A stretch of DNA of 40,423 bases from Candidatus Pyrohabitans sp. JdFR-17 (GTDB lineage: Archaea > Hydrothermarchaeota > Hydrothermarchaeia > Hydrothermarchaeales > BMS3B). Shown in pieces: positions 1 to 40,423 of this stretch. The stretch covers positions 1-40,423 of the forward strand of contig MTME02000093.1 in assembly GCA_002011115.2 (NCBI GenBank), in the 5' to 3' direction. The position numbers and the translations under genes were made by a program. Every line of letters starts with the position of its first letter. Within the stretch, counting starts at the first letter, position 1. The notes beneath the pieces were generated by a model. The model had not been told where the DNA came from. It saw only the letters and a list, made by a program, of their open reading frames with translations, and did not search any database.

Positions 1-68
1 TTCTTTGGTAAGGGAGGTAGGTTGCCTTGAGTGACACAATTGATGAAACGCTATCCTTAAATCGAAAA

Positions 69-80
69 GTATATATAGGC
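69..80 (+). promoter_or_regulatory. Probable TATA box of the surface-protein gene
   Basis: An archaeal-type TATA stretch (GTATATATAG) lies about 95 bases before the ATG at 168, in otherwise AT-rich non-coding DNA. Transcription would begin about 25 bases downstream and leave an untranslated leader of roughly 70 bases. The first 60 bases of the window show no gene. The call rests only on motif and position. Confidence 0.4.
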
Positions 81-134
81 AAAGTTTTTAAAAATGTAAT
101 AATTAAATAAAAATTAGATAAATAATTTTCACAT

Positions 135-168
135 GTTGAGGTGTATAAATAGTTGAGGTGTATAAATA
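135..168 (+). repeat. 17-bp tandem duplication carrying two ribosome binding sites
   Basis: The unit GTTGAGGTGTATAAATA occurs twice head to tail (135-151 and 152-168). Each copy contains GAGGTG. The second copy runs into the ATG at 168 with a spacing of seven bases, so it is the working Shine-Dalgarno site and decides the start. The first copy repeats the same SD 17 bases upstream and is followed by no ATG at the matching position. Confidence 0.8.
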
Positions 169-3080
169 TGAGTAATATGGGGGATGGTGATACGTCTATA
201 TTTTTGAGTAAGGTGGGTGCAGGATCACTGAAATTGGTAATCTTTTCACTTATTGGGATATTGATTGTAACCGGGATGGTAAACGCTGCCAGCCAGGATC
301 TGACACCCGATTATATAAACAAAAATGTGGTGATCAACATATCAAAACTTGATATTATTTCCACCGGTACCAATTCAGACCTAGATAGCATAACGGTTGA
401 CATAATTGGGACCGCAACTGTTGGCAATATAACAAATGCCACACTATACAACAGTACAGGAGCTCTCTTTGGTTATAATGACACCTTTGACACCGTTCCT
501 TTTGTGATCATTAGTATAGGCACACCATGGGCGCCTGATAACTATACATTAATGTTCACAATATCTGCTAATGCAACGGATGGTGTAACCATTGGGGCAA
601 ATGTAACTGCTGTTAGTGGTACAAATGTGTCCCTTGCTGAACCGGAGGGATATTTTGCAAGTAATTTGAGCACAATCGACATAACACCGCCCACAATAAC
701 GTGGATATCTGCCAACAATTCGTGGGTGAATGAAGATTACCATGTAATTTACTTTAACGTTTCAGATTCTGGTTCAGGTGTGAATTTGTCCACGATTTCT
801 GTTACGGCGAGCAACGGTTCGATTATTTTCAGCGCAACATCCAACTGCACAGGCACAACTTCTGAGTATTCATGCAATGCCACCTGGAATACTACTGGAT
901 TGTCCGACTACGCTGGCTACACAATAACAGTCACCGCTAACGACTCAATCAGTACAGGTGGAGGTCCAGATAACCAGAACAGCAGCACAATAACGCTTAA
1001 CTTAGATAAAACTCCACCGGGTGTCGGAATAGTCTCTCCGCAAAACACTACATACAATTATGCGAACATTCTTATTAACGTCTCAGTAGTGGATGCCCTA
1101 TCAGGCGTTGACACCGTAATAGCGGAGATAAATGGAACAGATAATGTTACGCTTACGCGACAGGGCAGTTCGAACTACTGGAATTACTCCTCCTACGTAT
1201 TTAGTGATGGTAGCAACGTAGTAAGGATCTACGCCAATGACAGTGCCTCAAATCTCAATTCATCTGTGCAGGTCTACTTCACTGTAGATACCACGCCACC
1301 GACAGTGAATTATGTTGCTCCGACTCCTGTTAACAATGCAAACCTCAGCCAAGACTTTGTTTATATTAATGTCAGCGTGAGTGATGCAACAACTGCCATA
1401 GACACCTGTATTCTGGAGTTCAATGGAACTATCAACTACACAATGACCTTTGTGAATATAACTGCAGACAATAAATCAGGCTATTGCTCCTACAACGTAA
1501 CCGGCTTGAATGAGGCACAGCATAACTTCAGTGTCTATGTAAATGACACCGCAGGAAATCTTAACCGGACTTCATTGAGGTATGTGACCTTGGACGTTAC
1601 TCCACCACAGGTGACAATAAACGTTCCACAAAATAATGCCAACGTAAGCGGTACTTTAAATGTGAATGCAACAGTTATTGACAACCTGCTTGCTATAGAT
1701 ACGGTGCAGTTTAATCTTAGCAACACAACCTGGAGTAAATTGTTTGTGATGGCGAGGCAGGCTGGAACAGACTACTGGAACTATACCCTGGATACGACCA
1801 CCATACAGGACGGGGTATACAATATAACTATAAGAGCCAATGACACCGCTGGCAATGTGAACTACACCGAATATGTTACTGTTACAGTGGACAACAACGC
1901 ACCTGTTGTAACCTTCGTCTCACCAACGCCCTCCAGTGGTACGATTACAAACAAGACATATGTTTACATCAATGTCACCGTCCAAGATGTGACTACAGAT
2001 TCAGGCTTACTGGAATGGAATGGAACCATCAACTATACCATGACTAAGGTGGGGTCGACCTTCTGGTATAATAAAACTAACTTAGCTGATGGTGTCTACA
2101 CCTACAAAGTCTATGTCAACGACTCCTTTGGCAACTTCAATGTCTCAGAAACTAGAAGTATTACCATCGACACAGCCATCGTAAGTATAACCGTAGGAAA
2201 TGTCAGCACCAATGCAGCGAATAACTACACCGATAACGTAACTGCCCTAAACACTGTTATAATAGTGAACACGGGAACCACAGAAGTAAATGGTTCCATA
2301 ACAATTAATGAATACATCGACGTGCCGGTAGGTGTGAATCCACTAACCTCAGCCTATGGCTTGGAACCCTTTGAGAGGGCGATTAAACGGTATCTAAATG
2401 CAACACCAAGCGACAATCTTAATGCAACCAGCGGCAATGTCTCATGGACTATAATAAGGATGTATTACACAGATGCAGATGTTTCCGACCTAGTAGAGAG
2501 TTCATTAAGCCTATACTGGTACAACGTCACCGGAGGCAACTGGGTAAAACTAACTACCGGGCTTAACCTCACCGCCAGTGGAGGACCGTATGTTTATGAG
2601 GTGGGAGTAGATACGGCAAACAACTACGTCTGGGCAAACTTAAGCCATCTCAGTGTATATGCGATAAGTGGGGAAGTTTCTCCCTTTCAGGCAGGAGAGT
2701 ACTATCCAGAAGTAACGATCCTTGCAAATAGTATAGATGGAAAGCTTGCCGAGGAATTCATTGACTATCTAACAGATACAGGGATAGATGTTTACCTGAC
2801 AGACAATGAAACCTTCTCCAACTACAACAAGAAGAGCTATATCATTATACTTGGTGGGCCCGACGCTTACGAAGGAGTAGGTGAAATAGTTTCGCAGATA
2901 CTAACAGAGGAAGAGAAAGAGAAGATCAGACAGGAAAAGGCATGGATAAAGAAGAAGAATGTTTTCAGAAATGGACAAGTGGTACACATCCTCGCTGGAA
3001 GAGACAGGAATGCCACGGTCGAAGTATGGAGGGAATACAAGGAAGATATCAGGAAGATAATACAGTATAATCTAAATTAG
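168..3080 (+). CDS. Large secreted S-layer-like surface protein with Ig-like repeats
   Basis: A 970-residue surface protein. The N-terminal hydrophobic stretch (roughly residues 20-42, ending near VNAAS) looks like a signal peptide. It is followed by about five Ig-like repeats of about 100 residues, each opening with a D-x-TPP motif and ending in a segment such as VYVNDTAGN. N-x-S/T sequons are very dense, which implies heavy N-glycosylation. After the repeats comes a beta-rich module of the kind found before PGF-type anchors in archaeal surface proteins. The last 130 residues are different: an alpha/beta domain (IIILGGPDAYEG, then VHILAGRDRNATVE) that resembles the putative cell-wall-binding folds of S-layer proteins. 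No C-terminal transmembrane PGF anchor is seen. The start at 168 was chosen for its GAGGTG site; upstream in-frame TTG is less likely. A cell-surface structural or adhesive role is inferred. Confidence 0.8.
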   Translation: MSNMGDGDTSIFLSKVGAGSLKLVIFSLIGILIVTGMVNAASQDLTPDYINKNVVINISKLDIISTGTNSDLDSITVDIIGTATVGNITNATLYNSTGALFGYNDTFDTVPFVIISIGTPWAPDNYTLMFTISANATDGVTIGANVTAVSGTNVSLAEPEGYFASNLSTIDITPPTITWISANNSWVNEDYHVIYFNVSDSGSGVNLSTISVTASNGSIIFSATSNCTGTTSEYSCNATWNTTGLSDYAGYTITVTANDSISTGGGPDNQNSSTITLNLDKTPPGVGIVSPQNTTYNYANILINVSVVDALSGVDTVIAEINGTDNVTLTRQGSSNYWNYSSYVFSDGSNVVRIYANDSASNLNSSVQVYFTVDTTPPTVNYVAPTPVNNANLSQDFVYINVSVSDATTAIDTCILEFNGTINYTMTFVNITADNKSGYCSYNVTGLNEAQHNFSVYVNDTAGNLNRTSLRYVTLDVTPPQVTINVPQNNANVSGTLNVNATVIDNLLAIDTVQFNLSNTTWSKLFVMARQAGTDYWNYTLDTTTIQDGVYNITIRANDTAGNVNYTEYVTVTVDNNAPVVTFVSPTPSSGTITNKTYVYINVTVQDVTTDSGLLEWNGTINYTMTKVGSTFWYNKTNLADGVYTYKVYVNDSFGNFNVSETRSITIDTAIVSITVGNVSTNAANNYTDNVTALNTVIIVNTGTTEVNGSITINEYIDVPVGVNPLTSAYGLEPFERAIKRYLNATPSDNLNATSGNVSWTIIRMYYTDADVSDLVESSLSLYWYNVTGGNWVKLTTGLNLTASGGPYVYEVGVDTANNYVWANLSHLSVYAISGEVSPFQAGEYYPEVTILANSIDGKLAEEFIDYLTDTGIDVYLTDNETFSNYNKKSYIIILGGPDAYEGVGEIVSQILTEEEKEKIRQEKAWIKKKNVFRNGQVVHILAGRDRNATVEVWREYKEDIRKIIQYNLN

Positions 3081-3307
3081 ATTGAAAAGGTGTCGGTCGC
3101 TATTCTACGACCTTTTATAATCTTTAGATGGTGCTGTAAAGTTAAGGATGCTCTCATTCCCAGCAGGTTGCAGAATCTTTCGATTTCTGTTTTCCCTTCA
3201 AGTAAGTCGAGTGCTTCTCTCTGGGTTTGGTGCACTCTTACGTGATTGTAGTACAGTGTGAACAGTCGCAGAAAGTTAGCCAGGTGTTCTGAACTTGACG
3301 GCACCAC
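3077..3307 (-). pseudogene. C-terminal remnant of an integrase-core (DDE) transposase
   Basis: A 76-residue open frame containing LYYNHVRVHQTQREALDLLEG. This is the YNxxRxHQ signature found at the C-terminal end of rve-type DDE transposases (IS6/IS240, IS481 and relatives). The catalytic D-D part is missing: the frame opens only about 20 residues before the signature. The other side of the break (3317-3436, opposite strand) holds the tail of an unrelated gene. This points to an old insertion reduced by deletion. The exact IS family cannot be settled by eye. Confidence 0.6.
3095..3116 (+). terminator. Hairpin plus T-run after the surface-protein gene
   Basis: GGTCG (3095-3099) and CGACC (3108-3112) form a stem with an eight-base loop followed directly by TTTT, 15 bases after the stop codon. 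The flanking AAAAGGT/ACCTTTT can pair in an alternative fold. It fits a terminator for the surface-protein transcript. It overlaps the end of the transposase remnant on the other strand. Confidence 0.5.
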
Positions 3308-3316
3308 TCTGCTACA

Positions 3317-3436
3317 GGTAAAGCAGGAAAACTGTACTTTTTTCCCGAAGGCTACGGGTGGGTTGATGGTATTGAGGTCTTTGAAAGCGGCTGCCTTAAA
3401 ATTCTAAAGCTGAAGCTTGCAGACAAAAACCTTTAA
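3317..3436 (+). pseudogene. Orphan 3' tail of an unidentified gene
   Basis: A 39-codon frame closed by TAA reads KLYFFPEGYGWVDGIEVF and then an LKILKLKLAD-like end. It looks protein-like, with aromatic and charged residues and no early stops, but it has no start codon and begins where the transposase remnant on the other strand ends. The simplest reading is a host gene cut by insertion and deletion. I do not recognise the family. Confidence 0.4.
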
Positions 3437-3461
3437 GTCCCAGCAGGCTAAATCTCTCTAC

Positions 3462-3875
3462 ATGATTCCCGAGGACGTGCTCAAAGCTTTTGACAATCTG
3501 TGCTACCCCGAGAAACCCCTTGTGTGGGTGGCGACCTGCAGCGAAGACGAACCCCACCTCGTACCCGTGTGCTTTGTAAAAGCTCTCGACGACGGCAGGC
3601 TACTCATAGGCAACGTATTTATAAAGCGGACGGAGCGCAACATCGAGAGCAATCCGCGTATTGCCGTGGGTGTTGCCTTCAAGCGCGAAGGCTGGGATGG
3701 CTACCTGCTCAAGGGGAGAGCAGAGGTTTTGAGAGAAGGCGAGCTTTTTGAAAGCTTCAAGCGCGAGGTGCTGGAGAGGAGCGGCGGCAAACGCGAGCTA
3801 AGCTCCGCACTCCTCGTGAGCGTGGAGGAGGTTTATTCGCTGGCGCCAAAAAAGGGGAAGAAAAGGGTGTTTTAG
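3462..3875 (+). CDS. Pyridoxamine 5'-phosphate oxidase-like FMN-binding protein
   Basis: A 137-residue protein of the split-barrel flavin family. The N-terminal half reads PLVWVATCSEDEPHLVPVCFVKALDDGRLLIGNVFIKRT in short beta strands typical of the fold, followed by NPRIAVGVAF and GYLLKGRAEV. Relatives bind FMN, F420 or haem; the substrate here is unknown. The frame is open back to a TTG at 3417, but the ATG at 3462 matches the usual family start and follows a TTTAAG TATA-like stretch at about 3432. Its stop overlaps by four bases the stop of the convergent solute-binding-like gene. Confidence 0.7.
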   Translation: MIPEDVLKAFDNLCYPEKPLVWVATCSEDEPHLVPVCFVKALDDGRLLIGNVFIKRTERNIESNPRIAVGVAFKREGWDGYLLKGRAEVLREGELFESFKREVLERSGGKRELSSALLVSVEEVYSLAPKKGKKRVF

Positions 3876-4783
3876 AGCTTTATCTTCTCGCTGTAGTGGT
3901 GCCCCTCCGGATGCACCTCCTCAATAACTTCCCAATAGAATACGTCCGCTTCTGTGAGCTGCTTCGAAAGGTAGCCCAGCTCAAGCATCACAGGCACAAA
4001 GCGCATTGTAGCTTCGATGTACTCCCGGGGTAAAGCCGCGCAGAACCGCGGAGATAGTTTCATCGCCGCGAGTGCGAAATCGCTATCCACGAAGCCAAGT
4101 ACCTCGGCAGCGACCTCGGCGGCTTTTATCGGGCGATTGATTATGAGGTTGCTCGCCTCTTCGTGCACCTCAAGAAACACGCGCAGCGCCTTCGAGTCGA
4201 GAAAGTCTTCGCGCGCAATTATCCCGTAGCTGGGATTGAAGGGCCAGAGCCTCGCCGGTGGGAGGGCAATTCTAGCGCCCAGCTCGCGCTTAAGCAGTGC
4301 CGCGAGAGCAGGTGTGCCAATCGCTGCAGCTATTTCCCCGGCCTCCATCGCGAGGGGTATGAAGTCCGCCCACGGGTAGTTTATAACCTCTGCCTCTACG
4401 CTGTGCTCCCTGAGAAGGTGGCGCAGGATAATGTCATGGATTGAGCCCCTCGGAGGGGAGCCTATTCGCTTGCCCTCAAGGGAGGTAACGACATCTTCAA
4501 CGCTCTGCCCATCAACGCCTTCAGCTGTGCACAGGGCTGTGCCCTCCACGTGTCCCCCGGCAACGCATTTTATCTCTGCCCCCTGCGCTATGCCTATCAT
4601 CACTGGGGGTAGGCCAATGTAGCCGATATCAACATCACCACGCCTCAGCGCCTCAACTATAGCAGGGCCGCCTCCGAAGAGTTTCCAGCTTGCGCTTACT
4701 CCTCGGCTCTCAAGCATGCGCAGCCCGCGAATGATTAAGGCGGTATGGTAGACCGTAGAGAGGTGTCCAACCCTAATCCTCAT
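3872..4783 (-). CDS. Solute-binding-protein-like (NMT1/SsuA family) protein without signal peptide
   Basis: A 303-residue periplasmic-binding fold protein of the SsuA/ThiY/NMT1 type: RVGHLSTVYHTALIIRGLRMLESRG at the start, then GGGPAIVEALRRGDVDIGYIGLPPVMIG, and the hinge-like EGKRIGSPPRGSIHDIILRHLL. It begins directly with the first beta strand. There is no signal peptide, lipobox or membrane helix, and no ABC permease or ATPase is nearby. It is the third gene of a tightly overlapping operon with cysteate synthase and ComDE (11-base overlap with comDE), so a cytoplasmic role tied to coenzyme M synthesis or sulfonate handling is plausible. Some family members (THI5, MqnA/MqnD) are enzymes rather than transport proteins. 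The function is inferred from context only. Confidence 0.7.
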   Translation of the reverse strand: MRIRVGHLSTVYHTALIIRGLRMLESRGVSASWKLFGGGPAIVEALRRGDVDIGYIGLPPVMIGIAQGAEIKCVAGGHVEGTALCTAEGVDGQSVEDVVTSLEGKRIGSPPRGSIHDIILRHLLREHSVEAEVINYPWADFIPLAMEAGEIAAAIGTPALAALLKRELGARIALPPARLWPFNPSYGIIAREDFLDSKALRVFLEVHEEASNLIINRPIKAAEVAAEVLGFVDSDFALAAMKLSPRFCAALPREYIEATMRFVPVMLELGYLSKQLTEADVFYWEVIEEVHPEGHHYSEKIKL

Positions 4784-5897
4784 CTCTCAGAAACCCCATC
4801 ACATTTGCTTTGATATCCTCGGGCGATAGGGGGATGTTACTCACGCGAGCGTTGCCTGGTTTTGTTACCACGTGCACAAATCGCGGCGCCTCGCCTCGGT
4901 GCATGGCTTCGACTACCTCTCCAGGCGTAGAGACGCGGGAGACGTTTTCTATGCCCATTGCCCTTGCAAGCATCGCCAGATCGGCGCTCCGTTTTGTAGC
5001 GGTTGGCTGGTTTCCGGTGCTGCCGTAGGCTGCGTTGTCTATAGCTAAAATGATCAAATTCCGCGGCGCCATCTCAGACACCGTTGCCAAGCTGCCTGGA
5101 TTCATAAGCAGACTACCGTCGCCGTCTATAACCACCACCTCTTTTTGCGTACCCAGAGCTATGCCAAGCCCAATGGGTGTTGCCATGCCCATGCTCCCCA
5201 GCATGTAGAAGTTGGAGCGCTGGTGGAGCACATGGTATAGCTCCTTGCTGGGCACGCCCAGGTTGCTCACTACCACCTTACCGCGGAGCTCCTCTCTTAT
5301 GGCGGCGAGAATCTCAAAGCGTGTGTGCTTCGCGGTAGCTTCCTCGCCTTCAAAAGCTCGCCTGGCTACAGTTCTGTCTTCACTCTCCCAGGAAGGCATC
5401 TTAAAGTCGCTGCCCTCCCACACCTTCGGGCTCAGCAGCGCAGCAGCTACACGGCTCTCCTCGAAGGCGATAGAGGCAGCCTCAGCTATTTTTGGTATGT
5501 CCTCCCTCTCCTTAATTTCCACAAATTCTATCTCAAGAGCTTTCAGGAGCCTTGGCACAAACATGCCCATGGGCTTCTGAGCCACTATCGCCTCTTTATA
5601 AACCCCCCGCCAGCTTATTAAAAGGAAAAGGGGGAGCTCATATAGCTTAGTAAGCGATGCCATTGCATTAATCATGTTCCCTATGCCAGAGGTTTGTACC
5701 AGCATCACAGGTTTCTCCCCAGCGAGCGCAGCGCCTGCGGCTATGCCCACGCCTTCTTCCTCGCGGGTGAGAGGCACATGCCTGAATTCTCTGGCAATGA
5801 GATAATGCAGCGTTTTAACCTTATCACAGGGCAGCGTAGCAGCGAGGGTTACGCCTGCATCCTTTAAAATTGTGACTATCTCCTCTTCAGGGCTCAT
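4773..5897 (-). CDS. comDE: Sulfopyruvate decarboxylase, fused alpha and beta subunits (ComDE)
   Basis: A 374-residue thiamine-diphosphate enzyme that converts 3-sulfopyruvate to sulfoacetaldehyde in coenzyme M biosynthesis. Residues 1-165 are the ComD-like pyrimidine-binding half (LTREEEGVGIAAGAALAGEKP with the catalytic Glu, then QTSGIGNMINA). Residues 190-374 are the ComE-like diphosphate-binding half with the TPP motif GDGSLLMNPG followed by IDNAAYGSTG. In Methanococcales and Methanobacteriales the two are separate genes; a fusion is known in Methanosarcina. The ATG overlaps the cysteate synthase stop as ATGA, indicating translational coupling. Benzoylformate decarboxylase or phosphonopyruvate decarboxylase are related alternatives, but the neighbour favours ComDE. 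Confidence 0.88.
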   Translation of the reverse strand: MSPEEEIVTILKDAGVTLAATLPCDKVKTLHYLIAREFRHVPLTREEEGVGIAAGAALAGEKPVMLVQTSGIGNMINAMASLTKLYELPLFLLISWRGVYKEAIVAQKPMGMFVPRLLKALEIEFVEIKEREDIPKIAEAASIAFEESRVAAALLSPKVWEGSDFKMPSWESEDRTVARRAFEGEEATAKHTRFEILAAIREELRGKVVVSNLGVPSKELYHVLHQRSNFYMLGSMGMATPIGLGIALGTQKEVVVIDGDGSLLMNPGSLATVSEMAPRNLIILAIDNAAYGSTGNQPTATKRSADLAMLARAMGIENVSRVSTPGEVVEAMHRGEAPRFVHVVTKPGNARVSNIPLSPEDIKANVMGFLRDED

Positions 5898-7150
5898 AGC
5901 TCAAGCTCCCTAAGCTCGCTGTCACTCGCATTTTTGCTGAGAATATAGTCTTCCTTTAATCTGTGAAGCTTTTTATCCTTTCGTAGCCTTGCGCTTCCGC
6001 CGCCGGTGATGTTGAGTAGCACCGTCTCGTGCCTACGAATGCTTCCATTTTCAACTGCCTGCAGAAGTGCAGCCACTGCAACGCTGGCAGCAGGAAGAAT
6101 GTCTATCCCCTCAAGCTTTGCAAAAAGTGCCTTGGCGCGCTTTGCCTCGCTGTTCTTAACCCCGTACATCTCTCCCTGCGTGTCCACAAGCGCGTCGTAA
6201 ACTCCACCTGCTATGCCATATGGAGGGTAGCGGTTTGAGAGCACCCGCGCGTAGATCAGGTCGAGCACATTTTCAACCTGCGGAATGTCCTCCTCAGGCA
6301 CAATCTCCCGCCTTCCTGCACGCCATGCACTGTACATAGGTGCAACGGGGAGATTCTGGGCCAGGTGAAGCCTTGGCAAAGCTTTGCCAAAGCGTCCGTC
6401 CTCGCGAAGACGGAGCGCCGCCTCGTACGCTGCAATAGCACCCGTACCACTTCCCACCGCCTGGAAGTAGTGCTGTGGCATGCACCCAATTTTAAACACA
6501 GCGTCGAGCAGCACTGTAGCCAGGCCATCTCTGCGAGCTATATTCCTAGCACCACCCTCATAGGTAAAGCCTCTTATTCTGGAAAGGCGCTGGGCTATTG
6601 CGATGCTGTCCGAGTAGTCGCCGTCGGTAATCATGACCGTCTTCACATACCTACTGTCATAGCGTGGAAGAAAAACTCCGCACAGACATTTTCTGGGAAC
6701 GAGGAGTACCACAGGGAAGTGCTCCTGCGAGGCTGCAGCGGCAAAGGCTTTTGCAGTGTTACCTGCGGAGGCCACGACCAGTTTGGTGACACCGTTTTCC
6801 TGTGCATAGCGTATAGTTACCGCAGATTCAAGCTCCTTGAAAGTGCACGTCTCCATGCCCACCCCTTGCTCAGGCCAGTAGCCGTTAAAGGCGATGTAGA
6901 GGTTTTTGAGCCCTAGTTCCTCTGCCAAGCCCTCGCTTTTGTAGGTCACTGACTTTTCACTATAGCTTGAGGTCCCATTAACGGGCAACCAGTCAATGAA
7001 GCGCCATATTCCGGGGTGGTTCCTGAGAGTTAACTTCTTCTCTGGATATATGCTTCTTGTTAATCCTTTGTGGTTGGGGCAGGCGAAATTAAATGAAACA
7101 TTCTTTCTAACCTCTCCCCCTTCGAGGCAAAGTAGATGAAACTTCTCCAT
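5894..7150 (-). CDS. Cysteate synthase (threonine-synthase paralogue)
   Basis: A 418-residue PLP enzyme of fold type II. It forms L-cysteate from phosphoserine and sulfite, the entry step of the Methanosarcina-type coenzyme M pathway. The threonine-synthase-like N-terminal segment has NFACPNHKG. The PLP lysine is probably in ETCTFKELES, where threonine synthase has a TLAFKD-like motif. The phosphate loop follows as VASAGNTAKAFA, and a glycine-rich NITGGGSARL motif binds cofactor near the C-terminus. It is the first gene of the operon. Threonine synthase is the main alternative; adjacency to ComDE makes cysteate synthase far more likely. The ATG at 7150 has no strong SD, so a leaderless message is possible. 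Confidence 0.85.
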   Translation of the reverse strand: MEKFHLLCLEGGEVRKNVSFNFACPNHKGLTRSIYPEKKLTLRNHPGIWRFIDWLPVNGTSSYSEKSVTYKSEGLAEELGLKNLYIAFNGYWPEQGVGMETCTFKELESAVTIRYAQENGVTKLVVASAGNTAKAFAAAASQEHFPVVLLVPRKCLCGVFLPRYDSRYVKTVMITDGDYSDSIAIAQRLSRIRGFTYEGGARNIARRDGLATVLLDAVFKIGCMPQHYFQAVGSGTGAIAAYEAALRLREDGRFGKALPRLHLAQNLPVAPMYSAWRAGRREIVPEEDIPQVENVLDLIYARVLSNRYPPYGIAGGVYDALVDTQGEMYGVKNSEAKRAKALFAKLEGIDILPAASVAVAALLQAVENGSIRRHETVLLNITGGGSARLRKDKKLHRLKEDYILSKNASDSELRELEL

Positions 7151-7362
7151 GAAGATACCTCAGTGGTGTGGAAAAAATCCTACCATGGATAGCATAATTT
7201 GAAAATCATCCAAATATTGTTGCACTTTAAAAGACGATTTTCACCTGTCAACTTCATGGAGATCGTGGGAAAGAAGGGACGGGACTATAAGGATAGTGCC
7301 AGATAAATTAAGGCATATATTTAAATAAGAACAAAGAGATACTATTATATAAGAATGTTTTC
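7151..7362. promoter_or_regulatory. Divergent promoter region between the coenzyme M operon and the haem-sensor kinase
   Basis: This 212-base region is AT-rich and contains no coding frame of note. On the plus strand a TATA-like CATATATTTAAAT lies at about 7313-7325, and a second candidate TTATATAA is near 7345. An inverted repeat TGAAAATC (7200-7207) with GATTTTCA (7236-7243) sits in the middle and could be a regulator site serving either gene. Confidence 0.45.
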
Positions 7363-9501
7363 TTGGATGTGGTGGGGATTAATGTACCTGGAAAATTAAA
7401 ACTTGGAACTAAGTTCCTTCTTGTTGTCGGAACTGTTGTAGCTGTGGTTATCTCATCTATTTTTGTCTGGGAATACAAAGAACTGGAAAAACATATAATA
7501 GGTGGGGTAGAGAAGCAGGCTGAGATAGCCTTCGAGCAGATCGTTATAACCCGCCAGTGGAGTGCAGATTATGGAGGGGTATACGTTGAGAAAAAGGCGG
7601 GTGTGGAGTCCAACCAATACTTACTTGAAATTGGGATTAATCCAGATATAACCGATATCGAAGGGAAAAAATACACCTTAAAGAATCCTGCCCTCATGAC
7701 AAGGGAAATCTCAAGCTATGCTGAGGCAAGGGGAATTCATCAATTCCATATCACCAGCCTCAAGCTTATCAATCCCAACAATGCCCCAGATGAGTTTGAA
7801 AGGCAGGCGCTTGAAAAATTTGAAAATGGAATAAAAAGCGTTTCTCAGATAACAATTAAAAAAGGCACTCCAGTCTTCCAGTACATGGCACCTATTTATG
7901 TAGAGGAGGCGTGCCTGAAATGCCACGGGCATCTGGGGTATAACGTGGGGGACATTGCAGGGGGCATAAGCGTCTTTGTGCCCATGCAGGAGGCGTATCT
8001 GGCTATTCAAAATACAAAAAGAAATCTCTTCTTTTTTGCAGCAGCAATAATACTCGTTTTAGAAGCAAGCCTCTATTTGTCAATAAAAAAGATGGTAACG
8101 AAGCCCTTAGAAAAACTTACCAGAGGTGCAGAAGAAATTGGAAAAGGCAATTTGGACTACAAGCTTGAGATAGAAGAAAGCAGCGACGAAATAGGCAAAC
8201 TTGCTGGAGCCTTTAACTATATGAGTTCAAAATTGAAGAAGTCTCATGAGGAGATAAAGCTTAAAGCCAAGCAAATTGCTCTGATGCGGGACATCGACAA
8301 AGCTATACTCTCCACAATGCGCATAGATAAGATGGTCCCTGCAATTATCAAGAAAATAAACAGTGTAATATCCTGCGACTATGTTCATGTAGCTATCCTT
8401 GATGAAAAAGGCAGAGAGTTCTATGTTATTGGCTCTTCTGTGGAAAATAAGTCCCCTATTAGTTGCTCTAAGATACCATTTGAGCGGGCTTCTCAATGTC
8501 CTGTTTTGAGAGATAAAAAACCCATGATTTGCGGGGATATAGCCAAAGAAAACCCTTGCAGCATGTGCACCTTCGGTTCAAAAATTACAGAGGAAGGGGT
8601 TCGTTCTACATTAATTGTACCACTTCTCGCAGGGGAGCGGACATTAGGCCTCCTTCATCTTGCAAGCCTTACCACTGACGCTTTCAATGAGGAGCACATG
8701 GCAATAGCGCAGGAAATTGCAAACCAGCTTGCGGTCGCTCTTGAGAATGCAAGACTGATTGAAGAGCTTAACGATGCTTATAAGAAGCTTGAAGAAAACT
8801 ATCTCGATTTAAAAGAGATAGACAGGGTGAAAACCGATATTATCGCAAACGTTTCTCACGAGCTTAGAACGCCATTAACCATTGTGAAGGGTTTTATTGA
8901 AATTGCGATGGAAGAAGATGATAAAGAGGAGAGAAATGAACTCCTTTCGATGTGCAGGAAGGCACTATTCAAGCAAAATAGAATTATAGACGACCTGATA
9001 AATGTATCAGAGTTCGAGAAAAAGGAGTACAAATTAAAATTCGAAAATGTTGATTTAGAGCATGTTATCCAAATTGCCAAAGAAGAGATTAAATCTTACG
9101 CACTTGAAAAGGATATTAACATAAAAACGTCAGTAGAAGAAAGTATACCTGATATAAAAGCAGATTTCGAGGCCTTAAAGCATGCAATTACTAATTTGCT
9201 TGACAACGCAATAAAATTCAACAGGAAGGGCGGAGAAGTTGTCATAGAAGCAAGGCAAAAAGGCAATGTGATTGAAGTATGCATTGCAGATACTGGTATT
9301 GGTATTCCTAAAGACAAAATACCTAAGCTGTTTACACCCCTATACCAGATCAATGCCACCACTACTCGAAAATTCGGCGGCACTGGCATGGGCTTGGCGG
9401 TTGTCAAGAGAATTATTGAAGCCCACGGTGGAAAAGTATGGGTTGAAAGTGAAGAGGGTAAAGGGAGCAGATTTTGTTTTACCCTGCCTATTCAGCGATG
9501 A
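7363..9501 (+). CDS. Sensor histidine kinase with extracytoplasmic c-type haem domain, HAMP and GAF
   Basis: A 712-residue membrane kinase. A transmembrane helix at about residues 16-37 is followed by an extracytoplasmic DUF3365/Tll0287-like domain carrying the haem c site CLKCH (C184-H188). The second helix lies near 222-245. Then come HAMP (about 245-300), a GAF domain (about 305-460) with a Cys-rich patch ([16 protein letters not shown]), HisKA with phospho-acceptor H499 (NVSHELRTP), and HATPase_c with [16 protein letters not shown] and GGTGMGLAV. It probably senses redox state, oxygen or NO and passes a phosphate to a separate regulator. The start is uncertain: TTG at 7363 is the longest choice, with GTG at 7369 and 7372. 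It converges on ctaB with 13 bases between the stops and shares its sensor type with the kinase at 25465-26901. Confidence 0.88.
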
Positions 9502-9514
9502 ATCCACCATCGAG

Positions 9515-10354
9515 TCATACTAAAACCTCGAGGGCTATGCCCAGAAAAACCGCTACAAGATAAACCCCTGAGCTTTTGTACGCTTTCCAGGCAACTCCAC
9601 TGTTCTCAAGAAGCCTCACATTTAGATAAAGGAAATATAACCCAGCTGCAAAAGCGAGGGTCAAGTATACATACCCAAGTCCCGCCACAGGAGAGAGGAT
9701 TAGTGTGGCGATGAATAGAGCAAAGGTGTTGGCAAGAAGGTATTTTGCCGCCTTTCTATGGCTCACAATGGAAGGAAGCATAGGCACCCCAGCGCGGGCG
9801 TAGTCGGCGCTGTACACCATGGCAAAGCTCCAGAAATGGGAGGGCGTCCAGAGAAACAGTATTATGGAGAGGAGCAAGGCAGCGGTATTTATTTCCCCGG
9901 TAGCGGCAGCCCAACCTGCGAGCACTGCAAAGCTTCCCGAGGCACCGCCAAGCACTATGTTCAGCCAAGTCCTTCTTTTTAGCAGAAGGGTGTAAACTAC
10001 AACGTAAACAAAAGCGCCAAGGAGGACGAAAGAAGTGGTAAGAAGGTTTAAGGATAGTGAGAGGAATACCGAGGCGACAATCAACGAAATTCCAGTAATG
10101 AGGGCAATTCTAGGTTCAAGGACATGCCGCGGTAGAGCTCGGCTCCTCGTTCTCTTCATTTTTGCGTCTATATCTCTATCCATATAGTTGTTTATCGCTG
10201 ATGCGCCTGCGGAGGCAAGCGTACCTGCGGCGATAAGGAGGGCAAGGTTTCTGAGCTCAACGGCGCCCGAGCCTGCGAGAATCATTGAGACCACTGAGAC
10301 GAAGACCAGCAGCGCGACTATTCTGAGTTTGAATAAACCCAAAAAGTGTCTCAT
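9515..10354 (-). CDS. ctaB: Heme O synthase (protoheme IX farnesyltransferase)
   Basis: A 279-residue UbiA-family membrane prenyltransferase with about eight or nine helices. It attaches a polyprenyl chain to heme B to make heme O for terminal oxidases. The Asp-rich substrate motif is clear: NNYMDRDIDAKMKRTRSRALP near residues 56-76. A second signature, LWTPSHFWSFAM, is typical of CtaB. It lies 36 bases after subunit I and probably belongs to the same transcript. No heme A synthase (ctaA) is seen in the window, so the oxidase probably carries heme O or a related As-type heme. Confidence 0.92.
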   Translation of the reverse strand: MRHFLGLFKLRIVALLVFVSVVSMILAGSGAVELRNLALLIAAGTLASAGASAINNYMDRDIDAKMKRTRSRALPRHVLEPRIALITGISLIVASVFLSLSLNLLTTSFVLLGAFVYVVVYTLLLKRRTWLNIVLGGASGSFAVLAGWAAATGEINTAALLLSIILFLWTPSHFWSFAMVYSADYARAGVPMLPSIVSHRKAAKYLLANTFALFIATLILSPVAGLGYVYLTLAFAAGLYFLYLNVRLLENSGVAWKAYKSSGVYLVAVFLGIALEVLV

Positions 10355-10389
10355 AGCTCACCCCCTGAAAAATGAAAAAAGGTATTCGC

Positions 10390-12009
10390 CTACCGGATCA
10401 CCACCGGCGGCGCACCAGGGGTTCCGAGGTTTATTATGTTCATCGTGGGTACCACGTAGGCCATGAGAACAAGCAGCAGCGCTATGGCTGTGAACAGCTT
10501 GAAGTTGTCCACCACGCCTAGAGAGCCCTGGGGAATCTCAACGTTACTCGGCTGGGCAACCTCAACCCTTGCTCCTGAGGTCAGCGTCCTTAGCACATTG
10601 TAGAGGAAAAGCATTACACTGGCGAAGAGAAGCGTACCGCCTATGGCTGCGAGCACCAGCAGAGGTGCCCATCCCTGCGTGGAAGGATGTCCTCCGAAGG
10701 TGACGTCATATGTTCTTCGCGGCGAACCTAGGATGCCCAGGTAGTGCATGGGTGCTGAGAAGAGTATCATCCCGATAAACCACAGGTACACCTGGGTTAA
10801 CGCCAGTTTGGTGCTGTAGAGCTTCCGCCCGGTTAGCATGGGCAAAAGCAGGTAGCTTACACCCATAAAGGTCAACGCCACAGCAGAGCCCACCGTTAGG
10901 TGAAGGTGTCCAGGAATCCATGCGGTGTTGTGCACCACATAGTTCAGGTTATGCCCAGCGTTAACAGCGCCTGTAGCACCAGCGAAGCCGAAGAGTATCA
11001 TTGCGAAGGCGACGGAGGCGAATGTGGGGTCACGCCACGGCAGAGCCTTTATCCAGCCGAGTAGACCCTTGCCTCCTCTCGCGCGAGCAGCCATTTCCAT
11101 CGTCGCTGTTATTGTAAAAGCGGTTATTAAACTGGGCACGAAAACGAAGAATGTTGTGGCTGTGTGGAGGTATTTCCAGCCTGCTTCTATGCCTGGGTCC
11201 ATGAACTGGTGGTGGTAGCCCACTGGAGTTGAGAAGAGTATGAAAAGCATGAAGACCACTCTTCCTAAGAAGTCGCTGAACAGTCTTACGTTGAGCAGTC
11301 TTGGAAGTACAGTGTACCACACTATGTAGGCAGGGAGCAACCAGAAGTAAACCAGGGGATGCCCGAAGTACCAGAAGAAGTTCCTCGCAAGCAGGGGATC
11401 TATCCTCTCTACCAAGCCTAGCGACCATGGAATGAGCTGGAAGAGCATCTCAATGGCAACGCCTATTGTGGCGATGTACCAGATTATCAGCGTTGCAACG
11501 ACGCCAAAGACACCAAGCGGCAGCTTTTTGTCAGTGTTGCCCATAGAACGCCATTTTTTCACTGTTAGAAGGATGTTGGCAGCAAATATCCAGCTGCCTA
11601 TCACCAGTATTGTTGCGCCGATGTAGAAAAACGGAGAAGCTTTCATCGGCGGATAGAAGGTGTAGAGCACACTCGCTTTGCCGAGCAGTATAGGCACTGC
11701 CGCCATAACAGTACCCACTATCACCAAGCCATACGCCACCTTGTTTAAGGCGTGGCTGTAGGTGTCAATGCCCAGCTCGCGTGTGACCACATATATTGCC
11801 AACGCCATTATAAAGAATGTGGTGAACACCAGTGCCATGATAACACCGTGGGCTGTGAGAGAAAGGTAGTACTTGTCTGCCGGAATGATACTTATCCCAG
11901 GTACGCGCTCTAGCACCTGCAGCAAGCCGAAGAGAGCACCAAGCCCAATCGCCACGTAAGAGACATAAAAACCGAGCCTAATAAAAACGTCATCCTTGAA
12001 GTTACCCAT
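10390..12009 (-). CDS. ba3-type (B family) heme-copper oxidase subunit I
   Basis: A 539-residue membrane protein with about 13 helices, the catalytic subunit that reduces O2 to water. Heme a/b ligand H54 is in LTAHGVIMA. The CuB site is GHPLVYFWLLPAY with its cross-link His and Tyr, followed by YHHQFMDPGIEAGWK. The high-spin and low-spin heme ligands are in VHNTAWIPGHLHLTVG. The wording of these motifs and the absence of the A-family D-channel pattern match the Thermus ba3 and haloarchaeal B family, which bind oxygen tightly. Its SD (GGAGGGATGA) lies between the subunit II stop and its ATG. Subunit III is absent, as is usual in ba3 enzymes. Confidence 0.95.
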   Translation of the reverse strand: MGNFKDDVFIRLGFYVSYVAIGLGALFGLLQVLERVPGISIIPADKYYLSLTAHGVIMALVFTTFFIMALAIYVVTRELGIDTYSHALNKVAYGLVIVGTVMAAVPILLGKASVLYTFYPPMKASPFFYIGATILVIGSWIFAANILLTVKKWRSMGNTDKKLPLGVFGVVATLIIWYIATIGVAIEMLFQLIPWSLGLVERIDPLLARNFFWYFGHPLVYFWLLPAYIVWYTVLPRLLNVRLFSDFLGRVVFMLFILFSTPVGYHHQFMDPGIEAGWKYLHTATTFFVFVPSLITAFTITATMEMAARARGGKGLLGWIKALPWRDPTFASVAFAMILFGFAGATGAVNAGHNLNYVVHNTAWIPGHLHLTVGSAVALTFMGVSYLLLPMLTGRKLYSTKLALTQVYLWFIGMILFSAPMHYLGILGSPRRTYDVTFGGHPSTQGWAPLLVLAAIGGTLLFASVMLFLYNVLRTLTSGARVEVAQPSNVEIPQGSLGVVDNFKLFTAIALLLVLMAYVVPTMNIINLGTPGAPPVVIR

Positions 12010-12012
12010 TTT

Positions 12013-12489
12013 TCATCCCTCCGTCACTATGAGCGTGCCTTTCATGAATTGATGCCCTCTGCCACAGTATTCATTGCAGACGATGAGATACTCACCAGCC
12101 TTCTCAAATTTTGCTGTAATTACAGTAATGTAGCCGGGGATTACATTAGCCTGGACATTCGTGCCCACCACGTGGAAGCCATGCTGCACGTCTGGGGAGG
12201 TGATGTAGAATTTCACATACGCACCCTTAGGTACGCGAATCTCCTTAGGCGTGTAGCTCCACATCCTCGCCACCATGTAAACGTTGTATAGCTCACCCGG
12301 TATAACCTCCTCAACTCTGGGGTTAGCGAAGCGTTCGTCTTCATCGATTTTTGTGGGGTCTATGACCTCAGCATCCTGTGGAGGTTGAAAGCCGACGACG
12401 AAGCTGAAGTAACCGGTGATTCCAAGAAAAGCAAAGACCATTATTATAGAGAACCCAAGCCACGCCTTTTCGTACTTGTTGATGCTCAT
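12013..12489 (-). CDS. ba3-type oxidase subunit II with CuA centre
   Basis: A 158-residue protein with one N-terminal helix (about residues 10-33) and an extracytoplasmic cupredoxin domain. The CuA ligands are all present: H103 in VQHGFHV, then C138, C142, H146 and M149 in CNEYCGRGHQFM. It takes electrons from a cytochrome c or blue copper donor and passes them to subunit I. The frame is open to 12555, but the ATG at 12489 has a GGGGGTG site and forms an ATGA overlap with the stop of the small upstream subunit, so it is preferred. Confidence 0.93.
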   Translation of the reverse strand: MSINKYEKAWLGFSIIMVFAFLGITGYFSFVVGFQPPQDAEVIDPTKIDEDERFANPRVEEVIPGELYNVYMVARMWSYTPKEIRVPKGAYVKFYITSPDVQHGFHVVGTNVQANVIPGYITVITAKFEKAGEYLIVCNEYCGRGHQFMKGTLIVTEG

Positions 12490-12635
12490 ATGTAGCAACA
12501 CCCCCCGACTCCAAAGTTTCTGGGCAGGAAGACGCCGAAGTACATTCCCAGCCATATCACCAGAATCACCAGCGCAAGGAGTGTCATCACCACCAGCGTT
12601 CCTGTAGGCTCAAAGTCCTCGCTAACAGTTTCCAC
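12486..12635 (-). CDS. Small single-helix oxidase subunit IIa
   Basis: A 49-residue frame starting with GTG at 12635, six bases after a GGGGTG ribosome site, and ending in a TGA that overlaps the subunit II ATG. It contains one transmembrane helix, with TLVVMTLLALVILVIWLGMY running into FGVFLPR. This closely matches the pattern of Thermus ba3 subunit IIa, a 34-residue helix with a similar ILVFWLGVYAVFF core. Position directly before subunit II and translational coupling support it. The C-terminal tail with GGCCY is longer than in Thermus; its two cysteines are unexplained. Confidence 0.82.
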   Translation of the reverse strand: METVSEDFEPTGTLVVMTLLALVILVIWLGMYFGVFLPRNFGVGGCCYI

Positions 12636-12666
12636 AGGAAACACCCCATTATGGTGCTCTTTCCAC

Positions 12667-13086
12667 TCAGCCGAAGTAGCGGTCTAACAGAGCCTTAAGT
12701 GCCCTTGCATGCCTTGCTTCGTCCCTCGCTGAGACATCGAAAAAGTCGTGTGCCTCGTCTATGCCGTTCTCCTTGGCTTTTACAGCAGCCTCCCTCTTGC
12801 CCTTATTTGCGTTCTGCTCTCCCTTGAGCATCTTCTCAAGGTTGGCTTTTGTGCTTTCGCTTACCAAACCGTTCATCTCCGCAAACACAGCAGCGTGCTG
12901 CGCCTCTTCCCAGGCAATCTTTTCAAAGACTAGGGCGACCTCAGGGTAGCCCTCACGCATGGCAACTCTCGCCATGGCAAGGTAAAGTCCCACCTCGGTG
13001 CACTCACCGCGGAAGTTCATGTTTACTTCCTCTTCCACGACACTGCCCTTGCAGACACCCAGCTTATTCTCACTTACAAGCTCCAT
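12667..13086 (-). CDS. Rubrerythrin-like ferritin-fold protein without rubredoxin domain
   Basis: A 139-residue four-helix diiron protein. Iron-binding motifs are visible as [24 protein letters not shown] (ExxH) and [11 protein letters not shown] (ExxH). The rubredoxin domain of classical rubrerythrins is missing, so electrons must come from a separate protein. The family reduces hydrogen peroxide in anaerobes. The start has an excellent GGAGGTGA site five bases before the ATG. It lies 31 bases upstream of the oxidase subunit IIa in the same direction, which suggests one oxygen-defence operon. Confidence 0.87.
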
Positions 13087-13114
13087 TGCTTCACCTCCAT
13101 GTTTAATATTTTTT

Positions 13115-13141
13115 TAACTGTTTCATAATTATGTAACTGTT
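13115..13141. promoter_or_regulatory. Direct repeats flanking a 10-bp palindrome in the divergent oxidase/V4R-regulator region
   Basis: TAACTGTT occurs at 13115-13122 and again at 13134-13141, 19 bases apart, close to two helical turns. The perfect palindrome CATAATTATG (13124-13133) fills the space between them. The block sits 30-55 bases before the rubrerythrin ATG, in the divergent region in front of the ArsR/V4R regulator gene. This is a likely operator for that regulator, but binding is inferred. Confidence 0.5.
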
Positions 13142-13270
13142 AAAAATACATCTAACTATAAAAATTTTTTGGTCGTTGATATCCTCATTATTTTTGAGTT
13201 CGTTACGCAACCTTGCTTAATAAAAATATAACAATTTGATAAACTTCTAATAATCACGCCGGGTGAGGAT

Positions 13271-14056
13271 ATGGCACAAAAGCCTTACATGCTGAAACCT
13301 GACCTTGAAATCGCGAAGGTTTTCTCGGATAGGACCAGGGCTAAGATTATAGAGCTTCTGGAGAAGAAGGGTGAAATGACAAATACTCTTCTTTCAAGGG
13401 AGCTTGGAATCTCAAAGGCAACGGTGACCCATCACATGAAAATTCTGGAAGAGGCAGGAGTGGTGAGGGTTTCAAGAGTCGAGGAAACCCGGGGAATCCC
13501 GAAGAAGTACTATACCATTGATGCAAAGTTTCTTGAGTCTAGGAGGGAGGACATCTCTAAACCAGTGATGGAAGAAGTGGAGAGGGAGTTTAGAAAGCTC
13601 TTCCAAAATAAAAAATTCAGGGGAAAGTTGAGCGATGAGGTGAACATCTCATTTCTCAGGCTATACAAAAGTGCGCTTCTTTCTGCAAAAGTGAACCTGG
13701 ACGATGTGCTATTTGACCAGGGGTACGAACTGGGTAAGAATGTTTTCTCTGAGATGGTGGCTGGAGAGAGTCTTGAAGAGGTGCTGATTTCGCTTGGCCA
13801 CCTCTGGGAAGAGCTGAAGCTTGGCACAGTTGAAATTTTGGAAGTCGGCGACAAGGCGAGGATTGTGGTTAGAGATTGTTACCAGTGCATGCACATGCCA
13901 AATGTAGGCAAACCCCTGTGCGCCACCGACGAGGGAATAATCGCAGGCGTTCTGGAAAAAAAGCTGGGCTCCCGCTTCAGCGTTAAAGAGGTGGAATGCT
14001 GGGGCACTGGCAAGGAGTACTGTGAGTTTGAAATCAGAAAGCTGGCTAATACATAG
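13271..14056 (+). CDS. Transcriptional regulator: ArsR-type winged helix plus V4R sensor domain
   Basis: A 261-residue regulator. Residues 10-90 form an ArsR-like winged helix (FSDRTRAKIIELLEKKGEM, then LSRELGISKATVTHHMKILEEAGVV). The C-terminal part, about 130-260, is a V4R (vinyl-4-reductase) domain with the conserved cysteines DCYQCMHM, GKPLCATDEG, ECWGTG and YCEFEI. V4R domains bind small hydrophobic or cofactor ligands, and the cysteines could hold a metal. The gene is divergent from the rubrerythrin-oxidase set and separated by a region with repeats, so it probably controls it in response to oxygen or redox state. The ATG follows GGGTGAGGAT. Confidence 0.85.
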   Translation: MAQKPYMLKPDLEIAKVFSDRTRAKIIELLEKKGEMTNTLLSRELGISKATVTHHMKILEEAGVVRVSRVEETRGIPKKYYTIDAKFLESRREDISKPVMEEVEREFRKLFQNKKFRGKLSDEVNISFLRLYKSALLSAKVNLDDVLFDQGYELGKNVFSEMVAGESLEEVLISLGHLWEELKLGTVEILEVGDKARIVVRDCYQCMHMPNVGKPLCATDEGIIAGVLEKKLGSRFSVKEVECWGTGKEYCEFEIRKLANT

Positions 14057-14201
14057 CAACAAGGGGGTGGAGTACTCCTCAGAGCATAACACCCTGTCTC
14101 TAACATAAACACTGGAATGGGGCTATAGGTAACTCCACAAGTAGAATGCAGTGGTTATCTTCGTTACTATTGAAACTGCCATGCCTGGTGGGATGTTGAT
14201 A

Positions 14202-15122
14202 ATGATACTGAGTTTCATTACTCTGGCTTTCTCAATAGTTATGCTCGCATACTCCAGCGACTACTTCACAGAGGGTGCTGCGAAAATTGCGAGGAGGTTC
14301 GGAGTTTCGAAGTTTATCATTGGCGCAGTGGTTATTGGGTTTGGCACATCCTCGCCCGAGCTCTCCACATCTGTTTATGCGTCGCTCACGGGCACTGGTG
14401 GCATCGCCATAGGAAATGTGATTGGCTCAAATATTGCAAACATCGGCCTTATCCTAGGTTTAGCTGCGTTTATAAGGGCAGCGGCTATCAGGAGGAAGGT
14501 GGAGTTCATAAATGGGATCGCCTGCTTTTTGCTCACTGTGCTGGCAAGCATATTGATCCTCCATGACTATGTGATATCACCCTGGGACGGTATCCTCCTA
14601 CTTGTGGCATTTACCTTTTATATCGTATACTCAATCAAAAATCCGGCTAACTCCATCAATGCTCCAGACGTAACTGAAGATGTAAGAAAGGCGGGGGTTC
14701 ACGTTGTATTTGGTCTTGCAGGGGTTTTGATAGGAAGTGTGTTGCTGGTAAACTCAGCCGTAGCCATTGCCCACACTCTCGGCATACCTGAGTCAGTCAT
14801 CGGACTAACCCTGGTTGCCTTCGGCACAAGTGTGCCTGAACTTGCGGTGTCTGTGGTAGCGGCAAAGAAGGGCTACTTTACCATGGTGCTTGGGAATGTG
14901 GTGGGCAGCAATATATTCAACATCCTGCTTGTGCTGGGCGCTGCCGCAGTTGCTAACCCCATTTTTGTTGATGATGCAATAGCTTTCAGGAGCACCCCAA
15001 TGATGCTGATAGTTACTGCCCTAATGTTACTATTTATGAGAACCGGATGGAAGATTACGAGGGCGGAAGGACTGGTACTCCTACTCTCCTACGGCGTGTT
15101 TCTGTGGGTGAGCTTCAGCTGA
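14202..15122 (+). CDS. Calcium/sodium antiporter of the YrbG (CaCA) family
   Basis: A 306-residue membrane protein with about ten helices in two inverted halves. The two alpha repeats are clear: VVIGFGTSSPELSTS with GNVIGSNIANI in the first half, and TLVAFGTSVPELAVS with GNVVGSNIFNIL in the second. It exchanges Ca2+ or another cation for Na+ or H+ across the membrane. The frame is open from a GTG at 14151, but the ATG at 14202 lies nine bases after GGTGGG and places the first helix at the usual distance from the terminus. A 10-bp palindrome GGAGTACTCC lies upstream at 14069-14078. Confidence 0.85.
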   Translation: MILSFITLAFSIVMLAYSSDYFTEGAAKIARRFGVSKFIIGAVVIGFGTSSPELSTSVYASLTGTGGIAIGNVIGSNIANIGLILGLAAFIRAAAIRRKVEFINGIACFLLTVLASILILHDYVISPWDGILLLVAFTFYIVYSIKNPANSINAPDVTEDVRKAGVHVVFGLAGVLIGSVLLVNSAVAIAHTLGIPESVIGLTLVAFGTSVPELAVSVVAAKKGYFTMVLGNVVGSNIFNILLVLGAAAVANPIFVDDAIAFRSTPMMLIVTALMLLFMRTGWKITRAEGLVLLLSYGVFLWVSFS

Positions 15123-15173
15123 AGTGGAGAATAACAGGACGACAAATTAGAAACCTGCGTAACTCATAAAAAA

Positions 15174-15246
15174 GGTGCTGGAGGAGGTCTGGTGAGACAG
15201 ACTCAGCAGCCCCCAGCACCCTAAACCTGCCCAGTAGTCCTGGCAG
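15174..15246 (+). ncRNA. Candidate structured RNA downstream of the antiporter
   Basis: Two strong folds lie in the 332-base gap after the antiporter. The first has a perfect 8-bp lower stem (GGTGCTGG 15174-15181 with CCAGCACC 15213-15220), an internal loop, and an upper stem GTCTG/CAGAC (15187-15191, 15198-15202) with loop GTGAGA. A second hairpin follows, CTGCC...GGCAG (about 15227-15246), with a bulged C. Lower stem, pocket and upper stem recall an H/ACA guide RNA, but no clear ANA box follows, and the first hairpin has no T-run of a simple terminator. The class is therefore unknown, and so is the transcribed strand. Confidence 0.35.
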
Positions 15247-15284
15247 ACGATGCCGATAAACTTCACTCTGCACTTTCCTTTGCC

Positions 15285-15320
15285 TCAAAAATAAAAAAGG
15301 AAGAGCTACATGCAGCTCTT
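15285..15320 (-). terminator. Terminator of the 22-residue peptide gene
   Basis: On the minus strand a perfect 7-bp hairpin (AAGAGCT and AGCTCTT at 15301-15320, loop of six) is followed by CCTTTTTTATTTTTG. Stem plus T-run is a convincing terminator. The stop codon of the small peptide lies inside the stem. Confidence 0.65.
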
Positions 15321-15374
15321 GTGGCACTTACAGGTTGCATATACAGCTTTCTTCTCTTTTTTCACAATTCTCAT
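15306..15374 (-). CDS. 22-residue Cys/His micropeptide (CxCHxxC)
   Basis: A tiny frame beginning with ATG at 15374. The first half is very basic (MRIVKKEKKA) and the end carries CKCHKSCM, a CxCHxxC pattern suited to binding zinc, iron-sulfur or copper. It has GGTGAT five bases before the ATG, a TATA box (AAAATATATG) at 15409-15418 about 26 bases before the expected transcript start, and a hairpin-T-run terminator at its end. Such a complete set of signals around so short a frame is unlikely by chance. I do not recognise a family. It could be a metal chaperone or RNA-binding peptide, or the coding part of a small dual-function RNA. Confidence 0.55.
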   Translation of the reverse strand: MRIVKKEKKAVYATCKCHKSCM

Positions 15375-15378
15375 AATA

Positions 15379-15418
15379 ATCACCAAGTTTTTACTGTTCG
15401 GCGCGATACATATATTTT
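15379..15418 (-). promoter_or_regulatory. Promoter and ribosome binding site of the micropeptide gene
   Basis: The TATA box AAAATATATG (15409-15418) predicts a start near 15388, giving a leader of about 14 bases. The leader contains the SD GGTGAT (15379-15384). Confidence 0.55.
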
Positions 15419-15454
15419 GTGTTTTACAAACTGTCAAATTTCAGTATACCTTAC

Positions 15455-16072
15455 TTATTTTTCCGCAACGATGAAACGAAAGACTGAAGTCAAAAGCCAT
15501 TTCTCCTCGACGACTCTTAACCCCACTTTCCTTATGTTCTCAACCGTTCGTCTGTTTATCTCAGGCCCAAAGAACCTCGCTATCGGATTAAGCACGTCGA
15601 GAATCACTCCACCAATTTCATTCTCACACCTCATGTGTTCCAGAAAGTAAACTCTGCCCCCTGGTTTCAGCACCCTGTAGAGCTCTCTCAGACCCCTTAT
15701 CGGATTCTCTACAGAGCAGAATACGTATGTAGACACCGCCGCGTCGAAGACGTCATTTTTGAAGGGTAATGCCTCAGCATCACATTGAATAAGCTCCACC
15801 TTCTTCCTGAGCTTTTCTACCTTCTCTTTGGCTTTTTCAAGCATCTTTAGGCTGATATCAACTCCAATAAAGTTTCCCCTTCCGTAATACTGTATGTTTT
15901 TACCTGTTCCTATACCAACCTCGAGAATACGATTTCCCTCAAGCCTCTCAAAAAGCAGCTTCCTCCACTTGGAAAAAGCCATGACCTCCATTGGAGACTC
16001 AAAAACGTCATAAAGTGCGGCGGCCCTATCGTACCTTTTCTTATCCACTCCCCTCTTGATATATTCAACCAT
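15455..16072 (-). CDS. Class I SAM-dependent methyltransferase (UbiE-like)
   Basis: A 205-residue methyltransferase. Motif I is ILEVGIGTGKNIQYY followed by FIGVDIS. Motif II region is VELIQCDAEALPFKNDVFDAAVS, and post-motif residues GLRELYRVLKPGGRVYFLEHMR are typical of UbiE/MenG-type and small-molecule methyltransferases. The substrate is unknown; phospholipid, quinone-like and arsenic substrates occur in relatives. The frame opens at 16114, but the ATG at 16072 has GGGGGA five bases upstream and gives the usual length. It is followed by the independent micropeptide unit. Confidence 0.8.
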   Translation of the reverse strand: MVEYIKRGVDKKRYDRAAALYDVFESPMEVMAFSKWRKLLFERLEGNRILEVGIGTGKNIQYYGRGNFIGVDISLKMLEKAKEKVEKLRKKVELIQCDAEALPFKNDVFDAAVSTYVFCSVENPIRGLRELYRVLKPGGRVYFLEHMRCENEIGGVILDVLNPIARFFGPEINRRTVENIRKVGLRVVEEKWLLTSVFRFIVAEK

Positions 16073-16131
16073 ATTTTCCCCCTTCTTGATGTTATATTGG
16101 GCAACAATAACCACAAGTCCAGAAATTGTAT

Positions 16132-16605
16132 CTAATTCTCAGTCACATACGCCTCAAGAAATTGCAGGAAAATATCCTTTGGCATGTATCCCACTGCCTT
16201 GCCCAGGAATTTACCGTTTTTATCCAGAATCACAAAGGATGGATGACCGGTTATGCGGTAAAGAATGAGCAATCTCCTATTTTCCGGTAGGTCTGAGTCT
16301 ATTTTCACAGGCACAAAGTTCTCTGAAACAAAATCTATAACCTCTTCATCGCTCATCACTTCCTTATCCATTTTCACACACCAGCTACACCAATCAGCCC
16401 AGAAGTTTATGAGCACGGGCTTATCCACCTCCTTTGCCACCTGAACACCCTTATTGAGGTCATTCCATATCCAGTTTATCTGAGGGTCTGCACCCTTCGC
16501 TGCACTGCTATCCACCTGAACATTTCCACCCAGAGGTTGAAAGAAGAATATGAAGAGAAGCAAAGTTAAACCCAAGCCGAGTAGACCAAACAACCGCTTA
16601 TTCAT
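16132..16605 (-). CDS. Membrane-anchored thioredoxin-like protein
   Basis: A 157-residue protein with an N-terminal anchor (residues 5-23, LFGLLGLGLTLLLFIFFF) and an extracytoplasmic thioredoxin fold. The active site is WADWCSWC (CxxC), and the cis-Pro is in TGHPSFVIL. It resembles the C-terminal domain of DsbD and Thioredoxin_7 proteins, which keep cysteines of exported proteins reduced. A role in cytochrome c maturation or copper-site assembly fits the haem kinases and the oxidase here, but is inferred. The ATG at 16605 with GAGGGA nine bases upstream is preferred over the longer frame to 16701, which would put a Cys-rich leader before the anchor. Confidence 0.8.
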   Translation of the reverse strand: MNKRLFGLLGLGLTLLLFIFFFQPLGGNVQVDSSAAKGADPQINWIWNDLNKGVQVAKEVDKPVLINFWADWCSWCVKMDKEVMSDEEVIDFVSENFVPVKIDSDLPENRRLLILYRITGHPSFVILDKNGKFLGKAVGYMPKDIFLQFLEAYVTEN

Positions 16606-16984
16606 GTTATCAGTCCCTCGTTTAACAGGTACTCTGGATTGGCATGTTAAAATATCTTTCTCCTGACAAAATGAAGACAATTGTGCGTAAATATTTTTCA
16701 AAATGTGATTATATCATCTACCTCAAAGGTATAACATCCCTCTCTCCGATAAACTCCAGTCCCTTTATTTTCTTATTTTCACATTTTTTTATAAAATGGA
16801 AAGGTTATCTAACTAACATATGGTGATGTACCAGCGAAGAGTTCGTTCGTGGCATGGGGTGGAGTTTGACATAAAAATTATAAATCAGAACTGGGCTAAG
16901 CTGCTAAGCCATATATCACAGTAAATTTTATTTGATGGACAGACGTGGAATAATTTTCCACTAACCCGCTGAAATTCCGCGGTT
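16606..16984. other. Gene-free AT-rich stretch before the IS110 remnant
   Basis: No credible coding frame is present. On the plus strand a TATA-like AAAAATTATAAAT lies near 16874-16886, and a hairpin GTGGAA/TTCCAC with a five-base loop lies near 16945-16961. The repeated GCTAAGC (about 16895-16910) may also fold. These could belong to the end of the insertion element or to a promoter for its RNA. The boundary of the element is not visible. Confidence 0.4.
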
Positions 16985-17039
16985 CTGATTACATGAAAGG
17001 CTCTTTTTATGCCCTGGTCGATATTTGGTTGGTGCCATG

Positions 17040-17145
17040 TCTTGGGCTGCCGTTAAGTTTACTGGTCTTAGAGACCCTGGTATTGATTCTCTGCCCGTGA
17101 CGACCGTAACCTTGGGTTTAGAGCCCTCATCGTTGTGTGTCGTTT
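17040..17145 (+). ncRNA. Candidate IS110-type bridge RNA (two guide-loop modules)
   Basis: Directly upstream of an IS110-family recombinase fragment, two consecutive modules have the same plan. Module 1 has outer stem GGGC/GCCC (17044-17047, 17093-17096), a large internal loop, and inner hairpin GGTCT-TAG-AGACC (17064-17076). Module 2 has outer stem ACGAC/GTCGT (17100-17104, 17139-17143), an internal loop, and inner hairpin GGGTT-TAG-AGCCC (17114-17126). Both inner hairpins have a 5-bp stem and the same TAG triloop, exactly 50 bases apart. IS110-group elements encode their bridge RNA in the left end upstream of the recombinase, with a target loop and then a donor loop, each a stem, internal loop and hairpin. 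The match is architectural; guide sequences cannot be verified because the right end is missing. The full RNA may begin near 16985. Confidence 0.55.
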
Positions 17146-17188
17146 GCTCAGATCTGGCATCACGACCACCTAAACAGGAGGTGATCGT

Positions 17189-17365
17189 ATATACATAGGT
17201 TCGGACGTGCATAAAAATCTGTGCTATGTCACGTTTGTCGACGAGCGTGGTGATTTTGTAGACCGGCAGAAATTTCTTCAACCTGCCGGGGATGAGAGCA
17301 TCCTTAACTTAACAGCACCCCTACAGAGCCCTTCCAATTTTAACACGTCACATTTATGGCAGTAA
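17189..17365 (+). pseudogene. N-terminal fragment of an IS110-family recombinase
   Basis: A 58-codon frame reads YIGSDVHKNLCYVTFVDERG and then DFVDRQKF. This is the start of the DEDD/RuvC-like domain of IS110 transposases, with first catalytic Asp in GSDVHK. A strong SD, GGAGGTGAT (17177-17185), lies at normal spacing, but the codon where ATG is expected (17189) is ATA. Similarity ends after about 30 residues; the remaining codons to the TAA look unrelated. The other catalytic residues and the Tnp20 domain with its serine are absent. It is therefore a dead, 3'-truncated copy whose start codon has also decayed, unless ATA is used as a start. Confidence 0.75.
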
Positions 17366-17378
17366 TCGAGGTTGTCCC

Positions 17379-18146
17379 TTGATAGCGGTGCTAACTGAGA
17401 TACCAAGGTTATACTACCTCTTTGCAAAGGAGCTGAAGCGAAAAAAACTTGAATTTTACAGCCTGACCTTCAAAGAGGAGATTCCGGGGAAGGTTAAGGT
17501 AGTGCTTACTAGCGAGTCAGAAGCAGATAAAGTTAACTTTCCCTGCGTTGTCGCCGCAACTGAGAAGAACGTGGGCATAGCGGTGGAGAAGGCATACTCC
17601 CTCTCGAGAGGGTTCAGGGAGTATTACAGCGAACTCATCATAGGCATCGACCCCGGAGAGAAGCCGGGCTTAGCGGTGGTGGGCGACGGGAGTGTTGTGC
17701 ACGTGGCTCGGCTCAACTCCCCAGAGGCTGTGAAGAGTGCCCTTGAGGATATTCTGCGTATATACTCCTGCCAGAAGGTGAGAATAAAGGTGGGCAACGG
17801 GGGTGGGGTATTCAGGCTTCGTCTGCTCAAGGTGCTGCAGGAGAGCTTCAGCTTTGATATTGAGATAGTTAATGAGCATGCTACAACGCCTTCGCTGGGC
17901 AGAGGTGACGTCCAGCCATCGATTCGTGATATCATCGCGGCGATAAACATAGCCCTGAAGCAGGGACGCAAACTGAAGGAGAGGGTGGAGATAAAGGCCA
18001 CGCTGGGTGAGATTAAAAACATACAGCGAGACAGCAGACAGCGCAGCGGGAACATAACCATCTCACGCGCCCTTGCCGAGAGGGTTGCCAAAGGCGAGCT
18101 CACAATGGAGCGAGCAATAGAGTTGCACATTCAGAGGAAAAGCTAG
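17379..18146 (+). CDS. RuvC/RNase H-fold protein of unknown function
   Basis: A 255-residue protein. Residues 1-75 form a small N-terminal region. From about residue 87, LIIGIDPGEKPGLAVVGDG matches the first strand and Asp of RuvC-like nucleases. A later NEHATTPS and DVQPSIRDIIAAINIALKQG gives a possible last catalytic Asp in a helix, as in resolvases. The basic C-terminus (RDSRQRSGNITISRALAERV) could bind nucleic acid. The TTG start has GAGGT seven bases upstream; GTG at 17388 is an alternative. It is followed after three bases by the Lhr helicase, so a joint DNA-repair or replication-restart role is likely. I do not recognise a named family. Confidence 0.65.
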   Translation: MIAVLTEIPRLYYLFAKELKRKKLEFYSLTFKEEIPGKVKVVLTSESEADKVNFPCVVAATEKNVGIAVEKAYSLSRGFREYYSELIIGIDPGEKPGLAVVGDGSVVHVARLNSPEAVKSALEDILRIYSCQKVRIKVGNGGGVFRLRLLKVLQESFSFDIEIVNEHATTPSLGRGDVQPSIRDIIAAINIALKQGRKLKERVEIKATLGEIKNIQRDSRQRSGNITISRALAERVAKGELTMERAIELHIQRKS

Positions 18147-18149
18147 CCT

Positions 18150-20933
18150 ATGAAGTCCTTCTCCCTTTTGTCTCAGCGAGTGCGCAATGTGCTAAGCGAG
18201 TCGGGTTTTAAGAAGCCCACCCCTATTCAGGAGGCGGCTATTCCAGTTATTCTCAGCCGCAGACATGTGCTTCTCATAGCTCCCACAGGCATCGGCAAGA
18301 CAGAAGCAGCTATGCTCCCCCTCTTCAGCAGACTGTCTGAGGGAGAAGCTAAGGGTATCTCGCTGCTGTACATCACACCCCTGCGTGCCCTTAACCGAGA
18401 CCTGCTCTCCCGCTTAGAGTGGTGGGGGGAGAAGCTGGGGATACGCATCGCAGTTCGCCACGGCGATACATCTCAGTATCAGCGTCGAAAGCAGGCGCTG
18501 GCTCCCCCGGAGATGCTCATAACTACGCCAGAGACGCTTCAGGCGATTCTACCCGCGCCGGTGATGCGAAAGCACCTCAGAAATGTGCGCTACGTTGTGG
18601 TGGACGAGGTGCATGAACTCGCGGAGAACAAGCGGGGTGCCCAGCTCAGCGTTGCTCTTGAGCGTCTGCGTGAGCTTGCGCAATGCGATTTTCAGCGCAT
18701 AGGTATAAGTGCCACCGTGGGTTCCCCCGAGAGAGTGGCGCGCTTCCTCTGCAACCATGCGCCTGTGGAGATAGTGAGGGTGAGCACCGCTAAGGAGATG
18801 GACATTCGCGTGGAGTATCCGAAGCCAAAAAGGGAGGACCGCGAAATAGCGGAGCGCCTCTTCACTGGCATAGCCGCCGCCACAAGGCTGCGCAGGATGC
18901 GCGAGCTTATAGCACAGCACAGGCATGCGCTGATCTTTGTGAACACCCGCGAAATGGCGGAGATTCTCGCTTCTAGATTTAAGATTATAGGCGAGAGCGT
19001 TGGTATACACCACTCATCGCTTTCTCAGGAGGTGCGAATCACCACGGAGGAGGAGTTTAAGAAGGGCGCGCTCAAAGCGCTCATCTGCACCTCTTCTCTG
19101 GAGCTGGGCATCGATATTGGGAGTGTGGACCTGGTAATCCAGTACAAGTCTCCACGCCAGGTTTCGCGCATCATCCAGCGCGTGGGAAGGAGTGGACACC
19201 GCTTGGGCTTGGCTTCTAAGGGTGTTATTATAACCACCGACGCCGATGATACCCTTGAAGCGCTCGCCATAGCGAGGCGAGCTAAGGAGGAGCTTCTGGA
19301 GGAGATAGAGCCCCATCTTAAGCCCTATGATGTGCTTGCCCACCAGCTGGTTGGTTTGGCTCTGGAGCGGAGGCGGGTGGAGAAGCGAGAGGCGCTTGCT
19401 CTGCTGCGCAGGAGCTTTGCCTTTGCGGAGCTCACAGAGGAGGAGCTGGAGGAGGCGCTTTCGCTGCTCGCCGAGCTTCGCCTTCTCTGGGTGGAAGAAG
19501 AGCGCTTCGGTGCTACGCGAAACTCACGGCAGTACTACTACAACAACCTCTCGACCATACCTGATGAGAAGCGTTACTTCGTCAAGAATCTCGTTACCAG
19601 GGAAAACGTGGGCGTACTCGACGAAGCTTTTGTGGTTAACTATGCAGAGCCGGGGAGCAGGATAATCTTCAAGGGGTCGCCCTGGCGGGTTGTGGCTGTG
19701 GAGGGAGAGGAGATACTCGTCGAGCCTCTCAGCGAGGTCGCAGGTGCGGTGCCAAGCTGGGTTGGTGAGGAGATACCTGTGCCCTATGAAGTAGCGCAAG
19801 AGGTGGCAGAACTCCGCGAGAAGGCGAAAAGCAAGGCAGAAGAAGCTCTTGCTTCTTACCCCTGTGATGATTACACGAGAAAGCAGGCTGTAAGTAAGGT
19901 CAAGCGTCACCTGCGCAAAGGCATACCTGTACCCGGGAAGAGCAAAATCTATGTGGAGCTTCTGGGAGGGCTGGCGATTATTCACGCGCCCTTTGGCATG
20001 AAGGTGAATGAAACCCTTGGCAGGGTGTTTTCCCTGCTTTTAACCTCAAAGCTTGGACAGAGTGTTGCGCTGCAGAGCGATGCGTACAGGATTATACTTC
20101 AGTCCGGCACTCGCTTAGGCGAGGAGGATATTTATTCGTTATTCCAAGTTGAGCCAGACCACATTGAGCCCTTGCTCGCTACAAGCTTGAAGCGAACCTC
20201 TCTTTTCAAGTGGAAGTTTGTGCACGTCGCCAAGCGCTACGGGGCGATAGCGAAAGACTACACCTACACCAGTGCGGGCATTCGCAGAGTGATACGCGCT
20301 TATGAAGGCTCGCTCATTCACCGCGAAACGCTGAAAGAGATATTCAAGGACAACCTGGACATACCGCGCGCGTGTGAGGTGATTCGCAGGGTACGCGAGG
20401 GCAGGCTTGAGGTGGAGGTGCTGCGTGGCGATGAGCCCTCGCCGATAGCCAAGCTTGGCTTGAGAAGCTACGGCGAGGTGGTGCTGCCGGAGAGGGCAGA
20501 GAAGCTTATTCTCAAGGCGCTCAAGCGCCGCATCTCCGAGAGAAGAGTTGAGCTCTTCTGCCTCTACTGCGCTTCCTGGTATGCGAGCTTCAAGATAGCC
20601 TCGCTTCCCTCTGAGCTTCGCTGCGAGCATTGCGCTGCGAAGATGCTTGCCGTGCTAAAAGGCGACTCGCGCAGGCTGCGCAGCCTTTACAGAAGCTACA
20701 AGCAGGGTAAGAAGCTCAGCAGGGAAGAGAAGCAGGAGATTAAAAAGCTCCAGCTTTCGGCGAATCTCTTCCTGTCGTATGGAAAAGCTGCGGTGATTGC
20801 GCAGGCGGCGCGCGGAATTGGTCCAGAGACAGCAAAACGCGTGCTCAGCAGAGCGCTTAATGAGGAGGAGCTGTACAGGGAAATTCTTAAAGCGGAGCGC
20901 GAATACGCACGAACGAGGATGTACTGGGATTGA
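18150..20933 (+). CDS. lhr: Lhr-type superfamily 2 DNA helicase with zinc ribbon
   Basis: A 927-residue ATP-dependent helicase. It has the Q motif (FKKPTPIQEAAIP), Walker A variant APTGIGKTEAAML, motif Ia TPLRALNRDL, DEVH box VVDEVHELAENKRG, motif III GISATVG, and motifs IV-VI including SSLELGIDIGSVDLVIQ and QRVGRSGHR. The Lhr winged helix and core follow. Near residue 800 a zinc ribbon is visible (LFCLYC...LRCEHC), then a helical end. Archaeal Lhr proteins translocate 3'-5' on single-stranded DNA and act in repair of stalled forks. It is apparently co-transcribed with the RuvC-fold gene and the small beta-grasp gene. Confidence 0.93.
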   Translation: MKSFSLLSQRVRNVLSESGFKKPTPIQEAAIPVILSRRHVLLIAPTGIGKTEAAMLPLFSRLSEGEAKGISLLYITPLRALNRDLLSRLEWWGEKLGIRIAVRHGDTSQYQRRKQALAPPEMLITTPETLQAILPAPVMRKHLRNVRYVVVDEVHELAENKRGAQLSVALERLRELAQCDFQRIGISATVGSPERVARFLCNHAPVEIVRVSTAKEMDIRVEYPKPKREDREIAERLFTGIAAATRLRRMRELIAQHRHALIFVNTREMAEILASRFKIIGESVGIHHSSLSQEVRITTEEEFKKGALKALICTSSLELGIDIGSVDLVIQYKSPRQVSRIIQRVGRSGHRLGLASKGVIITTDADDTLEALAIARRAKEELLEEIEPHLKPYDVLAHQLVGLALERRRVEKREALALLRRSFAFAELTEEELEEALSLLAELRLLWVEEERFGATRNSRQYYYNNLSTIPDEKRYFVKNLVTRENVGVLDEAFVVNYAEPGSRIIFKGSPWRVVAVEGEEILVEPLSEVAGAVPSWVGEEIPVPYEVAQEVAELREKAKSKAEEALASYPCDDYTRKQAVSKVKRHLRKGIPVPGKSKIYVELLGGLAIIHAPFGMKVNETLGRVFSLLLTSKLGQSVALQSDAYRIILQSGTRLGEEDIYSLFQVEPDHIEPLLATSLKRTSLFKWKFVHVAKRYGAIAKDYTYTSAGIRRVIRAYEGSLIHRETLKEIFKDNLDIPRACEVIRRVREGRLEVEVLRGDEPSPIAKLGLRSYGEVVLPERAEKLILKALKRRISERRVELFCLYCASWYASFKIASLPSELRCEHCAAKMLAVLKGDSRRLRSLYRSYKQGKKLSREEKQEIKKLQLSANLFLSYGKAAVIAQAARGIGPETAKRVLSRALNEEELYREILKAEREYARTRMYWD

Positions 20934-20950
20934 CAACGTTAACCTGGGCT

Positions 20951-21208
20951 ATGAAAGCGATGGTAAAGGTGAAGTTCTTCGCCTGGTTCAGAGAGAAAGC
21001 AGGCGTCGCCGAGGTTGAGCTTAATATTAAAAATAAGGTGACGGTTAGCGATGTGATAGAGATGCTGAAGCAGCGCTACCCCGCGCTTAGCGAAGCTTTT
21101 GATGGAGGAAACTACTTCGTATCTGTAAACCACGAGGTGGCTAAGCCAGAGCAGGAGGTTCACGAAGAAGACGAGATTGCCTTCTTCCCGCCTGTCTCTG
21201 GGGGCTGA
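20951..21208 (+). CDS. MoaD/ThiS-family sulfur-carrier or ubiquitin-like protein
   Basis: An 85-residue beta-grasp protein ending in the diglycine tail PPVSGG. The core KVKFFAWFREKAGVAEVEL, then VSDVIEMLKQRYPAL and EDEIAFFPPVSGG, follows MoaD closely. After C-terminal activation it would donate sulfur for molybdopterin or tungstopterin, or act as a SAMP-type protein modifier. Starts at 20951 or 20960 are both possible; neither has a strong SD, and the gene lies 17 bases after the helicase. No MoaE or E1-like enzyme is in the window. Confidence 0.82.
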   Translation: MKAMVKVKFFAWFREKAGVAEVELNIKNKVTVSDVIEMLKQRYPALSEAFDGGNYFVSVNHEVAKPEQEVHEEDEIAFFPPVSGG

Positions 21209-21218
21209 GGCATGAGCC

Positions 21219-22259
21219 ATGGAGGGGGGACGTCTAAAACCAGCGCAGCTTTATGAGAGTTTGAACTCAAGGCTCAGGTGCACCCTCTGCGAGCGCCGAT
21301 GCGAAATACCCGAGAACAAGCGAGGCTTCTGCGGCGTCAGGGTTAACCTCTCGGGTAAGCTGTATACCCTCACTTACGGCAATATATCTGCGGTTGAGCC
21401 GAGGCCAATAGAAATTAAGCCCTTCTACCACTTTTATCCTGCTTCGGAGGCAATAACCTTTTCCACCTGGGGGTGCAACTTCTCATGCATGTGGTGCCAG
21501 AACTGGCACCTCTCTCAGAGTAGGCCACCCGAAGGGGAGGGGAACTATATTCCGCCGAAGGAGATGCTGCGAATGGCTTTAACTTCACGCGTTCAGGGCA
21601 CGTGCGCCAGCTTCAACGAGCCCACGCTCCTCTTCGAGTACTGCCTTGACCTCTTCCCTATTGCGAAGGAGAAGGGGCTGTACAACACCTTTGTGAGCAA
21701 CGGCTATATGAGCGTAAACGCACTGCGAAGGCTTACGGAAGTTGGCCTGGATGCGATTAACATAGACATGAAGGGCAACAATGAAGTGTACCGCAGGTAC
21801 TGCTCTGGCGCTGAGGCGAGCGTAGTGTGGAGGAATATTAAGCTGGCGAAGAAGCTGGGTCTGCATGTTGAGGTGGTTAACCTTGTGGTGACCGGCGTAA
21901 ATGATTCCGAAGAAGATGTGGGATACGTGATTGAGAACCACCTGCGCTATGCCGGCGAGGAAACGCCGCTCCACTTCACTCGCTACCATCCGGCGTACAA
22001 GTTTGAAGCGCCACCCACAAGCATAGCTACGCTTGAAATGGCGTACGAAAAGGCAAAGCATGCGGGAGTGCTCTACCCCTATTTGGGGAATGTTCCCGAC
22101 CACAGGTACGAGAACACCTACTGCCACGCTTGTGGAAAGCTGCTGATTCGCAGGCGTAGCTACAGGGTGCTGGGCTACAGCATAACAAAAGAAAAACGGT
22201 GTCCGCAATGCGGGGCGGAGATACCAATCGTTGGGGAGTACTGTGGGCAGAAAAAGTAA
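21219..22259 (+). CDS. amrS: AmmeMemoRadiSam-system radical SAM enzyme
   Basis: A 346-residue radical SAM protein of the pyruvate-formate-lyase-activase-like group. An N-terminal CTLCERRCEIPENKRGFCGVR motif is followed by the 4Fe-4S site CNFSCMWC within TFSTWGCNFSCMWCQNWHLS. The C-terminal zinc ribbon is CHACGKLL and CPQCGAEI. This layout matches the AmrS component, which is usually found with AmmeMemo proteins; the reaction is not known. Partners are not in this window. The ATG at 21219 follows CTGAGG at eight bases. Its stop lies one base from the 3' end of the convergent tRNA-Arg. Confidence 0.82.
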   Translation: MEGGRLKPAQLYESLNSRLRCTLCERRCEIPENKRGFCGVRVNLSGKLYTLTYGNISAVEPRPIEIKPFYHFYPASEAITFSTWGCNFSCMWCQNWHLSQSRPPEGEGNYIPPKEMLRMALTSRVQGTCASFNEPTLLFEYCLDLFPIAKEKGLYNTFVSNGYMSVNALRRLTEVGLDAINIDMKGNNEVYRRYCSGAEASVVWRNIKLAKKLGLHVEVVNLVVTGVNDSEEDVGYVIENHLRYAGEETPLHFTRYHPAYKFEAPPTSIATLEMAYEKAKHAGVLYPYLGNVPDHRYENTYCHACGKLLIRRRSYRVLGYSITKEKRCPQCGAEIPIVGEYCGQKK

Positions 22260-22260
22260 A

Positions 22261-22332
22261 TGGGCCTGCCGGGAATTGAACCCGGGCCGCGGGGTCCGAA
22301 GCCCCGCAGTCTATCCGCTAGCCTACAGGCCC
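22261..22332 (-). tRNA. tRNA-Arg (anticodon UCG)
   Basis: A 72-base cloverleaf. The acceptor stem is GGGCCTG/CAGGCCC with A as discriminator. The anticodon arm is CGGGG-CTTCGGA-CCCCG with UCG at positions 34-36, and the T arm is CCGGG-TTCAATT-CCCGG. The D arm is weak, with one C-A mismatch and two G-U pairs. No CCA is encoded and no intron is seen. It starts one base after the stop of the zinc-ribbon gene on the same strand, so the two are probably co-transcribed and separated by RNase P. Confidence 0.95.
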
Positions 22333-22333
22333 T

Positions 22334-22609
22334 TCAGCACAGATCCTCGCGAAGCTCGTCGGGCAGCATATGGGGGATGTCGTCAATTATAGGGTACCAT
22401 CTTCCGCACTCGCGACACACCAGCACCTCACCCTTAACGGGCTTCAGCTCGCTATCGCACTTCTTGCACCGCTCAATCTTACATGCTTTTGCGTAGTAGC
22501 GAATGTTGCAGCTCTCGCAGAGCAGAAAATCTTCCTCACTGCGGTACTCCACATCCCCCTTGCACATGGGGCACGCGAGGATTTCAAGGAGCTCACTACT
22601 TATCGGCAT
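22334..22609 (-). CDS. Trm112-like protein with an extra zinc ribbon
   Basis: A 91-residue zinc-binding protein. It starts ELLEILACPMCKGDVEY and ends LVCRECGRWYPIIDDIPHMLPDE, the two halves of a Trm112 domain (CxxC...CxxC, ending in a P-I-x-D-x-I-P motif). Between them lies a second pair of CxxC-type knuckles (LLCESC and ERCKKC), so the protein is longer than the usual 60-residue Trm112. Trm112 proteins activate tRNA and release-factor methyltransferases, and its coupling to a tRNA gene fits. The SD AGGAGG lies before the ATG, which is inside the end of cobY (14-base overlap). Confidence 0.7.
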   Translation of the reverse strand: MPISSELLEILACPMCKGDVEYRSEEDFLLCESCNIRYYAKACKIERCKKCDSELKPVKGEVLVCRECGRWYPIIDDIPHMLPDELREDLC

Positions 22610-23189
22610 TCAAAATCCTCCTTATTTCCTCAGCTTTTCTTAAGTCTTCCAGGCTGTTAACATTTACAGCCAATCTGATATTCTCAGTTATATAATTCTC
22701 CTCCTTCCCATCGAGGCGTCGTGCGTTAATTATATTCACCCCGGCAGGCACATGGTTGCGAATCACCAGCGTTGGGGTTAATCCGTAGCGATGAAATACC
22801 TCGAGAGGAACCATAGTGGCGAGCGCCGCCGAACCTCTGCGCCTGTATTCTCTCGCCACCTCCTCTATCTCCTGCGTCCTGAGTAGGGGGAGATCAGAAA
22901 CAACCACCATAACCACGCCAAGCTCGAGTGCTTCGACGGCATAGCGCAGATCTGCCACGTAGCCTCTGCCAGGGGTGTGCACCACTTCCACTCCCAATCG
23001 TTTGAGAAGCTGCGCTGTTCCCGGGGTATGCGCCGTGGTGGCTGCGAAAATACGCTCTATACTCCTTGCTCCTTGCAAAGCAGTGAGCACGTGCTCTACC
23101 AGAGGTCTACCTTCAAACTCCAGCAGGGGCTTCTCCACATCAAGCTTCAGCCTTGTGCCCCTTCCACCGGCCATTATCAGTGCGTCCAT
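22596..23189 (-). CDS. cobY: Adenosylcobinamide-phosphate guanylyltransferase
   Basis: A 197-residue nucleotidyltransferase of the archaeal CobY type, which transfers GMP to adenosylcobinamide phosphate in nucleotide-loop assembly. The N-terminal motif LIMAGGRGTRLKLDVEKPLLEF is the GTP-binding signature. VVVSDLPLLRTQEI carries the metal-binding Asp, and GVNIINARRLDG lies near the C-terminus. It is joined to cobS by a TGATG stop-start overlap at 23189-23191, which selects this ATG over the upstream GTG. Confidence 0.9.
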   Translation of the reverse strand: MDALIMAGGRGTRLKLDVEKPLLEFEGRPLVEHVLTALQGARSIERIFAATTAHTPGTAQLLKRLGVEVVHTPGRGYVADLRYAVEALELGVVMVVVSDLPLLRTQEIEEVAREYRRRGSAALATMVPLEVFHRYGLTPTLVIRNHVPAGVNIINARRLDGKEENYITENIRLAVNVNSLEDLRKAEEIRRILNADK

Positions 23190-23917
23190 CACACCAGCAC
23201 CAGCATTGCGACAAGGCGGCTCAACTCATTCACCGCCCCGAATACATCTCCAGAAATTCCACCGAAAAGTCTCTGAGAGATGTTGACTATGAGCAGCGTT
23301 GTCACCACGACAGAGAGAAGCACCACCACCGCACTCTCCCACGCGAGGACTAAAAAGGGGAGATAGGTAAGGAGGGTAAGCATCATTATCCTGTGGTTGC
23401 CCTGAAGCACACGTACAAAACCAGAGCCCATCCCAGTGTGACTGCTCTGGTTTGCCGAGTAGCCAGCTAATACCATTGCAAACTTCGCCGAAGCTTCACC
23501 CACCACCAGGCTTGGAAGTATCCCTTTCGCCTCATACAGCGCCAGGTAGGTTAAAAGCAAAACAAAAAAGCCTGCAGCGAATGCGGCAACGCCGTGATTA
23601 ATGTCGTGCATCGCCTTTAGTCGCGCCTCTCTGCTCCCACGCACCATTGCGGCGTCAGCAAAGTCGAGTAACCCGTCGAGGTGATGAAAACCCGTCAGGA
23701 GCAGCAGAACAAGGAGCGCGATGCCCGCGGTGATGCTACGGGGTAAAAAGTAGAAGGATGCAAAGGCAGCAGCGCTTGCGGCAAGGGCAATAATCGCGCC
23801 CACTACAGGAAATAGCCACGCAGCTTTAGCCACGTCCTCGTAGCTCTTAAAGCTCATACCAACCGGAAGGATGGTGAGAAAGCCCAAGCACTTCCTGAGC
23901 TCGCTGAAAGGATTCAT
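23189..23917 (-). CDS. cobS: Cobalamin 5'-phosphate synthase (CobS)
   Basis: A 242-residue membrane enzyme with about six helices. It joins the activated cobinamide to alpha-ribazole phosphate. Recognised from FLTILPVGM, the Asp-rich TGFHHLDGLLDFADAAMVRGSREARLKAMHD motif (D-x2-D style metal site), and YSANQSSHTGMGSGF. It heads a small set with cobY, the Trm112-like gene and tRNA-Arg. Confidence 0.95.
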   Translation of the reverse strand: MNPFSELRKCLGFLTILPVGMSFKSYEDVAKAAWLFPVVGAIIALAASAAAFASFYFLPRSITAGIALLVLLLLTGFHHLDGLLDFADAAMVRGSREARLKAMHDINHGVAAFAAGFFVLLLTYLALYEAKGILPSLVVGEASAKFAMVLAGYSANQSSHTGMGSGFVRVLQGNHRIMMLTLLTYLPFLVLAWESAVVVLLSVVVTTLLIVNISQRLFGGISGDVFGAVNELSRLVAMLVLV

Positions 23918-23938
23918 GAAAAGTAATTTGCGATGGTG

Positions 23939-23946
23939 TATTTAAG
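23939..23946 (-). promoter_or_regulatory. TATA box for leaderless cobS transcription
   Basis: CTTAAATA on the minus strand is centred 25 bases before the cobS ATG and overlaps the stop codon of the upstream kinase gene. No SD is present before the ATG. The geometry predicts a transcript starting at or next to the start codon. Confidence 0.45.
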
Positions 23947-25027
23947 CGTGTCCTTTTGGAAGCTTCACGAAGAACACGCTCCCCCGTGGCGAGTTGTCCT
24001 CCACCCAGACCTCGCCATCGTGAAGATCTACGATACGCTTCACAATCGCAAGACCTATGCCGGTGCCCTTTACCCCTGCCTTATCGAAGCGGCTAAACCT
24101 GTGGAATATGCTCTGCTTGTACTCGTCGGGTATTCCCTCACCTAGGTCTGCTATGCTTGTAAAGGAATAATCTCCCTCGTCCCACACTCTTATGGTTATC
24201 GGCGTGTCCTCAGGAGAATACTTAAGAGCGTTAGAAAGCAGATTTGAGAAAACCTCCTTAACAATCTCATTGCCCATAATGCGTCCCTCTGAGTCTCTGA
24301 TAAACCTAACGTCTCTGTTTGTGAGGAGGGATGAATACTCACTTAGCACCTTCTCCCATAGCTCCGCCAGCCTTATTTCGCTCTTCTCCAGAGTTTTTAT
24401 GTTCTCCAGCTTAGACAGCTCTTTAACGTCCTCTATCAGACAGATTATTTTGTTGAGATTCCTTTTAACTATCTCAATATACTCGAGAGTTTCTTCATCA
24501 TCACACGAGGTTTCAATAAGCTCCACGAAACTCATTGCCAGCCCGGCTGGATTCATAAGGTCGTGATGAAGGATGTCTATCAGCAGATCCTTAAACTTGT
24601 TGCTCTTCTCAAGCTCCAAATTCGCTCTGCGTATTTCCTCCTCCAGTCTGCGCTTCTCCTCCTCAAGTCGGTGCTTTTCAAGTGCATCCTCGATCACCTT
24701 TCTTATTTTTGTAAAGCTGCTCACCGACTTTACAATGTAGTCTGCCGCGCCCAGCTTCATAGCCCGCGTTGCCGTCTCTTCATCTCCCTGCCCTGTAACC
24801 ATAATCACAGGCAAGCGATAGCGTTTTATTATCTCATTCAGCACCTCCAGCCCATCTTCTCCGCGCAGGTTATAATCCAGAAGCACTATGTCAAAGTTCT
24901 TGGTCTCAAGCAGCTCTTTAGCTTCACCCCAGCTTTTAGCTCCTACCACCTCCCCATACCCTTTCAGCGACATTTTAACGAGGAGTATATCGTCCTCGTT
25001 ATCCTCAATATACAGAACCCCGATCAT
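23942..25027 (-). CDS. Hybrid response regulator-histidine kinase
   Basis: A 361-residue soluble signalling protein. Residues 1-118 form a receiver domain (VLYIEDNEDDILLV, phospho-acceptor D51 in VLLDYNL, Lys in YIVKS). A coiled coil (about 118-145, EEEKRRLEEEIRR) links it to a HisKA-like dimer domain with H154/H155 in DILHHDLMNP and HATPase_c with LLSNALKYS, DLGEGIP and GTGIGLAIVKRI. There are no membrane helices or output domain. It follows directly after the small receiver protein and the haem kinase, so phosphate probably flows kinase to receiver to this protein. Its final target is unknown. Confidence 0.9.
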   Translation of the reverse strand: MIGVLYIEDNEDDILLVKMSLKGYGEVVGAKSWGEAKELLETKNFDIVLLDYNLRGEDGLEVLNEIIKRYRLPVIMVTGQGDEETATRAMKLGAADYIVKSVSSFTKIRKVIEDALEKHRLEEEKRRLEEEIRRANLELEKSNKFKDLLIDILHHDLMNPAGLAMSFVELIETSCDDEETLEYIEIVKRNLNKIICLIEDVKELSKLENIKTLEKSEIRLAELWEKVLSEYSSLLTNRDVRFIRDSEGRIMGNEIVKEVFSNLLSNALKYSPEDTPITIRVWDEGDYSFTSIADLGEGIPDEYKQSIFHRFSRFDKAGVKGTGIGLAIVKRIVDLHDGEVWVEDNSPRGSVFFVKLPKGHA

Positions 25028-25468
25028 TTACCCCACAACCGGTGGCTGGTTTGTAACTATCCAGTACAGCTGAATATTCTTTATTGTCTCTATAAAGTCT
25101 TTAAAGCTTATAGGTTTTACGATGTAACTATTTGCCCCGAGGTCATAGCAGGTTTTTATATCTCTGTCGTTTTTGGATGTGGTGAGCATCACCACGGGAA
25201 TTCTCTTTAATATTTCTCTTGACTTAATATATTTAAGCACCTCTATGCCGTCTACCTTCGGAAGCTTCAGATCAAGGAGAATTAAGCCTGGGTGCGGAGC
25301 ATCCCGTTTCTCCACCTGCTTCAAGAACTCCAGCGCCTCTGCGCCGTCTCTTGCGATATGTACATTGTTTCCCAGGTTGTTCTTTTTGAAAGCCCTCATT
25401 GTGAGTTCAATGTCGTCCTGGTTGTCCTCAACAAGTAGTATGTCTATAGCTCTCACCATGTTCATCAT
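25028..25468 (-). CDS. Single-domain response regulator (Rcp1-like)
   Basis: A 146-residue receiver domain with no output domain. Acidic pocket is ILLVEDNQDDIEL, phospho-acceptor D66 is in LILLDLKLP, and the switch Lys is in SYIVKPIS. The form with NQDD and the longer C-terminal part match Rcp1 regulators that partner phytochrome-like and haem kinases. The ATG overlaps the kinase stop as ATGA and uses GGAGGTGA inside the end of the kinase gene, so translation is coupled. Confidence 0.92.
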   Translation of the reverse strand: MMNMVRAIDILLVEDNQDDIELTMRAFKKNNLGNNVHIARDGAEALEFLKQVEKRDAPHPGLILLDLKLPKVDGIEVLKYIKSREILKRIPVVMLTTSKNDRDIKTCYDLGANSYIVKPISFKDFIETIKNIQLYWIVTNQPPVVG

Positions 25469-26901
25469 CTCTTCACCTCCTTGGGGAGGGTGAAATAGAA
25501 GGTGGAGCCCTCGCCCGGCTTTGACTCTGCCCATATCTTGCCCCCATAGGTCTCAACTATCTTCTTGACCATCGCCAGCCCCACCCCAGTGCCCCTGTAT
25601 TCGTCCTCGCGATGCAGCCGCTGAAATATTTCAAATATCTTATCGTGGTAGCGCATATCAAAACCTATACCGTTGTCTCTGACGTAGAAGAGATAGTGGT
25701 CGCCCTCGTCGCGGTATCCTATCTCTATCTCCGGCACTTCTTTGTCGTTGTACTTCAGGGCGTTTGAGATGAGATTTGTGAAAATCTGGTAAATTCGCTG
25801 CTTCTCAGCGTTCTTTATAACAGGAAGGTTTTCAGGTATTTTTATTTTTGCATTCTTCTTGTTTATTTCGTATATGTTATCTTCCAGAGCGAGAGCCACC
25901 ATCTCAGCAACGTTCACATCTCCCCTCGACAGGTTTATCCTTCCAATCCTGGAGTACTCAAGAAGCTCATCTATTAGCACACCCATCTTCTGCGCGCTGG
26001 CAATTACTCTATCCAGGTAATGCTTACCGTCGCCTTCGAGTTTGTCTCCGTAATCCTCCAGCAAAGCGGTGGAAAAGCCTTCGATGCTGCGCAGCGGTGC
26101 CTTCAGGTCATGGCTGATGGAGTACACAAAGCTCTCTATCGCCTCATTTTTGCGCTTGAAACTCTCGCTTAAAGATTTTCTGAGGTTGTTAAAAGCATTT
26201 GCGAGCATGCCTATTTCGTCTTGAGACCTTACTGGTATGTCCTTGACCTCTTCACCCTTCTGTATCTCCTTTGCGCTTCCTTCCACCTCTTTTATCAGTT
26301 CTTTTAGTGGTTTGGAGACAATTTTTCTGCTGAGGTAGTAGAGCACTGCTATTATTGAGATGGTGAGAAGCTGAACAGTGGCAAGTATGTAGATTAGGTT
26401 CTTCCTTGTCGCGGCAGCGATGTCCTCGTAGGGTGCGACGACGCTTATACTTCCCCTGAGGTCCCCCACGGCATAGCCAGGGTGGCAGGAGATGCACTGC
26501 TCTTTTGTGCGGAGTGCTCTCATATACCTGAAATAGCGTTTGCCATCACCGTCGGTAACAACCGCGTAGGACTCCGTTGCGTTTCCTCGCTGAAACATCT
26601 GCATGACGCGTTTTTCAAAATCATCGGGGGCGTTTTTCTGATTTACAGGATCAAGGGAGGTCTGCTTTAGCTTGTATCCTGTGACCTCGGTGAACTCTGC
26701 GGCAACGCGGGAGATCAGCTTGTGATCCTCAATCTGAATCAAAAGCTCTGATATTGTTCGAGAGCGCTCCAGAATCTGCTCGTCTAGACTGCGCTTCTGA
26801 TATGTGTAAATTATTATGTTGCTAGCGGAGGAGATCCCAAATATCACTACAGTTATTGCAAGAATCAGCTTTGTCCCTATGCTGAGATCTCTAAGGCTCA
26901 A
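25465..26901 (-). CDS. Sensor histidine kinase with extracytoplasmic c-type haem domain
   Basis: A 478-residue kinase. Helix 1 is at about residues 11-33, followed by a DUF3365/Tll0287-like sensor with haem c motif CISCH (C136-H140) and helix 2 near 168-190. HAMP follows, then HisKA with H264 in SISHDLKAPL and HATPase_c with NLISNALKYND, DNGIGFD and GTGVGLAMVKKI. The sensor resembles that of the kinase at 7363-9501 (both have NAPD(E/D)FE before the haem site), but the GAF domain is absent. The likely start is TTG at 26901 with GGTGG six bases upstream. It is the first gene of a three-gene signalling operon. Confidence 0.9.
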   Translation of the reverse strand: MSLRDLSIGTKLILAITVVIFGISSASNIIIYTYQKRSLDEQILERSRTISELLIQIEDHKLISRVAAEFTEVTGYKLKQTSLDPVNQKNAPDDFEKRVMQMFQRGNATESYAVVTDGDGKRYFRYMRALRTKEQCISCHPGYAVGDLRGSISVVAPYEDIAAATRKNLIYILATVQLLTISIIAVLYYLSRKIVSKPLKELIKEVEGSAKEIQKGEEVKDIPVRSQDEIGMLANAFNNLRKSLSESFKRKNEAIESFVYSISHDLKAPLRSIEGFSTALLEDYGDKLEGDGKHYLDRVIASAQKMGVLIDELLEYSRIGRINLSRGDVNVAEMVALALEDNIYEINKKNAKIKIPENLPVIKNAEKQRIYQIFTNLISNALKYNDKEVPEIEIGYRDEGDHYLFYVRDNGIGFDMRYHDKIFEIFQRLHREDEYRGTGVGLAMVKKIVETYGGKIWAESKPGEGSTFYFTLPKEVKR

Positions 26902-26944
26902 TGAGGCGCCACCATTATGTGTAATTATTTCTAACGAATTTTAT

Positions 26945-26960
26945 ATTTATTGAAATAAAT
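26945..26960. promoter_or_regulatory. Palindrome in the promoter of the haem-kinase operon
   Basis: ATTTATT and AATAAAT are separated by GA, giving perfect 7-bp arms, about 45-60 bases before the kinase start codon and beside a TATA-like AAATATAAAA. It could be an operator or part of the terminator of neighbouring transcription. The AT-only composition lowers its weight. Confidence 0.3.
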
Positions 26961-27416
26961 TTAAATACGACCTTGCGTAGAATACATCAGTGTTGAAGCT
27001 CCGGCGATTAAGCCTGCGATGGCATCGTCCACGAAGGGGCCAAGAGAGGAGAGTAAACCCGGCTTTGCCTTGTCGAAGCGCACATACTCGAATCTCGCTC
27101 TGGTACCTGCGATGTACTCTGCGATTGCCATGCCTATAATCTCGTCCGCCACGATGAACACTGCATCATCACGATACGCCTCGCGAGAAATTCCATAAAG
27201 CTCTCCCCTCGCGGCTTTCTCTTCCAGGGCGAAGGCAGCTTCGAGAAGGGCGCACACGTTGGCATCCTCAAGTATAGAGTCGAAAAGCCTGCTCAGCACG
27301 CGCTCCGCCTGCGCCCTGCTCTCAACCCCAGGATGGGGAACAAACAGCTCTAGGCAGGCTGAAATAAGCTTCTGCTTGGTTATGCCTCTCTCCTCCAGCA
27401 TGCAAAGATAGCTCAT
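26961..27416 (-). CDS. cobZ: CobZ-type alpha-ribazole-phosphate phosphatase (PgpA fold)
   Basis: A 151-residue protein of the PgpA-related family. The key segment is FIVADEIIGMAIAEYIAG, followed by GLLSSLGPFVDDAIAGLIAG, the DE and DD metal residues of the family. The archaeal version CobZ removes phosphate from alpha-ribazole phosphate or the cobamide in B12 synthesis. Location between cobalamin genes supports CobZ over phosphatidylglycerophosphatase, which would normally have membrane helices. The ATG at 27416 overlaps the upstream gene and has GGGAGGATG before it; the longer frame to 27461 is less likely. Confidence 0.7.
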   Translation of the reverse strand: MSYLCMLEERGITKQKLISACLELFVPHPGVESRAQAERVLSRLFDSILEDANVCALLEAAFALEEKAARGELYGISREAYRDDAVFIVADEIIGMAIAEYIAGTRARFEYVRFDKAKPGLLSSLGPFVDDAIAGLIAGASTLMYSTQGRI

Positions 27417-27418
27417 GC

Positions 27419-28030
27419 CTACATCCTCCCCACCGGGCACACGTCTGTGCAGAGAGTACACTTCTTTATCAGCAGACCCGACTCCTTTTCCAGCTTGCGA
27501 TTGTAGCTCTCGCAGGCTTGAATATTAAAGCTTCCGTTCAGTGCTCCCGAAGGACACGCTTCGCAGCATATGCTGCACCCTCTGCACAGGTTGGTGATTC
27601 TCCTTGGCTTCACCTCCAGCTCTGCATCTGTAACAACGGCGCCGAACCTCACCCTTGGTCCAAACTCAGGCGTTATAATTAGGTGGTTTTTGCCCTCCAT
27701 GCCTATTCCAGAGGCAAGTACAAGGGGGCGCAGGTCTGCGCTTCTGTTGCTCGCCCCTATAGCACTTGCGCGGTAGCCCCTAGCCTCGAGGAATTCCTCT
27801 ATGCTCAGCGCAATTGCGTCCATTATCACATCTATGAACTGCCTGGGCTCCTCCCACGTTGGATAGCGCACCCCCGTAGCAAGAAGCGGGTGGCGGATCG
27901 ACAAGCCAAGCACAACGGCACTTTTCGCCCAGGGTATGCGAAGGTAGCTGAGCGCCTGCTGTGAGCGGGTGAAACCAACGAGCTCAGCGCCTTTTTTCTT
28001 CGCGAACCTCTCAATCTCCTTTACGAGCAA
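27419..28030 (-). CDS. QueG-like iron-sulfur protein
   Basis: A 203-residue protein related to epoxyqueuosine reductase and reductive dehalogenase electron modules. The N-terminal half binds cofactor in relatives (KSAVVLGLSIRHP, FGPRVRFGAVVTDAEL). Two 4Fe-4S clusters follow: CRGCSICCEACPSGA and CTLCTDVCPVG. It is shorter than bacterial QueG (about 380 residues), lacking the HEAT-repeat end. QueG itself uses cobalamin, and this gene sits within cobalamin genes, so a role in corrinoid reduction or activation is possible but unproven. TTG start at 28030 has GGTGATGTGA upstream. Confidence 0.65.
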   Translation of the reverse strand: MLVKEIERFAKKKGAELVGFTRSQQALSYLRIPWAKSAVVLGLSIRHPLLATGVRYPTWEEPRQFIDVIMDAIALSIEEFLEARGYRASAIGASNRSADLRPLVLASGIGMEGKNHLIITPEFGPRVRFGAVVTDAELEVKPRRITNLCRGCSICCEACPSGALNGSFNIQACESYNRKLEKESGLLIKKCTLCTDVCPVGRM

Positions 28031-28042
28031 TCACATCACCGC

Positions 28043-28963
28043 CTAGATATAAAGCAGCGCCAGCAGCATGCTTGCAGAATATAGGAGCAGCGCCACGTCA
28101 ACAATCTTAAGCGCCCGCTTTATATCGCCAGCGGAGGGCAGGCTTTCAAAGCTTCCCATGGTGTAGTGCTCTGGTTTTATAAAGCGAACCTGAAGCGCGC
28201 CAGCAACTATGCTCATGGGGATGCCTGAATTGGGGCTGGCTGGCTTTCCTCTATCTCTGCGCAGAGTTGCAATGGCACCTTTTAAGCTTGCTCGGTTTAA
28301 AAGGGTGGAGAGGAGAAGAAAGGGCGCGAGGAGCCTCGCCACAGGGAAGTTTAGAATGTCATCCAGCTTTGCGGATGGTGTTCCAAAAGCACCATACTTG
28401 GGATAACCCACCATGGCGTCGAGGGTGTTTACCACGCGGTATGCAACAGCAATAGCTACGCCCAGCTCGAGGCTGTGGAAGGAGAAGAGGGTGAAATATA
28501 ACAATGGCGCAGCGACGGCATCTACGCTATTCTCTGCAATACTCTCTACGCAGGCGGAGCTTATCTCCACTTTGCCAAGCTTACTCGGATCCCTGCTCAC
28601 TATGTACGGGAGTAGCCTTCTAGCCTCAGCAATGTCTCCGTTTTCAAGGGCCAACTTCACTCGCAGAGTATAGTCCGCTAGCCCACGCCAGCTGAAGCTG
28701 AGCTTTAGCAAGGTCGCTGCCAGGATAATTTTTATTCCTGTCCAGGGTATTAGGGCAATTAGCAGGTACGCTGGCAGAGAGAAAGCGAGGATTACCAGAA
28801 TGAGGAGGAGCACGCCCCCTGCAAAGCGCTTTGGCAAGCGTGACCTCAGCAGGGCTATAGCCTTGCCCATGTACACAGTGGGATGCACCCTGTCGGGGGG
28901 CTCGCCCAGGAGTCGGTCTATCAGCACAGCTAAAATTAAAGCTACAGCAGCCTCCGCTTGCAT
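28043..28963 (-). CDS. cbiB: Adenosylcobinamide-phosphate synthase (CbiB)
   Basis: A 306-residue membrane protein. It attaches aminopropanol phosphate to adenosylcobyric acid. Signature segments are DRLLGEPPDRVHPTVYMGKAI at the start, SACVESIAENSVDAVAAPLLYF in the middle, RVVNTLDAMVGY, and ASPNSGIPMSIVAGAL near the end. All are classical CbiB/CobD(Pseudomonas) motifs. It follows cbiP with three bases between them. Confidence 0.95.
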   Translation of the reverse strand: MQAEAAVALILAVLIDRLLGEPPDRVHPTVYMGKAIALLRSRLPKRFAGGVLLLILVILAFSLPAYLLIALIPWTGIKIILAATLLKLSFSWRGLADYTLRVKLALENGDIAEARRLLPYIVSRDPSKLGKVEISSACVESIAENSVDAVAAPLLYFTLFSFHSLELGVAIAVAYRVVNTLDAMVGYPKYGAFGTPSAKLDDILNFPVARLLAPFLLLSTLLNRASLKGAIATLRRDRGKPASPNSGIPMSIVAGALQVRFIKPEHYTMGSFESLPSAGDIKRALKIVDVALLLYSASMLLALLYI

Positions 28964-28966
28964 TGT

Positions 28967-30739
28967 TCAGCCTCTTCCAAAAACCAGGGATTCTAGGTAG
29001 CGCATGTCTAGGTTCTGCTCCACCACATCGGCGGCGCGCTCAATCGCTTTATCCCAGAGCTTTTCCACATCATCGCCTTCAGTTTCTGTAGTTTTTCCTT
29101 TAAACGATGAGATGTATTTGATAAATGCTCTCCTGAAACCAGGGGTATCGAAGATTCCATGAATGTAGGTGCCCATCACTCTCTTCTCTGCGTCGAAGGC
29201 ACCTTCGCTGCGGGAATTGAACCTCAGCATTGGTTCATGAGCATGACTCGACTCGCCCATGTGAATCTCGTATCCCCTTACTTCCACCTCGCTTCCTGTC
29301 AGCGACTCCCTTGCTGTGCCCTCAATTCGCGTTGTTCGCTTTTGCATGCCCTTAAAGCGGGTCTCCATGTTCAACAGCCCCAGTGCCGCGTATTCACCTG
29401 CCTCAAAGTTCTCCACACCTGCCTCGTCCACTACCTTCTCTCCAAGCATCTGGTACCCGCCGCAGATGCCGAGTATTGGCACGCGCCCGTGGAGCTTGCG
29501 GAGAACTTCGGCGAAGCCGCGCCTCTTAAGCCACTCTAGGTCAGCAACGGTGTTTTTTGTTCCCGGGATTATGACAGCGTCACAGTCACGCAGCTCTTGC
29601 GGTGAGGTTACGAAACGCACCACAACACCTGGTTCATAGCGAAGGGCGTCAAAGTCTGTGAAGTTTGATATGCGTGGGAGGCGAATTACACATAGCTGCA
29701 TAGCCCCCACGCCACGGTTGAGCTTCTCTAGGGCTACGGAGTCCTCCTCAGGCAAGGAGAGGTCTTCTATGTAGGGAAGCACCCCGAGCACGGGGACGCC
29801 GGTAAGCTCCTCTATCTGTTTTAGTCCGGGCTTGAGAATCTCAGGGTCGCCTCTGAACTTGTTTATAACCACACCCTTAACACGGCTTCGCCAGTGCTCT
29901 GGCAGAAGCATGAGGGTGCCATATACGCTGGCAAATACCCCACCTTTGTCTATATCTGCTATGAGTATCACAGGCGCATCCGCAAGCTCAGCGACGCGCA
30001 TGTTCGCAATGTCTTGATGGTAGAGGTTTATTTCAGCCGGACTGCCTGCGCCTTCGATTATTATTATCTCATACCTGTTTTTAAGCCTGTTAAGTGCCTC
30101 CTTCACAGCTTTGATGCCTTCGCCAAGGGCAAACTCGCTGTAGTAGCTCATCGCCTCCAGATTTTTGTAGGGCTTTCCGAATAACACCACCTGCGCCCTG
30201 CTGTCGCCCATGGGCTTTACAAGGATGGGATTCATTTCCACCTCCGGCTCAATGCGAGCGGCGAATGCCTGCAAAGCCTGAGCGCGGGCGACCTCCTCGC
30301 CGTTGGGGGTTACATAGGAGTTAAGCGAGGTGTTCTGCGCCTTGAACGGCGCAACGCGATAGCCTTGTCTTGCGAAAACCCTGCACAGCGCCATTACCAG
30401 AAAGCTCTTCCCGGCAAACGAAGAAGTGCCCTGTACCATGAGTGTCCTTGCCTCTCTCGGTTGCATGGCGCGAAGTCTTGCCTGCTGTAGCGCTTTTTTG
30501 TCATCTCCCAGCTTCTCCAGCTCTTCGCTCACCCTTGCGGCAGCGTCGCTGCGATGAATCCAGTAGCAGTACTTGCAGCTCCACACCCTGCGATTGCTAC
30601 GTCTGCTTATCACCCACCTCCCGCCAGTGGAGGTGTCTTCGCAGGGATAGAAGGGACAGTAGCAGAAGGTGCAGTCCTGCCCCTCGAAGTGGCAGGGGTA
30701 GTACTCGCATGAGGTGTTGCTCCCTTTTAATTTAGCCAT
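28967..30739 (-). CDS. cbiP: Cobyric acid synthase with N-terminal Cys-rich domain
   Basis: A 590-residue glutamine amidotransferase that amidates adenosylcobyrinate. Residues 1-65 are an extra Cys-rich metal-binding domain: C11, C16, C23, C26, C28, C33, C55 and C58, in segments like CTFCYCPFYPCED and CKYCYW. This looks like the archaeal cysteine-rich small domain (PF04071 type), normally a separate protein. After a helical linker, the CobQ synthetase domain starts with the P-loop variant GTSSFAGKSFLVMALCR (near 104). The type 1 amidotransferase half has its catalytic Cys in GICGGYQMLG and a C-terminal His in TYIHGIFD. The start overlaps cobD by eight bases. Confidence 0.93.
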   Translation of the reverse strand: MAKLKGSNTSCEYYPCHFEGQDCTFCYCPFYPCEDTSTGGRWVISRRSNRRVWSCKYCYWIHRSDAAARVSEELEKLGDDKKALQQARLRAMQPREARTLMVQGTSSFAGKSFLVMALCRVFARQGYRVAPFKAQNTSLNSYVTPNGEEVARAQALQAFAARIEPEVEMNPILVKPMGDSRAQVVLFGKPYKNLEAMSYYSEFALGEGIKAVKEALNRLKNRYEIIIIEGAGSPAEINLYHQDIANMRVAELADAPVILIADIDKGGVFASVYGTLMLLPEHWRSRVKGVVINKFRGDPEILKPGLKQIEELTGVPVLGVLPYIEDLSLPEEDSVALEKLNRGVGAMQLCVIRLPRISNFTDFDALRYEPGVVVRFVTSPQELRDCDAVIIPGTKNTVADLEWLKRRGFAEVLRKLHGRVPILGICGGYQMLGEKVVDEAGVENFEAGEYAALGLLNMETRFKGMQKRTTRIEGTARESLTGSEVEVRGYEIHMGESSHAHEPMLRFNSRSEGAFDAEKRVMGTYIHGIFDTPGFRRAFIKYISSFKGKTTETEGDDVEKLWDKAIERAADVVEQNLDMRYLESLVFGRG

Positions 30740-31814
30740 TCAGCAGCTCCTCCATCGCCAAAAGTAAGCGCAGGTTTTCCTCTCGCCTTCTTATACAAAT
30801 CCGAATGTGCTCATCACCGAGATGGCGAAAGCTGGAACAGTCGCGGATGAGGAACCCTCTTTCAGCGAGCTTAGCTTTCATCTCCTGTGAGCTCATGCCT
30901 GTCTTTTTGATGTTTATTAGGAAAAAGTTTGCCTCACTGGGATAGACCTTCAGCGCTGGCAGGCGGCTGAGCTCTGAGAAGAAACGCTCCTTCTCCCTTG
31001 CTAGGTACCCTCTGCTCTTCTTAACAAACTCCTCATCTTCCAGCGCTGCGAGCGCTGCACGCAAAGCTAGGGTGTTCACATTCCACGGTGGTAGAGCCAG
31101 GCTTAGGTACCGCGCTACCTCTTGCGAGGCTATGGCGTAGCCAAACCTCAGCCCGGGGATAGAGTAGAATTTTGTCATGGAGCGGAGAACAATCAGGTTT
31201 GGAAAGGTTTCCACGAGCTGCGAGGCGCTCTCAAGCTCTGAGAACTCCACATACGCCTCATCTACGAGAAGCACGCAGCCCTCTTTTCCCGCCTCTTCAG
31301 CCAGCACCTCTATCTCCTTAAGTGGAGTCGAGCCCCCTGTGGGGTTATTGGGATTGCACAGGAAAACTGCCTTTACCCCATTCAAACTCTTCGGTATACC
31401 GTCATCACCCACTGGTGGGATTAGCACCTCCCGCATGCGTGCGCCGTACAGCATGGAGAAGTACTCGTATTCAGAGAAGGTAGGCTGTGGAATTATCGCA
31501 GTATCGCCACTGGTCAAAAACACCTCACAGAATGCTTTTATTAGCTCTGAGGAACCATTCCCGAGGACCACGCAGCCTGGTTTTACCTCATGCTTTTCCG
31601 CCAGCGCAGAGCGAAGCTCCTCACCTGAAGGGGGATAACTTGTAATCTCGGCTGTCGCCCTGTCAATTGCCTTGAGCACTTTCTCACTCGGTCCCAGCGG
31701 ATTTACATTTGCGCTGAAGTCTACAACCTGGGAATACCTCCACACATCACCTCCATGCTTAGGTCGTGCAATTTCCTTGAGATTTTTGTTAACTACCAGT
31801 TTTTCAACACTCAT
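30732..31814 (-). CDS. cobD: Threonine-phosphate decarboxylase (CobD)
   Basis: A 360-residue PLP aminotransferase-fold enzyme making aminopropanol phosphate for B12. The opening HGGDVWRYSQVVDFSANVNPLGPS is typical of CobD. Substrate and PLP motifs include NPNNPTGG, LLVDEAYVEFSE and the Schiff-base Lys region RSMTKFYSIPGLRFGY, with Arg at the end (HIRICIRRREEN). HisC is the close alternative; the HGG-SANxNPLG start and the neighbouring cbiP and cbiB favour CobD. SD GGAGG precedes the ATG. Confidence 0.9.
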   Translation of the reverse strand: MSVEKLVVNKNLKEIARPKHGGDVWRYSQVVDFSANVNPLGPSEKVLKAIDRATAEITSYPPSGEELRSALAEKHEVKPGCVVLGNGSSELIKAFCEVFLTSGDTAIIPQPTFSEYEYFSMLYGARMREVLIPPVGDDGIPKSLNGVKAVFLCNPNNPTGGSTPLKEIEVLAEEAGKEGCVLLVDEAYVEFSELESASQLVETFPNLIVLRSMTKFYSIPGLRFGYAIASQEVARYLSLALPPWNVNTLALRAALAALEDEEFVKKSRGYLAREKERFFSELSRLPALKVYPSEANFFLINIKKTGMSSQEMKAKLAERGFLIRDCSSFRHLGDEHIRICIRRREENLRLLLAMEELLNG

Positions 31815-31822
31815 AAAAAAGC

Positions 31823-32863
31823 CTACAGCCTCCTTTTCTCTATTCCTGAACTGGCTGGCAGGGTAAAACAGAACCTTGAGCCTCTGCCGGGCTCACTCTC
31901 CACCCATATTTTACCATTGTGGATGGTTACTATGCTCTTTGCAAGGAAGAGACCAAGTCCTGTTCCTCCATATTTTCTGCTGGGGCCCCGGTCTATCTGA
32001 TAAAACAGGTCAAAAATTCTTTCTTGCTCCTCAGGGGGGATGCCTATTCCCGTATCCTCCACGCACACCTCTACCATACCTCTCCCCAGAGAGTGTTCCG
32101 GGGCTCGCCACCTTGCATAAATCTTTATTTTTCCTCCATCAGGGGAGAATTTTATGGCGTTGTTCAGTAGTAATAGCATGAGGTGAACCAGCGCGTCTCT
32201 ATCTCCTTCCACTTCAGGCAGGTTATCTTCGATGCTCATCTCAATATTTATGCGCCTGCTTTCTACAATCCTCTTAATCAGCCTGAAAGCATCCTCAGCC
32301 ACCTCACGGATTTTTAACACCTGTGCCTTCTTGGGCTCTCTTATCTGCCCTATCCTAACCAGGTCCCTGAGAAGTTTTTCAAGTCTTACGATTGCGTTCA
32401 TTGCAGTGGAGAGAATCTCCTCCTCTTCTTGTGTAGGGTCAATGATTTCCAGAGAAGCCTTTGCAATTGTTATTGGTGTTAAAAGCTCATGACTTATATT
32501 AGCCAGTATGTTGTGTTTTATTTCTTCAAGCTCGTCAAGGGTCACATCCCGCCTCTTCAGTATTAAAAGCCACTGTTTTTTATCGTAAAGCTTTGTGGGC
32601 ATTAATATGAGATTTAGAGTTTCTTTGTCAGACGAAATTTCTATAACTGCTTCTTTTCCATTGATTATTGCATCTTTTAGTAATCGTTCCTCCTCTTCAC
32701 CATAATCCAGATTAAAATATGTAAAAAAATCAGAGACACTCCCTCCCAGCATTTCCTCACTATCGCCTAAGACACCTGTAATGTTGAGACTGCTGTCAAC
32801 TAAAACGGCACCGTATATACCTTCTTCTGAATGAACCTTTCTTTCACTTTTGAGCCAGGGCAT
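31823..32863 (-). CDS. Soluble sensor histidine kinase with PAS-like domain
   Basis: A 346-residue kinase with no membrane helix. Residues 10-110 look like a PAS domain (IYGAVLVDSSLNITGVLGDSEEMLGG). HisKA follows with the phospho-acceptor His in NILANISHELLTPITIAKA, then HATPase_c with LLLNNAIKFSPDGG, DTGIGIPPEEQ and GGTGLGLFLAKSIV. The ligand and partner regulator are unknown. The frame opens at a TTG (32893), but the ATG at 32863 is preferred. Nine bases separate it from cobD downstream. Confidence 0.87.
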   Translation of the reverse strand: MPWLKSERKVHSEEGIYGAVLVDSSLNITGVLGDSEEMLGGSVSDFFTYFNLDYGEEEERLLKDAIINGKEAVIEISSDKETLNLILMPTKLYDKKQWLLILKRRDVTLDELEEIKHNILANISHELLTPITIAKASLEIIDPTQEEEEILSTAMNAIVRLEKLLRDLVRIGQIREPKKAQVLKIREVAEDAFRLIKRIVESRRINIEMSIEDNLPEVEGDRDALVHLMLLLLNNAIKFSPDGGKIKIYARWRAPEHSLGRGMVEVCVEDTGIGIPPEEQERIFDLFYQIDRGPSRKYGGTGLGLFLAKSIVTIHNGKIWVESEPGRGSRFCFTLPASSGIEKRRL

Positions 32864-32879
32864 ATCACATCGCTTTTTT

Positions 32880-33467
32880 TTATCCAAATACAATTATCCT
32901 GTAAAGGCTTCTCAGCATGGGCATGCGCTTTATATCTATCTTGCTTAGGTCAACCGTGCCAAGGTAGCCGACAGTGTCATAGGCAAGATCGAAACACATG
33001 AAGGCCACGAAGTATGCGAATGGTAGTAGGGAAGCTACACACAGTGCAAGCAGCGCCAACTTCAGGGCAAACCTGTGGGTAAAGAAGAACACCATAAACC
33101 TATGCGCACGATGTGAGTCTACGTAGTCATTACCTTTCTCGTCTATTATGCCGAAGATGGTGAGTATCGCCAGGGGCAGAAGTAGAAGGTTTTCTCGTGC
33201 AAGAAACAGAATAGTTAGAACAATCGCACCAGTACTTGCAGTGAAGATCCAGTTATCAATTTTGCCTGAGAACAGCACGCCAAGCAGCACCGCTGTGAGG
33301 ATTGTTGCAGAGTAGGGGTCGGTTACAGATAGGGCTATCCACAGTACCACTAGAATCGGAGCTAGAATAGAGGCAACACGTCTGCTGTGCATACCTTCGT
33401 CGAAGGCGTCATCTATATATTTCAGGCCACCTCCAATCAGGGTATAAATTGCCAACAATGGAAACAT
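32880..33467 (-). CDS. Polytopic membrane protein of unknown function with UbiA-like Asp motifs
   Basis: A 195-residue protein with about six helices. Two acidic segments stand out: LKYIDDAFDEGMHSR after the first helix, and IIDEKGNDYVDSHRAHRF in the middle. They recall the Asp-rich metal and prenyl-diphosphate motifs of UbiA enzymes, but the protein is much shorter than UbiA (about 280 residues) and the family link is weak. GGAGGGAT precedes the ATG. No function is assigned. Confidence 0.55.
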   Translation of the reverse strand: MFPLLAIYTLIGGGLKYIDDAFDEGMHSRRVASILAPILVVLWIALSVTDPYSATILTAVLLGVLFSGKIDNWIFTASTGAIVLTILFLARENLLLLPLAILTIFGIIDEKGNDYVDSHRAHRFMVFFFTHRFALKLALLALCVASLLPFAYFVAFMCFDLAYDTVGYLGTVDLSKIDIKRMPMLRSLYRIIVFG

Positions 33468-33625
33468 TTCTATCCCTCCATCTCTATAAATTACCCGTCA
33501 GCAATATATAATAATTACTAAAATTTCATAATTTTCTTGGCTGTTTTTTCTAAAATAAATCGAAATAATTTTAAATATTTCCCGCTATCAGAAATCCATT
33601 TAAAAACGATTAATGTCTGAATTCA

Positions 33626-36600
33626 TCAATATTTTATGATGACCGATCTATCCTTTGGCAGCCCTCCGTACAACTTCTCTATTGTTATTTTTACTTCTCT
33701 CCCAGAGCTACTTAATATCAGAGAATTGTCAAAGAACTTCTTTATACCTTCTATTTCCCTTCTGGATATAATTTCTGGGTTAAGCACGATTAAAGAGGTG
33801 CAGTTCCATCGCCTGTATCCCTCGAGATACTTTATTAATATCTCTTCCATCTCTTCCCATTTGTAGTAGGAGATTAGGTCGGAGAATATGTCAATCACTA
33901 CGCGTTTGTGTTTCTCCTTCGGGAGAGACTTTATGCTTTTTACTATTGCATGCTGAATAAGGGTAAGACTTAGAGGTACTATGATCCTGCCATCCTCTTC
34001 CAGAAGATTTGTTAATGCGCGTTTTGTATTTAGTGTGTAATTCAAGTCCAGAAATATGAGATTTTTAAGACTTCTCCGTGGCAATTCTTTAATAATCAAA
34101 TCCCTGATTTCATCATAAGATACATTCGTAGTAAAATATATTACCTTATCTCTATTTTTTAATCCTCTTAGTATGAAAGATTTAATAAATAATGATTTTG
34201 CTCTTGTTTCCTCACTTATAATAAGGGTGGATGAATTTCTTGTCAGTCCTCCACCTATCAATTCATCAAAGGCTTCTATGCCTGTCGGTATGATGTTCAG
34301 CGCTTCTTCACCATTTATGCCATAGGATGATAGTTTTTCATTTATGGTTTTGGTTATCGCAGTTCTGAAAAGTGAATATTCAAAGGGAAAGCTTTCTTCT
34401 AGAGAATCCAGGTAGAGCTTTAGATTACGACTGAATTCTTTTTCATCCATAGGCGGTGGGTCGTCGCCATCGCTCAAACTTCTGAAAAATTCACTGATTT
34501 TTGCCAGCTTTAATATTATATTTCTGTTTTCTTTTTCAGGAACGAAGGCAGATATTTTTTCAGAAACCGCTTTTAGGGTATCGTTCAACACTAGAGGATA
34601 ATATTTTTTTATTTCAAAATGTTTTTTGAGATCTCCAGGTAAGTTTAAGACATCAACGCCAAGTATTTTCTCAATATCTGCTTTGATTTCCTCCAAGCTC
34701 TGACGCTTTAGAGAGAATTTTTTGATGTCTTCGCTGGAATACATCTCCAGGAGGATAGCCGTAGCCAGCGCATTCTTAGCTTTTTCGCTTATTTCAGGGA
34801 ACCAGAAGGTTCGCGTGGTAGCATCAAATTCTACTGCCTCGGCTTCTGGATATTCCTCAGCAAACCTTTTTTTCACCCTGTCGAGGATTTCTTTCAGCTC
34901 GTCTACACGAATCCAGAAGCTGGCGTAATGATTTAGAAGGTCAACAACGCTGTGCGTTTCTTCGGAAAGGTGCTTAACTTTCAGGGTGTTTATGGCGTAT
35001 ATCTCTATCACAAGCACCACAAAGTAGGCAAGGAAAAATGCACCGTGTAGGGGGAACATGTTCACCTGAGCGAATGATTTATAGAATAAGTAAACAATCA
35101 CGAAGGCTACGAAGCCGCTCAGATAGCTCAGATTGGTCCATATATTCTTCTCCATCAGTTCCTCAAAGCCTTTATGGGTTGTGCTGAGGTATCCTATGTA
35201 CGAGATGAGAAAGACCACTATGAAGGCGATGATCAGAGGGTAATTTTCAATGTTGAGTACGCCAATTGCTGGCAAGGATTTGCCATAGGTGAACCCTATT
35301 CCGAAGAATATTATGAAGAATACAGAGATGTAGGATACGAGATATCTTGAGAAGTTGAGAGTATCATATTTTACCTTAATTCCTAGATTTTTTACTATTG
35401 AACGTAGATCCAGTATGTAAAATATGTAGAAAGCAAAGAGAAGGGTGATATATACTATTGCCAGTAGTTGCGATTTCTCTCCAAGGCTGTCCCAGGAGAA
35501 CATCGTCAATGCAAGAACGTAGAAGCTTGCTCCCGTGTGCACAAAGAGCCCTATCTTGAGGTAGTTCCAATACTTCAGTCCTGTTCTCTCTCCAACGACG
35601 CGGGTATAGAGGGAGACAACTCCGATTAAAAGTGTAAGAATCAGGACAATCGCATACCAAAAAGGCTGTACGCTAGCGTAAATTTTAAAAAATGGTGTGT
35701 TTTTGATTGTAAAGCATAGCGAAATAGCAAAGAAAGCAAGAGTAACTGAAGCTGTGACCTTAAGTATATCAAATGGCATTAATGCACGCCATTTTGGCTG
35801 GAGGAGAGATGGATATTCTATTATAAATTTTAGATAATAATTCATGGTAAAAATAAATGTTGCAGCATACCAAAAAAGGTTATAGTATAATATTAGAAAA
35901 TATTGTGGGCCAAGATAATAATAAATTGAGAATATTATAAGAGTGACTGATATTAAGTAAAATACCATTCCTATACCGCCTATAAAGAATGGTTTATGAA
36001 CAAAACCTAGATTCTTATAAGATTCAGATATTAAAATTAAAGAATATATCGAATAAAATATTAAGATGAAAGAAAATATTATAAACATTATAAGAGGAGA
36101 AATGTTGTCTGATTTTGGAAATGAAACATCTTTAAATATTATAAATAGATCAAATAATATCACTATTACTAAAAAATAACCAAATACATATCTAAATTTA
36201 AAAAAACTTACCTGATGCATAATTTTACTTGTAATAGGTCTTATTAGATAATATACTCCCAAATTTGCACATAAATGGTTGGCAATATCAAGGAAAACCG
36301 CTATATATAGCAACATCAGTGATTTATTTTCATAATTTACTATCTTATAAAGAAGAAGTGCGGTTGAAAATGTTAGCATTAGACCAATCAGATTTGCAAA
36401 TAATAAATTATTCCAGATTTTAGATTTTGTTAAATCCTTGATTTCATATACCAGAATAAATAGAATTATGTGATATAAACTCAAACCTAAGATAAATATA
36501 ATTATTAATGGGGTTATATGTGAAATATTATAAATAATATCAAGAATTAGAAATGGAAGGATTAATATATAAATTATATACTCTTTGAAATTAATATTGG

Positions 36601-36631
36601 TGTTGGATGGTTCAAAATTATGTAGTACCAT
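33626..36631 (-). CDS. Giant membrane protein with C-terminal KaiC-like pseudo-ATPase domain
   Basis: A 1001-residue protein. Residues 1-560 hold about 16 hydrophobic helices in what looks like two groups of eight. A soluble, charged middle part (about 565-775) starts with ASFWIRVDELKEILDRVKKRF and has a stretch SDGDDPPPMDEKE. The last 223 residues open with PTGIEAFDELIGGGLTRNSSTLIIS, exactly the lead-in to the P-loop of KaiC/GvpD/RadA-type ATPases. Where GxxGxGKT is expected the sequence is SEETRAKSLFIK, so Walker A is lost. A Walker B-like strand remains (HKRVVIDIFSDLI). It is probably a membrane signal receiver or regulator rather than an ATPase. The start overlaps the upstream flavin reductase by 14 bases, so the three genes form one operon. 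Function unknown. Confidence 0.75.
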   Translation of the reverse strand: MVLHNFEPSNTNINFKEYIIYILILPFLILDIIYNISHITPLIIIFILGLSLYHIILFILVYEIKDLTKSKIWNNLLFANLIGLMLTFSTALLLYKIVNYENKSLMLLYIAVFLDIANHLCANLGVYYLIRPITSKIMHQVSFFKFRYVFGYFLVIVILFDLFIIFKDVSFPKSDNISPLIMFIIFSFILIFYSIYSLILISESYKNLGFVHKPFFIGGIGMVFYLISVTLIIFSIYYYLGPQYFLILYYNLFWYAATFIFTMNYYLKFIIEYPSLLQPKWRALMPFDILKVTASVTLAFFAISLCFTIKNTPFFKIYASVQPFWYAIVLILTLLIGVVSLYTRVVGERTGLKYWNYLKIGLFVHTGASFYVLALTMFSWDSLGEKSQLLAIVYITLLFAFYIFYILDLRSIVKNLGIKVKYDTLNFSRYLVSYISVFFIIFFGIGFTYGKSLPAIGVLNIENYPLIIAFIVVFLISYIGYLSTTHKGFEELMEKNIWTNLSYLSGFVAFVIVYLFYKSFAQVNMFPLHGAFFLAYFVVLVIEIYAINTLKVKHLSEETHSVVDLLNHYASFWIRVDELKEILDRVKKRFAEEYPEAEAVEFDATTRTFWFPEISEKAKNALATAILLEMYSSEDIKKFSLKRQSLEEIKADIEKILGVDVLNLPGDLKKHFEIKKYYPLVLNDTLKAVSEKISAFVPEKENRNIILKLAKISEFFRSLSDGDDPPPMDEKEFSRNLKLYLDSLEESFPFEYSLFRTAITKTINEKLSSYGINGEEALNIIPTGIEAFDELIGGGLTRNSSTLIISEETRAKSLFIKSFILRGLKNRDKVIYFTTNVSYDEIRDLIIKELPRRSLKNLIFLDLNYTLNTKRALTNLLEEDGRIIVPLSLTLIQHAIVKSIKSLPKEKHKRVVIDIFSDLISYYKWEEMEEILIKYLEGYRRWNCTSLIVLNPEIISRREIEGIKKFFDNSLILSSSGREVKITIEKLYGGLPKDRSVIIKY

Positions 36632-37781
36632 TTTTTATCAGTCCTATTAATTCTTCAATCTCTTTATTAATTAACATTTCTAGTTCTTCAAAACAAAAAA
36701 TTTGAGCAAAGATACCTAATCGAATTATATCAAATTTCATATCGTTATATTTGCCCAATTTACTTAATACTTCAGTTGATTTTTTAGAATATTCAAATAA
36801 GTCTCCTAATTTATTTTTCACATAGGTTTCGTATATTGACAGCGGTGTACATTTACTGAGATGCTCAAAAATTGCCTTTCCTGCAATATCGCCACAAATT
36901 ATTGACGGAAGAATGCCCTCACCGAATGGTTTAATATTCTGGTTAGCAGCATCTCCTACGAGCAATATATTTTTATAAACCCACCTGTCACAAAAATCTA
37001 GAAATGGTATATGTCCACTTTTTTCTTCTATTTTTTGAGCATTATTTATCTGTGTCCTAATTTTTTTTGAATTTACAAATTTTTCAAAATATTGATATAT
37101 CTTGTTTTTATTTAAAATTGTTGCTACCCCTATATTTGCAGAATTATCAGAAATCGGGAATACATATCCATAAGCACCAGGAGCAAAATTACCTAAATAG
37201 ATTTGATCATAGTCTGGGTTTTCCAAATTTACATTATCGAATTGCCACCCTACCACTACCCCACATTTGCGATTTAACCTTTTAAAACCCAGTTCTCTAA
37301 CTACCTTAGATTTGGCACCATCAGCACCCACTACAACTTTAGCCTTAACGTAAACCTTTTCTCCATCTTTTTTTATAGTTGCAACAACACAATCATTTTT
37401 AATTTCCAATTTAACCAGCTCTGCATTTATAATAAGTTCAGCTCCTTTTTTCTCTGCACGTTCAGCTAACCATTTGTCGAGAATCCTGCGAGAAATTGAA
37501 TATCCATCCCATTGCGGACCTTCTTTGATAATTGAAATATCTCCTGCTACAAATTCTATACCTTTTATATACCGGCGAAAAATTCTTTTAGGTAGCCTAA
37601 ATGGAAGATATGGAATCAAATACCTGCCTATAGCCTCAGCACATTGGACGGGATCGCCTATCCTATCTTTTTTGTCTATAAATATTGTATTTAAGCCTTC
37701 CTCAGAACACTTTGCAGCTGTTGAACTTCCAGCAGGTCCGGCACCTACAACGAGAACATCGCATGAAAGCAAATTTACCAC
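36618..37781 (-). CDS. Geranylgeranyl reductase-family flavoprotein (second of a pair)
   Basis: A 387-residue FAD enzyme. Dinucleotide-binding motif is CDVLVVGAGPAGSSTAAKC. The family Cys region reads GDPVQCAEAIGRYL, and the FAD phosphate motif VGDAANQNIKPFGEGILPS lies near 270-295. Relatives saturate double bonds in archaeal lipid chains or polyprenoids. The start is GTG at 37781 or TTG at 37772; it overlaps the first reductase. The DNA is much richer in A and T than the cobalamin region. Confidence 0.82.
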   Translation of the reverse strand: MVNLLSCDVLVVGAGPAGSSTAAKCSEEGLNTIFIDKKDRIGDPVQCAEAIGRYLIPYLPFRLPKRIFRRYIKGIEFVAGDISIIKEGPQWDGYSISRRILDKWLAERAEKKGAELIINAELVKLEIKNDCVVATIKKDGEKVYVKAKVVVGADGAKSKVVRELGFKRLNRKCGVVVGWQFDNVNLENPDYDQIYLGNFAPGAYGYVFPISDNSANIGVATILNKNKIYQYFEKFVNSKKIRTQINNAQKIEEKSGHIPFLDFCDRWVYKNILLVGDAANQNIKPFGEGILPSIICGDIAGKAIFEHLSKCTPLSIYETYVKNKLGDLFEYSKKSTEVLSKLGKYNDMKFDIIRLGIFAQIFCFEELEMLINKEIEELIGLIKNGTT

Positions 37782-38827
37782 CCAACTTTATTAGATAGTG
37801 CATAGGCTTTGTAAAATTTTCTATATTTTAGAAACTTATTAGGATGAAGTATTATACCAAGTGTGTCTTGAGATAATTCAATATGTTCTTTTAATTTCTC
37901 ATTATTCATTTTTTTTATTTCGTTGTATATTTCTAAAAAAATTGGCGATCCAAAGTCGGAGTGTTTCCATTTAATATCATATTCGTTGGGATTATTATTA
38001 GAAACCGCCTCAGCAGCCATTTTGCCGGCAACCATCCCAGGACGTATTCCACCTTTTGTTAGGGGATTGTTTTGACAGGCCGCATCTCCCACTAATAAAA
38101 TATTTCCCACAACATAATTTTCAATTCCTCCAAAACCTACTCTTCTTGCCTGTTTGACAATGATATTATCTACTTTTTCGATGCTTTTAACTCGAGGAAA
38201 ACCTATCTTAGTATTTTTCCCATGTGGAAAAATCCATTTATAGTCACCTTCCCATTTTTCGTCATATTCAAATATTATTCTTCCATGGGGTGAAGGTTCG
38301 TCGACTATATATTGGACTAAGGTTTTTGTCCTACCATGTAGTCCTATTTTTTTCCTTATCTTTGAATTTGCACCATCTGCAGCTATTAGATATTTGGATT
38401 TAATGTATTCCCCAGAGGATAATTTAACTTTTATATTTTTATTTTTTTGCTCAAAATCAATTAATGCATCATTGAGAAGTTTACCACCTCTGTCTCTAAA
38501 TTCTCCTATGATGTCCCAAAGTAACTGAGGTCTGTCTATTATGTAACCATCAATTTTTGTTTCGATTACTATATCTCCTGGCCATCTCTCTTCTAAAACT
38601 TTAATTTTTTCTATTATATGCTCTTGCCTAACTCTGAAAGGTGATATGTCACGTACGAACTCCCCACTTACCCCCTCACCGCAGATTTCATGGTAACTAA
38701 AAAATTTATTTTTATTCAACCGTTCCAATAGAATCACTTCTTTGTTATCAGAGAATTGGGTGCAGAAGTACGCGGCACTCGCACCCGCTGGCCCAGCACC
38801 CACTACAAGCACATCGCATTCCAACAT
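37775..38827 (-). CDS. Geranylgeranyl reductase-family flavoprotein (first of a pair)
   Basis: A 350-residue FAD enzyme with N-terminal CDVLVVGAGPAGASAAYFC, the substrate-site Cys motif YHEICGEGVSGEF, and VGDAACQNNPLTKGGIRPG for FAD binding. It is clearly a paralogue of the next gene but not a recent duplicate. It heads the operon with a TATA-like TTTTATTAG about 30 bases upstream, consistent with a near-leaderless message. Two tandem reductases could act on different bonds of the same isoprenoid. Substrate unknown. Confidence 0.82.
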   Translation of the reverse strand: MLECDVLVVGAGPAGASAAYFCTQFSDNKEVILLERLNKNKFFSYHEICGEGVSGEFVRDISPFRVRQEHIIEKIKVLEERWPGDIVIETKIDGYIIDRPQLLWDIIGEFRDRGGKLLNDALIDFEQKNKNIKVKLSSGEYIKSKYLIAADGANSKIRKKIGLHGRTKTLVQYIVDEPSPHGRIIFEYDEKWEGDYKWIFPHGKNTKIGFPRVKSIEKVDNIIVKQARRVGFGGIENYVVGNILLVGDAACQNNPLTKGGIRPGMVAGKMAAEAVSNNNPNEYDIKWKHSDFGSPIFLEIYNEIKKMNNEKLKEHIELSQDTLGIILHPNKFLKYRKFYKAYALSNKVGW

Positions 38828-38879
38828 GTTGAGAATAATATGTGTGCTTGACTAATAAAACTTACTCGATTTTCTTTGT

Positions 38880-39044
38880 CATGTTAATTCCTGGCACTGT
38901 AACGGTGGTCAGGTGGACCTTGAGAAATGCGAAAACTGTCCCATACCAATAAGCTACTGTGACGGACTCACCCGTTACAAGTGTGGCGTCCAGCGAAATG
39001 ATGTGGAAAACTACTGCATTTACGACAAATACATGCAGAAGTAG
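38880..39044 (+). pseudogene. Cys-rich gene fragment without start codon
   Basis: A frame ending in TAG at 39044 contains seven cysteines in 49 codons, with CENC and spaced single Cys in segments such as KCENCPIPISYCDG and RYKCGVQRNDVENYC. It is open back to about 38850, where a TAA closes it, and contains no ATG, GTG or TTG with an SD in that span. It looks like the C-terminal part of a small metal-binding protein that lost its beginning. I do not recognise the family. The rest of the gap (39045-39263) shows nothing convincing. Confidence 0.4.
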
Positions 39045-39242
39045 CTGGAGGGGCCTCGTTCTTAACCTTCTTTTCCCAGCATTGGCGTAACTAACCTATA
39101 GGCTTTATCACCATGAATCTATCTGTATTCCCGCCGGAGCTAATTAACTTACTGAGGCGCAGCCTTATGAATCAACATTATATGCCGTGCGCTTCGCTCG
39201 CCACGCTCCTTGTCTATGATTAATACTCTGCCTTCACAAAGA

Positions 39243-39250
39243 TTTAAATA
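39243..39250 (+). promoter_or_regulatory. TATA box of the TrmB-family gene
   Basis: TTTAAATA lies about 25 bases before the centre of the inverted repeat, so the transcript would start at about 39272, inside the repeat. Confidence 0.55.
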
Positions 39251-39263
39251 GTATGACCCCTAT

Positions 39264-39292
39264 ATTTGTTGTTAAGTGACTTAACAACAAAT
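39264..39292. promoter_or_regulatory. 29-bp perfect inverted repeat, probable autoregulatory operator
   Basis: ATTTGTTGTTAAG and CTTAACAACAAAT form perfect 13-bp arms around TGA. The site covers the predicted transcription start and the first ATG of the TrmB-family gene. A repressor bound here would block RNA polymerase, so autoregulation is likely. As RNA it would also form a strong hairpin over the start codon. Confidence 0.7.
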
Positions 39293-40124
39293 GGGCTTTG
39301 CAATGGAAACTAAAGTGGTCTCATTGTTAATGGGGTTGGGACTAACAGAAGCCGAGGCTAAGGTTTACATCAGGCTTTTAAGTGAAGGTTCAGTAACCGC
39401 CGGGGAACTAGCCAAATTGACCCGGTATTCCCGTACGAAGGTATATGAAATCCTCGAAAAACTCCAGAGGGAAGGACTTGTAGAAAGCTATCCCACCAGA
39501 CCCACTCAGTTCAAGGCTTTAGATCCCAGCGTCTCAATCCCTCTGTTCGTCCAGCACAAACGCCAGGAGCTTGAAACCGCCGAAGATCTCCTGTGTAGAA
39601 GCCTCTCTAAGATTTGGAACAAGATTCCCTCTCAGGATGCCCAGGTCTTTATCAACGAAGGCCTAAATAAAACCTCAGCCAAGTTTCTGGAGCTTTTAAA
39701 CCGAGCAGAAGAAAATATATATACCTTCATGGCATGGATATCAATAGGAGAATATGATTCTCTCTTAGATGCCTTTAAAAATGCCAGTGAGAGGGGAGTG
39801 GAGGTTTATATTGCGGTTTACGATAATCCAGATTTTAAGGATGGGGTATCTCCTGAGATGTTGGCTGAATTTTCAACTTATTCCCGTGAGTTTTATCTTA
39901 TACCAAGAGACTTCCATCCATTCCCACTGCCGCCGGTAAAGCTTCTGGTGGTGGACGAGGGGGATGTCAACATAGTTTTTGGAGACTACCTCGAAACTGG
40001 CTCACTGAAAGATGCGATTTCTGTCCACTACCACAATATATCAGGAATGAGTGTGATTGCCAAGAAGATTGCACCCATGAGTTTCGAGACATTTTTTGCC
40101 AGGTTCAGGAGGGGCAAAGGGTGA
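39291..40124 (+). CDS. TrmB-family transcriptional regulator
   Basis: A 277-residue regulator. Residues 10-78 form the TrmB winged helix (LMGLGLTEAEAKVYIRLL, then GELAKLTRYSRTKVYEILEKLQREGLV), followed by a short coiled linker and a C-terminal phospholipase-D-like ligand domain (about 110-270). TrmB proteins sense sugars or other small molecules and control transport genes. The next gene, overlapping by four bases, is an ABC ATPase. The start is ATG at 39291 or 39303; the first lies inside the inverted repeat. Confidence 0.85.
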   Translation: MGFAMETKVVSLLMGLGLTEAEAKVYIRLLSEGSVTAGELAKLTRYSRTKVYEILEKLQREGLVESYPTRPTQFKALDPSVSIPLFVQHKRQELETAEDLLCRSLSKIWNKIPSQDAQVFINEGLNKTSAKFLELLNRAEENIYTFMAWISIGEYDSLLDAFKNASERGVEVYIAVYDNPDFKDGVSPEMLAEFSTYSREFYLIPRDFHPFPLPPVKLLVVDEGDVNIVFGDYLETGSLKDAISVHYHNISGMSVIAKKIAPMSFETFFARFRRGKG

Positions 40125-40372
40125 AAATTATCGAAACTCATGAGCTAACAAAGGAGTTCAACGGCTTAGTTGCGGTGGATAAAGTTACCTTCAGCGTAGA
40201 GCGGGGTGAGATATTTGGCTTTCTCGGTCCCAACGGCGCCGGTAAGACCACCACAATAAAAATGCTGACGACACTTCTCCTCCCCACCAGTGGCACAGCG
40301 TACATCTCAGGTTTTGACGTTGTTCGCGAAGCTGCGCAGGTGAGGCGCAGAATAGGTTTAGTCTGCCTGTGA
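40121..40372 (+). pseudogene. Truncated ABC transporter ATPase (DrrA-like)
   Basis: An 83-residue frame with the start of an ABC ATPase: THELTKEFNGLVAVDKVTFSVERGEIFGFLGPNGAGKTTTIKML, including Walker A. It proceeds normally to QVRRRIGLV, where family members continue FQ and the Q-loop, but here it ends LVCL and a stop. No other frame of the remaining 50 bases continues the family. The signature motif and Walker B are missing. It is either broken by an insertion or deletion at about 40365, or the window edge hides a rearrangement. Confidence 0.7.
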
Positions 40373-40423
40373 AGATATTCTCGCGGGGTGTCCTCACTAA
40401 TATAAAAAGCATTGGAGTCACCC

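What the first reader, a model, noticed from the sequence alone, without database searches (positions are those of the whole stretch)
16985..17365. IS110 left end with a bridge-RNA-like double module and a decayed recombinase
Seen: two consecutive stem/internal-loop/hairpin modules (inner hairpins with 5-bp stem and identical TAG triloop, 50 bases apart; outer stems GGGC/GCCC and ACGAC/GTCGT), followed by GGAGGTGAT and a frame opening with GSDVHKN. Known: IS110-group elements carry their bridge RNA in the left end upstream of the recombinase, with a target and a donor loop. Inference: the RNA part has outlived the protein, or is kept. It may be a remnant usable in trans by a full copy elsewhere, or a fossil of a new archaeal IS110 subtype.
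Basis: partly seen in the sequence, partly recalled or inferred. Interest (0 to 1): 0.75.

Follow-up and report, generated by a model that had tools for sequence, protein, structure and literature searches.

The report
Broken jumping-gene end with guide RNA
This is the broken left end of an archaeal jumping gene (IS110 family) that still carries the decaying gene for the RNA that once guided it; it is an ordinary fossil of a known kind and shows no sign of being kept for use.

Summary
Both triloop hairpins, both outer stems and the GGAGGTGAT + GSDVHKN frame are where stated. However, the IS110 part ends near 17266, not 17365: 17267-17327 is a scrap of an IS6/IS240-like transposase, and from 17336 on the sequence is host DNA.

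The core interpretation is supported: an IS110-family left end (tip at 16985) with a two-loop guide-RNA gene upstream of a truncated recombinase. One same-phylum copy (Ca. Hydrothermarchaeum profundi) shares it at 80% over 260 bp, and is broken too. Archaeal relatives carry a homologous, covarying two-loop RNA, 3' of the gene in some and 5' in others. Three covariance models built without the window rank this stretch first, first and second in 40 kb; the best gives E = 0.11, or 0.001 within the flagged stretch. In relatives the second loop matches the element's own left end; in the window 4 of 5 bases match.

"RNA outlived the protein or is kept" is not supported. RNA and gene remnant have diverged about equally, the sister copy breaks stems without compensation, and no recombinase was found in the genome. 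Whether this lineage moved its RNA between ends cannot be settled from 26 residues.

The parts
16820..16902 (+). 5' fragment of a host ORF (MVMYQRRVRSWHGVEFDIKIINQNWAK), cut off here; intact in sister genome G001
   Evidence: 94-96% identical to G001:C8, where the ORF continues
16903..16984 (.). unassigned 82 bases between the broken host ORF and the IS110 tip
   Evidence: no match in the window or in any fetched locus except itself
16985..17008 (+). IS110 left tip: CTGATTAC outside, then ATGAAAGGCTC at the place of the subterminal repeat
   Evidence: similarity to the G012 copy starts at this base; TGATTACATGAAA is identical to the left end of a G087 element; relatives have a few variable bases and then a repeat starting ATG
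17031..17161 (+). guide (bridge/seek) RNA gene, decayed; closing stem 17031-17037 with 17155-17161
   Evidence: model R2, trained without window or G012, has its top hit at 17038-17151 +, E 0.11 over 40 kb and 0.001 over the flagged stretch
17044..17096 (+). module 1 (target-binding loop by position): stem GGGC/GCCC, inner hairpin 17064-17076
   Evidence: a TGATT before the closing strand is shared with relatives
17100..17143 (+). module 2 (donor-binding loop by position): stem ACGAC/GTCGT, inner hairpin 17114-17126, donor guide CGTAACC in its 5' strand
   Evidence: ACGAC/GTCGT also closes module 2 in L039 and L054; the guide matches its own left end at 4 of 5 bases
17163..17187 (+). hairpin CGACCACCT/AGGTGATCG holding the ribosome-binding GGAGG before the recombinase start
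   Evidence: similar hairpins with GGAGGTG occur in relatives
17189..17266 (+). remnant of the IS110 recombinase N-terminus (IYIGSDVHKNLCYVTFVDERGDFVDR), no in-frame ATG/GTG/TTG start
   Evidence: 48% identity over 29 residues to intact recombinases, E 8e-7
17267..17327 (+). scrap of the C-terminal end of an IS6/IS240-like transposase, not IS110
   Evidence: 91% over 46 bases to window 3130-3175(-); the same tail lies beside a DDE_Tnp_IS240-like ORF in L015
17336..17400 (+). host sequence in front of the ORF at 17379-18146
   Evidence: 97% to G001, 89% to G004

Best explanation
This is a dead, truncated left end of an IS110-family insertion sequence whose guide RNA gene lay 5' of the recombinase. 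Shown: the left tip, the two-module RNA fold with a closing stem, the ribosome-binding hairpin, and about 26 N-terminal residues of a DEDD-type recombinase; the rest of the recombinase and the right end are gone, replaced by an IS6/IS240-like scrap at the edge of an inversion; homologous RNAs in relatives covary as structures, and their second loop matches the element's own left end. Inferred, from IS621 and the seekRNA work: when alive, the RNA bound the recombinase, loop 1 paired with the target site and loop 2 with the joined element ends, so that the element was excised as a circle and reinserted by RNA-guided recombination. The copy seen here cannot move, and nothing suggests that it is used.
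For: Same-phylum second copy, 80% over 260 bp from the same tip. Recombinase remnant with DVHKN, E 8e-7 to intact IS110-family proteins. 3' RNAs of relatives: 9 pairs with changes on both sides against 3.1 in shuffles, 0/500. 5' RNAs of relatives: 10 against 4.8, 0/500. Model R2, which never saw the window, has its best hit in 40 kb at 17038-17151; R1 also ranks the site first and R3 second. Donor guide against own left end in relatives: 74 of 80 bases, 0/20000 shuffles. Elements with the same left-end plan: tip, ATGAAA repeat, RNA, ribosome-binding hairpin, IYIGxDVHKN. Truncation by an IS6-like scrap and host flanks at an inversion.
Against: The model hits on the window are weak (12.0 bits; E 0.11 over the whole window), R3 does not rank the site first, and the sister copy is barely recognised (3.3 bits). 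Window and sister copy show no compensatory change. The donor guide in the window is 4 of 5, which shuffled strands reach 10% of the time. No intact copy of this exact element was found, and the right end and the target cannot be checked.
Confidence: 0.87

Rival explanations
1. The RNA is still made and serves in trans a full IS110 copy elsewhere in the genome (non-autonomous but active, or kept).
For: All 26 pairs of the five RNA stems listed still form in the window copy, though those stems were read off this copy. IS copies often fall out of assemblies; the sister genome G004 has another IS110's left end only at contig ends.
Against: No recombinase domain in G000 and no second copy of this left end. 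The right end is missing, so the copy cannot move. RNA and ORF have diverged about equally.
Confidence: 0.05
2. The element belonged to the archaeal lineage whose relatives carry the RNA 3' of the gene (Hadarchaeum/Bathyarchaeota type, with subterminal repeats), and its RNA had moved to the 5' end.
For: The N-terminal remnant scores best against that lineage (87 against 73 for the 5'-RNA lineage). The left tip equals that of a G087 element with a 3' RNA. The ACGAC/GTCGT stem is shared with the 3' RNAs.
Against: Only 29 residues are compared. An archaeal lineage with 5' RNA and the same left-end plan exists, and the fragment is too short to be placed in the tree.
Confidence: 0.3
3. The double-hairpin pattern is chance folding in a stretch next to a recombinase fragment.
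For: Folding energy is ordinary (z -1.1). Two enclosed triloop hairpins occur in 16% of shuffles when the triloops may differ.
Against: Colinear model hit at the flagged place and strand (E 0.001); same architecture and position as in related elements; same-triloop pattern 0.4%.
Confidence: 0.06

Closest known systems
IS110 group with upstream bridge RNA (IS621; PMC11208160) / upstream seekRNA (ISEc21; PMC11187229)
   Same: RNA with two internal loops upstream of the recombinase; start of a DVHK-type RuvC-like recombinase; donor loop matching the element's own end in relatives
   Different: recombinase and right end lost; the left tip carries the ATGAAA start of a subterminal repeat that is long in relatives; target not recoverable
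IS1111 group (downstream RNA, subterminal inverted repeats; PMC11187229)
   Same: a few bases and then a repeat-like ATG... at the left tip; nearest N-terminal match is to archaeal elements with subterminal repeats and a 3' RNA
   Different: the RNA lies 5' of the gene; the repeat partner at the right end is missing. The paper reports some exceptions with an upstream region, e.g. ISMtsp17
5'-RNA IS110-family elements of family f72 genomes (L099, L100, L102, L104 here)
   Same: tip, ATGAAA repeat, two-loop RNA, ribosome-binding hairpin and IYIGxDVHKN in the same order and similar spacing
   Different: different guide loops, stronger stems, ORFs intact; N-terminus somewhat less similar than that of the 3'-RNA group

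Membership tests
IS110 family (broad) | N-terminal RuvC-like DEDD recombinase domain (PF01548) | tested here: inconclusive
   26-30 residues remain; no Pfam hit, but tblastn E 8e-7 to intact members
IS110 family (broad) | C-terminal domain PF02371 with SG motif | tested here: not met
   absent from the locus because the copy is truncated at 17266, and not found in the assembly; so this is a fragment, not a working member
IS110 family (broad) | structured noncoding RNA with two internal loops next to the recombinase | tested here: met
   R2 hit E 0.001 in the flagged stretch; stems listed; covariation in relatives
IS110 family (broad) | donor loop complementary to the element's own ends | tested here: inconclusive
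   relatives 0/20000 shuffles; window 4 of 5 bases, chance about 10%
IS110 family (broad) | target loop complementary to the insertion site | not testable with these tools
   right flank lost, left flank rearranged
IS110 group (as opposed to IS1111) | long noncoding region upstream of the gene | tested here: met
   about 200 bases from tip to ORF, holding the RNA
IS1111 group | subterminal inverted repeats | not testable with these tools
   right end missing; no partner of ATGAAAGGCTC found near the locus
IS1111 group | long noncoding region downstream of the gene | tested here: inconclusive
   the RNA is upstream in both known copies, but the downstream part of both is lost, so a second region there cannot be excluded

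The most novel reading that the evidence does not exclude
The Hydrothermarchaeota element may be a fossil of a lineage in which the guide RNA moved from the 3' to the 5' side while the recombinase stayed of the 3'-RNA, subterminal-repeat kind: a trace of the proposed RNA translocation between the IS110 and IS1111 groups.
Probability: 0.25. Interest if true: 0.45.

Novelty: new member of a known kind. Interest (0 to 1): 0.25.

Why it matters
As a fossil it matters little by itself. Its use is as a pointer: archaeal IS110-family elements include relatives with a homologous two-loop RNA on either side of the gene, joined by one covariance model and by left ends that covary with the donor loop. 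That makes the proposed movement of the RNA between element ends testable in archaea, with intact multi-copy elements (e.g. the three copies in G420) as experimental material.

Tried and rejected
Rfam scan of the window: only a tRNA.
PF01548 and PF02371 in the own genome: none.
Search for more copies of this exact left end: in the phylum only G012; the genome collection (30-aa query) gave Hadarchaeum, Bathyarchaeota and G012. The viral pattern scan gave three hits with no IS110 around them, rejected as chance; a viral protein scan gave nothing.
Clean empty site: not available, because the two flanks lie about 14 kb apart and inverted in G001.
Right-end search in window and G012 by the reverse complement of the left repeat: best candidates have 5 mismatches of 18, rejected.
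Target loop against left flank, by eye: no convincing match.
G017 hit with R2 (L087, 17.3 bits): its surroundings gave no recombinase match, rejected.
G004 hits (L084, L091): real left ends, but of a different IS110 subtype like G016's.
Placing the fragment in the recombinase tree: too short, not attempted beyond identity.

Full report
WHAT IS THERE. The hairpins, outer stems, ribosome-binding motif and GSDVHKN frame are present as described. There is also a third, closing stem (GGTGCCA/TGGCATC, 17031-17037 with 17155-17161) and a hairpin that holds the GGAGG motif (17163-17187). The pattern of two enclosed triloop hairpins with the same triloop is found in 0.38% of shuffles, but in 16% if the triloops may differ, and the folding energy is ordinary. 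The structure alone would not be convincing.

BOUNDARIES. A DNA search found one other copy, in G012, starting at exactly window 16985 and 80% identical over 260 bases. By contig name and length that genome is Candidatus Hydrothermarchaeum profundi JdFR-18, so the window comes from the same phylum. To the left, a host ORF that is intact in sister genome G001 is cut at 16902; 16903-16984 is unassigned. To the right, IS110 similarity ends near 17266. Bases 17267-17327 match a transposase tail at window 3121-3189(-), and the same tail lies by a DDE_Tnp_IS240-like ORF in another genome of the family (that Pfam hit is just below its cut-off). From 17336 the sequence is host. In G001 the blocks at 3426 and 17336 are neighbours, so the two transposase scraps mark the ends of an inversion of about 14 kb.

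RECOMBINASE. The remnant IYIGSDVHKNLCYVTFVDERGDFVDR is 48% identical over 29 residues to intact archaeal recombinases (E 8e-7). It lacks an in-frame ATG, GTG or TTG start, and everything after about residue 26 is gone. The G012 copy also has frame damage and ends near residue 50 (VVMEA). No PF01548 or PF02371 domain was found in the own genome. That is weak evidence of absence: the assembly is 83% complete, and the sister G004 holds left ends of another IS110 only at contig ends.

RELATIVES WITH A 3' RNA. Relatives in Hadarchaeota, Bathyarchaeota and others (L040, L041, L042, L045, L046, L039, L048, L049, L054) mostly have a left end of about 75-155 bases before the gene. Several have subterminal repeats of 12-16 bp, and a two-loop RNA lies downstream of the gene. 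Its structure covaries: 9 pairs with changes on both sides against 3.1 in shuffles, 0 of 500; sliding the partners destroys the pairing. Model R1, built from nine of these, finds the 5' RNA of L058 (34.7 bits) and hits upstream of the genes in L025, L063 and L023.

RELATIVES WITH A 5' RNA. In family f72 genomes, elements that are mostly intact carry the RNA upstream (11 of 12 loci with E of 2e-9 or better; one of them, L098, is the L058 element used in training R2). Their left end has the same plan as the window: a few bases, ATGAAA..., RNA, ribosome-binding hairpin, IYIGxDVHKN. Some have subterminal repeats of 10-14 bp. The RNA covaries: 10 pairs against 4.8, 0 of 500. Model R3, built from nine of these, recognises the 3' RNAs of the other group (E 5e-5 to 0.03), so the 5' and 3' RNAs look like one family.

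IS THE WINDOW'S RNA ONE OF THEM? Three models were used, none trained on the window or on G012. R1: best hit in the window at 17045-17126, E 2.7. R3: 17032-17167, second in the window, E 1.8. The hits are weak but land at the right place and strand each time. The E-values are rough, because calibration is shortened. The sister copy in G012 scores only 3.3 bits at the matching place, below a hit on its opposite strand.

DONOR LOOP. In relatives the 5' strand of module 2 tends to be the reverse complement of the five bases just outside the left repeat: ATGTC with GACAT, AAATC with GATTT, AGGTC with GACCT, ATTAC with GTAAT, ATTGC with GCAAT. The match is 74 of 80 bases, and none of 20000 shuffles of left ends among elements reached it. 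The strand boundaries were set by hand, and related elements are not independent. The window has ATTAC and GTAAC, 4 of 5, which shuffled strands reach in 10% of cases; G012 has 3 of 5.

IS THE RNA KEPT? Identity between window and G012 is 80% in the tip, 79% in the RNA and 75% in the ORF remnant. Of 26 RNA stem pairs that form in the window, 5 are not formed in G012, each through changes that are not compensated, and no pair has changed on both sides and stayed paired. This is what two independently decaying insertions look like, not what a retained RNA looks like.

LITERATURE. Durrant et al. (PMC11208160) place the bridge RNA in the left end of IS110-group elements and in the right end of IS1111-group elements, and propose that it moved between ends. 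Siddiquee et al. (PMC11187229) report the same division with exceptions (upstream in ISMtsp17; both sides in ISHvo10). The present case falls within that known variety.

VERDICT. A truncated IS110-family left end with a decaying 5' guide-RNA gene. A fragment of 26 residues cannot show whether the lineage itself switched the RNA's side.

Noticed in passing
window 3121-3189 (-) and 17267-17327 (+): Two inverted scraps of the same IS6/IS240-like transposase tail sit at the two ends of a ~14 kb inversion relative to sister genome G001.
   Followed up: partly
L084 (G004:C86) and L091 (G004:C4): Same-genus genome G004 has the left end and guide RNA of a different IS110 subtype (like that in G016) at two contig ends, suggesting a multi-copy element lost in assembly.
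   Followed up: partly
L041 (Ca. Hadarchaeum, DYFS01000047.1): Two different IS110-family elements (62% identical recombinases) stand head to tail, the right end of one a few tens of bases before the left end of the next.
   Followed up: no
L104, about 959-1068 (-) and 1180-1293 (+): A second guide-RNA hit on the opposite strand next to an intact element, as if two related elements were inserted back to back.
   Followed up: no
L058/L098 (G361), start of the recombinase frame: A 5'-RNA element whose recombinase lacks about its first 45 residues while the RNA and both 14-bp subterminal repeats remain.
   Followed up: partly
L099 (G420): Three identical copies of an intact 5'-RNA element with a 14-bp subterminal repeat in a one-contig genome; good experimental material.
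   Followed up: no
window 16903-16984: 82 bases between the truncated host ORF and the IS110 tip match nothing fetched.
   Followed up: partly
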